From NCBI GenBank assembly GCA_012519925.1, contig JAAYPF010000105.1, positions 1 through 44,919 on the forward strand: a stretch of DNA of 44,919 nt, read 5' to 3'. Positions 1-44,919 of the stretch are shown here, one piece after another. Every line of letters begins with the position of its first letter. Position 1 is the first letter of the stretch. The position numbers and the translations under genes were made by a program. The notes beneath the pieces were generated by a model, which saw only the letters and a program-made list of their open reading frames with translations, had not been told where the DNA came from and did no database searches. The stretch is from Clostridiaceae bacterium. Lineage in GTDB: Bacteria > Bacillota > Clostridia > Acetivibrionales > Acetivibrionaceae.

Positions 1-107
1 ACATAGGGGTTATATAACCATCCTGTATGGTATAAATATCACATGCAGGAAGAGTACCCCGTTATATATAACTTTAGGAAATCTTACGAAATAGAGTTTC
101 CATATAG

Positions 108-377
108 CTGGTAACACAAAGTGAAAATTTCATATTATTACCAGTTGACACTGCCAGGTTAGTTGCTAGCACAAAATTTATTGGTGAACCAAAAGAATAT
201 ATCTTGTACCTATATAAAGCTAAGAATTTTTCGAATAATTCGTATGCTGTTGTCAGTTATTTTAAAGGAGTTTTTGAAATTGATAAAGATAACAATTTCA
301 AGAATGTTATAGACAAATATGTGATAAAATATGATGATATAAAACAAAAAGTAGAAGTACAAAATAATAAGAATTGA
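108..377 (+). pseudogene. C-terminal gene remnant without a start
   Basis: An open frame follows the in-frame stop at 105-107 and ends at TGA 375-377. It encodes about 89 residues of ordinary protein-like composition, including the stretch YILYLYKAKNFSNNSYAVVS. It has no ATG and no Shine-Dalgarno sequence. Frames +1 and +2 upstream also hold short protein-like stretches broken by stops at 92 and 112. This fits a decayed or frameshifted gene whose 5' part lies before the window. A short real gene starting at TTG 204 is possible but has no ribosome site. I do not recognise the family. Confidence 0.35.
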
Positions 378-395
378 TGATATTCTCATGATGAG

Positions 396-431
396 GCTGT
401 TGCATTAAGAAATTAGTGTAACAGCTTTTTT
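396..431 (+). terminator. Intrinsic terminator after the remnant
   Basis: GCTGTTGCA (396-404) pairs with TGTAACAGC (417-425) with one G-U, followed directly by a run of T. It would end transcription of the gene or remnant that stops at 377. Confidence 0.7.
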
Positions 432-659
432 GCATTTAAAAGCAAATTCTGGAATTTGAAAAGTACGGAATTTAGTGTAAAATATATTTATGCTATAAAC
501 AATTAATAAGTGATACAATGATTAATACTTGCTGCATAAAATAAATAAATCAAGTGATTGTTACGAAATGAAAAACAAGCAAAAAAAGAATGATACATAT
601 AAAAGTGCAAGATTGTAAAAATAAAATTGCAAAATGTATATAAAATAATAAAAAAACTA

Positions 660-689
660 TTGAAATCAAACAAGTCTTTATGCTATAAT
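660..689 (+). promoter_or_regulatory. Sigma-A promoter for glnA
   Basis: The -35 box is TTGAAA (660-665) and the -10 box is TATAAT (684-689), 18 bases apart. An extended-10 TG sits at 681-682. The start of transcription would be near 696, giving a long 5' leader. Confidence 0.6.
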
Positions 690-698
690 TTAAACATC

Positions 699-733
699 AA
701 ATCAAATTGCCTTTTGAAAGATCAATTTGATTT
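699..733 (+). promoter_or_regulatory. First hairpin of the glnA leader
   Basis: AAATCAAATTG (699-709) and CAATTTGATTT (723-733) form an 11-bp perfect stem with a 13-base loop. It sits at the very 5' end of the predicted transcript. Confidence 0.45.
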
Positions 734-751
734 CTGAAAGATTTACCGAAA

Positions 752-827
752 ATGCCATGTGTGCATAGACGAGAAATACCAGGACGTACTCGATGAGGAG
801 TTAGAAGCTTACGTGTACGTCTTTTTT
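752..827 (+). promoter_or_regulatory. glnA leader attenuator
   Basis: GACGTAC (783-789) pairs with GTACGTC (815-821), followed by six T (822-827): an intrinsic terminator about 210 bases before glnA. Two small hairpins lie just upstream or overlap its 5' arm: ATGC/GCAT (752-766), and ACTC/GAGT with hexaloop GATGAG (788-801). A terminator in the leader of a gene followed by an ANTAR antiterminator suggests control by antitermination. The loops do not match the published A..G.. pattern well, so the ANTAR link is inference. Confidence 0.5.
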
Positions 828-1040
828 GTTACTTTCTTGCCACATAGGATAAAGAAAATGCAATTACAAAAGTTTTAAATTGCAAAATGGGAGATAAGAT
901 AAGTGGACTGCTAATTAAAGCTTTGTACCTATACTAACCAGTCTGTTTTAAAGTGTTAAAATGAGGTGTAATAAAGCGGTGATTTGTAAGTTATTTCTAT
1001 TTAAAGTTGTATTTTCGATAGTATGAAAGGAGAGTATATA

Positions 1041-2375
1041 ATGCCAAAGTATAATAAGGAAGATATTTTAAGGATTGTAAAGGAGCAGGATGTTAAATTT
1101 ATTCGTCTACAGTTTACTGATATTTTTGGAATGCTAAAGAATGTTGCAATTACAGCAGAACAGCTTGAAAAGGCTCTTGACAATAAGTGCATGTTTGATG
1201 GTTCTTCGATAGAGGGTTTCGTAAGAATAGAAGAATCGGATATGTATCTACGACCAGGTCCGGACACTTTTGTGATTATTCCTTGGAGGCCTCAAGCTGG
1301 TAAAGTTGCCAGGTTGATATGTGATGTATATAATCCCGATGGAACTCCTTTTGAAGGTGATCCTAGGTATGTACTCAAGAGAGCATTGAAAAAAGCTAAT
1401 GACATGGGATATGACATATTCAATGTGGGTCCCGAGTGCGAATTCTTTTTATTCCTCACTGACAGTGAAGGGAAGCCGACTACAGTGACTCATGATAATG
1501 CAGGTTACTTCGATTTGGGACCGGTAGATTTAGGTGAAAATGCAAGAAGAGACATGTGTCTAGTTCTTGAAGATATGGGATTTGAAATAGAGACCTCCCA
1601 CCATGAAGTTGCACCAGGACAACATGAGATTGATTTTAAATACGGAGACGCACTCTCTACAGCAGATAGTATAATGACTTTTAAGATGGTGGTTAAAACT
1701 ATTGCTCAGAGAAATGGACTGCATGCAACTTTTATGCCTAAGCCGATATTTGGAATAAACGGTTCGGGTATGCACACAAATACATCATTGTTTAAGGGCG
1801 GCAAAAATGCTTTTTATGATGCGAACAATCCTTTAGGGCTAAGTCAGGAAGCTTATTGGTTTATTGGCGGATTACTCAAAAATATGAAATCTATAGCTGC
1901 ATTAACTAATCCTACTGTCAATTCATATAAGCGTTTGGTGCCTGGTTATGAAGCACCTGTATACCTTGCATGGTCTGCAAGGAACCGTAGTCCCTTGATT
2001 AGGATTCCTGCAGCTAGGGGTGAAGCCACTAGGGTAGAATTAAGATGTCCAGATCCGACATGTAATCCATATTTAGCGATTGCAGCAGTATTATCTGCAG
2101 GACTTGACGGTATAGAAAATAAAATTGAGCCGCCAGCACCAACTGATAAGAACATATTTGAGATGACTGAAGAACAAAGGCTTAAAGAAGGAATAGAAGC
2201 CCTTCCTGGAAGTTTAAAGGAAGCGGTTGACGAAATGAAGGAAAGTGAGCTTGTGAGACAAGTTCTAGGTGAACACGTCTTTAATAAGTATATAGAAGCT
2301 AAGGATGAAGAGTGGAATCAATATAGAACTAAAATCACTAAGTGGGAATTAGACCAGTATTTAACCAAATACTAG
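1041..2375 (+). CDS. glnA: Glutamine synthetase type I
   Basis: Glutamine synthetase makes glutamine from glutamate, ammonia and ATP in the cytoplasm and is the entry point of ammonia assimilation. The 444-residue product has the GS-I beta-grasp N-terminus ([21 protein letters not shown]). It also has the catalytic barrel motifs GPECEFFLF, the NGSGMHTN loop and the ATP/glutamate segment NRSPLIRIP. The length matches the short, non-adenylylated GS-I-alpha form of Firmicutes. I chose ATG 1041, not 1023, because AAAGGAG lies at an ideal distance and the product then starts [11 protein letters not shown] leader terminator upstream, and the ANTAR, amt and PII genes downstream, point to nitrogen control. 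Confidence 0.97.
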
Positions 2376-2571
2376 AAAAGTCTATAGAAACGAAGCTATA
2401 ATGTTTATAAATAAAATTTACTAAGGTCGCATCATAGATAATAAAAATGATATTTTATGGAAGTGATTAGATTTTAAAGTGTATTGATAATAATATATTT
2501 TAAGATATGTTTATCGTAGCGGAATTTAATGCTTTAATTTAAGTAAACGATACGATATTACTGGCTAAACT

Positions 2572-2590
2572 ACTGCATAGGAGGTGCAGT
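2572..2590 (+). promoter_or_regulatory. Hairpin presenting the Shine-Dalgarno of the ANTAR gene
   Basis: ACTGCA (2572-2577) and TGCAGT (2585-2590) form a 6-bp stem with the loop TAGGAGG, so the ribosome site lies wholly in the loop. The start codon follows at 2592. Confidence 0.45.
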
Positions 2591-2591
2591 T

Positions 2592-3167
2592 ATGGAATCG
2601 GCAAGGATACTGGTGGCTATGAATAATGTGAGCTCGGTAAATAAACTGAGAGCTGTTCTAAATGCAGCTGGATATCAAGTTGTTGAACAAGTGGATAATA
2701 CAAATGATGCGTTAAGGAAACTGATTAACTTAAGACCGGACCTTGCTGTCATAGAATATGACTTATCGCCGCAAAACATTATCGAGGTTGCTAAAATTGC
2801 AATTGAAGATAAATTGTGTGACGTAATTCTTATTGCAAGTAATGAGCAAAAAGGCTCCCTTGAGTACCTAAAGACTGAATATGACCTTGTAGTTGTTGCA
2901 AAACCCTTGCATAAGGAAACATTTCTTAATACTGTTGACCTTGTGATAAAAAACAGAAAAAAAGTATTGGCGTTAGAGAAAAAAATAGAGGATCTTAAGG
3001 AAACTATCGAGGCAAGGAAAGTAGTTGAGCAGGCAAAAGGTCATTTGATGAAACATTTGAATCTTACAGAAGAAGAGGCCTTCAAGATGATTCAAAAACA
3101 GAGTATGAACCGAGGAATCAAAATGAAGGAAATAGCTAAAGCAATTAATTTGACCTATAATTTATAA
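2592..3167 (+). CDS. ANTAR-domain response regulator (NitR/EutV-like)
   Basis: This is a predicted RNA-binding antiterminator. Residues 5-115 fold like a receiver but are degenerate. The usual acidic pair after beta-1 is replaced (ILVAMNN) and the phospho-accepting Asp position is Glu55 (PDLAVIEYDL), while the Lys-Pro pair (AKPL) remains. A coiled coil around residues 118-140 leads into a C-terminal ANTAR domain with the hallmark VVEQAKGHLM and an alanine-rich helical bundle. Such proteins bind dual hairpins in leaders and prevent termination. It sits 216 bases after glnA and 122 bases before amt, the place of the nitrogen regulator NitR in other clostridia. The family call is firm. The target RNAs are inferred. 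Confidence 0.9.
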   Translation: MESARILVAMNNVSSVNKLRAVLNAAGYQVVEQVDNTNDALRKLINLRPDLAVIEYDLSPQNIIEVAKIAIEDKLCDVILIASNEQKGSLEYLKTEYDLVVVAKPLHKETFLNTVDLVIKNRKKVLALEKKIEDLKETIEARKVVEQAKGHLMKHLNLTEEEAFKMIQKQSMNRGIKMKEIAKAINLTYNL

Positions 3168-3233
3168 AGCTTATTGAGGCTCTAAAAGGGACTAAACTAA
3201 TTTAATAATCTGAGGATAGTTATATTAACAATG

Positions 3234-3270
3234 GCGTTATGCACTTAAAAAGGGTGTATAGCGCTTAATT
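3234..3270 (+). promoter_or_regulatory. Hairpin before amt
   Basis: GCGTTATGCAC-type arms at 3234-3244 and 3254-3264 pair over 11 bp with two G-U pairs, then TTAATTTATTT. It is either a weak terminator between the regulator and amt or an attenuator just ahead of the amt ribosome site. Confidence 0.4.
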
Positions 3271-3289
3271 TATTTAAGGAGGTTTTTTT

Positions 3290-4642
3290 ATGAACATTGA
3301 AATGGCAATTAATACTTTGTGGGTGCTTCTTGCAGCGATGCTTGTGTTTTTTATGAATCTTGGTTTCGCAACAGTAGAAGCAGGATTTGCACGGTCAAAA
3401 AACTGCGTAAACATTTTATCTAAGAACTTTATTGTGTTTGCGGTTTCATCTTTAGGATTTCTTTTATTAGGTTGGGGTCTTATGTTTGGAGGAGATAATC
3501 CCATTATAGGTACAAAAGGCTTGTTTATTTTAGGGGATATTGATGAAAGTGTATACACATTAAGTGCCAATGTTCCGTTTTGGGCGAAATTTGTTTTCCA
3601 ATTGGTGTTTTGTGGTACTGCGGCAACAATTGTATCCGGTGCAGTAGCCGAAAGGGTTAAATACATTTCGTTTATTCTTTTTTCCTTTATGCTTACTCTA
3701 TTTATTTACCCTATTGTAGGTCATTGGATTTGGGGAGGAGGCTTCCTTTCTCAATTGGGTTTTATGGATTTCGCCGGCTCAACCGTTGTTCATTCGGTAG
3801 GTGGTTGGGCAGCACTAGCAGGTGTTATAGTTTTAGGACCTAGGTTTGGGAAATATGATAATGAAGGTAAAACACATCCTATCCCGGGGCACAATATATC
3901 CCTTGCAACTATCGGGTTGTTTATCCTTTGGTTAGGTTGGTTTGGCTTTAACCCTGGTTCTACAATGTCTATGGAAAATCCAACAGATGTTGCACACATT
4001 TTTATGACTACAAATACATCTGCTATTGCAGCAGTCCTAACATCTACCTTTGTTTCGTGGGCTTTCCTAGGCAAACCGGATCTTGGTATGACCATAAACG
4101 GATGTCTTGCAGGATTAGTTGCAATTACAGCCGGATGTGCTTATGTAAGTGTTTTGAGTGCTTTGATTATAGGTGCGATCGCAGGTGTTATTGTAGTATT
4201 TGCAGTGGTAATGTTTGACGGACTCAAACTCGATGATCCTGTAGGTGCTACCTCCGTTCACCTTGTTAATGGAATCTTTGGTACTCTGTGTGTGGGGTTC
4301 TTTGCAAAAGAGGGAGTTACTACCCTTTCATCTTCTAACGGATTGTTTCTAGGAGGAGATTTATCCTTGCTAGGATCGCAATTGATTGGTATTGTAGTGG
4401 TTGCTGCCTTTGTTCTTCCTACCTCGCTCTTTGTCTGGATTTTACTTAAAAAGACTCTTGGTATAAGGGTGACCCTTGAAGAGGAAATTACTGGGTTGGA
4501 TATTGGAGAACACGGAAATATCGCATATCCGGAATTTTTATCTCGAAAGCCTGGCTATGCAGCATTTGTGAGCGATAGCTCTAAAAAGAAAATAAAAATT
4601 AAGGAAGGTGTTGTAAATGAAGCATATCAAGGCAGTCATTAA
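3290..4642 (+). CDS. amt: Ammonium channel Amt
   Basis: This is a membrane channel for ammonium/ammonia uptake. The 450-residue protein has the hydrophobic helices expected of the 11-helix Amt fold. Key residues are visible: Asp160 and His168 in FMDFAGSTVVHSVGGW, and the second pore histidine His324 in GATSVHLVNG. It ends in a short cytoplasmic tail of the kind that contacts PII. AAGGAGG lies just before ATG 3290. The PII gene overlaps its 3' end by 26 bases, a very common and functionally linked pair. The 5' hairpin and the ANTAR gene upstream suggest nitrogen-dependent expression. Confidence 0.97.
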   Translation: MNIEMAINTLWVLLAAMLVFFMNLGFATVEAGFARSKNCVNILSKNFIVFAVSSLGFLLLGWGLMFGGDNPIIGTKGLFILGDIDESVYTLSANVPFWAKFVFQLVFCGTAATIVSGAVAERVKYISFILFSFMLTLFIYPIVGHWIWGGGFLSQLGFMDFAGSTVVHSVGGWAALAGVIVLGPRFGKYDNEGKTHPIPGHNISLATIGLFILWLGWFGFNPGSTMSMENPTDVAHIFMTTNTSAIAAVLTSTFVSWAFLGKPDLGMTINGCLAGLVAITAGCAYVSVLSALIIGAIAGVIVVFAVVMFDGLKLDDPVGATSVHLVNGIFGTLCVGFFAKEGVTTLSSSNGLFLGGDLSLLGSQLIGIVVVAAFVLPTSLFVWILLKKTLGIRVTLEEEITGLDIGEHGNIAYPEFLSRKPGYAAFVSDSSKKKIKIKEGVVNEAYQGSH

Positions 4643-4958
4643 ACCAGAGGTATTTGATAAAGTAAAAAGTGATCTGAAAAAAGCTAATTGCAATGGAATC
4701 ATGGTGACAGAAATAGAGGGTAGAGGGCAGCAAGGGGGAATTCAGCAGATATGGAGAGGGGAAAAGTATGAACTAGATCTTTTGCCAAAGATTTCAGTGG
4801 ATGTAGTAGTGAAGGATAGTGATGTAGATAGAATATTGGACCTTATTATTTCTAGTGCAAGAACTGGAGGTGACAAGGGAGAAGGCAAGATATTTGTATA
4901 TGATGTAGAGCGTGTTATAAGAATTCGAACAGGAGAAGAAGGAGAAGCAGCAATATAA
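4617..4958 (+). CDS. glnB: PII nitrogen regulatory protein
   Basis: This is a small trimeric signal protein that senses ATP/ADP and 2-oxoglutarate and gates Amt by inserting its T-loop. The 113-residue product has the N-terminal strand MKHIKAVIKP. Its T-loop runs from residue 37 to 55 with Tyr51 kept (RGEKYELDLLP), while the position-46 Tyr of GlnB is Trp. The B-loop is TGGDKGEGKIF. It starts inside amt, with AAGGAAGG as ribosome site, so the two are probably translationally coupled. By neighbourhood it is the Amt-linked (GlnK-type) PII; glnB is used as the generic symbol. Confidence 0.93.
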   Translation: MKHIKAVIKPEVFDKVKSDLKKANCNGIMVTEIEGRGQQGGIQQIWRGEKYELDLLPKISVDVVVKDSDVDRILDLIISSARTGGDKGEGKIFVYDVERVIRIRTGEEGEAAI

Positions 4959-5040
4959 TAAGGATATTTTAATGATATCGTAAATAGCAAAAACTTAAAT
5001 AATTCTTTCAATATTATAACTAGTACATTTGATTTTGGAC

Positions 5041-5087
5041 AAAAAAAGCCCCGTGACATTCCATTTTAGACGGGTGAATGTTACGGG
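5041..5087 (-). terminator. Terminator-like hairpin read on the minus strand
   Basis: CCCGTGACATTC (5050-5061) pairs with GAATGTTACGGG (5076-5087), one G-U. The flanking A7 (5041-5047) becomes a T-run on the minus strand, so the element would stop leftward transcription. No minus-strand gene is seen to its right. Confidence 0.5.
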
Positions 5088-5241
5088 ATATTAGGGGAGT
5101 AATTTTAAATTGTTCAAGTACTTTATCGAACAAATTCAAAAAATACTTTAGTGTTTAAAAAAAAAAAAATAAAAAAATTAGATTAAAACATAAAAGCCTT
5201 ATAAATCAAGCTTTTAACGCAATACATCTTTGTTTAATAAG

Positions 5242-5282
5242 TGTAGGAATTTACAAACCTCTCATTTGCGTAAATTCCTACA
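5242..5282. repeat. 13-bp perfect inverted repeat
   Basis: TGTAGGAATTTAC (5242-5254) and GTAAATTCCTACA (5270-5282) are separated by 15 bases and followed by TTTATTTTG. It could be a rightward terminator or a structured RNA element. Confidence 0.55.
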
Positions 5283-5467
5283 TTTATTTTGTAACAAGAC
5301 TAAAGCAGAAAAAAGCCAATTAAAGTACAAACCTGCTTTATTGACAAACAAGGCAATTTCTTAACTTGAGTATTAGAAGCTGTAACTTTCTAATAGGCAC
5401 CAAAATTACCCTACCACTATTAGTAAGTTTTTTTATTTAATAAACATGAGTACAATACGGATATAAT

Positions 5468-5496
5468 TTGACATAATCAGTTAAAAACCATAAAAT
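5468..5496 (+). promoter_or_regulatory. Near-consensus sigma-A promoter
   Basis: TTGACA (5468-5473), 17-base spacer, TAAAAT (5491-5496). It points toward the DnaA-box cluster and hpf, about 550 bases upstream of hpf. It may drive hpf with a long leader or a separate RNA. Confidence 0.5.
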
Positions 5497-5656
5497 GTTA
5501 ATCAAAAAAACAAATACCATAATCATAAATGGAAATAAAAGCACTCTCATCCATAAATTAATAAGTATTTCCCAAAAGGTCAAAATTTATACTACAAAAA
5601 CAGTAGAAAAAGTTGGTATACATAAAACATCAATATATGAATTAGAAATAATAGAG

Positions 5657-5774
5657 TTATCCACATGCGAAATAAGCTAAAATGAGTTATTCACAGAATT
5701 GTCCACATTATCCACAGGTTTTATATGCACAAAACACATGTTTTGTGAAATAAATGTGGGAAATGTGTGGAAAA
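5657..5774. promoter_or_regulatory. DnaA-box cluster
   Basis: Within 118 bases there are four exact matches to TTWTNCACA. Three are forward: TTATCCACA (5657-5665), TTATTCACA (5687-5695) and TTATCCACA (5708-5716). One is reversed, TGTGGAAAA (5766-5774). One-mismatch copies lie at 5699-5707, 5723-5731 and 5744-5752. Boxes on the left half face right and those on the right half face left, around a palindrome at 5728-5747. AT-rich DNA follows. Confidence 0.6.
5728..5747. repeat. 20-base palindrome inside the DnaA-box cluster
   Basis: CACAAAACA (5728-5736), CA, TGTTTTGTG (5739-5747): a perfect 9-bp inverted repeat at the centre of the cluster. It looks like an operator for a dimeric protein or a cruciform-prone site. 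Confidence 0.5.
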
Positions 5775-5990
5775 TTTATTGCTTAAATTTTCAATATTGA
5801 TAGATAATTAAGAAGGATTTGTCACAGAGGTGTCGAATTATTAATCTTACTAGTATTTTTACCCTTTTAATTTTTCATATTACATCAACCGGTTCAAGAA
5901 GTATAAAAACTATGGAGGTGTGAATTTAATTGAGTTTGAATTGTTAAATTAGTGTTTATTGGGGTAAGAATATAATGAAGTATTTTTTAG

Positions 5991-6023
5991 ACAAGCATAC
6001 AAATTTACAATGTATATGCTTGT
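5991..6023 (+). promoter_or_regulatory. Leader hairpin just upstream of hpf
   Basis: ACAAGCATA (5991-5999) pairs perfectly with TATGCTTGT (6015-6023), 15-base loop, ending 11 bases before the ribosome site. Structured leaders upstream of raiA/hpf genes are known in Firmicutes. I cannot say whether this belongs to a named RNA family. Confidence 0.4.
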
Positions 6024-6050
6024 TACAGACAGAAAGGAGCTGTGGCTTAT

Positions 6051-6578
6051 ATGAAATTTATAGTTGCCGGAAAGAACATCAATGTGACTGAAGCTTTAAA
6101 GGAGAAGGCAATCAAAAAAGTTGGAAAGCTCGAAAAGTTTTTCGAACCTGATACTGAAGCACATATAACTATGAGTGTACAAAAGAACCGACAAATAGTT
6201 GAAGTGACAATACGTTTTAAAGGTGGACTTCTTAGAGCAGAAGAAGAAAATGAAGATATGTACGCTTCAATTGACAAAGTTGTGGATAGTCTCGAAGGTC
6301 AAATAAGAAGAAATAAGACTAAAATTTCAAAGAGATACCATGAAAGTGGTTTGAAATTTGATAATGTTAGTTTTGAAGACCATGAGGATGAAGAAGAATT
6401 TAAAGTTGTTCGCTCTAAAAAGTTTCCGATAAAGCCTATGACTATTGAGGAAGCAATTTTACAAATGAATATGCTAGGACATGAGTTTTTCATGTTTTCG
6501 AATTCCGATACAATGGAGGCAAATGTAGTTTATCGAAGGAAGGATGGAAATTATGGCTTAATTGAGCCAGATATCTAA
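6051..6578 (+). CDS. hpf: Long-form ribosome hibernation promoting factor
   Basis: The protein dimerises 70S ribosomes into inactive 100S particles in starved cells. The 175-residue product has the N-terminal S30AE domain (about 1-100; KFIVAGKNINVTEALKEK). A linker is followed by the C-terminal dimerisation domain (about 118-173; KPMTIEEAILQMNMLGHEFF, ending YGLIEP), so it is the long form typical of Firmicutes. A GTG at 6042 is in frame, but ATG 6051 gives the family N-terminus and a better distance from AAAGGAG (6034-6039). It is monocistronic, with a strong terminator after it. Confidence 0.93.
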   Translation: MKFIVAGKNINVTEALKEKAIKKVGKLEKFFEPDTEAHITMSVQKNRQIVEVTIRFKGGLLRAEEENEDMYASIDKVVDSLEGQIRRNKTKISKRYHESGLKFDNVSFEDHEDEEEFKVVRSKKFPIKPMTIEEAILQMNMLGHEFFMFSNSDTMEANVVYRRKDGNYGLIEPDI

Positions 6579-6624
6579 TAGATTGATAACAAATATATAT
6601 TTGTAATATGAATGCATTTTGATT

Positions 6625-6668
6625 ATAATAATAAATGCTGGGATCAAGATCCCAGCATTTATTATTAT
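6625..6668. terminator. Strong terminator after hpf
   Basis: An 18-bp perfect stem with the core GCTGGG/CCCAGC and A/T-rich outer arms, so it can act in both directions. It separates hpf from pcrA. Confidence 0.85.
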
Positions 6669-6703
6669 AGAAACTACGAGCAAAGTTAAGAGAGGTTTGT
6701 ACT

Positions 6704-8923
6704 ATGGATTTATTGAAAGGCCTTAACAATGAACAGCAGAAAGCGGTATTGCATGTGGATGGACCGCTATTGATATTAGCAGGTGCAGGAAGTGGAAAGA
6801 CTACAGTTCTCACAAATAGGATCGCTTATCTTATTCAGGAAAAAGGAGTTTATCCATCAAGTATATTGGCAATAACCTTTACCAATAAGGCAGCTAGAGA
6901 GATGCGTGAAAGAATTGAGCGTTTAATAGAAAATGTGAGTGATAGTATTTGGGTGAGTACTTTCCATTCAATGTGTGTAAGAATATTGAGAAGAGATATT
7001 GAAAAGATTGATTATGACAGAAGCTTTGTTATATTTGATTACACAGACCAGCAGACAGTTGTAAAAGACTGTTTAAAAGAACTAAACCTAAATGAAAAGA
7101 ATTTTGCCCCAAAATCTGTACTTGGAGATATAGGTAGGGCTAAGGATGAACTTATTGACCCTGATACTTTTGCTAAGGTATATGCAGCAGATTATAGAAT
7201 GTCTAAGGTGGCAAAAATTTACCAATTGTATCAAAAGAATCTAAAGCAAAACAATGCTTTAGATTTTGACGATATAATAATGTTGACTATTAAGCTTTTT
7301 TCTAGTAATCCCGAGGTATTAGACTATTATCAGCGAAAATTCAAATACATACTTGTGGATGAATATCAAGATACTAATACTGCTCAGTATTCGCTTGTAA
7401 GCATGCTTTCACAAAGGAGCAGGAACCTATGTGTTGTTGGTGATGATGACCAGTCCATTTACGGATGGAGAGGTGCAAACATACGCAATATTTTGGATTT
7501 TGAAAAGGAGTTTAAGGACTGTACAACTATTAAACTCGAACAGAACTACAGATCAACACAGACCATTCTTGATGCAGCAAACCACGTCATTAAGAATAAC
7601 TTTGGTAGAAAAAACAAGAGCCTTTGGACTGAAAACAAAGGTGGGGACAAGCTCAAACATTGTCAATGTGCAAATGAGCATGAAGAGGCATATTTCATCG
7701 CAAGTGAAATAAAGAGGCTCAGTACTGCGAAGGACATGCAGTATAAGGATTTTGCTATTTTGTACAGAATAAATGCAATGTCCCGTGTAGTGGAAGAAAT
7801 GCTTATGAAGGAAGGAATTACCTATAAAATATTCGGAGGCTTGAAGTTCTATGACCGCAAAGAAATTAAGGATATTTTGGCATACCTGCGTTTGATTCAG
7901 AATCCTGCCGATAATATAAGTCTTAAGAGATGTATAAATGAGCCTAAAAGAGGTATAGGTGCAACTACTATAGAAACGGCGGAACGTATTGCCAATAGTA
8001 AGGGTGTAAGTATTTTTGCGATTATATCTTCCGCTTCGGAAATACCTGAGCTAGGTAGGGCGGCAGCAAAGCTTGAAGGTTTTGTGGCTATGATATCAAG
8101 GCTACGTGTTTTAAAGGAAGCAATGAGGGTGTCAGAATTGATGCAGGAAGTTATTGAACAGTCAGGTATACAGAAAAGCTATGAGGAAGAGGAGACTCTT
8201 GAGGCTCAGGCAAGAATTGAAAATATAAAGGAATTATTATCCGTTGCCTTAGAGTTTGAGCAAAAGAATGAGGGGCAAGGGCTTGAGGATTTTCTTGCTA
8301 ATGTGTCACTTGTTGCTGATATTGACAATATGGACGAGGACAGCGATTATGTAGTGCTTATGACTCTGCACAGTGCAAAAGGACTTGAGTTCCCCGTTGT
8401 ATTTATGGTGGGAATGGAAGAAGGTGTTTTCCCGGGCTATCGGTCAATGGCCGATGAAAGTGAGCTAGAAGAAGAACGCAGGCTGTGCTATGTTGGTATC
8501 ACCAGAGCAAAACAGAACCTATATTTGACAAATACATTTACCAGGACGTTGTTTGGTAATACTACATATAATAAGATGTCGAGATTTCTTAAAGAAATTC
8601 CACCTGAATTAATAGAGGGTAATGAAAAGAAGAAGCCTATGACTTCAAAAGTTGCTACAAGCAAAAATATGATTAGTGTAGGCACAGGAAATCGGAGTGC
8701 TACCTCTAGCTTTAGAACTGCGACCTTTACTGACGTCAGTAAGCCTAAGGCAATAGCTTCAAACTTCAATGTAGGAGATCAGGTTGAACACAAGAAATTT
8801 GGCTCAGGTATTATAACGAAGATTGAAAAGGAAAAAGATGATTTTATGCTGGAGATTCACTTTAAAGGATCGGGTATGAAGCGATTGATGGCTGCCTTTG
8901 CAAACTTATCAAAAATAGGATAG
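6704..8923 (+). CDS. pcrA: ATP-dependent DNA helicase PcrA/UvrD
   Basis: A superfamily 1A 3'-to-5' helicase for nucleotide excision repair and clearing of RNA polymerase or recombination intermediates. The 739-residue protein has the Q-motif (LNNEQQKAV), Walker A GAGSGKTT (27-34), motif Ia TFTNKAAREM, Walker B VDEYQDTN, motif III GDDDQSIYGWRGA, motif IV LEQNYRS, and motifs V-VI (TLHSAKGLEF, ERRLCYVGITRAK). The C-terminal tail (HKKFGSGIITKIE) is the Tudor-like RNA polymerase-binding segment of PcrA. AGAGAGG precedes ATG 6704. Confidence 0.96.
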   Translation: MDLLKGLNNEQQKAVLHVDGPLLILAGAGSGKTTVLTNRIAYLIQEKGVYPSSILAITFTNKAAREMRERIERLIENVSDSIWVSTFHSMCVRILRRDIEKIDYDRSFVIFDYTDQQTVVKDCLKELNLNEKNFAPKSVLGDIGRAKDELIDPDTFAKVYAADYRMSKVAKIYQLYQKNLKQNNALDFDDIIMLTIKLFSSNPEVLDYYQRKFKYILVDEYQDTNTAQYSLVSMLSQRSRNLCVVGDDDQSIYGWRGANIRNILDFEKEFKDCTTIKLEQNYRSTQTILDAANHVIKNNFGRKNKSLWTENKGGDKLKHCQCANEHEEAYFIASEIKRLSTAKDMQYKDFAILYRINAMSRVVEEMLMKEGITYKIFGGLKFYDRKEIKDILAYLRLIQNPADNISLKRCINEPKRGIGATTIETAERIANSKGVSIFAIISSASEIPELGRAAAKLEGFVAMISRLRVLKEAMRVSELMQEVIEQSGIQKSYEEEETLEAQARIENIKELLSVALEFEQKNEGQGLEDFLANVSLVADIDNMDEDSDYVVLMTLHSAKGLEFPVVFMVGMEEGVFPGYRSMADESELEEERRLCYVGITRAKQNLYLTNTFTRTLFGNTTYNKMSRFLKEIPPELIEGNEKKKPMTSKVATSKNMISVGTGNRSATSSFRTATFTDVSKPKAIASNFNVGDQVEHKKFGSGIITKIEKEKDDFMLEIHFKGSGMKRLMAAFANLSKIG

Positions 8924-8934
8924 AAACTTTTGTT

Positions 8935-8972
8935 TACCCCCTAAACCCATATTGGATTTAGGGGGTATTCTA
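8935..8972 (+). terminator. Terminator after pcrA
   Basis: TACCCCCTAAA (8935-8945) pairs with TTTAGGGGGTA (8957-8967), followed by TTCT. Confidence 0.75.
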
Positions 8973-9098
8973 ATAATGCCACAGAATTTTTGATTATTCA
9001 AAAAAAGATTGGAACAAAATATTAAAGTGTTGCGTCAAATTAGTATAAACGTTAAGAACTCTAAAAAGGGTAAAGAATAAATGTTCGGAGGGGTATTT

Positions 9099-10148
9099 AT
9101 GAAAAGGTTATTATTAGTTTTTATGGCGATGGTGATTTTAGCTAGCAATATGTCTGTGGTAGGAGCAAAGGTTGAAAAAGAATCAAAAACCGGTGAAAAG
9201 GTGGAGTTTACAGATATCTCAAATCACTGGGCAAAGGATGTAATTATTAAAATGTCCAGTAAGGCTTTGATTAAGGGCGTTGGTAATGGTAAGTTTTTGC
9301 CCAATGAAAAGATGAAGAGGTCTGAGTTCATAGCGGCACTGTATAAGACTCTTGGTATCGAAATAAACTATATTAAAGCACCTGACATTAATGAGTTTTT
9401 TGATGATGTAAAGAATGATGACTGGTTTGCAACTCAATTGTATGACCTTGCAACATTGAACATTATTGATGACAGGGGTAAATTCAGACCTGAGGCTCAA
9501 ATAACACGTGAAGAGATGGTTAACTACATAATTAATGGATATAATTACAAGCTTAATATAGTAATTGATGAATTAGAGGAGTTCACCGACTACACTGACG
9601 ACAAAAAAATCGATAAAAAGTATAAAAAAGCAGTCAAGAAGGCAACAAAGCTTGGATTTATCAGGGGCAAGGAAAACAATTTATTTGACCCTAAAGGAAT
9701 TACAACAAGGGCTGAAGCTATAGTTGTTTTGGAAAAACTGTTAGGTAATTTGGAAGCTATTAAAGATGCAATTATTGAGGATATAGAAAAGAAAGTAGTT
9801 GTAGAGCCTAGCTATGAAAAGAGCGATAAAGCATTTAAGATGAAGCTTAAAATCACAAACAATACCGATAAGAAAGTAACAATACAAACATCGGGACAGA
9901 AGTTTGATTTCAAACTATTGGATGAGAAAAAAGAAATCCTGTACACATGGTCGATGGATAAGATGTTTATAATGATGATTATGGATTTAGAGATTAAAGC
10001 GGGTGAAAGCATTGAATTTAGTGACGATCTCGACATGGAAAACTTCAAAGATATAATTAGCAAGGCAAAATATCTGCAAGGGTTTATTACAGGCACGTCA
10101 AGTGATTTCAAAATAAATAGTAAAGGCTATGAAATAGAAATTAGATAG
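9099..10148 (+). CDS. Secreted SLH-domain protein with BsuPI domain
   Basis: A predicted surface protein held to the cell wall by S-layer homology domains. The 349-residue product starts with a signal peptide (MKRLLLVFMAMVILA, cleavage near VGA-KV). Three SLH repeats follow at about 30-80 (FTDISNHWAKDVI), 92-145 (FDDVKNDDWFATQLYDLATL) and 155-215 (KLGFIRGKENNLFDP). The C-terminal third resembles the BsuPI beta-sandwich (FDFKLLDEKKEILYTWS, LEIKAGESIEF), first known in a B. subtilis intracellular proteinase inhibitor. ATG 9099 is preferred over 9081 because GGAGGGG lies between them. The ligand of the BsuPI part is unknown. Confidence 0.85.
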   Translation: MKRLLLVFMAMVILASNMSVVGAKVEKESKTGEKVEFTDISNHWAKDVIIKMSSKALIKGVGNGKFLPNEKMKRSEFIAALYKTLGIEINYIKAPDINEFFDDVKNDDWFATQLYDLATLNIIDDRGKFRPEAQITREEMVNYIINGYNYKLNIVIDELEEFTDYTDDKKIDKKYKKAVKKATKLGFIRGKENNLFDPKGITTRAEAIVVLEKLLGNLEAIKDAIIEDIEKKVVVEPSYEKSDKAFKMKLKITNNTDKKVTIQTSGQKFDFKLLDEKKEILYTWSMDKMFIMMIMDLEIKAGESIEFSDDLDMENFKDIISKAKYLQGFITGTSSDFKINSKGYEIEIR

Positions 10149-10165
10149 TCGATATTTGAGAAAAG

Positions 10166-10218
10166 GAGTTGAGCACAAGTAGTCAAATAATGAACTGCTT
10201 GTGTTCAGCTCTTTTTTT
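10166..10218 (+). terminator. Terminator after the SLH gene
   Basis: A 17-bp stem with three G-U pairs (10166-10182 with 10195-10211), then T7. Confidence 0.85.
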
Positions 10219-10235
10219 GTATAATACTATGCATC

Positions 10236-10264
10236 TTGAATGGGCAAAATTGTTATAGTAGAAT
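10236..10264 (+). promoter_or_regulatory. Possible promoter of the 10315 gene
   Basis: TTGAAT (10236-10241), 17 bases, TAGAAT (10259-10264). Confidence 0.4.
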
Positions 10265-10314
10265 AAAAATGTAGTGGTTTTGGAAAGTAGTTGAAATTTG
10301 GAGGAATTTATTTA

Positions 10315-11292
10315 ATGGCTTTAAGTAAAGGCAGATATATGAGAATATTTGCAATACTTTTGGGGATAATTCTTATTCTATTGTTTGAGCAAAGGAGTAT
10401 TGTGCCAAAGCGTTATACTATGACAGTATACAGGATAGGCAGTGATGTGTTTATTTCTTATAGATATCTGAAAAATACCGATATGCATCTGGTAATTGGG
10501 AAATGCGGAGTGAATAAGTTGATAAGTATAAAAGCAATATATTTAAACAGTAATTATACCGATAATGTAATGCCTTGGGGCACAAAAAGAGCTACTAATT
10601 TTATGACATCATGTACCGATTGGATAGGTCCTTATACAGTTAAGTCTTTAGAATGTGATGATGGAGGGGAACCTAGTTTTACTGGCGGATGGCATGGTGA
10701 TAGTGTTGATGGGAAAGAGATACCGACGGCAAATACAGAAAATTTTTCTATTAGAATAGGTAATGAAGAATTGTCGGACAAAAAGGTGTATTATTGTGAT
10801 GGAGTGCAAATAAGTGTAACCAATTATATACAGGCATACAATACAAAGAAAATAAAGAGAAATGTTCTTAAAGAGGAAGTAAAGTACGATATTACACCTA
10901 ATGAAGTGAAGGTTGAAGTGACCTCCACAGCATTAGAAAAGGTTTTGTTACAAAGATACTATGGGCTTCAGGCACAGAATGGAGAATTTGAAAGTATAGA
11001 ATATGGCAACGGTGTTTTAGCCCAGTGTAGGGAGTATTCGGACTCAGGAACCTACAAAAAAGATAATATAGCTAGTTGTTTTAAACTTTTTTCAAAAAAA
11101 GGTGTATCTAGTATGGTTGTGTCGCTTGACACAGGTTTTGGTCTAGGGAATTTTGAAAATTTATCCGACGACCTTCCTACAATATTTACTCAGAATTATG
11201 GCAAAACATATTTTAATCTGGTAAATGGAATTGATAAAATAATTGAAAAAGGTGATTCTATTAAATGGAGAGGCAGCTATGAATTTAATTAA
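10315..11292 (+). CDS. Membrane-anchored extracellular protein, unknown function
   Basis: I do not recognise the family. The 325-residue product has one N-terminal hydrophobic segment (about 9-24, FAILLGIILILLFEQ), best read as a signal-anchor. The rest is hydrophilic and beta-rich, with several cysteines (CGVNK, SCTDWIG, LECDDGG, YYCDGV, AQCREY, ASCFKL) that could form disulfides outside the cell. ATG 10315 is chosen for GGAGG at 10300-10304; a TTG at 10291 is also in frame. Its stop is six bases before the glycosyltransferase gene, so they likely form an operon and may act together on a surface glycan or glycoprotein. Confidence 0.7.
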   Translation: MALSKGRYMRIFAILLGIILILLFEQRSIVPKRYTMTVYRIGSDVFISYRYLKNTDMHLVIGKCGVNKLISIKAIYLNSNYTDNVMPWGTKRATNFMTSCTDWIGPYTVKSLECDDGGEPSFTGGWHGDSVDGKEIPTANTENFSIRIGNEELSDKKVYYCDGVQISVTNYIQAYNTKKIKRNVLKEEVKYDITPNEVKVEVTSTALEKVLLQRYYGLQAQNGEFESIEYGNGVLAQCREYSDSGTYKKDNIASCFKLFSKKGVSSMVVSLDTGFGLGNFENLSDDLPTIFTQNYGKTYFNLVNGIDKIIEKGDSIKWRGSYEFN

Positions 11293-11298
11293 ATATAA

Positions 11299-12786
11299 AT
11301 GAGGTGGAGAGTGTTCGAGATTTTAGCGAGTTTAACCAGAAAAATTAAAATATTGTTTTTCCTATTGTTCGGTCTTATCTTCTTTTCGCTAACCGTCGTA
11401 AATATCAAAAGGATAGACCGTAGCTTATATAAATATGCAGCGATATATTTGGTCATAGTATTATTTTTTTCCTACTTAATATATAAAATCAAGCGAAGAT
11501 GGACGTTTCTTGCAGGATTAGTAGTGCTATCCATTACAGTGAGATTGATTTGGATATTCACGGTAAACACCCAGCCGGTATCCGATTTCAGCATACAAAA
11601 TTATGCCGCAAATCTGATTTTGGAAGGTCAATACTCTGTGGTAAAGGGGATTGATTACTTTAATGTTTGGGTGTATCAATTGGGGTTCTCGGTATTTTGC
11701 TCTTTTTTATATTCTATATTTGGAAGTAATATTTTAGTGGTTAAAGTTTTTAACGTAATCTTCTCTAGTGGTATTGCAGTATTGATATATTTAATGGCTG
11801 CAAAAATTTTTAATGAAAAAGCTGGACGAATTGCAAGCTTTCTTTATGCAATATATATTCAGTCCATTATATTTAACTCACTACTTACCAACCAAATAGT
11901 GTCTGCATTTTTTATTTATCTAGGTATTTTATTAATTGTATACAAAAGCGGATGGTTTTACTATTTGATTTCGGGAATTTCCATAGCAATCGGGCATATA
12001 ATGAGACCTGAAGGCAGCTTCGCACTATATATTATTGCAGGAGTAATAGTTTTATATCATGTTTTAAATGTGTCAAAGAAAAAAGGTATGTTTAGTAAAA
12101 GCAGTAGTCTATCTTCTTCAGACCTAATTTGGGTGCTTTCTAAAATTGGAGTTTTTATATTGGCTTTCAATTTAGTTATTCAATTGTTTAGCTACTCATT
12201 AAAATCGATGGATATCACCGACTATAGTTTTGGAAACCGTAATGTATACTGGAAGTTTGTACTTGGCTTAAATCCCTCCACAAATGGGGGATACTCTAAT
12301 GAAGATGTAAAAATTCTCAACGAATATCCTGTGGGAGAAGAGTTATACCGTGCTGAAAAAGATGTAATTCGTGAGAGATTGAGTGATAGGTCAGAATTAA
12401 TTAAATTGATGATAAGAAAATTTAATATTATGTGGACGCATGAGGACAGCACCATCGGGTTTATATCTCCTGGCACGAAATTAACAACAAAGCAGATGAA
12501 TTATATTCTAGAGCTTGAAAAAATTCAGTATGCTGCATTATTGTTTTGTGTGTGCCTGACTACATTTATGGCTATAAAAAGTAAAAAAGAAGATATGAAT
12601 TTGCTTATATTAATGATGCTCATATCGGCAAACTTCGCCGTTTATCTATTTGTTGAAATTCAAACAAGATATAGATATTTTATAATGCCTGCATTTTTTG
12701 TATTGTCTGGGTATTGCATGAGTACAATAATAAAATCTTTTAAAGGTTTTTTCGGGATTGGTAATAGTAATGATTTATTGGACTAG
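11299..12786 (+). CDS. GT-C family membrane glycosyltransferase (PMT/ArnT-like)
   Basis: A multi-pass protein of about 495 residues with some ten to twelve hydrophobic helices. It has the layout of dolichyl/undecaprenyl-phosphate-sugar glycosyltransferases (GT39/ArnT type). An acidic residue sits in the first outside loop after the first helices (TQPVSDFSIQNYAANLI), where GT-C enzymes keep their catalytic Asp, and HIMRPEGSF resembles a conserved loop. It would move a lipid-linked sugar to a protein or glycan outside the membrane. The acceptor is unknown. The start is uncertain: ATG 11299 lacks a clear ribosome site, while GAGGTGG just after it could serve GTG 11311. Confidence 0.75.
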   Translation: MRWRVFEILASLTRKIKILFFLLFGLIFFSLTVVNIKRIDRSLYKYAAIYLVIVLFFSYLIYKIKRRWTFLAGLVVLSITVRLIWIFTVNTQPVSDFSIQNYAANLILEGQYSVVKGIDYFNVWVYQLGFSVFCSFLYSIFGSNILVVKVFNVIFSSGIAVLIYLMAAKIFNEKAGRIASFLYAIYIQSIIFNSLLTNQIVSAFFIYLGILLIVYKSGWFYYLISGISIAIGHIMRPEGSFALYIIAGVIVLYHVLNVSKKKGMFSKSSSLSSSDLIWVLSKIGVFILAFNLVIQLFSYSLKSMDITDYSFGNRNVYWKFVLGLNPSTNGGYSNEDVKILNEYPVGEELYRAEKDVIRERLSDRSELIKLMIRKFNIMWTHEDSTIGFISPGTKLTTKQMNYILELEKIQYAALLFCVCLTTFMAIKSKKEDMNLLILMMLISANFAVYLFVEIQTRYRYFIMPAFFVLSGYCMSTIIKSFKGFFGIGNSNDLLD

Positions 12787-12853
12787 AGCTGTTTTCAATA
12801 GCTTTAGTATTTATGGAAAAAATCAAGTTTTGTTTCTTTAAAAATTTTTAATG

Positions 12854-12882
12854 TTGATTTAAGTGCAAATGTTTAATAAAAT
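12854..12882 (+). promoter_or_regulatory. Possible sigma-A promoter of the GH5 gene
   Basis: TTGATT (12854-12859), 17 bases, TAAAAT (12877-12882), about 250 bases before the start codon. Confidence 0.4.
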
Positions 12883-12963
12883 ATTAGTAGAAGAGTTTTT
12901 GAGTTCTTAAAAATGTTTTATTCTTAACATCACAAGAAAATTTTATCTTTATATTATTTAACG

Positions 12964-12990
12964 CCCCCTAAGAACTAATAATTGCTCGAA
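12964..12990 (+). promoter_or_regulatory. SigI-type promoter of the GH5 cellulase
   Basis: CCCCC (12964-12968), then TAAGAA, 18 bases in all, then CGAA (12987-12990). SigI promoters are known for a C-tract/A-tract -35 and a CGAA -10. The same element with the same 18-base gap and a nearly identical downstream flank precedes the GH9 gene at 31240-31266. Transcription would start near 12997, giving a leader of about 135 bases. Confidence 0.6.
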
Positions 12991-13132
12991 TTAATATATA
13001 AGAGATGCTATAAAAAATATGCATTTTACTTTGTTTTTTGATGAAAATGAATATGTTTTGATTGTTATCATATGATTTTAACTTTATTAAGTTTAATATA
13101 TGAAGTACAAAATTTTGAAGGGGAGAGATTTT

Positions 13133-14821
13133 ATGAAAATGGGTAAAAGAATTGTTGCATTTGCTGCAGCACTAATGCTTACTACCATGTGTTGTTTATC
13201 AACAAACAGTGGAGTGAAAGTACAAGCAGTGGATACCAACAATGACGACTGGTTGCATTGTAAAGGAAACAAAATCTACGATATGTATGGCAATGAAGTT
13301 TGGCTTACTGGTGCAAACTGGTTTGGATTTAACTGTAGCGAGAACGTTTTTCATGGTTCGTGGTATGATGTTAAGGAGATACTATCTAGTGTGGCAGATA
13401 GAGGAATAGGACTATTAAGGGTTCCTATATCTACAGAGCTTCTCTACAGTTGGATGACAGGTAAACCTAATAAGGTTTCAAGTGTTACGGCAGCTAATGA
13501 TCCACCTTATATGGTTTTGAATCCTGACTTTTATGATCCTGAGACCGATGGTCCTAAGAACAGCATGGAAATATTCGACATTATTATGGGATACTGCAAA
13601 GAACTTGGGATAAAGGTAATGATTGATATACATAGCCCTCATGCCCATAATTCGGGACATATGTACGAATTGTGGTATGGTGCAGATACGGAAACAGCGG
13701 GTGTTGTTACTACTAAGATGTGGATAGATACATTAGTGTGGCTGACAGACAAATATAAAAATGATGACACTATTATTGCAATGGATTTAAAAAATGAACC
13801 TCATGGAAAGCGTGGTTATACAGGAAATAAATGTCCTTCAGATATTGCAAAATGGGATGATTCTAAGGATGAAAACAACTGGAAATATGCTGCGGAAATT
13901 TGTGCTAAGGCAATACTTGATGTAAATCCTAATATGTTGATAGTTATTGAGGGTGTTGAGCAATACCCTAAAACTGAAAAAGGTTATACCTATGATACCC
14001 CAGATGTTTGGGGAGCAACTGGTGATGATGCTCCTTGGTATGGTGCATGGTGGGGAGGCAATCTTAGAGGTGTAAAAGATTATCCAATTGATTTAGGTTC
14101 ACTAAATAGCCAAATAGTATATTCACCACATGATTATGGACCTTCAGTTTATAACCAAACATGGTTCGATAAGGACTTTACAACTCAGACCTTGTTGGAT
14201 GATTATTGGTACGATACATGGGCATATATAAATGACCAAAATATTGCTCCACTCTTAATTGGTGAGTGGGGAGGTCATATGGATGGTGGAAAAAATCAAA
14301 AGTGGATGGTATTGCTTAGGGATTACATGATAGAAAATCGTATTCACCATACATTCTGGTGTATAAACCCAAATTCCGGTGATACCGGTGGATTGCTTGG
14401 AAATGATTGGTCAACATGGGACGAAGAGAAATACGGATTGTTTGAAAAATCATTGTGGAAGACATCGGGAGGAAAATATATTGGACTTGATCACCAAGTT
14501 CCGCTTGGTAAAAATGGTATTTCACTAGGTGAATATTACAATACACCTAATGTTACACCTGTTAAGACTCCTACACCAGCAAAGACGCCAACACCATCGG
14601 TTAATACGCCAACGCCGTCTTCTTCCAATGTTGTTAAAGGAGATATTAATGGAGATAAAGTTTTTGATTCCCTTGATTTCGGTTCATTGAGACTATATTT
14701 ATTAGGATTTAGGACTCCTGATTATGCTTTTTGGGAAAAGGCAGCTGATATGGATGGTAACGGGGAAGTTGATTCAATAGATTTTGCATTTATGAGAAAG
14801 TTGCTTTTAGGACAAATCTAG
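13133..14821 (+). CDS. Cellulosomal GH5 endoglucanase with dockerin
   Basis: A secreted beta-1,4-glucanase that docks onto a scaffoldin. The 562-residue product has a signal peptide (1-32, ending KVQA). A GH5 barrel (about 38-470) follows, with the acid/base Glu222 in DLKNEPHG and the nucleophile Glu378 in LIGEWGG. A Pro-Thr linker (about 477-503, repeated TPTP) leads to a C-terminal type I dockerin with two calcium loops, GDINGDKVFDSLDF and ADMDGNGEVDSIDF. The architecture is that of CelG-type enzymes of Acetivibrio thermocellus. ATG 13133 fits GAAGGGGAG; an upstream in-frame ATG at 13100 would spoil the signal peptide. Substrate preference is inferred from family. Confidence 0.93.
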   Translation: MKMGKRIVAFAAALMLTTMCCLSTNSGVKVQAVDTNNDDWLHCKGNKIYDMYGNEVWLTGANWFGFNCSENVFHGSWYDVKEILSSVADRGIGLLRVPISTELLYSWMTGKPNKVSSVTAANDPPYMVLNPDFYDPETDGPKNSMEIFDIIMGYCKELGIKVMIDIHSPHAHNSGHMYELWYGADTETAGVVTTKMWIDTLVWLTDKYKNDDTIIAMDLKNEPHGKRGYTGNKCPSDIAKWDDSKDENNWKYAAEICAKAILDVNPNMLIVIEGVEQYPKTEKGYTYDTPDVWGATGDDAPWYGAWWGGNLRGVKDYPIDLGSLNSQIVYSPHDYGPSVYNQTWFDKDFTTQTLLDDYWYDTWAYINDQNIAPLLIGEWGGHMDGGKNQKWMVLLRDYMIENRIHHTFWCINPNSGDTGGLLGNDWSTWDEEKYGLFEKSLWKTSGGKYIGLDHQVPLGKNGISLGEYYNTPNVTPVKTPTPAKTPTPSVNTPTPSSSNVVKGDINGDKVFDSLDFGSLRLYLLGFRTPDYAFWEKAADMDGNGEVDSIDFAFMRKLLLGQI

Positions 14822-14871
14822 TTATTAATGGGAACTAGCCCGTGCTTGCCAACGGTCTGTTCTATATATGT

Positions 14872-14919
14872 AACATAGCAATAAGCCCACTGGTTTTCGG
14901 TGGGCTTATTGTTATGTTA
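14872..14919. terminator. Very strong terminator after the GH5 gene
   Basis: A 19-bp stem (14872-14890 with 14901-14919, one G-U) around TGGTTTTCG. It isolates the cellulase from the his operon. Confidence 0.85.
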
Positions 14920-14928
14920 AAGTTTTTA

Positions 14929-14957
14929 TTGACAAAGGAATAAGGTTATACTATAAT
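14929..14957 (+). promoter_or_regulatory. Consensus promoter of the his operon
   Basis: TTGACA (14929-14934), exactly 17 bases, TATAAT (14952-14957). It is a perfect sigma-A match. The leader to hisZ is only about 55 bases, so no T-box or other long riboswitch can fit. Confidence 0.85.
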
Positions 14958-15017
14958 GGTCGTAATTCATTAATTTATAACTTTAGCGTGATAAAGTATT
15001 AAAGTGAGGTGCGTAAA

Positions 15018-16274
15018 TTGACTAAGTGGAAAATATATACCCCTGAAGGTGTTCAGGATATACTTGCAAATGAGTGCTTTTTCAAAAGAAATCTTGAAGA
15101 TAAGATAAGAAAGGTATTTAGAAGTTCGGGTTTTTATGAAGTTGAGACTCCTATTGTTGAGTTTTATGATGCCTTTCTTGCAGAAGACGGGATTACTGCA
15201 CAGGAAACTATGTTTAAATTTTTCGATCAGCAGGGACGCATACTGGTTTTAAGGCCAGAGATAACCATACCTATCGCAAGACTCGCAGCTACCAAATTTA
15301 AAGATGTAAGCCACCCATTGAGATTCTCTTATATTGGGAACACCTTCAACTATAAAGAGTTAGGTGGTGGAAAGCAAAAGGAATTTACCCAAGCTGGCGT
15401 GGAGTTGTTGGGAATAAATTCACCCGAGGCAGATGCTGAGATAATTGCTACTGCAATAAAGGCTGTAAAAGTGTCTGGGTTGGAAAACTTTCAGATAGAT
15501 ATAGGTCAAGTGGATTTCTTTAAAGGCTTGATGGAAGAGACGGGTCTTTCTGCGGAAGAAACCGAGCAAATGAGAGTCCTTATTGACAGGAAAGATTATC
15601 TTGCTGTTGAAGAACTGGTAAAAACACATAATATTAGAGAAGATTTAAAGGAGCTTGTGTTGAGCCTTCCAAGACTTTTTGGTTCTTTGGATGTCATTGA
15701 CTCTGTTGAGAAATATTCTCTTAATAAAAAGTCAATTAATGCTTTGGAAAACTTACGAAGGGTCCTTAGAATACTTGATGATTACGGACTTAGCAAATAT
15801 GTATCAATAGATCTTGGGATGGTTCAGAATTTAAACTATTATACCGGTATAATTTTCAGAGGCTTTACTTATGGCGCTGGCTTCCCTATTTTAAGCGGTG
15901 GTAGATATGACAAATTGGTTGAAAAGTTTGGCAAGGTCAGTCCGGCTACCGGTTTTTCATTAGGTATAAATATGATAATGATAGCTCTTGAACGACAGAA
16001 GATTGAATCAGAAAAGCCTTCTATAGATAGTCTTATTTCTTACAAGGATGAAGGAAGAATGATAGCATTTAAAGTTTGCGAAGCTTTAAGAGAACAAGGG
16101 CTTGTGGTTGAACTTGATGTTACAAGAAGCGAAATGGTTGATTTGAAGCAATATGCAATCACTAAGGGAATAGGTGGAATAATCAATATTGTAGATGAAC
16201 AGTGCATTGAAGTGCACAATATAGAAAAGAACGAAACTTCAACGGTGACTATAGATGAGCTGTTAGGGAGGTAA
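15018..16274 (+). CDS. hisZ: ATP phosphoribosyltransferase regulatory subunit HisZ
   Basis: HisZ is a histidyl-tRNA synthetase paralogue that does not charge tRNA but forms a complex with short HisG and gives it histidine feedback control. The 419-residue product has class II synthetase-like segments ([48 protein letters not shown]). The TTG at 15018 is the likely start because GAGGTG (15006-15011) is well placed for it; GTG 15009 overlaps that site. First gene of the operon, four bases before hisG. The short hisG next door confirms HisZ rather than HisS. Confidence 0.92.
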
Positions 16275-16278
16275 TAAA

Positions 16279-16920
16279 ATGAGGTATTTAACTATTGCAT
16301 TATCAAAAGGAAGGCTTACAGAGCTTTCGGTGGAGCTTTTTGAAGCTATAGGATTAGATTGTACTGAACTTAAAGGTTCATCAAGAAAGCTGATTTTAAC
16401 CGATGAAAAAAATAAGATCAAGTTTTTTCTTGCAAAACCAAGTGATGTGCCTACTTATGTTGAATACGGTGCTGCGGATTTAGGAATTGTGGGTAAGGAT
16501 ACTCTTTTAGAAGAGGGAAGACATCTTTATGAGGTGTTGAACTTGGGATTTGCTGCGTGCAGAATGGTAGTGGCAGGTCCAGCTGAGCTTCAAGGGAAGC
16601 TCGATCAATTCAATAATAAGAGGGTGGCAACAAAATATCCACGAATTGCAAGGGAATACTTTGAACATAAAAGAAGAGAGTCTATTGAGGTAATCAAGCT
16701 AAACGGTTCAGTAGAGCTTGCTCCACTAGTCGGATTGTCGGAAGTGATAGTTGACTTAGTAGAAAGCGGAAGGACTCTTAAAGAAAACGGTTTGGTAGTT
16801 TTAGATCATATTGCGGACATTAGTGCAAGGATGGTTGTTAACAGAGTGAGTATGAAGATGGAAAGTGAACGGATAAACAATATAGTAGACGGAATTAGAA
16901 AAGAAATTGAAAAGAGGTGA
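16279..16920 (+). CDS. hisG: ATP phosphoribosyltransferase, short form
   Basis: First step of histidine synthesis: PRPP plus ATP gives phosphoribosyl-ATP. The 213-residue product is the short form without the C-terminal regulatory domain, so it needs HisZ. Typical motifs are IALSKGRL at the N-terminus, the substrate loop [21 protein letters not shown], and the PRPP-binding type segment [18 protein letters not shown] lies before ATG 16279. Tightly packed between hisZ and hisD. Confidence 0.97.
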
Positions 16921-16928
16921 ATTAAGCA

Positions 16929-18221
16929 ATGATACAGTTTATAGACTTGCGATCAAATAAAGACAGCGATATTTTTAACAAGCTGACCTCAAGAAGCCAG
17001 ATTGAATACGGGGATATTCAAGACAGGGTTTCAGATATAGTAAATAATGTTAAGATGAATGGAGATACGGCTGTATTTGAGTATACTGCCATGTTTGACA
17101 AGACGGAACTTCGCTCTGAAGATTTGATGGTGTCGCACACGGAGATAGAAGAAGCTTATAAAAAGGTCGACAAGGAGCTCATAGAAGTGATTAAAAGGGC
17201 TAGAGATAACATAGCTCAATTCCATGAGAAACAGTTAGAAAAGTCATGGTTTACAACAAGTGAAGACGGTGTTATATTAGGTCAGTTATATAATCCCATT
17301 GAAATCGTAGGAATATATTCACCGGGAGGTACGGCAGCCTACCCTTCATCAGTTCTGATGAATGCTGTTCCAGCTATGGTTGCCGGTGTGAAAAGAATTG
17401 TAATGGTTACACCACCGGGAGGGGCTAACGGAATTAATCCTGCTATACTTGTGGCAGCTAATGAAGCAGGAGTAAACGAGATTTATAGGATTGGTGGTGC
17501 ACAGGCTGTGGCTGCCTTAGCCTTTGGTACACAAACCATACCTAAGGTTGATAAAGTTGTAGGACCGGGCAATATATATGTGGCAATGGCAAAGAGGATG
17601 GTCTATGGGTATTGTGACATAGATATGATTGCGGGACCAAGTGAAATAATGGTTGTTGCCGATGAAACAGCAAATCCGAGATTTGTAGCTGCAGATATGC
17701 TTTCTCAGGCAGAACACGATGCAATTGCATCCTCAGTATTAGTAACCACTTCGGAAAAGTTAACCGGAGAAGTCAAACGTGAATTGGAGACTCAACTTAA
17801 TCAGTTGCCGAGAAAGGAAATGGCAGAGAAGTCTTTGAGGGACTTTGGTGCAATTATATTGGTTGACTCTATTGACAGTGCAATAGATGTTGTAAATAAG
17901 ATTGCTCCCGAGCATCTCGAACTTTGCGTAAACGAGCCCTTTGGACTTATCAGCTATATAAAAAATGCAGGAGCTATTTTCCTGGGAAATTACTCCTCGG
18001 AGCCTTTAGGTGACTATTATGCAGGACCAAATCATGTATTGCCTACAAGTGGAACGGCAAGGTTTTTCTCACCACTTAATATTTCTGAATTTATGAAAAA
18101 ATCCAGCCTTATATCTTATTCAAAAAAGGCTTTAGAGAAGGTAAAAGACGATGTTATAATGTTTGCTGAGGCTGAAGGGCTTAAAGCACATGCTAATGCA
18201 ATTAGGGTGAGGTTTGAGTAG
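16929..18221 (+). CDS. hisD: Histidinol dehydrogenase
   Basis: Last two oxidation steps, L-histidinol to L-histidine, with NAD and zinc. The 430-residue protein has the family core (GPGNIYVAMAKR, GPSEIMVVAD). The zinc-site segment is LSQAEHD and the catalytic Glu-His is in APEHLEL, followed by GPNHVLPTSGTARF. It starts eight bases after hisG with GAGGTG as ribosome site. Confidence 0.97.
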   Translation: MIQFIDLRSNKDSDIFNKLTSRSQIEYGDIQDRVSDIVNNVKMNGDTAVFEYTAMFDKTELRSEDLMVSHTEIEEAYKKVDKELIEVIKRARDNIAQFHEKQLEKSWFTTSEDGVILGQLYNPIEIVGIYSPGGTAAYPSSVLMNAVPAMVAGVKRIVMVTPPGGANGINPAILVAANEAGVNEIYRIGGAQAVAALAFGTQTIPKVDKVVGPGNIYVAMAKRMVYGYCDIDMIAGPSEIMVVADETANPRFVAADMLSQAEHDAIASSVLVTTSEKLTGEVKRELETQLNQLPRKEMAEKSLRDFGAIILVDSIDSAIDVVNKIAPEHLELCVNEPFGLISYIKNAGAIFLGNYSSEPLGDYYAGPNHVLPTSGTARFFSPLNISEFMKKSSLISYSKKALEKVKDDVIMFAEAEGLKAHANAIRVRFE

Positions 18222-18288
18222 TTTTTCGACAAGTCACAATAAAAACAAAAGCTGTTTTGCGTTTTGTTTAGGAAAGAGGGGAGCTTAA

Positions 18289-19362
18289 ATGATAAATAAA
18301 TTAATAAGACCTGAACTTAAGGGGTTTATGCCCTATACTACAAATCAGGCGAATTATAGAGTAAAACTTGATGCAAATGAGAGTCCGTTTGATTTACCAA
18401 TGAGCGTAAGAAAGAAGCTAGCAGATATAATAATGGAGGGTCCGGGGTTAAATTTGTATCCCGATACCGAGTCTATTGAGCTTAGAAAGACACTGTCGGC
18501 TCACTGGGGAGTTGACATGGAGGGTATCGTAGTTGGAACAGGTTCGGATCAACTGATACAGGTTCTGATTAATACTTTTGTAGGTAAAGGGGATAGGGTG
18601 GTTTGCCCGGCACCTTCTTTCGGTATGTATAAAATTGATACTATAATAGGCGGCGGTACCGCTGTTGAGGTAGAGTTGAAAGAGGAAAACAATTTTGAGT
18701 ATGAGATAGAGGAGTTTATACAAACAGCTATAAATGAAGAGGCAAAGCTGGTTATTCTTTGTACTCCAAACAATCCTACAGGGAATCTACTTTCACTAAG
18801 ATGTATTGAGAAGATTTGCATTAATTGTCCAAAAACAGTGATAGCTGTTGATGAGGCATATGCGGAATTTGCAGATGAATCGGCAGCCTCGCTTTTACCA
18901 AGGTTTGAAAACCTAATAGTGCTTCGTACGCTGTCAAAAGCATATGGTCTTGCAGGGATTCGCTGCGGTTACTCACTAAGCAACAAGGCTATGGCAGAAG
19001 AGCTTAGCAAGGTTAAGCCGCCTTATAATATAAGCTCTCTATCCCAACTGGTTGCCCAACTAGTTTTTGAGGCAAGGGGAGAAATAGAAAGCCAGATAAA
19101 ATATCTGACTGAGCAAAGGGCGTATTTATCGAGGGAACTTGAAAAGTTTGATGGAGTGCGTATTTATCCATCAGGTGCTAATTATATCCTAGTAAAGTTG
19201 CCCAATGCAAATGAAGTAGCTAAGGAACTTGAAAGACGAGGAATACTTGTAAGAAGTTATAGTGACCCCGTTCTTAGCAAGTATATAAGAATAAGTGTTG
19301 GAACTAAAGAACAGAATGATATTTTGCTTGAAGAACTAAAGAGTATTATTAGGCAGGCATAA
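18289..19362 (+). CDS. hisC: Histidinol-phosphate aminotransferase
   Basis: A PLP enzyme converting imidazole-acetol phosphate and glutamate to histidinol phosphate. The 357-residue product is a fold-type I aminotransferase with NPTGN, the DEAYAEF loop, the PLP lysine in LRTLSKAYGLAG and the phosphate-binding Arg near SNKAM. A 67-base gap after hisD has no clear terminator, so it stays in the operon. The position makes HisC the best call among related aminotransferases. Confidence 0.94.
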   Translation: MINKLIRPELKGFMPYTTNQANYRVKLDANESPFDLPMSVRKKLADIIMEGPGLNLYPDTESIELRKTLSAHWGVDMEGIVVGTGSDQLIQVLINTFVGKGDRVVCPAPSFGMYKIDTIIGGGTAVEVELKEENNFEYEIEEFIQTAINEEAKLVILCTPNNPTGNLLSLRCIEKICINCPKTVIAVDEAYAEFADESAASLLPRFENLIVLRTLSKAYGLAGIRCGYSLSNKAMAEELSKVKPPYNISSLSQLVAQLVFEARGEIESQIKYLTEQRAYLSRELEKFDGVRIYPSGANYILVKLPNANEVAKELERRGILVRSYSDPVLSKYIRISVGTKEQNDILLEELKSIIRQA

Positions 19363-19427
19363 GAAAGGGTTATATTTAATTCATCATATTTATTAAAATA
19401 TACCTCAAGAAATTTTATTTAACTTAG

Positions 19428-19456
19428 TGGAATTAAAAGCCTTGTTCTGTTATAAT
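19428..19456 (+). promoter_or_regulatory. Possible internal promoter before hisB
   Basis: TATAAT (19451-19456) preceded by TGT (extended -10) with a weak -35 TGGAAT (19428-19433). It lies in the 134-base hisC-hisB gap. Confidence 0.35.
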
Positions 19457-19496
19457 AAAAAATATTTATAAAGATGTGTATGGAGGCAGCTATTCA

Positions 19497-20084
19497 ATGG
19501 ATAGAAAATCTCAAATCAGTAGAAAAACTGGTGAAACAGATATTAACCTTAGTTTAAAGCTGGACGGTTCCGGCAAGAGCAATATTGATACCGGAGTGGG
19601 CTTCTTAGATCACATGCTTGATCTGTTTACAAGACATGGTTTGTTTGAGTTGGAAGTTAGTGCAAAAGGTGACATTCATGTTGATGCACACCACACAGTT
19701 GAGGATGTGGGTATTGTATTGGGGCAAGCCATAAAAGAAGCTTTAGGAGATAAGAAATCCATTAAGCGATATGGTTCTTGCTTTGTTCCTATGGATGAAA
19801 CTTTAGCATTAGTAGCCATGGACTTAAGCGGAAGACCTTTTCTGGTTTTTGATGCATCTCTACCAGCCCAAAAGCTTGGTACTATGGAAACGGAACTGGT
19901 GGAAGAGTTTTTTAGAGCAGTTGCTTTCAATGCAGATATGAATTTACATATCAAGTTGTTACATGGATACAATACGCATCATATAATTGAAGCTATTTTT
20001 AAAGCCTTTGGGAGGGCATTGGATCAAGCTGTAATGATTGACGACAGAATTGAAGGTGTAATGTCTACAAAAGGCTCTTTATAA
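19497..20084 (+). CDS. hisB: Imidazoleglycerol-phosphate dehydratase
   Basis: Removes water from imidazoleglycerol phosphate. The 195-residue monofunctional enzyme shows the metal-binding motifs [23 protein letters not shown] and the second set [14 protein letters not shown]. The HAD phosphatase domain of the enterobacterial fused HisB is absent. ATG 19497 is used, not GTG 19476, because GGAGG (19482-19486) lies between. A separate histidinol-phosphatase gene is not in this window. Confidence 0.96.
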
Positions 20085-20115
20085 TAAATTTTATTAGTAG
20101 GAGTGTAAAAGAGCT

Positions 20116-21000
20116 ATGTTAATAAATGATACAGATTTTATTAAATTACCACTGCATATTAAGGGTAAAGTGAGAAATGTCTATGATTTAGGCGATAAGC
20201 TACTTATCGTAGTTACCGACAGGATTTCAGCTTTTGATGTGGTTTTTCCAAATCTTATACCTAATAAGGGTAAGGTACTCAACAGCATTTCGGAGTTCTG
20301 GTTTGATTACTCAAAGGACATTATTGACAACCACGTTATTACTACCGATGTAAGTCAATATCCCGAAGGCTTGTCACAGTTCAAGGAAGAACTTCAGGGC
20401 AGATCAATGTTAGTTAAGAAGATAAAGATGGTGGAGGCCGAGTGCATAGTTAGAGGATATCTTGAGGGGTCCGGTCTAAAAGATTATAAAGAGACAGGAA
20501 GCATATGCGGTATAAAGCTTCCAGAAGGTTTGAAGCAGGGTGACAAACTACCTGAACCTATTTTTACACCATCAACGAAAGCGTCGGAAGGACATGACCA
20601 AAATGTTAGTTTTGAAGAACTCTGTGATGTAATAGGTAGCGATCTTGCAAATCAACTTAAAGAGAAAAGTATTGCTTTGTACAATAAAGCAAGTAAATAC
20701 GCAGAAAGTAAAGGAATTATTCTTGCTGATACTAAGTTTGAATTTGGTTTTGCCGATGGCAAACTTATAGTTGCTGATGAAGTGTTCACTCCAGATTCAT
20801 CAAGGTTCTGGGACATGAAAGAGTATGAGCCAGGACGTCCTCAAAAGAGTTTTGACAAACAATTCCTTAGAGAATATCTTGAATCCATCACTTGGGACAA
20901 GAAACCACCGGCACCTGAATTACCAGAGGATGTAATAAGAAATACTGAGCTTAAGTATATAGAAGCGTACGAGCGTTTGACAGGTAAAAAGTTGGTATAG
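20116..21000 (+). CDS. purC: SAICAR synthetase
   Basis: De novo purine step: CAIR, aspartate and ATP give SAICAR. The 294-residue product has the nucleotide-binding N-terminus (GKVRNVYDLGDKLLIVVTDR), the substrate segment VEAECIVRGYLEGSGLKDY, FTPSTKASEGHD and DEVFTPDSSRFWDM. The length fits the longer, yeast Ade1-like form rather than the 237-residue E. coli form. It sits inside the his cluster, 31 bases after hisB. The link is metabolic: the HisF/HisH reaction releases AICAR, which joins the purine pathway shortly after SAICAR. Confidence 0.95.
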   Translation: MLINDTDFIKLPLHIKGKVRNVYDLGDKLLIVVTDRISAFDVVFPNLIPNKGKVLNSISEFWFDYSKDIIDNHVITTDVSQYPEGLSQFKEELQGRSMLVKKIKMVEAECIVRGYLEGSGLKDYKETGSICGIKLPEGLKQGDKLPEPIFTPSTKASEGHDQNVSFEELCDVIGSDLANQLKEKSIALYNKASKYAESKGIILADTKFEFGFADGKLIVADEVFTPDSSRFWDMKEYEPGRPQKSFDKQFLREYLESITWDKKPPAPELPEDVIRNTELKYIEAYERLTGKKLV

Positions 21001-21049
21001 GCTATTTAAGATAATAACCTATTCATTATTTATGCCACAAATCCCATCA

Positions 21050-21069
21050 TGAAAGCTTAAAAGCTTTCA
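21050..21069. repeat. Palindrome between purC and hisH
   Basis: TGAAAGCTT and AAGCTTTCA around AA in the 162-base gap. A short hairpin GACC/GGTC followed by T-rich sequence lies further on (about 21122-21143). It could be an attenuator or processing site inside the operon. Confidence 0.4.
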
Positions 21070-21162
21070 AACAGATGAACATTATTAGCAGTACGAAAAG
21101 TGTAAATCGACTTTTTCAAAGGACCGATGGTCTAGTTGTTTTTTAGTTTGGAGTGAATGTAT

Positions 21163-21798
21163 TTGATAGCTATTATAGATTATGAAGTGGGAAATTTAGG
21201 GAGTGTGGAAAAGGCATTACATTTTATTGGATGTGATGCAGAGGTATCTTCTGACCGAGATTTCATATTAAGTGCAGATGCGGTGGTATTACCAGGAGTA
21301 GGTGCGTTTGCCGACGCCATGGAGAACCTAAAAAGACATGACATGATAAATGTTATACATACTGTGATTGAAAGAGGCAAACCTTTTCTAGGTATATGTT
21401 TAGGTATGCAGCTTTTGTTTGAGTACAGTGAAGAGGGTGGAGAAAATGTTCAGGGATTGAACATTTTAAAGGGAGCAATTCGTCAACTTCCACGAAATAT
21501 GGATTTAAAAGTACCTCATATGGGATGGAATCTGCTCAAAACAAAAGGTAACCCAGCATTATTTAGCAATTTGTCGAAAGCTCCCTATGTTTATTTTGTT
21601 CACTCCTATTATTTAGATACTCCCGATAAAGATATTGTTATTGGAGATAGCAGTTACGGAATTACTTTCTCTGTTGCTGTTCAAAAGGAGAACGTATTTG
21701 CAACGCAGTTTCATCCTGAAAAGAGCGGAGAAGTAGGGCTTGAAATATTGAGAAATTTTGTTAGGATAGCAAAACTTGATAAACAAGTATTAGCATGA
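21163..21798 (+). CDS. hisH: Imidazole glycerol phosphate synthase, glutaminase subunit
   Basis: A class I glutamine amidotransferase that feeds ammonia to HisF. The 211-residue product has IDYEVGNLGSV, the nucleophile Cys79 in FLGICLGMQLL and the His-Glu pair in ATQFHPEKSG. The ATG at 21157 is one base from GGAGTG, so TTG 21163 is the likelier start and gives the family N-terminus MIAIIDY. It is followed after 109 bases by hisA. Confidence 0.95.
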   Translation: MIAIIDYEVGNLGSVEKALHFIGCDAEVSSDRDFILSADAVVLPGVGAFADAMENLKRHDMINVIHTVIERGKPFLGICLGMQLLFEYSEEGGENVQGLNILKGAIRQLPRNMDLKVPHMGWNLLKTKGNPALFSNLSKAPYVYFVHSYYLDTPDKDIVIGDSSYGITFSVAVQKENVFATQFHPEKSGEVGLEILRNFVRIAKLDKQVLA

Positions 21799-21907
21799 TG
21801 TTTCGTAGCTTAAAGGTGAGAGGCACAAACAAGCGTGCATTTGTAGTATTATAGATACTAAAAATAGTGGTATCGAAAAGCAACAGTATATTCAGGAGGG
21901 CTAGTTA

Positions 21908-22621
21908 ATGATTATTTATCCTGCGGTGGATGTAAGAGACGGAAAATGCGTAAGGCTTACGCAAGGAGAATTTAACAAGGAAACAGTTTATGCCGACAAT
22001 CCTGTAGAGATGGCTCTTAGGTGGGCGGAATTAGGAGCGGAATACTTACATGTAGTTGATTTAGATGGTGCAAGGACAGGTAAAGGACAAAATCTTGATG
22101 TTATTAGCGAAATGGCTGCAAAGATAGGAATTCCTGTTCAACTAGGTGGAGGCATTCGTACTATTAAAATGATTGAATCTGTACTGGGCAAAGGTATAAA
22201 AAGGGTAATTCTTGGAACTTCAGCTGTTAAAGATCCAGAGCTTGTTAAATGTGCAATTAAGAACTTTGAAGACAATGTAGTTATAGGTATAGATGCAAAA
22301 GACGGTATGGTAGCCATTGAAGGCTGGGAAAAGACAAGCGAATTTAAGGCAGTGGATTTTGCAAAGAAGATGGAGAGTTTAGGAGCTAAGACAATTATTT
22401 ATACCGACATAGCTAGGGATGGAATGTTGAATGGTCCTAATCTAAAGGCTATGGAGGAAATGGTTAAAGCAGTAAATATTGATGTAATAGCTTCTGGTGG
22501 AGTAGGAAAAATTGAAGATATAAAAAATCTTAAACAAGTCGGTGTTTCCGGTGCAATAGTGGGAAGAGCTTTATATACTGGAGATGTAGATTTGAGGCAG
22601 GCTATTGAGATAGGGCGATAA
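21908..22621 (+). CDS. hisA: ProFAR isomerase
   Basis: An Amadori isomerase that opens the ribose of ProFAR to give PRFAR. A 237-residue beta/alpha barrel with the catalytic Asp pair in AVDVRDGKCVRL and GIDAKDGMVA, and phosphate-binding GGGIR and ASGGVGKIEDI. GGAGGG lies before ATG 21908. Confidence 0.97.
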   Translation: MIIYPAVDVRDGKCVRLTQGEFNKETVYADNPVEMALRWAELGAEYLHVVDLDGARTGKGQNLDVISEMAAKIGIPVQLGGGIRTIKMIESVLGKGIKRVILGTSAVKDPELVKCAIKNFEDNVVIGIDAKDGMVAIEGWEKTSEFKAVDFAKKMESLGAKTIIYTDIARDGMLNGPNLKAMEEMVKAVNIDVIASGGVGKIEDIKNLKQVGVSGAIVGRALYTGDVDLRQAIEIGR

Positions 22622-22659
22622 GCTAGGTTGTTGAGTCGTTACAATAAGGAGTGGTTAGA

Positions 22660-23421
22660 ATGTTGACAAAGCGTATAATTCCATGTCTTGATGTACATGA
22701 TGGCAGGGTTGTAAAAGGAGTAAATTTTGTGAATATCAGAGATGCTGGTGATCCAGTAGAAATTGCAGCATTTTACGATAAAGCCGGTGCCGATGAGCTC
22801 ACTTTTTTAGATATTACAGCAACTTCCGATGCAAGAAATATTATGCTTGATGTTGTAAGCAGAGTTGCAGAACAGGTATTTATTCCTTTCACTGTTGGTG
22901 GAGGCATAAGAACTGTAGATGATTTTCGACAGATACTAAAGGCTGGTGCGGATAAAATTTCCGTGAACTCTGCAGCTGTAAAAAGACCTGAGCTTATATC
23001 CGAAGCAGCATTGCGTTTTGGTAGCCAATGTGTTGTAGTTGCAATAGATGCAAAAAGACGTGATGATAACTCTGGCTGGGACGTTTATTTAAACGGCGGA
23101 AGGATTAATACAGGAAAAGATGTCATAGAATGGGCAGTTGAAGCTGAAAAGATGGGTGCTGGAGAGATTTTGCTCACAAGCATGGATTGTGATGGAACAA
23201 AAGCCGGTTACGATATTGAGTTGACACGAAAGGTTTCTGAAAGTGTAGGTATTCCTATAATAGCTTCAGGTGGTGCAGGAACCATGGAACATTTCTATGA
23301 TGCTCTAGTTGATGGGAAAGCGGATGCTATACTTGCAGCTTCGTTATTCCACTTTAAAGAAATGGAAATAATGGATTTAAAACGATATTTAAAACAAAGA
23401 GGAATTGAAGTAAGGATGTAA
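22660..23421 (+). CDS. hisF: Imidazole glycerol phosphate synthase, cyclase subunit
   Basis: Pairs with HisH to make imidazoleglycerol phosphate and AICAR. A 253-residue half-barrel duplication with [39 protein letters not shown] (second catalytic Asp) and [16 protein letters not shown] 22660 is well placed after AAGGAGTGG; the in-frame GTG 22651 overlaps that site. Confidence 0.97.
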
Positions 23422-23438
23422 ATGGGGGGATAGAAGAT

Positions 23439-24098
23439 ATGAAAGAATTATTAAAACAAATTAAATTTGATAGCAATGGTTTGGTTCCTGCTATAGCTCA
23501 GGACTATAAGACAAATGAAGTTCTTATGATGGCTTATATGAACGAAGAGGCTTTCATAAAATCCATGGAAACAGGTAAAGTTCACTATTTTAGCAGAAGC
23601 AGGAACAAGCTTTGGCTAAAGGGCGAGACTTCGGGTCATTTCCAGACCATTAAATCTATGAGCTTAGATTGCGACGGTGATACCCTGTTAGTTAAGGTCG
23701 AGCAAATTGAAGCTGCATGTCATACAGGACACTATTCCTGTTTCTATAGAGAACTTAGCAAAGACGGCATTAAGGAAACTTCCGACAAAGTATTTGATGA
23801 AAAGAGTGTATACGCAGATAAGTCAAAAATACTTAAAGAAGTATATAATGTAATTGTGGATAGAAAAATAAATCCTAAGGAAGGTTCGTATACCAACTAC
23901 CTGTTTGAAAAAGGTATTGATAAAATGCTTAAAAAAGTTGGAGAAGAGGCAGCAGAAGTTATTATTGCATCAAAAAATACTGATAATGGCGAAGTAATAT
24001 ATGAAATTTCCGATCTTATATATCACTTATCCGTGTTGATGGTTGAAAGAGGAATCAATTTTGATGATATATTTGATGAGCTTGGAAAGAGAAGGTAA
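23439..24098 (+). CDS. hisIE: Bifunctional PR-AMP cyclohydrolase / PR-ATP pyrophosphatase
   Basis: Catalyses steps two and three of the pathway. The 219-residue fusion has an N-terminal HisI domain (about 1-110) with the metal ligands in [15 protein letters not shown] and [13 protein letters not shown]-terminal HisE domain (about 125-215) follows with [16 protein letters not shown] and the helical metal-binding segment [14 protein letters not shown]. It starts 17 bases after hisF. Confidence 0.96.
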
Positions 24099-24119
24099 AC
24101 ATTCTTTGGAGGTGTAATC

Positions 24120-25256
24120 TTGGATAAATATAAACTAGAACGTCTGCTAAGGCGAGAAGAGGGGCCGAAGCTTGACTTTAAGGCAACACTGAATTTATCC
24201 ACAGAAAGCGAAAAGAAGGAACTGACTAAAGATGTTATAGCGATGGCAAACTCAAGAGGCGGAAGAGGTTATATAGTTTTTGGGGTGGAGGATAAGACTA
24301 AGAATATACTTGGAATAACTCCGCTCGCTTACAAGGAAGAACAGGTTCAACAAATCATATATAACCGTTGTGATCCGCCTATACCATTGTCCTTGGACTT
24401 TATAGAGTATGAAGGGAAGACTCTAGCCGTTCTAACGGTTTTTAAGAGTCATCACAAGCCCCACCAGATGATACAAAATGGGGCGTTTTATGTAAGAAGG
24501 GGCTCTACTACTGACTTTGCCAGAAGGAGTGAATTGGCAAATATTTTTCAGCAGTACGGGTTTATGACTTATGAGACGGTTATTCTAAAGAATGTTCCTA
24601 TGAGCGAACTTGATAATAACCTCTTACGCAATTATTTTAGTAATCTAAATGTAGTAAGTGACAACCCGAGTAAAATTATCCTAGAAGCTCTAGGTATAGT
24701 TGGACAGACCGTTGAAGAGGATTACCACCCAACAATTGGCGGTCTTTTGTTGTTTGGAAAGAATCCATCAATTTATTTGCCCCATGTTTATATAAAAGTT
24801 ACAAATAAGAAAGAAGTAAAAATGTTCTATGGAAGCATCCTTAATATGCTAGATGAAGTCTCCGACTATCTAAAGAGCGTGATAAACAATGAGAAGTATC
24901 CCTTTGAAGCCTTAGAAGAAGTAATTGCCAATGCTCTTGTTCATCGTGATTATTTAGATAACTCAAGAGGAATTACAATATCCATAACCGACAAAAACAT
25001 AGAGATAAGTAATCCCGGAGCCCTGATTGCAGAGAACAGCGTTTACAAATTCATTAAAGAAAACAACCCCAACAGAAGGAATTCCTGGCTTTACCAAAGA
25101 CTTCTGACTCTTGATCCCAAAAAACGTTTTATGAAATCCGGTATGGGCATGACCAGAATTAAAACAGCCTTTAGAGATATCGGAAAAGTAAAGTTTGTCA
25201 ACATAGGTTCTCAAAACCTATTCAAAGTGTTACTCCCACCAATAGCGAATAAATGA
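24120..25256 (+). CDS. AlbA_2/HATPase_c_4 regulator-like protein
   Basis: The 378-residue protein combines an N-terminal AlbA_2 (Schlafen-type) domain with a C-terminal segment of the HATPase_c_4 family. The AlbA_2 part (about 12-125) has GPKLDFKATL, AMANSRGGRGYIVFGVED and FYVRRGSTT. The C-terminal part (about 255-345) has FEALEEVIANALVHRDYLD and EISNPGAL. Such proteins are often annotated as transcriptional regulators or RecG-like helicases, but no helicase motifs are seen. It starts with TTG 24120 after GGAGGTG, 21 bases from hisIE, so it is probably the last gene of the his transcript. A role in his control is only a guess. Confidence 0.8.
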   Translation: MDKYKLERLLRREEGPKLDFKATLNLSTESEKKELTKDVIAMANSRGGRGYIVFGVEDKTKNILGITPLAYKEEQVQQIIYNRCDPPIPLSLDFIEYEGKTLAVLTVFKSHHKPHQMIQNGAFYVRRGSTTDFARRSELANIFQQYGFMTYETVILKNVPMSELDNNLLRNYFSNLNVVSDNPSKIILEALGIVGQTVEEDYHPTIGGLLLFGKNPSIYLPHVYIKVTNKKEVKMFYGSILNMLDEVSDYLKSVINNEKYPFEALEEVIANALVHRDYLDNSRGITISITDKNIEISNPGALIAENSVYKFIKENNPNRRNSWLYQRLLTLDPKKRFMKSGMGMTRIKTAFRDIGKVKFVNIGSQNLFKVLLPPIANK

Positions 25257-25699
25257 TTTTTTAAATCAAACAGTTAAATTTCATCTCCTATATTACACAT
25301 ATATATCTGAGTTTATTTTAACTTAAATGTATGTGTTTATTGGTGTCAAAAGAAAAAATATTTCTTTCATACGGTCACCTTTAAGGTCAATTTTTTGAAT
25401 ACTATTATGGCAATACATCAATACCTTTGATATTTCATTATCTTCGTATATTATCCTTGGAAGGTATTTGATTAGGCGTTTAGTATATATTCCTTACTAT
25501 TAAAGCTCTATTCTATACTGATCATAGTACCAAATTATGACGCCATAAATAAAATATTGTTTCACGTATTAGAAATATAAGTCAGCTTAAAATCGAGACT
25601 TAAAGAGAGAACTATTTTCTATTAAAGTAAGTTGATGGATAAAAATAGGTATGATATAATGTTAAAATATTTCAAATATTTTTATAGGGGGATACAAAA
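25257..25699. other. Gene-free region before the propeller gene
   Basis: 443 AT-rich bases without a gene or strong terminator. A promoter lies at its right end. Confidence 0.6.
25632..25660 (+). promoter_or_regulatory. Sigma-A-like promoter of the dockerin-propeller gene
   Basis: TTGATG (25632-25637), 17 bases, TATAAT (25655-25660), about 33 bases before the ribosome site. No CCCCC/CGAA element is seen here, unlike the two hydrolase genes. Confidence 0.55.
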
Positions 25700-28558
25700 A
25701 TGTTCAAATTAAAGACGAAATTAGCTTTGATACTAACCGTATTATTTGTTATTCAGATAGTTTCTATATGTGGAACTTATGGAAATGTTTTTGCTGAAGA
25801 TATACATGTTGCTGAAGAAGATTTTATGTATGGAGATGTTAATGGCGATGGCGATATTAATTCACTTGATTTTGCCTATATGAGGCGATATATTTTAGGT
25901 TTTATTAAAGAGTTTCCAAGTGTTAATGGGAATAGAGCTGCAGATGTTGATGGAAATGGAAGCATTGATTCTTTAGATTTTGCTTATATGAGACGATACG
26001 TGCTTGAAATAATTAAGGAGTTTCCTGTGAATAAGTCACCTGTGACTTCAACACCTACTCCAACAGTATCGCCAACGCCGATTAATCTTAAAGCAAATGC
26101 TGGGACTGATATAGTTACATATAAGTCATTTAAAGTATCATTAGACGGTTCACTAAGTACATTTCCTGAAGGAGAACCCGTTTCGTTCAAATGGAGAATT
26201 GTATCAAAGCCGGTAGAAAGTAATGCTGCTTTAGATAATCCAAGTGTATATAATCCAAGTTTTGTTGCCGATGCAAAAGGTGAGTATGTCTTAGGATTAA
26301 CAGTTAGTGCTGGTATGGATACAAGTGACGAAGCACTTTTAAGTGTAAAAGTTAAGGAAATTGGAGCAACCACTGATGATATTGATGAAAGTTTTATTTG
26401 TGAAGAGACTTTGACAGGATATGATTTTGAGGATTTTATTCCACTTTCAGATGGTTGGATTATTGCAAAAGATCAAACTTTAAACAAAGTTATATTCAAA
26501 AATGTTTTTTCAGGCGAACATGGAAAAGAGTTTTCACTCCAGGGAAAGCCTAACAAGATGGAATATGACTTTGAAAGAGAAATGTTACTTGTTAGTCTCA
26601 CTGATATTAATATGATTGCAAAAATAAATATGAGAACTGAAGAAATTACATACATAAGCATAAATGGCGAGATCATAGAAATGACTCTAGGTGAGCGGGG
26701 AATTATTTTCGTAATGACAGGTACTAAAATTTATGCTGTTGATGCAGAAAAAGAAAAGGTTCTAAGCAGCGTAAATGGTAGTTATAACCTAGCGACCTAT
26801 GACAAGTATGGGAACAATTTGTTTGTAGCAGTTGCAGAAGTTAGTCCGTGTACCTTGGCAAGGTATTCTTTTAATGAAAAAACTAAAGAGTTAGAATTAC
26901 AACAGAGCAGTAGAGAACTTGGCTCAAATGCACGGGATATAGCTATATCTAATGATGGAAAGCATTTGGTTTTGTGTTGTGGTGGAGGTAATGGATACGG
27001 TTATACTATATTTGATATTGATAGTTCAGATATTACCCAGAAATTTGGAGAATGGAATGTAGGAATATACCCAAGGTCAGCAGAATTTTCTCTTGATGAC
27101 AAATATCTAGTTGCTTCAAATGGTTTTCAAATTAAGATATTTGATGTTGAGACTTATAGTGAAATATCTTTGGTAAGTAAAGTGACAAATTCCAAGGATG
27201 ATCTTTGTTTTTCAAGAGGAGGCAAAATAATATATAATTTTGACGGAGAGAATCTACATTTATATAGAAGTGGTATTGTTCAGTCAGAGGTTGCTCCGCC
27301 GCAAATAGTTATATCACCAATTGCGTACACTACAGCAGACAAGTCTACACTTAAGGGTTTGGTAGTAAAATTGGATGGAAGTATAAGCGATAGAGGTACT
27401 GGAAGTTACCTTGAATACAATTGGGAGATGGTTTCAAAGCCAGAAAATAGTCAGAGTGTACTGAAGGAGACAAATTCTTCAACCCCCACTTTCATACCTG
27501 ATATGCCGGGACAATACAGAGTTTCCTTATTTGTGTGTAATGAGGCTGGTGAAAGTGACATAGCATTTGTAAATATTACGGTTCAAGACATGATGGAAAC
27601 TGTCGATGAAATTGGTAATATTGAAGATGGTTATCTTGAAGGATATGTTTCAATAAAGCCCATCGCATTGCCAAGTGGTTGGATAATAGCTGCAGATACG
27701 GAAAATGTGATAAAATTTGTAAATGTACTAACTGGCGAAGTTGCGAATCAATATCAATTATCTGACACACCGAGTAAATTAAGTTTTGATTTTGAAAGCT
27801 ATAGAATTATTGCATCTTTGACAGAGGTTAATAAAATTGCAGTAATTGATATTGGAAAAGATACTATATACTATATAAATACACCTTACTCATATCAGGG
27901 AATAGCATATGGTGAAAACAATATTGCTTTTGCTATTTCAAAGGGTAAGCAATCTGCTTACATAAGTGTAATAGATATTAATAAAAAAGAAGTTTTGAAT
28001 TCCATTAATGTTAGCGTATATAATGCTGGCTTAATTGAATACGACAAAAATAACAACAATTTATTCATAGCAGATAGAGGATTGAGTCCTAGTAGTCTAA
28101 GAAGATATTCCTTCGATGAAACTACAAATGAACTAAAGTTTGAACAGGGGCTCCCTATGGGTGGAAATGGAATAGACTTGAGTATTTCGAGTGATGGAAA
28201 ACATGTGATATTATGTAGTAGTGGTGGAAACGGAAATGGATATACTATATTTGATGTAGATGCTACTGATATAGAGAAAAAGTTTGGTGAATTTGTAACA
28301 GATGCATATCCTACATCCGGTGCATTTACATATGATGAGAAGTATTTTGTGGCTTCAAACGGTTGGAATCTTTTGTTGTTTGATGCTAGTAATTATAATT
28401 TGATTACTTCTATGAATTATGAAGGTTCTCCAGGAGTTTACGATAAAGTACTGTTTTCTAGAGGCAATAGGTTGATAATTGATGTTATTGAAGATAGAAT
28501 TTATTACTTTAAGAATCCTTTATATGAGTATCCTATTTTTAATCATAAAGAAAAATAG
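25700..28558 (+). CDS. Secreted N-terminal dockerin protein with duplicated PKD-propeller units
   Basis: A likely non-catalytic cellulosome component. The 952-residue product has a signal peptide (about 1-32). A dockerin follows directly (44-108) with two calcium loops, GDVNGDGDINSLDFAYMRRY and ADVDGNGSIDSLDFAYMRRY. After a TPTPT linker come two copies of one unit: a PKD/Ig-like domain (128-220 and 533-630) and a roughly 300-residue WD/YVTN-like beta-propeller (230-530 and 637-945). The copies share lines such as ISNDGKHLVLC against ISSDGKHVILC, and GYTIFDIDSSDI against GYTIFDVDATDI. I see no known catalytic motif. It may bind polysaccharide or protein, or be an uncharacterised enzyme. Confidence 0.85.
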   Translation: MFKLKTKLALILTVLFVIQIVSICGTYGNVFAEDIHVAEEDFMYGDVNGDGDINSLDFAYMRRYILGFIKEFPSVNGNRAADVDGNGSIDSLDFAYMRRYVLEIIKEFPVNKSPVTSTPTPTVSPTPINLKANAGTDIVTYKSFKVSLDGSLSTFPEGEPVSFKWRIVSKPVESNAALDNPSVYNPSFVADAKGEYVLGLTVSAGMDTSDEALLSVKVKEIGATTDDIDESFICEETLTGYDFEDFIPLSDGWIIAKDQTLNKVIFKNVFSGEHGKEFSLQGKPNKMEYDFEREMLLVSLTDINMIAKINMRTEEITYISINGEIIEMTLGERGIIFVMTGTKIYAVDAEKEKVLSSVNGSYNLATYDKYGNNLFVAVAEVSPCTLARYSFNEKTKELELQQSSRELGSNARDIAISNDGKHLVLCCGGGNGYGYTIFDIDSSDITQKFGEWNVGIYPRSAEFSLDDKYLVASNGFQIKIFDVETYSEISLVSKVTNSKDDLCFSRGGKIIYNFDGENLHLYRSGIVQSEVAPPQIVISPIAYTTADKSTLKGLVVKLDGSISDRGTGSYLEYNWEMVSKPENSQSVLKETNSSTPTFIPDMPGQYRVSLFVCNEAGESDIAFVNITVQDMMETVDEIGNIEDGYLEGYVSIKPIALPSGWIIAADTENVIKFVNVLTGEVANQYQLSDTPSKLSFDFESYRIIASLTEVNKIAVIDIGKDTIYYINTPYSYQGIAYGENNIAFAISKGKQSAYISVIDINKKEVLNSINVSVYNAGLIEYDKNNNNLFIADRGLSPSSLRRYSFDETTNELKFEQGLPMGGNGIDLSISSDGKHVILCSSGGNGNGYTIFDVDATDIEKKFGEFVTDAYPTSGAFTYDEKYFVASNGWNLLLFDASNYNLITSMNYEGSPGVYDKVLFSRGNRLIIDVIEDRIYYFKNPLYEYPIFNHKEK

Positions 28559-28577
28559 AGCTACAAGTAGCAATAAA

Positions 28578-28631
28578 GGGGCTGCTACAAAACTAACTTG
28601 TCTCTGTTTCAGTTAGTTTTGCAACAGCCCC
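28578..28631. repeat. 21-base inverted repeat, IS-end-like hairpin
   Basis: GGGGCTGCTACAAAACTAACT (28578-28598) pairs with 28611-28631, with two imperfect positions. It stands where a terminator is expected, but no T-run follows. The end sequence GGGGCTGTTGCAAAA resembles the terminal repeats of some insertion sequences. Confidence 0.6.
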
Positions 28632-28837
28632 GATTATATTGAAGGTTATTTGTACTGGTAGCACACAAAACTTAAAAGCAAACTATCCGAATTATAGAAA
28701 GTATTCGAAATTCCCGTTAACCACTCAATTTACCTAACAAAAAACGAAATTTAAAGCAAATTGATGAAATATGAACAAATAACAATCTAAATTGCACCTA
28801 TACCCCCAAAACAATAAAATATTCAAAAAATGAATGT

Positions 28838-28867
28838 TTGATATCAAATCGGGTAATATAATATTAT
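28838..28867 (+). promoter_or_regulatory. groE promoter
   Basis: TTGATA (28838-28843) and TATTAT (28862-28867), 18 bases apart, directly before the CIRCE operator. Confidence 0.5.
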
Positions 28868-28878
28868 AAATAATGTAA

Positions 28879-28905
28879 TTAGCACTCACTTAAAGTGAGT
28901 GCTAA
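28879..28905. promoter_or_regulatory. CIRCE operator (HrcA binding site)
   Basis: TTAGCACTC-N9-GAGTGCTAA, a perfect CIRCE. It implies heat-shock repression of groES-groEL by HrcA, whose gene is not in this window. Confidence 0.97.
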
Positions 28906-28943
28906 CAACTCGATACATAACCCAATTAAAATAAAAATATTAG

Positions 28944-29243
<300 letters not shown>

Positions 29244-29269
29244 GATATTATCTTAATAACTTTGCAGTT

Positions 29270-29380
29270 GCCATTTCTAATTAAGTAGGTGTACATTGTG
29301 ATATTGAAAATCAATAGGTTTATTGTAGCATTTTGATAAACTTCTTGCCTATCCGGACGTAGCTATATAATAGAAATGGC
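29270..29380 (+). promoter_or_regulatory. Long-range inverted repeat in the groES-groEL gap
   Basis: GCCATTTCTA (29270-29279) and TAGAAATGGC (29371-29380) are perfectly complementary and enclose an inner repeat (AGGTTTAT near 29316 with ATAAACTT near 29335). It may be a structured intercistronic RNA affecting processing or relative GroEL output. Confidence 0.4.
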
Positions 29381-29409
29381 TCTAATCCCATTATATTAAA
29401 ATTTATTAA

Positions 29410-31059
<1,650 letters not shown>

Positions 31060-31093
31060 TTTCTTAAATTGGAATATATTATATAAAGCCAAC

Positions 31094-31130
31094 AAAAAAG
31101 AGACCAGTGAAATAAATTGGTCTCTTTTTT
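31094..31130 (+). terminator. Terminator after groEL
   Basis: AAAAAAGAGACCA (31094-31106) pairs with TGGTCTCTTTTTT (31118-31130). Confidence 0.9.
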
Positions 31131-31239
31131 CTAGTTTTCAAAACTTAAAATACCAAAAGCCCTACGAATTAAAAATGTTATGTATAAAAATATTCTTTTT
31201 AATAATTCTAAAAAAATAAAAATAAAAACTCTACTTATG

Positions 31240-31266
31240 CCCCCTAAAAAAAAAAATTATTGCGAA
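31240..31266 (+). promoter_or_regulatory. SigI-type promoter of the GH9 gene
   Basis: CCCCC (31240-31244), then T and A11 within an 18-base spacer, then CGAA (31263-31266). The spacer length equals that of the GH5 promoter, and the bases after CGAA also agree (AATAAATATATTAG against AATTAATATATAAG). Its leader would be about 550 bases. Confidence 0.6.
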
Positions 31267-31421
31267 TAAATATATTAGTTTAGTGTTTAAGTTAGTCCAA
31301 AAAGATTAAAACTGAACGAATTGTAGTGAAATAAGCGTGCTAGCCGCAGGAGGTTAAAGTTTAGTTTATTAGTGAAAGGTTAGAAGAGTGTGTAATGTAT
31401 GCGAACTTTCTAATTTAGTAG

Positions 31422-31450
31422 TTGATAAAAATATGTTTATCTTATATAAT
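31422..31450 (+). promoter_or_regulatory. Sigma-A-like promoter of the GH9 gene
   Basis: TTGATA (31422-31427), 17 bases, TATAAT (31445-31450). Confidence 0.5.
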
Positions 31451-31820
31451 TAAAATTAATAGGATACTTAAATTTAACAAAAGGTATAAATAAATATTAT
31501 AATTAGTTCCTAATACTTCTATTTTATTTTCTATGAACAGTTCAAGTTATATTTGTTGTAATTCATTTCAGCATAGATTTGTTTATTTCATTCTATTTTA
31601 TATCAAACATTTTGGAATATAACTGTTTTGTGTGATGTAGATAGATGTATCTATTTCTTTTAGTCTACATAATTTCTGACAGTGTTTTTGTTGTCTTTGT
31701 TTATTTTGTTATGTTTTAATTTGCGAGCTAGTTCGAAATCTTTGTCAAGGGGGGTTGAAAAAGCAAATTGATATCGAGCTATTTCGTAAAAAATCAGATA
31801 AAACATTATGGAGGTAGAAA

Positions 31821-34439
31821 ATGATATACAATAAGGTGAAGAATGTTAAAAAATTAAGAACTGTAATATCAGCATTTGCTGTAGCTGCACTTTTAGCTAC
31901 ATCTATACCAACTGCAGTATTTGCAGGCAAAGATTCAAATCCAAACTTGCCCAATTATAACAACGATTTGCTTTATGAAAGGACTTTTGATGAGGGCCTC
32001 ATTTATCCATGGCATACATGTGAAGATACTGGTGGACTTTGTGACTTTTCAGTAGAAGATGGTGCTATGGTATTAGAGATTGAAGATCCAGGGCAAAACG
32101 AGTGGAGTTGTCAAATGCGTCATAGAATGATAACTCTTGAGCAAGGACATACATACAATATACGTTTTAAAGTTTGGGCTAACAAAAGTGCTAGAGTATA
32201 TGCCAAAATTGGACAACAAGGTGGAGAATACAAAGATTATTGGACTAACGACTGGAAAAAGATAGATTTATCAACGTCTCCTCAAGTAGTAGAAGCTAGC
32301 TTTACAATGAATTATGCAACAGATGAGACTTGTGAATTTACTTTCCATGCTGGTGGAGCTTTGACTACAGCTGGCACAAAAATTTATATTGACGAAATTT
32401 CATTATATGATTCACAATTTACAAAACCTATAATTCACATAATGGAGAAGCCTGATGTTAGGGTTAACCAAGTTGGTTATTTCCCTAATAGAGCAAAAGT
32501 AGCTACAGTTGTTACCGATTCAAGTTCTCCTGTTAAATGGACACTTTATAATAGCGGTGGAAGTGCAGTTGCTAGTGGTACAACAAAAGTAAAAGGTTTC
32601 GACAAAGATTCACAAGATAATGTTCACTTGCTTGATTTTTCAAATTTCACTACACCAGGAAAGGACTACTATTTCGAAATAGATACAAATAGTAGTACAA
32701 ATTACAGTCACAAGTTTGATATATCAGAAGATATCTACTCTGATCTGAAAATGGATGCAATTCAATATTTCTATCACAATAGAAGCGGTATAGAAATAAC
32801 AATGCCTTATGCAGGAAGAGAAGACCTAACTAGACCTGCAGGACACATTGGTAAGTCACCTAATACGGGAGACCTAAGCGTTCCTACATGGCCAAATTCA
32901 GGACAAAAGAGCTACTCACTTGATGTTTCGGGTGGATGGTACGATGCTGGTGACCATGGGAAATATGTTGTTAACGGTGGTATAGCTGTTTGGACAATGT
33001 TAAATCAGTTTGAAAGAGCAAAGATTGCAAATGCTCTTGACCGTGCTCCATACGCTGATGGTACAATGAATATTCCTGAAAAGAACAATGGACTTTATGA
33101 TATTCTTGATGAAGCAAAATGGCAAATGGATTTCTTAATGAAGATGCAAGTACCTTCAGATAAAGACGCTTCTTTAGCTGGAATGGTTCATCACAAGATA
33201 CATGACGAGTCATGGACAGCATTAGGATTATTGCCACATGAAGATCCAAAAGATAGATATTTGCGTCCAGTAAGTACAGCTGCTACCTTGAACTTAGCTG
33301 CAACTGCTGCACAGGCTTCTCGTATTTGGAAAGACATAGATTCATCATATTCCAACAAGTGTTTAGAAGCAGCTGAAGCTGCATGGGCAGCAGCAAAGAA
33401 GAATCCTGCTTTATATGCTCCAGATTTCCAAGAAGGTGGCGGACCATACAATGACAATAATGTAGTTGATGAATTCTACTGGGCTGCTTGTGAGCTTTTT
33501 GTTACAACAGGAAAATCAGAATACAAGGAATATCTACAGAATTCAGAACATTACCTCAAGATGCCTTCAAGATTAAGTGATGGTGAAGACGATGGTCTAT
33601 ATGGTTGCTTTACATGGGGTAGTACTCAAGGTTTAGGAACAATTTCACTTGCTCTTAATCCGAATGATTTAGGGTCTTCTGAAATTCAAAAAGCTAGACA
33701 AAACATAGCAAAAGCTGCTGATGTATGGCTTGGCAACATTGAAGAACAAGGATATAGATTACCAATATTGTCAGACAGCAAAGGTGATTATCCATGGGGT
33801 TCAAACTCATTTATATTAAATATGATGATGGTATTTGCATATTCTTATGAGTTTACAGGAGAATCAAAATACTTAGATGGAATGTCAGAAAGTATGGACT
33901 ATATTTTAGGTAGAAACGCTATGGACCAGTGTTATGTTACTGGTTATGGTGAGCGTTATCTTGAAAATCCTCACCACAGATTCTGGGCTTATCAACTTAG
34001 TAAAGAGTTCCCTAAAGCTCCAGCTGGTGTTGTTTCCGGTGGTCCGAATTCAAACTTCCAGGATCCAACTATAAATGCGGCAGTTCCAAAGGATACTCCA
34101 GCACAAAAATGCTTCTTAGATCATATAGATTCTTGGTCAACAAATGAAATTACTATAAACTGGAATGCTCCATTTGCTTGGACAACAGCTTATCTTGATG
34201 AAAAAGCAGGAAGCGAAGGCGAAGTGGTTACAGAAGTACTTCTTGGAGATGTAAATCTTGACGAAGAAATTGATTCTCTCGACTTTGGACTTATGAGAAG
34301 AGTCTTGCTTGGAATGAATAGTGATTTCACTGGTGATGCATTAAAAGCAGCAGATATTAACAAAGACGGGGAATTCAACTCTCTTGACTTTGGTGCATTA
34401 AGACTTCATTTACTTGGAATTAGAGAAATACAACAATAA
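31821..34439 (+). CDS. Cellulosomal CBM4-Ig-GH9 cellobiohydrolase-like enzyme with dockerin
   Basis: A secreted cellulase of the CelK/CbhA type. The 872-residue product has a signal peptide (1-35, ending AVFA) and a CBM4-like carbohydrate-binding module (about 45-205). An Ig-like domain (about 213-300) precedes the GH9 catalytic domain (about 305-795). The catalytic Asp pair is Asp375/Asp378 in [10 protein letters not shown], a conserved His is in ENPHHRFW, and the acid Glu776 is in [13 protein letters not shown]. The C-terminal dockerin (about 808-868) reads [19 protein letters not shown] and [19 protein letters not shown]. The first loop lacks the usual Gly after Asp (NLDEE). GGAGG precedes ATG 31821. 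Exo action is inferred from the CelK-like architecture. Confidence 0.94.
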
Positions 34440-34449
34440 GAATTGATTT

Positions 34450-34492
34450 AAAACAGGAGTTTAAGTTTTTAACTTAAACTCCTGTTTTTTTT
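34450..34492 (+). terminator. Terminator after the GH9 gene
   Basis: An 18-bp perfect stem (34450-34467 with 34471-34488), then a run of T. Confidence 0.9.
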
Positions 34493-34640
34493 GTACAAAG
34501 TTAGGTTGATCTTAATAATAAAGCTGGTAATAATGTCCCCTTTTAATTTTAGTACTTCACATAACTCATATTTAAGTATAGAATAGAATTATGATTGCTT
34601 TCTTTCCAAAATAAATAAAAAGACCTAAAGGAGATGACTT

Positions 34641-35687
34641 ATGAGTGTAATAACTGTTACTAAGGATGAATTATTTGAAGTTATTCAGTATATAAACCTC
34701 ATAAGAGCCAGATTTGGAACTGATAATATCTGGACGGTATACCCTGTCTTATACAGTGGTTTTGAAAGTATTGATTTAATATGTTCATCAAATAGCGTAT
34801 CCCACTTAGAATCAGGACAAGAAGTAAGTTTTAAGTTTCAAAGAGATGGTTATGAATATGTTGTCAAAGGAGAAGTTGCTGATATTAGTACTAAAAGCAC
34901 TTCTACAGTTACCATTAAATTTATAGAAGCGATAAAATATTATAATTTGAGAAAGCATATACGTTTTGAAGTAGAACTGTGTTCACAAATTCAAGGATCC
35001 TCTGCAAAGGATGGTACGGCTAGTACAAATCAGTATTTTGAAGCTACCATATTGAATTTAAGTATGGGTGGATTGATGGTTGCTACTAGTGCAGATTTTG
35101 CTTCTAATGATTTTATTGAAGTGAATGTTACTTTTGAATCAGGAATTAGTTTTAAAACCAAAGCACAGATATTAAGAAAGCAAAGTATACAGAATGAACG
35201 GTATTTTTATGGTGTCAAATTTATAGATACTTCAAAAGATGATTTAGTAAATTTAAGTGAGGAAATAACAAAGCTCGAAAAGACCTATTTTAATTCGCTT
35301 AAAATAGGTAAAAAATCACAATCTACCTTTGATACTAGATTTGCCATATTTAGCACTGATGTTGATGAAAGTTATAGCATTAGAGAAGCTTTAGTAAAAC
35401 TTGGTGCGGAAAATTTTGATGTTTTAACTAATTTCAAGTTTTACTATAGGTTCATATCTGAAGAAAAGCCAAAGTTTATGATACTTGATTTGAACAGTAT
35501 AGACAATGAAGTTGAAAAAGTTATCGAGAACATAGGGTCGGATTTCCCACAACTGAGTACTTTGCTGATTTTGCCTATCTCATATCAACAGGAGGATAAA
35601 TTTAAGCATATTATCAGTAAATTGGATGTTTTATTTAAGCCATTGATTTATAATGAATTTGAGGATAAAATAATAAAGTATTTGTAA
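34641..35687 (+). CDS. PilZ protein with a C-terminal receiver-like domain
   Basis: A predicted cyclic di-GMP effector. The 348-residue product has a YcgR-like N-terminal beta domain (about 15-108). A PilZ domain (about 110-210) shows both ligand motifs, RKHIR (RxxxR) and NLSMGG (NxSxxG). The C-terminal 120 residues look like a receiver: a beta-1 strand FAIFSTDVDES, an Asp at the end of a strand in FMILDLNSID, and the Lys-Pro in LFKPL. PilZ-then-receiver order is uncommon. No flagellar or pilus genes are nearby; the next gene encodes a small membrane protein 22 bases away and may be cotranscribed. Confidence 0.85.
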   Translation: MSVITVTKDELFEVIQYINLIRARFGTDNIWTVYPVLYSGFESIDLICSSNSVSHLESGQEVSFKFQRDGYEYVVKGEVADISTKSTSTVTIKFIEAIKYYNLRKHIRFEVELCSQIQGSSAKDGTASTNQYFEATILNLSMGGLMVATSADFASNDFIEVNVTFESGISFKTKAQILRKQSIQNERYFYGVKFIDTSKDDLVNLSEEITKLEKTYFNSLKIGKKSQSTFDTRFAIFSTDVDESYSIREALVKLGAENFDVLTNFKFYYRFISEEKPKFMILDLNSIDNEVEKVIENIGSDFPQLSTLLILPISYQQEDKFKHIISKLDVLFKPLIYNEFEDKIIKYL

Positions 35688-35709
35688 TTAGAATTTTGGG
35701 AGGAACAGG

Positions 35710-36219
35710 ATGGATATTTTTCTGGAGAAAATTGTTTCAAAGAGAAAGGGACTAAAGGAGTATTTAAAAGCGGTTGCAATAGTTATTGCTGCACTTTTTG
35801 CGGCTATGGTTGCTACTTTTGCTCTTCCTCCACAAGGGGGAATTGTAATTATAGGTTATGTCGCAATAATTTATGGAGCGAAGTATTTTATAACCAACCT
35901 AAATGTTGAGTATGAATATTCAATAACAAACGGGGATATTGATATTGACAAAATTATTAACCAAAAGAAAAGAAAGCATCTTTATTCCACTAGATGTAAA
36001 GACATTGAGCTTATGGCTAAGCTTTCAAGTAGTAAATATAATGAATCTATTGCAAAAGCACCATTAATTATTAAAGCCATATCGTCAATGGATTCTCCTG
36101 AGGTATACTTTGCAGTGATTAATAGCAATGGGAAAAAGGTGACACTTTATTTTGAACCTAATGAAAAAATGTTAAAAAGTCTAAAAACCATGTTAGGCTC
36201 TAGATTAACTATAGAATAG
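35710..36219 (+). CDS. Small conserved clostridial membrane protein
   Basis: A 169-residue product of unknown function. Two adjacent hydrophobic helices (about 19-40 and 43-62, AIVIAALFAAMVATF and GIVIIGYVAIIYG) are followed by a cytoplasmic-looking mixed alpha/beta domain (VEYEYSITNGDIDIDKI). The pattern recalls the DUF6106 family, recalled from memory and not checked. GGGAGG lies before ATG 35710. Confidence 0.7.
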   Translation: MDIFLEKIVSKRKGLKEYLKAVAIVIAALFAAMVATFALPPQGGIVIIGYVAIIYGAKYFITNLNVEYEYSITNGDIDIDKIINQKKRKHLYSTRCKDIELMAKLSSSKYNESIAKAPLIIKAISSMDSPEVYFAVINSNGKKVTLYFEPNEKMLKSLKTMLGSRLTIE

Positions 36220-36262
36220 ACGCGATTTAAGTATTTTGCTGGTAATTATATTATCAATAGCG

Positions 36263-36289
36263 GGAGGCCGGTAACGGCTTCCTTTTTTT
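36263..36289 (+). terminator. Terminator after the membrane protein gene
   Basis: GGAGGCCG (36263-36270), GTAA, CGGCTTCC (36275-36282), then T7. Confidence 0.9.
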
Positions 36290-36369
36290 CTCTATAGGGA
36301 TATATGAATTTTTATAGTATAATAATGTGGAAAGATTCCTATGCTCGAGGTTCAGAAAGGGGATTATAA

Positions 36370-38127
36370 ATGAAAAAGAAAAAATCCAAATATGGCGTGT
36401 TTTGGATATTCTTTGTTTTAGTAATATTAGCGGCAGGTGCTTTTTATGCATACTATATTTATTTTAAGCCGAATAATCAAGTTGTGCCTGCTTTTGATGA
36501 AGGGAAGCTTGTGCTGGTAATAGAAGGGGAACAGGATGTATCGGCACAAGAACCGAAAATTTTTGAAGGTGAAATACTATTGCCTTTTAGTATTGTTAAA
36601 AAGTATCTTGATAAGCATATATATTGGGACGAGGCACTAAATATTGTTTCAGTAACCACAGAAAATAGGGTTATCCGTATGAAGACGGATAGTTTAGAGG
36701 CTTTGGTGAATAATGAGCCCTTAAAATTAAAGATACCTGTTATAAAAGAAAACGGACAGGTTTATGTTCCTATAGAGTTTTTGAGTGATTTATATAATAT
36801 AGAAATAAATCATATTGAAAGTAGTAATGTGATTATAATTGATCCCATAGGTGGTGAAAGACAGGTTGCAAAACCTATAAGCCCAAAAGCTGTTGTAAGA
36901 AGAGGACATACAATAAAATATCCCATAATAAAAAAATTCGATGTAGATTTATTAAATGAGAAAGAGGCGGAGTTAAGAGTATTTGGAGAGTATGAGGATT
37001 GGTATAAGGTAAGAACCTTCGATGGAGCTATTGGATATATTGAAAAACGTTTTGTAGAAGTTAAAAGGCTAGTTGAGCAAGAACCGCCTAAAGCCGAAGA
37101 GAAGATTTCTGAGTGGAAACCAGCAAAGGGCAAGATAAATTTGTCTTGGGATCAGGTATATGAAAGGAGAAACGATCTTTCCGCTATGGATAATGTTGAG
37201 GGACTCGATGTGGTTTCTCCTACATGGTTTCAGCTCAAAAGTGCTGATGGAGAGCTCATAAACAGAGCGTATTCTCAATATGTCGATTGGGCTCATGCTA
37301 ATGGGTACAAAGTCTGGGCTCTTTTAGCGAATGATTTTAGTAGCTATGATATGGTTAGCGAATTTTTAAACAATACAAACTATAGAGACAAGCTTATCAA
37401 AGAAGTGTTGGCATATTCAGCACTTTATAAGCTTGATGGGATTAATATTGATTTTGAAAACATGTATGCTAGTGACAGAGATGCTTTTACTCAGTTTGTT
37501 CGAGAAATTACTCCCTTTTTGAAAGAGCAGGGGCTAGTTGTTTCAGTAGATGTAAACGATATAAAGTGCTACGATAAAAAGGCTTTAAGTGAGGTTGTTG
37601 ATTATGTCATGTACATGTCTTATGATCAACACTGGAGAACAAGTCCAGTTGCGGGTTCAGTGGCACAGGTAACCTGGGCGGAGGAACGAATTAAGCGTGT
37701 TATTGAAGTGGAAGGTGTCCCAGTGGAGAAATTACTTTTGGGGATACCGTTTTATACTCGTTTATGGACGGAGACTACAGATGAGACCGGCAAAAAAACT
37801 CTTGAGAGCAAAGCGTTATCAATGGAAGCTGCACGAAATACTGTACTTCAAAACAGTGCTAAGGTTGTATGGGAAGAAGAAAGTGGACAGTTTTATGCAT
37901 ATTATGAAAAGGATAATACCACTAATAAAATTTGGATTGAGGATGCAAATTCCATAAATTTGAGAGCTTCTTTAGTTCATAAGTACAATTTAGCAGGGAC
38001 ATGTGCATGGAGCAGTAATTTTGTTACATTCGATATATGGGATGTATTGAATAAGAATCTTAAAGAGATTAATAATTACCAAGAGTGGCTTGATAATAAT
38101 AAGAATAATACCTATATTTACAAATAG
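36370..38127 (+). CDS. Membrane-anchored GH18 protein with SH3 and copper-amine-oxidase-like stalk
   Basis: Probably a peptidoglycan- or glycan-acting hydrolase at the cell surface, like the spore-related YaaH/YdhD/SleL group. The 585-residue product has an N-terminal anchor (about 9-30). A copper amine oxidase N-like domain (about 45-155) is followed by an SH3b domain (about 170-232; ELRVFGEYEDWYKVR) and a GH18 barrel (about 255-570). The GH18 signature is DGINIDFENM with acid Glu363, and YMSYDQHW supplies further active-site residues. AAAGGGGAT precedes ATG 36370. Whether it cleaves N-acetylglucosaminyl bonds in cortex or another polymer is not known. Confidence 0.88.
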   Translation: MKKKKSKYGVFWIFFVLVILAAGAFYAYYIYFKPNNQVVPAFDEGKLVLVIEGEQDVSAQEPKIFEGEILLPFSIVKKYLDKHIYWDEALNIVSVTTENRVIRMKTDSLEALVNNEPLKLKIPVIKENGQVYVPIEFLSDLYNIEINHIESSNVIIIDPIGGERQVAKPISPKAVVRRGHTIKYPIIKKFDVDLLNEKEAELRVFGEYEDWYKVRTFDGAIGYIEKRFVEVKRLVEQEPPKAEEKISEWKPAKGKINLSWDQVYERRNDLSAMDNVEGLDVVSPTWFQLKSADGELINRAYSQYVDWAHANGYKVWALLANDFSSYDMVSEFLNNTNYRDKLIKEVLAYSALYKLDGINIDFENMYASDRDAFTQFVREITPFLKEQGLVVSVDVNDIKCYDKKALSEVVDYVMYMSYDQHWRTSPVAGSVAQVTWAEERIKRVIEVEGVPVEKLLLGIPFYTRLWTETTDETGKKTLESKALSMEAARNTVLQNSAKVVWEEESGQFYAYYEKDNTTNKIWIEDANSINLRASLVHKYNLAGTCAWSSNFVTFDIWDVLNKNLKEINNYQEWLDNNKNNTYIYK

Positions 38128-38214
38128 TATTAAAAAGACTTAAGCGTATTTCTCTATAATATGGCGAATAATTATGTATTGTTAATAATAGGATTACTAT
38201 AGAGAGCTACAGAT

Positions 38215-39246
38215 ATGAAAGCTGCAAAGGTATATGTTAAAATGAAAAATATAGCTTTGATTTACTTTACAGGTGATAGTGATAAAGGAGCTAATGAAGT
38301 AAGGAACAATATTCTTTTTCGTGGAGATATAAGAGCGAATTTTGGTAATATCATAAGATTATTATTTGGCATATTTCAAAAGTTGAAGAGAGCTTTTAAA
38401 GGTAGTAGCTCTGTCATCGAAAAGAAAATTGAAATTGACAGCAATCTAGGTGTTTACATTATAAAATTGCCCATCAAATTGAGCAAATTAAATAAGTCTA
38501 GGAAGTTTGTTAGAAATAAAGCGGAAAAACTAATTTGTAAAATTTGTATGGAAAAGTCTATTGATAGATGTATTGTTCCTACTCATTTGAAGGTTGTTTT
38601 AAAAAACTGTAAGAAAAGTAGTTTTACAGGGAATATTACTTATAATGTATTAGGAGAACTTATTCTTAAAGATATTTGTGAAAAGAAGGGCTATAATATC
38701 AGGGAGATTGACATAGCAGTAATTCAAGGAGAAGATGATGTACTGCCCTATATTGTTATTAAACTTTTATCCCCCATTGTAAAGTTTATAACACTAGTTA
38801 CAAACTATAGAGAAAAGATGAATAATAAGCTCGAAGAATTGTGTGATGATACCGGATTGTCTGTAAGGATTACTAACGATGTGGAAAGTGTTTTGGAAAA
38901 CTGTGATTTAGTAATAAATTATGGGAATGTGAAAAGCAGTAATATGAATAATAAAATAAAGTCAAAGGCTATAGTAATAAATTATGGTGAATTTGAAGAT
39001 ACTTTGCTAGAAGATAAAAATACTGTCATAAACGGAATTGATATAGACCTTGGAAAGAAATATTTAGATGGTTTTGAAAAGGATATATATAAATTTTACA
39101 GTCCAATTGAAATTGCTGAGATCATTTTAACAAGTAAATTTCATAAATGTATTAATAGTTTATATGATTTGGCCGACTATATCGTTGTAGATAGTTTTAA
39201 AAATAATTTTCTTGAAGAGGGATTCCTTATTAAAGGATACTTATAA
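38215..39246 (+). CDS. Hypothetical protein with a Rossmann-like half
   Basis: I do not recognise this 343-residue protein. The N-terminal half is basic (LLFGIFQKLKRAFKG). The second half alternates strands and helices like a nucleotide-binding fold (IDIAVIQGEDD, FITLVTNYREKM, DLVINYGNVKSSN, AIVINYGEFED). No signal peptide or clear catalytic motif is visible. The ribosome site is weak: ATG 38215 follows AGAGAGC, and ATG 38242 behind AAAGG is an alternative giving MKNIALIYFTGD. A TATAAT sits at about 38155. It follows the GH18 gene by 87 bases. Confidence 0.65.
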   Translation: MKAAKVYVKMKNIALIYFTGDSDKGANEVRNNILFRGDIRANFGNIIRLLFGIFQKLKRAFKGSSSVIEKKIEIDSNLGVYIIKLPIKLSKLNKSRKFVRNKAEKLICKICMEKSIDRCIVPTHLKVVLKNCKKSSFTGNITYNVLGELILKDICEKKGYNIREIDIAVIQGEDDVLPYIVIKLLSPIVKFITLVTNYREKMNNKLEELCDDTGLSVRITNDVESVLENCDLVINYGNVKSSNMNNKIKSKAIVINYGEFEDTLLEDKNTVINGIDIDLGKKYLDGFEKDIYKFYSPIEIAEIILTSKFHKCINSLYDLADYIVVDSFKNNFLEEGFLIKGYL

Positions 39247-39382
39247 TAATATGCAAATTTTGAAGTGACCAAAAAGTTGTTTATGGGATATATATATTAA
39301 AATTAAGCAAACTGAGTTCTAGATCAAAAAATAGTTCTTGATTTTGCTGGATAACTCTATGGGAATCTTTTTTTATCACTTA

Positions 39383-39411
39383 TTGACAATATGAATTTAG
39401 TAGTCTATAAT
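39383..39411 (+). promoter_or_regulatory. Consensus sigma-A promoter upstream of greA
   Basis: TTGACA (39383-39388), 17 bases, TATAAT (39406-39411). It is 370 bases before greA, so it drives either a long leader or a small RNA. Confidence 0.75.
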
Positions 39412-39417
39412 TAATAA

Positions 39418-39607
39418 AAGTTTAAATTGACTGAGATAAATTAACCTTATGAATATTGCTATTAGAATTGGTGCAAAGTGATTTCCTGTAATTATCTAAA
39501 CATCTTATTTAACGTTTTGAATGTGCTGTATTAACGTATCAGAGCTGTCGTATGCTATATTCCCATGGAGCTTGATTTTTACAAGCCTTTTGGTAAATTG
39601 TTTTTTT
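39418..39607 (+). ncRNA. Candidate small RNA or greA leader
   Basis: The stretch from the expected transcription start to a run of seven T. No open frame with a ribosome site is present. The 3' structure (GCTTG/CAAGC near 39570-39586, and a bulged CAA..TTG stem) is weak. The evidence is the perfect promoter plus the T-run only. Confidence 0.3.
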
Positions 39608-39779
39608 AGTTAGAGGACAGAAGTGTTTACTCATCTTAAAGGAATTTGGAAAAATTCCGAAACTGAGCATTTGATATAATTACAGAACTTATTTTATTAA
39701 GGATATAATGTTTTAGAATAAATAAGAAATAAATGCATATATTATCAACACGAAATTCTAAGTAAAGGAGAGGCTTCAA

Positions 39780-40256
39780 ATGGTTAATAAAGAAGTCGTT
39801 CTAACATATGAGGGATTACAAAAGTTGGAACAAGAATTGGAATCTTTGAAGACAGTTAAGAGAAGAGAGGTAGCAGAGAGAATTAAACAGGCACTTTCTT
39901 TTGGCGATATATCTGAAAATTCCGAATATGATGAAGCCAAAAATGAGCAGGCACAAGTTGAGGGGAGAATTATTCAACTTGAAAACATGCTTAAAAATGC
40001 AAAGGTTATAGACGAAGACGATATAAAAACCGATGTGGTGAGTGTGGGCTCAAAAGTAACAATACTAGATATGGAGTTTGACGAGGAGATTGAATATTAT
40101 ATTGTGGGTTCTGCAGAAGCTAATCCGAGTCAGTTTAAGATCTCAAACGAATCTCCTGTTGGAAGTTCACTTATGGGTAAGAAAAAAGGAACTGTTGTTG
40201 ACGTAGTTGTTCCAGATGGAATAGTCAAGTACAAGATAATTAATATCAAAAAATAA
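39780..40256 (+). CDS. greA: Transcription elongation factor GreA
   Basis: Rescues backtracked RNA polymerase by stimulating transcript cleavage. The 158-residue product has the N-terminal coiled coil with the acidic tip [16 protein letters not shown] and the C-terminal FKBP-like domain ([21 protein letters not shown]). AAAGGAG precedes ATG 39780. It lies next to lysS, a common arrangement in Firmicutes, with a terminator-like hairpin between. Confidence 0.97.
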
Positions 40257-40300
40257 CAAAATATTATTGTAAATATATTTTATATTAATATATAATATTT

Positions 40301-40336
40301 AAAATAACAGTTTACCTTATCGTAGACTGTTATTTT
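40301..40336. terminator. Terminator between greA and lysS
   Basis: AAAATAACAGTTTA (40301-40314) pairs with TAGACTGTTATTTT (40323-40336), one G-U. Confidence 0.75.
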
Positions 40337-40425
40337 ATGATATTCACTACTTATGGACGAAATGAAACAGGTAAATAAACTAATTTGTTTCTAAGCTCGA
40401 AATTATATATTTAGGAGGAATAAGG

Positions 40426-41946
40426 ATGTCTGATAGAGATACAAACAGCAATGTTCAGAATACAAACAATGACAATGCTGAGCTCGAAGATCTTAACGAG
40501 ATATTGAAAGTAAGAAGGGTCAAGCTCTCAGAGCTTCAAAATAGCGGTAAGGATCCTTTTAAGATTGTAAAATATGATGTTAGCCATTCAACTAAATACA
40601 TAGTTGATAACTTTGAAAGTATGGAAGGGACAAATGTTTCTATTGCAGGAAGGTTAATGTCTAAGAGGGGAATGGGAAAAGCAAGCTTTTGTGATGTACG
40701 TGATAGAGACAATAAAATACAGATATATGTAAAAGCAGATGTGGTAGGAGCAGAAGTGTATGAGGACTTCAAGAAATTTGACATTGGAGATATAGTTGGT
40801 GTAAAGGGAGAAGTTTTTAGAACTAATAAGGGAGAAAAATCATTAAAGGTACAAGAGATAGTACTTTTAGCAAAATCACTTCAGCCGTTGCCTGAGAAGT
40901 GGCATGGATTGAAGGATGTTGATTTAAGATACAGACAAAGGTATGTTGACCTGATTGTTAATCATGATGTTAGAGAAAATTTTATAGTGAGAAGTAAGAT
41001 AATTAAGGCAATCAGAAAATTCTTAGATGAAAGAGGATTTTTAGAAGTGGATACTCCTCTTCTTAATACTATACCAGGTGGAGCAGCAGCCAAACCGTTT
41101 ATAACACACCACAATACTCTTGATATGGATATGTATTTGAGAATTGCTCCAGAGCTTTATTTAAAGCGACTTATTGTAGGTGGCTTAGAGAGAGTTTATG
41201 AAATGGGCAGAATGTTTAGAAATGAAGGAATGTCGGTAAAACATAATCCTGAGTTTACTTTAATGGAAGTTTATGAAGCGTATACCGATTACAAGGGAAT
41301 GATGGATTTGACCGAACAGCTTATATCTACTGTAGCTCAAGAAGTTTTAGGAACTACAAAAATTACTTATCAGGGTCAGGAAATTGATCTGACACCTCCA
41401 TGGAATAGAATGACTATGGTTGAAGCTGTTGAAAAGTATGCAGGAGTTAATTTTGATGATATTACTAGTGATGAAGAGGCTAGAAGCATTGCAAAGGAGA
41501 AGAGGGTCCACATTGATGGTGAGCCTACAAAGGGTGAAGTTCTCAATATGATGTTTGAAGAGTTTGCAGAAGAACATCTTGTTCAACCTACTTTTATAAT
41601 GGATTACCCTGTTGAAGTATCACCCCTTACTAAGAGAAAGCCTGACATGCCATCCTTTACTGAAAGGTTTGAATTGTTTATAACAAGTAGAGAAATGGCA
41701 AATGCGTACTCAGAGCTAAATGATCCTATAGACCAAAAGGGAAGATTTTTAAGTCAGGTTGCGAAGAGGGAAGCTGGCGATGAAGAAGCAAATATGATGG
41801 ACGAGGATTTTGTAACAGCACTTGAATATGGAATGCCACCAACTGGTGGACTTGGTGTTGGAATAGATCGATTGGTTATGCTCCTTACCGACTCATATTC
41901 CATAAGAGATGTATTGTTATTCCCCACAATGAAACCTAAAGAATAA
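40426..41946 (+). CDS. lysS: Lysyl-tRNA synthetase, class II
   Basis: Charges tRNA-Lys. The 506-residue product has an acidic N-terminal extension, an OB-fold anticodon-binding domain (about 65-165; [18 protein letters not shown]) and class II motifs. Motif 1 is near FLEVDTPLL, motif 2 is [17 protein letters not shown] and motif 3 is [20 protein letters not shown] lies before ATG 40426. Confidence 0.97.
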
Positions 41947-42362
41947 AATGAGCTTATGTTAGAGAGTTTCAAAAAATATGTTGGATAATTTGGTTATTAA
42001 CCTATCAAATCAAGCTTTAGAAACTCCAGTTATTCAGATGCTTATTTGATTTTACATTAAATACTTGAAAACTAGTTAATAATTTACAAAGGGATACACT
42101 TAACACGCTGTATCCTTTTGTTTTATTGTTAAAAAATTCATTAGTAAACACATGTGGTTCAACTAAATAAAAACATATTGACCATATTAAACAAAGTAAA
42201 ACTTAATGCGTGGGAGTACCATCTTTATTTATAGCATATTTCGATTTACAAATATAAAGTTGCTAAAGTATAGTGGGATGGTATAGAATGAAATAGTATA
42301 CAGTTTTTCAAAATTAAAAAGTTTGCTAAAAAAGTTATAAAGGTAAAAAGGAGGATGTAATA
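41947..42362. other. Region between lysS and the sigma module
   Basis: No gene. A terminator lies at 42088-42125. A weak TTGCTA-18-TAGAAT (42260-42289) is the best promoter I find for the sigma module. Confidence 0.5.
42088..42125 (+). terminator. Terminator after lysS
   Basis: AAAGGGATACA (42088-42098) pairs with TGTATCCTTTT (42109-42119), one G-U, then T-rich. Confidence 0.75.
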
Positions 42363-42677
42363 ATGACTGGGGAATTAAAAGTAGTTGAAGAGATAATAAA
42401 TGATTCTGTTAAAATAAGTCTAAAAGGTGAAATAGATATATGTACTTCTAATGAATTCAAGGAAAAATTATATAAAATTATAGATGCAAATCAAAAGGAT
42501 TTGCTGATTGACTGTAAAGAATTAGATTATATTGACAGTACAGGTCTTGGAATATTTGTGGCTGCGTTAAAGAAAGCAAAGCAGTATGAAAAGAAAATTA
42601 CCTTTTTAAATCTAAAGGATAATATAAAAAAGCTGTTTATTATAACAGGATTAGACAAGATATTTCAAATCAATTAA
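42363..42677 (+). CDS. Anti-anti-sigma factor (STAS, RsbV-like)
   Basis: In its unphosphorylated form such a protein traps the anti-sigma factor and frees sigma. The 104-residue STAS protein keeps the phosphorylatable serine, Ser59, in DYIDSTGLGIF. AAGGAGG precedes ATG 42363. First gene of a four-gene module, 12 bases before the RsbW-like gene. Confidence 0.9.
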   Translation: MTGELKVVEEIINDSVKISLKGEIDICTSNEFKEKLYKIIDANQKDLLIDCKELDYIDSTGLGIFVAALKKAKQYEKKITFLNLKDNIKKLFIITGLDKIFQIN

Positions 42678-42689
42678 GAGGTGAAAATA

Positions 42690-43073
42690 ATGAATGATGC
42701 AATAGAGCTTATCCTGCCGTTTAAAGCAGAATATGTAAGCACAGCAAGACTTGTGGCTTCGAGTGTTGCTAACAGAATAGGATTTGACATAGAAGTTATT
42801 GAGGATATAAAAGTGGCGATTTCTGAAGTATGCAGCAAGATAGTTAATATAGGAAGTAAATTTACAGACAATTACAAGATTATTTTTAACATAAATAAAA
42901 AAGAGATTAAGGTGACCTTTTGTTGCGAAGATACTTCTCTAAAATGCATTTTTGATCCACAGAACGATAGGTTGGCAGTTGATATTATGAATGCTTTAAT
43001 GGATAATGTGGAGTTATGCACTTCTAACAATTATATTTTGTCCATGTCAAAAGTACTTGAGGAGAATATTTAG
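42690..43073 (+). CDS. Degenerate RsbW-like anti-sigma factor
   Basis: By position and length (127 residues), and by the N-terminal half (FKAEYVSTARLVASSVA, EDIKVAISEVCSKIV), this is an RsbW/SpoIIAB-type GHKL protein. Glu46 of the N-box is present, but the magnesium-binding Asn is Lys50. The glycine-rich ATP motifs (DxGxG and the GxG lid) are absent: the region reads CCEDTSLKCIFDPQND. It may still bind sigma or the STAS protein but looks unable to act as a kinase. ATG 42690 follows AAGAGGTG; GTG 42681 overlaps that site. It ends two bases before the sigma gene. Confidence 0.75.
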   Translation: MNDAIELILPFKAEYVSTARLVASSVANRIGFDIEVIEDIKVAISEVCSKIVNIGSKFTDNYKIIFNINKKEIKVTFCCEDTSLKCIFDPQNDRLAVDIMNALMDNVELCTSNNYILSMSKVLEENI

Positions 43074-43075
43074 GT

Positions 43076-43834
43076 ATGGTGCAGAAGGTTGAGGATATTA
43101 TTAATTCAAATGAGGATAACGAGAACTTGTTTGAGAAGTTTAGGGTCAGTCAAAGTGTAGAGGTTAGAAATGAGATAGTAAAAAAGCATCTTTATCTCGC
43201 GGAAATAATAGCGAAGAAGTTTGTTAATAGAGGTATTGATTACGAAGACATCTATCAGGTAGCCTCTATAGCATTAATAAAAGCTGTGGAGCGTTTTGAT
43301 CCAGAAAAAGGAGTTAAATTTACAAGCTTTGCTACTCCAACTCTTATTGGTGAGATAAAAAGGTATTTTAGAGATAAAGCGTCTGTAATTAGGATACCTA
43401 GAAGAATATATGAGGTTTATCAAAAAGTTAGCAATGCTCGAGAAGTGTTAACTCATGAATTGTCAAGACCTCCTAAAATTGATGAGATAGCAAAATATCT
43501 TGGTATCAGTGAAGAGATGGTTATGGAAATAATCGAATCTAATAATGCGTATAACATGCAATCTTTTGACCAAAATGTCTATGCTGACGATGATCTTGAG
43601 CTGCATGAAACTATTGGTGATGAGGATGTTACCTTTGAGAAGATTGAAAATAGAGATTTTTTGACTAAAAGCCTGGATAAATTCAACGATGCGGAGAAAG
43701 AGTTTATTAAAATGAGATATTTTGGCAATAACACACAAAAAGAGATTGCAGAGAGGCTAGGAGTATCACAGATGTATGTATCTCGTCTTGAGAGAAAGGT
43801 TTTGGAAAGATTTCGAAGACTATTAGCAAAATAA
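43076..43834 (+). CDS. Alternative sigma factor, SigB/SigF/SigG type
   Basis: A 252-residue sigma-70 family group 3 protein. Region 2 is around residues 30-100 (LYLAEIIAKKFVNRG, DIYQVASIALIKAVERFDP, FTSFATPTLIGEIKRYFRDK). Region 3 (about 115-170) has IPRRIYEVYQKV and RPPKIDEIAKYLGIS. Region 4 (about 195-250) has the helix-turn-helix KEIAERLGVSQMYVSRLER. It overlaps nothing but is likely translationally coupled to the upstream gene. The module differs from spoIIA because its upstream kinase is degenerate, so a stress-type (SigB-like) role is more likely than SigF. This is inference. Confidence 0.88.
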   Translation: MVQKVEDIINSNEDNENLFEKFRVSQSVEVRNEIVKKHLYLAEIIAKKFVNRGIDYEDIYQVASIALIKAVERFDPEKGVKFTSFATPTLIGEIKRYFRDKASVIRIPRRIYEVYQKVSNAREVLTHELSRPPKIDEIAKYLGISEEMVMEIIESNNAYNMQSFDQNVYADDDLELHETIGDEDVTFEKIENRDFLTKSLDKFNDAEKEFIKMRYFGNNTQKEIAERLGVSQMYVSRLERKVLERFRRLLAK

Positions 43835-43950
43835 CAATATATATAATGTAGAATAAGATATTAAGTTAATGATGTTTATGACTTTTGCATGTTGGGTATT
43901 ATTATATTACTAAGTTTTTAAATATTATTAACTTAAGGGAGAATAAAGCC

Positions 43951-44373
43951 TTGAAAGTTTTAAAATCATATGACCTTAGAATAAAAAGTGAGTTGTGCAA
44001 CATATGTAATACTGTTAACAAAATATTAAGTTTTATTCTTGAGTGTCATGGTCCTTTAAAAGAGAATGTTTTGTTTGATATTAAAGTTATATTAAATGAA
44101 CTATTACAAAATGCCATCAGGCACGGAAATAATGAAGATAGCTCAAAGCAGGTTAAAATTAAGGTGGGTATTGATAACAGTTTTGTTTTTTTTATTATCG
44201 AGGATGAAGGTAAAGGTTTTGATATTAATTGTTGCGGTCAAAAAGAAGAGCTTATGGACATATGTGAGATGAAAGAGAACGGCAGAGGTATACTTATTGT
44301 AAAGAACCTTTGTGAAAGTGTTAAATATAATAGTAAAGGAAATAAAATAGTAGTCTTAAAAATGATAGAGTAG
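43951..44373 (+). CDS. Intact RsbW-like serine kinase / anti-sigma factor
   Basis: A GHKL ATPase of 140 residues. All key motifs are present: N-box DIKVILNELLQNAIRHGN, G1 EDEGKGFD and G2 ENGRGILIVKNL. The TTG at 43951 is preferred because AAGGGAG (43935-43941) is correctly spaced; an in-frame TTG at 43885 has no ribosome site. It lies 116 bases after the sigma gene. It is the best candidate for the kinase that phosphorylates Ser59 of the STAS protein. Confidence 0.85.
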   Translation: MKVLKSYDLRIKSELCNICNTVNKILSFILECHGPLKENVLFDIKVILNELLQNAIRHGNNEDSSKQVKIKVGIDNSFVFFIIEDEGKGFDINCCGQKEELMDICEMKENGRGILIVKNLCESVKYNSKGNKIVVLKMIE

Positions 44374-44375
44374 GC

Positions 44376-44546
44376 ATGATGAAAACAATCTGTACAGTAT
44401 TAAGGTGTAAAGCCTATTTAGAAAGCTTAAGTGCTCTTAAACCGAAGGACGCTGTGAAGAAAGAAGAATTTCATTATAGTTCTATAAGAATAAAGCCAAA
44501 GAGGTATTCATTTCTTTTTGGCTTTTGTTTTATATTTATTCTTTAG
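44376..44546 (+). CDS. Possible 56-residue small ORF
   Basis: A frame from ATG 44376 (or 44379) to TAG 44544-44546. It has a basic middle (LKPKDAVKKEEF, IRIKPKRYSF) and a hydrophobic end (FLFGFCFIFIL). It begins two bases after the kinase gene but has only a weak ribosome site (GAGTAGG) and runs through the terminator hairpin. More likely chance than a gene. Confidence 0.2.
   Translation: MMKTICTVLRCKAYLESLSALKPKDAVKKEEFHYSSIRIKPKRYSFLFGFCFIFIL
44492..44530 (+). terminator. Terminator after the sigma module
   Basis: AAAGCCAAAGAG (44492-44503) pairs with CTTTTTGGCTTT (44514-44525), one G-U, then TGTTTT. Confidence 0.8.
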
Positions 44547-44725
44547 CAATATCTATTATAGGTTTAGGATTTAAAGTATAAAAGAGAAAACAGAAAATAA
44601 TTTAATTTAGTTATGTAAAACGACATTTTGAAGGGTTGAAAATTGCTTTTATAGGTGTTATATTATTAAAGCTGTCGCACAAGACAACACTGAAAAACAA
44701 AGATTAAAAACTTTTTAGAAAAGTG

Positions 44726-44754
44726 TTGACAAAGTAAAAACAGCGTGTTAATAT
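44726..44754 (+). promoter_or_regulatory. Probable rRNA operon promoter
   Basis: TTGACA (44726-44731), 17 bases, TAATAT (44749-44754), in AT-rich DNA. A 10-bp hairpin (44759-44781) follows at the transcription start. Confidence 0.65.
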
Positions 44755-44919
44755 ATATGAGTCGCTCAGATTGAGTGGCTCGCAAAAAGCGATATGGACT
44801 TTGAAAAGTAAACAGTGTAAGACGATAAGGAACTCGTTAATTAATTGAGTAACTTGCGAAACAAATTAAATGATTAGATAAAACAAATCATTTAGCCAAA
44901 AGAACGGATTTTGCTAAAG
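44755..44919 (+). other. Probable 16S rRNA leader
   Basis: The segment GGACTTTGAAAAGTAAACAG (44796-44815) resembles the antitermination box region seen upstream of 16S genes in clostridia. The AAATGATT/AATCATTT repeat near 44868-44893 could be part of the RNase III processing stem. The mature 16S sequence is not reached before the window ends. Confidence 0.6.

Follow-up and report, generated by a model that had tools for sequence, protein, structure and literature searches.

Putative SigI-class promoters upstream of GH5 and GH9 cellulase genes in a Clostridiaceae bacterium and their likely link to a SigI2 orthologue

Within the 44,919-nucleotide stretch of Clostridiaceae DNA analysed here (hereafter the window), a GH5 and a GH9 cellulosomal cellulase gene each carry CCCCC-N18-CGAA upstream, both on the + strand and with equal spacing. 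We interpret both sites as SigI-class promoters, most likely used by the orthologue of SigI2 in a cellulose-responsive gene set, and judging from sequence comparison we put the probability of this reading at about 0.8. The sites are conserved gene by gene between species, and their refined motif is restricted, genus-wide, to cellulase genes and a sigI2-rsgI2(CBM3) operon. We infer that a SigI factor reads the sites, that this factor is SigI2 and neither one of SigI1 type nor the two together, that the GH5 variant is functional, and that cellulose acts as the signal. The features concerned are these:

12854–12882, + strand: sigma-A-like promoter TTGATT-17-TAAAAT, upstream of the GH5 gene (9/12 consensus positions, plus conservation).
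12964–12972, + strand: -35 element of the GH5 site, CCCCC-T-AAG, with AAG at the A-tract position (read from the sequence, pattern match, weight matrix).
12987–12990, + strand: -10 element of the GH5 site, CGAA, followed by TTAATATA (read from the sequence).
13133–14821, + strand: GH5 cellulase with a type I dockerin (domain search, scanned from 13100).
31094–31130, + strand: terminator-like hairpin 3′ of groEL (1 found against 0.1 in shuffles).
31240–31256, + strand: -35 element of the GH9 site, CCCCC-T followed by 11 A, with the A-tract intact (read from the sequence, pattern match, weight matrix).
31263–31266, + strand: -10 element of the GH9 site, CGAA, followed by TAAATATA (read from the sequence).
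31422–31450, + strand: sigma-A-like promoter TTGATA-17-TATAAT (11/12 consensus positions; kept at the orthologue in G001, a genome of the same genus).
31821–34439, + strand: CelK-like GH9 cellulase, CBM4-Ig-GH9-dockerin I (domain search; NCBIfam NF049990 at 1545 bits, below its cut-off of 1700).

The GH5 site spans 12964–12990, 142 nt upstream of the likely start of its gene, for which ATG 13133, preceded by GGGGAGAG, is more likely than the ORF start at 13100; the GH9 site spans 31240–31266, 554 nt upstream of the GH9 start ATG at 31821. The sequence-only reading had described the matching spacing exactly, had rightly counted two differing positions in the 16 bases from CGAA onward, and had named sigma-A-like promoters at 12854 and 31422 that are indeed present. 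Taking the C of CGAA as -14, after the CGWA motif numbering given in passages of PMC10575876, transcription is predicted to start near 13001 for GH5 and near 31277 for GH9. The hairpin at 31094–31130, between groEL and the GH9 site, would shield the GH9 gene from read-through.

Published SigI promoters of C. thermocellum and C. straminisolvens, as passages of PMC4711584 and PMC6056542 describe them, combine a C-rich specificity region, the A-tract AAA, a distance of 13–14 nt, CGWA, and TW four bases further on. An earlier description of the two sites, as a C-rich -35 with a CGAA -10, was correct about the boxes and omitted the A-tract of the published -35. The GH9 site shows all of these features, AAA and a 14-nt distance from AAA to CGAA included. 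The GH5 site shows every one except the A-tract, since AAG stands at the 3′ end of its -35 element in this genome and in two others of the genus, G001 and G002. Counted right after CCCCCT, this AAG lies 14 nt from CGAA, within the published range, and TW is found four bases after CGWA at both the GH5 and GH9 sites (CGAA-TTAA-TA, CGAA-TAAA-TA). Because of the A-tract departure, we describe the GH5 site as a SigI-like variant and do not file it as a canonical member of the class.

Known SigI promoters offer several points of comparison. The sigI2 promoters of C. thermocellum and C. straminisolvens (Table 1 of PMC4711584) share the arrangement of CCCCC, one base, AAA, 14 nt and CGAA, and that of C. 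straminisolvens, CCCCCTAAA-N14-CGAA, equals the GH9 site in its fixed positions. Those promoters, however, precede sigI2, whereas the present sites precede GH9 and GH5 hydrolase genes, the latter with AAG. The cel48S and cipA promoters of C. thermocellum (Table 2 of PMC4711584; passages of PMC6056542) are alike in their C-rich -35, A-tract, CGAA and subsequent AT-rich run, and the long cel48S leader (498 nt) has a counterpart in the GH9 leader, ~544 nt by the predicted start. They differ in having CTCAAA, not CTAAA, before the spacer and in serving other genes; the GH48 gene of the present genome has the CCCCCTAAAA form. The Bacillales SigI consensus listed in PMC4711584, ACCCCC--AA-N15-CGAA----T, likewise contains the C-tract, CGAA and T four bases on, and requires only AA after the C-tract, but it places the C-tract 19 nt from CGAA, against 18 here, and its AA one base later.

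Within the window, CCCCC-N17-19-CGAA matches the GH5 and GH9 sites only; shuffled windows hold 0.11 matches on average, and two or more occur in 2 of 100. A weight matrix was built from 39 of the 40 published C. thermocellum SigI promoters (rsgI9 was left out), most of which are predictions and some of which were confirmed by reporter tests. Scanned over both strands of the window, it gives 25.1 at the GH9 site and 20.3 at the GH5 site, the next separate site reaching 13.8; the highest score in 15 first-order Markov resamples of the window was 17.9.

Genome-wide, matches had been expected to concentrate upstream of dockerin and sigI-rsgI genes. This did not hold for the loose CCCCC-N17-19-CGAA, which shows no enrichment (11 matches against 21 of the reversed pattern), so that CCCCC and CGAA alone do not discriminate; six of its seven non-SigI-like matches lie within open frames of at least 90 codons on either strand, and its four SigI-like ones do not. 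It did hold for the refined pattern CCCCCTAAR-N13-15-CGAA. In this genome the refined pattern has four matches (reversed control, 1), upstream of GH5, GH9, a GH48 gene on contig C87 and a sigI-rsgI operon on contig C176. The four matches in G001 (reversed, 0) lie upstream of the same four genes, and the two in G002 (reversed, 0) belong to GH5 and the same sigI operon. Across the three genus genomes, all 10 matches therefore fall at GH5, GH9, GH48 or sigI2, against a single reversed-control match.

The refined pattern was shaped on the four sites of this genome, and those at GH5 and GH9 in G001 and G002 were already known beforehand; the independent part of the scan comprises the sites at GH48 and sigI in G001 and at sigI in G002, together with the lack of any further match in either genome. 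Only ~1% of the genome lies upstream of dockerin and rsgI genes on the same strand, and both matches outside the window fall within this share (p ~1e-4). A general SigI pattern, CCCC-NN-AAA-N12-15-CGWA, was also tried and rejected; it is not enriched, with matches and reversed matches numbering 17/14 here, 9/12 in G001 and 11/24 in G002.

In 14 genomes outside the genus, the refined pattern stays at background, with five matches (two in G005, one in G014, two in G017) against eight reversed. One G017 match lies within a coding frame and the other has no ORF close downstream, and the G014 match sits at a frame edge. In G005, which belongs to the same family and another genus, one match (CCCCCTAAAA...CGAA, locus L270, 1501–1528) lies ~350 nt upstream of a GH9 gene, and the second precedes an ORF judged secreted by eye.

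With the matrix we scored 79 of the 87 dockerin and rsgI upstream regions of the genome, excluding two without a start codon and six with <150 nt. GH9 ranks first (25.1) and the GH48-dockerin gene on C87 second (24.0), followed by a GH30-CBM6-dockerin gene on contig C192 (23.5), GH5 (20.3), a sigI-rsgI operon on contig C220 (19.8) and the sigI2 operon on C176 (19.7); GH48 and GH30-CBM6 were assigned by Pfam. On the antisense strands of the same regions the median is 5.2 and the 95th percentile 10.9; the top antisense score, 19.7, is the C176 sigI2 site seen from a divergent dockerin gene, and 15.3 follows it. When the 79 regions are taken together, sense scores exceed antisense ones only slightly (Wilcoxon p 0.04), which indicates that only a minority of the dockerin genes of this genome carry such a site.

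Two further dockerin genes deserve mention. The GH30-CBM6-dockerin gene on C192 (locus L138) lies near a PA14-bearing RsgI and has ACCCCTAAAA...CGAATATATATA 123 nt before its first start codon; going by this site, which has four C's, the gene is a probable further SigI target. Within the window, the protein encoded at 25700–28558 combines a dockerin at its N terminus with beta-propeller-like and PKD domains, and the best SigI-like site of its gene, GACGCCATAAA...CGTATTAG, is weak (11.9).

Comparison between genomes revealed that the boxes are retained at the same genes. All three genus genomes examined retain the GH5 form CCCCCTAAG...CGAA: the orthologues in G001 and G002 (82% and 76% protein identity) have CCCCCTAAGAA...CGAA at -178 and -132, respectively, compared with -169 here. 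The GH9 form CCCCCTAAA...CGAA is kept in both genus genomes having a close orthologue, at -581 here and, as CCCCCTAAAAAA...CGAATAAGTATA, at -569 in G001 (76% identity); in G002 no close GH9 orthologue was found, the best match having 34% identity. Between this genome and G001, a 35-nt block at the GH5 site reaches 91% identity; the remainder of the 345-nt upstream region has 59%, and no other 35-nt stretch of that region is better conserved between the two. Block conservation is weaker elsewhere, at 63% between this genome and G002 (52% outside) and 54% between G001 and G002 (52% outside), and a 45-nt GH9 block shared with G001 reaches 71% (63% outside). These low identities reflect spacers that have drifted and alignments that slip, while the boxes stay. 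The two genes had been called unlinked; they are indeed separate transcription units, yet they are neighbours in a conserved region, with their sites ~18.2 kb apart both in this genome and in G001.

The scan of loci outside the genus took in 14 of GH9 type, to which three more were added (best score 7.4), and 12 of GH5 type (best score 10.3); loci L057 and L078, which contig ends cut to upstream flanks of only 129 and 313 nt, and L065–L067 gave nothing above 4.1. Among GH5 relatives from named genomes, scored over 500 nt upstream, the best sense score was 13.4 and the best antisense score 17.8 (78 of 80 scored, two having been dropped for a short flank and some of the 78 being short-flanked as well). 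The genus itself offers a full SigI-like site at a GH5 paralogue of G001 (L086), CCCCTTAAA-N14-CGAA at -187 (matrix score 23.1), and CCCCTAAAAA...CGAA lies directly upstream of a GH5 paralogue of G002 (G002:C9:675073).

Since both cellulase genes also have sigma-A-like promoters, their control is probably dual. Sigma-A-like consensus matches are no commoner than in shuffles (GH5 region: 5 found, 3.6 in shuffles; GH9 region: 2 found, 5.4 in shuffles), and their weight thus rests on conservation. Of the nine GH5 upstream regions selected for comparison, eight contain TTGATT-17-TAAAAT, several of them having no SigI-like site, so that this element is distributed more widely than the SigI site. 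The simplest history would make the sigma-A-like promoter of GH5 ancestral and have the SigI site gained in the genus, or lost elsewhere.

The GH9 leader has features of its own. Two sigma-A-like promoters stand in tandem at 31422 and 31474 (31422–31503), each matching 11/12 consensus positions. Immediately 5′ of the GH9 ribosome-binding site, a hairpin occupies 31720–31790; the segment 31700–31830 has a folding z-score of -2.98, with 1 of 200 shuffles equally stable. In G001 the hairpin has 84% identity and shows at least one base pair altered on both sides (U-A to C-G, judged by eye); a search of this genome at E up to 0.001 returned no second copy. At gathering score, Rfam returned no family anywhere in the window, and at E up to 1 none in 31260–31830. 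The hairpin is a possible candidate for a leader RNA element.

Ten RsgI_N matches were found in this genome, and two sigI products were recognised by NCBIfam; the genome thus encodes SigI/RsgI pairs, as expected where cellulosome producers have SigI-dependent promoters. Of the C. thermocellum paralogues compared, SigI2 is the closest to the sigI product of C176 (60% identity, against at most 43% for the others), with a clade support of 1.00, and by these measures the C176 product is the orthologue of SigI2. G008 was taken as C. thermocellum because its sigI promoters match the published ones, and the site upstream of its SigI2 gene (L255) equals the published sigI2 promoter over the 37 nt shown in PMC4711584. 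Five of 40 rsgI loci (L015, L020, L256, L259 and L266) yielded no sigI ORF, 3 of 33 rsgI matches came without a locus, and the frame taken for G008 L258 falls outside the SigI tree.

The RsgI encoded on C176 comprises RsgI_N, RsgI_M and CBM3, as do its orthologues in G001 and G002, and a passage of PMC12203970 reports that the CBM3 of RsgI2 recognises cellulose. The sigI2 operon's own site bears CCCCCTAAAA in all three genomes. GH9 and GH48, with CCCCCTAAAA, and GH5, with CCCCCTAAG, share this -35 region with the sigI2 promoter, as would be expected of a SigI2 regulon. SigI factors usually autoregulate their own operon (passages of PMC6056542), and this, together with the shared form of the sigI2 promoter, makes SigI2 the best candidate reader. 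RsgI2 would bind cellulose through its CBM3 and release SigI2, and free SigI2 would transcribe its own operon together with the GH48, GH9 and GH5 cellulosomal cellulase genes, adding to basal sigma-A transcription of GH5 and GH9. On this sequence-based model, GH5, GH9, GH48 and the sigI2 operon are probably switched on together upon contact with cellulose.

Other explanations deserve weighing. Chance resemblance in AT-rich intergenic DNA would accord with loose patterns that are no commoner than their reversed controls, and with the shuffled windows that hold two loose matches; it is very hard to credit when no resample of the window attains a matrix score of 20, the sites are conserved by gene across species, and every refined match in the genus falls at the four kinds of gene named above. 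A further account accepts the GH9 site and regards that of GH5 as decayed or inactive, its A-tract broken, with GH5 running from the sigma-A-like promoter at 12854. AAG in place of AAA fits this account, as does the wider spread of the sigma-A-like element; in published mutagenesis of a SigI3 promoter, single changes in AAA abolished activity (passages of PMC6056542), which makes AAG a point against our main reading as well. We nevertheless find decay improbable, given that the GH5 form is kept in all three species and that, of all 35-nt stretches upstream, its block is the best conserved between this genome and G001.

It is quite possible, though we lean against it, that the sites are SigI-class promoters whose main reader is a SigI1-type factor, or which several SigI factors read, as opposed to SigI2 alone. 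GH48, with the same promoter, directly adjoins a sigI-rsgI(CBM3) operon on C87 whose sigI best matches C. thermocellum SigI1 (57.6%), an arrangement also present in G001; SigI1 may thus be the reader, and this, too, weighs against the SigI2 explanation. The "universal" cel48S and cipA promoters of C. thermocellum (CCCCTCAAA/CGAA) are common to several SigI factors (passages of PMC6056542), and by analogy crosstalk between SigI factors may occur here as well. The usual autoregulation of SigI factors nevertheless disfavours a SigI1-type reader, for the best site of the SigI1-type operon itself, GTACACTAAAA...CGAATTATTTAT (12.2), has no C-tract, whereas the sigI2 operon has CCCCCTAAAA throughout the three genus genomes. 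The SigI1 orthology of the C87 sigI is also loose, with a tree support of 0.45, and a sigI on contig C171 matches SigI1 equally (57.9%).

Control by the SigI2 orthologue accordingly remains our preferred reading. The sequence-only proposal that GH5 and GH9 form part of one regulon gains support from the recurrence of the refined motif at the same four genes in two species, and draws none from the looser motif. A bolder scenario, tentative and in our view rather doubtful as a whole, is that SigI2 took over a compact set in the genus, consisting of its own operon, GH48, the CelK-like GH9 and GH5. The GH5 site would then have been added beside an older sigma-A promoter as a conserved, working exception to the A-tract, and the C-terminal domain of SigI2 would tolerate variation in the -35 minor groove that SigI3 has not been seen to accept.

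Our literature search found no publication describing such a regulon in this genus; supplementary tables, which lay outside the search, may print sigI promoters of the genus. The SigI regulons in the passages surveyed are mainly those of C. thermocellum, plus one P. cellulosolvens factor, and the regulation passages of PMC5801460 and PMC11557425 treat RsgI sensing in general terms.

The system described here extends known SigI control and is not a new kind of regulation. The conserved AAG of GH5 provides a natural test of A-tract strictness, and this exception and the dual promoters are the parts that merit experiment. The orthologues examined from the thermocellum lineage lack the site, a sign that closely related genera may differ in which genes belong to the regulon. 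Two species share a set of four genes marked by one promoter signature, and this set, combined with an anti-sigma factor that bears a CBM3, offers a hypothesis for how contact with cellulose could be coupled to three cellulases.
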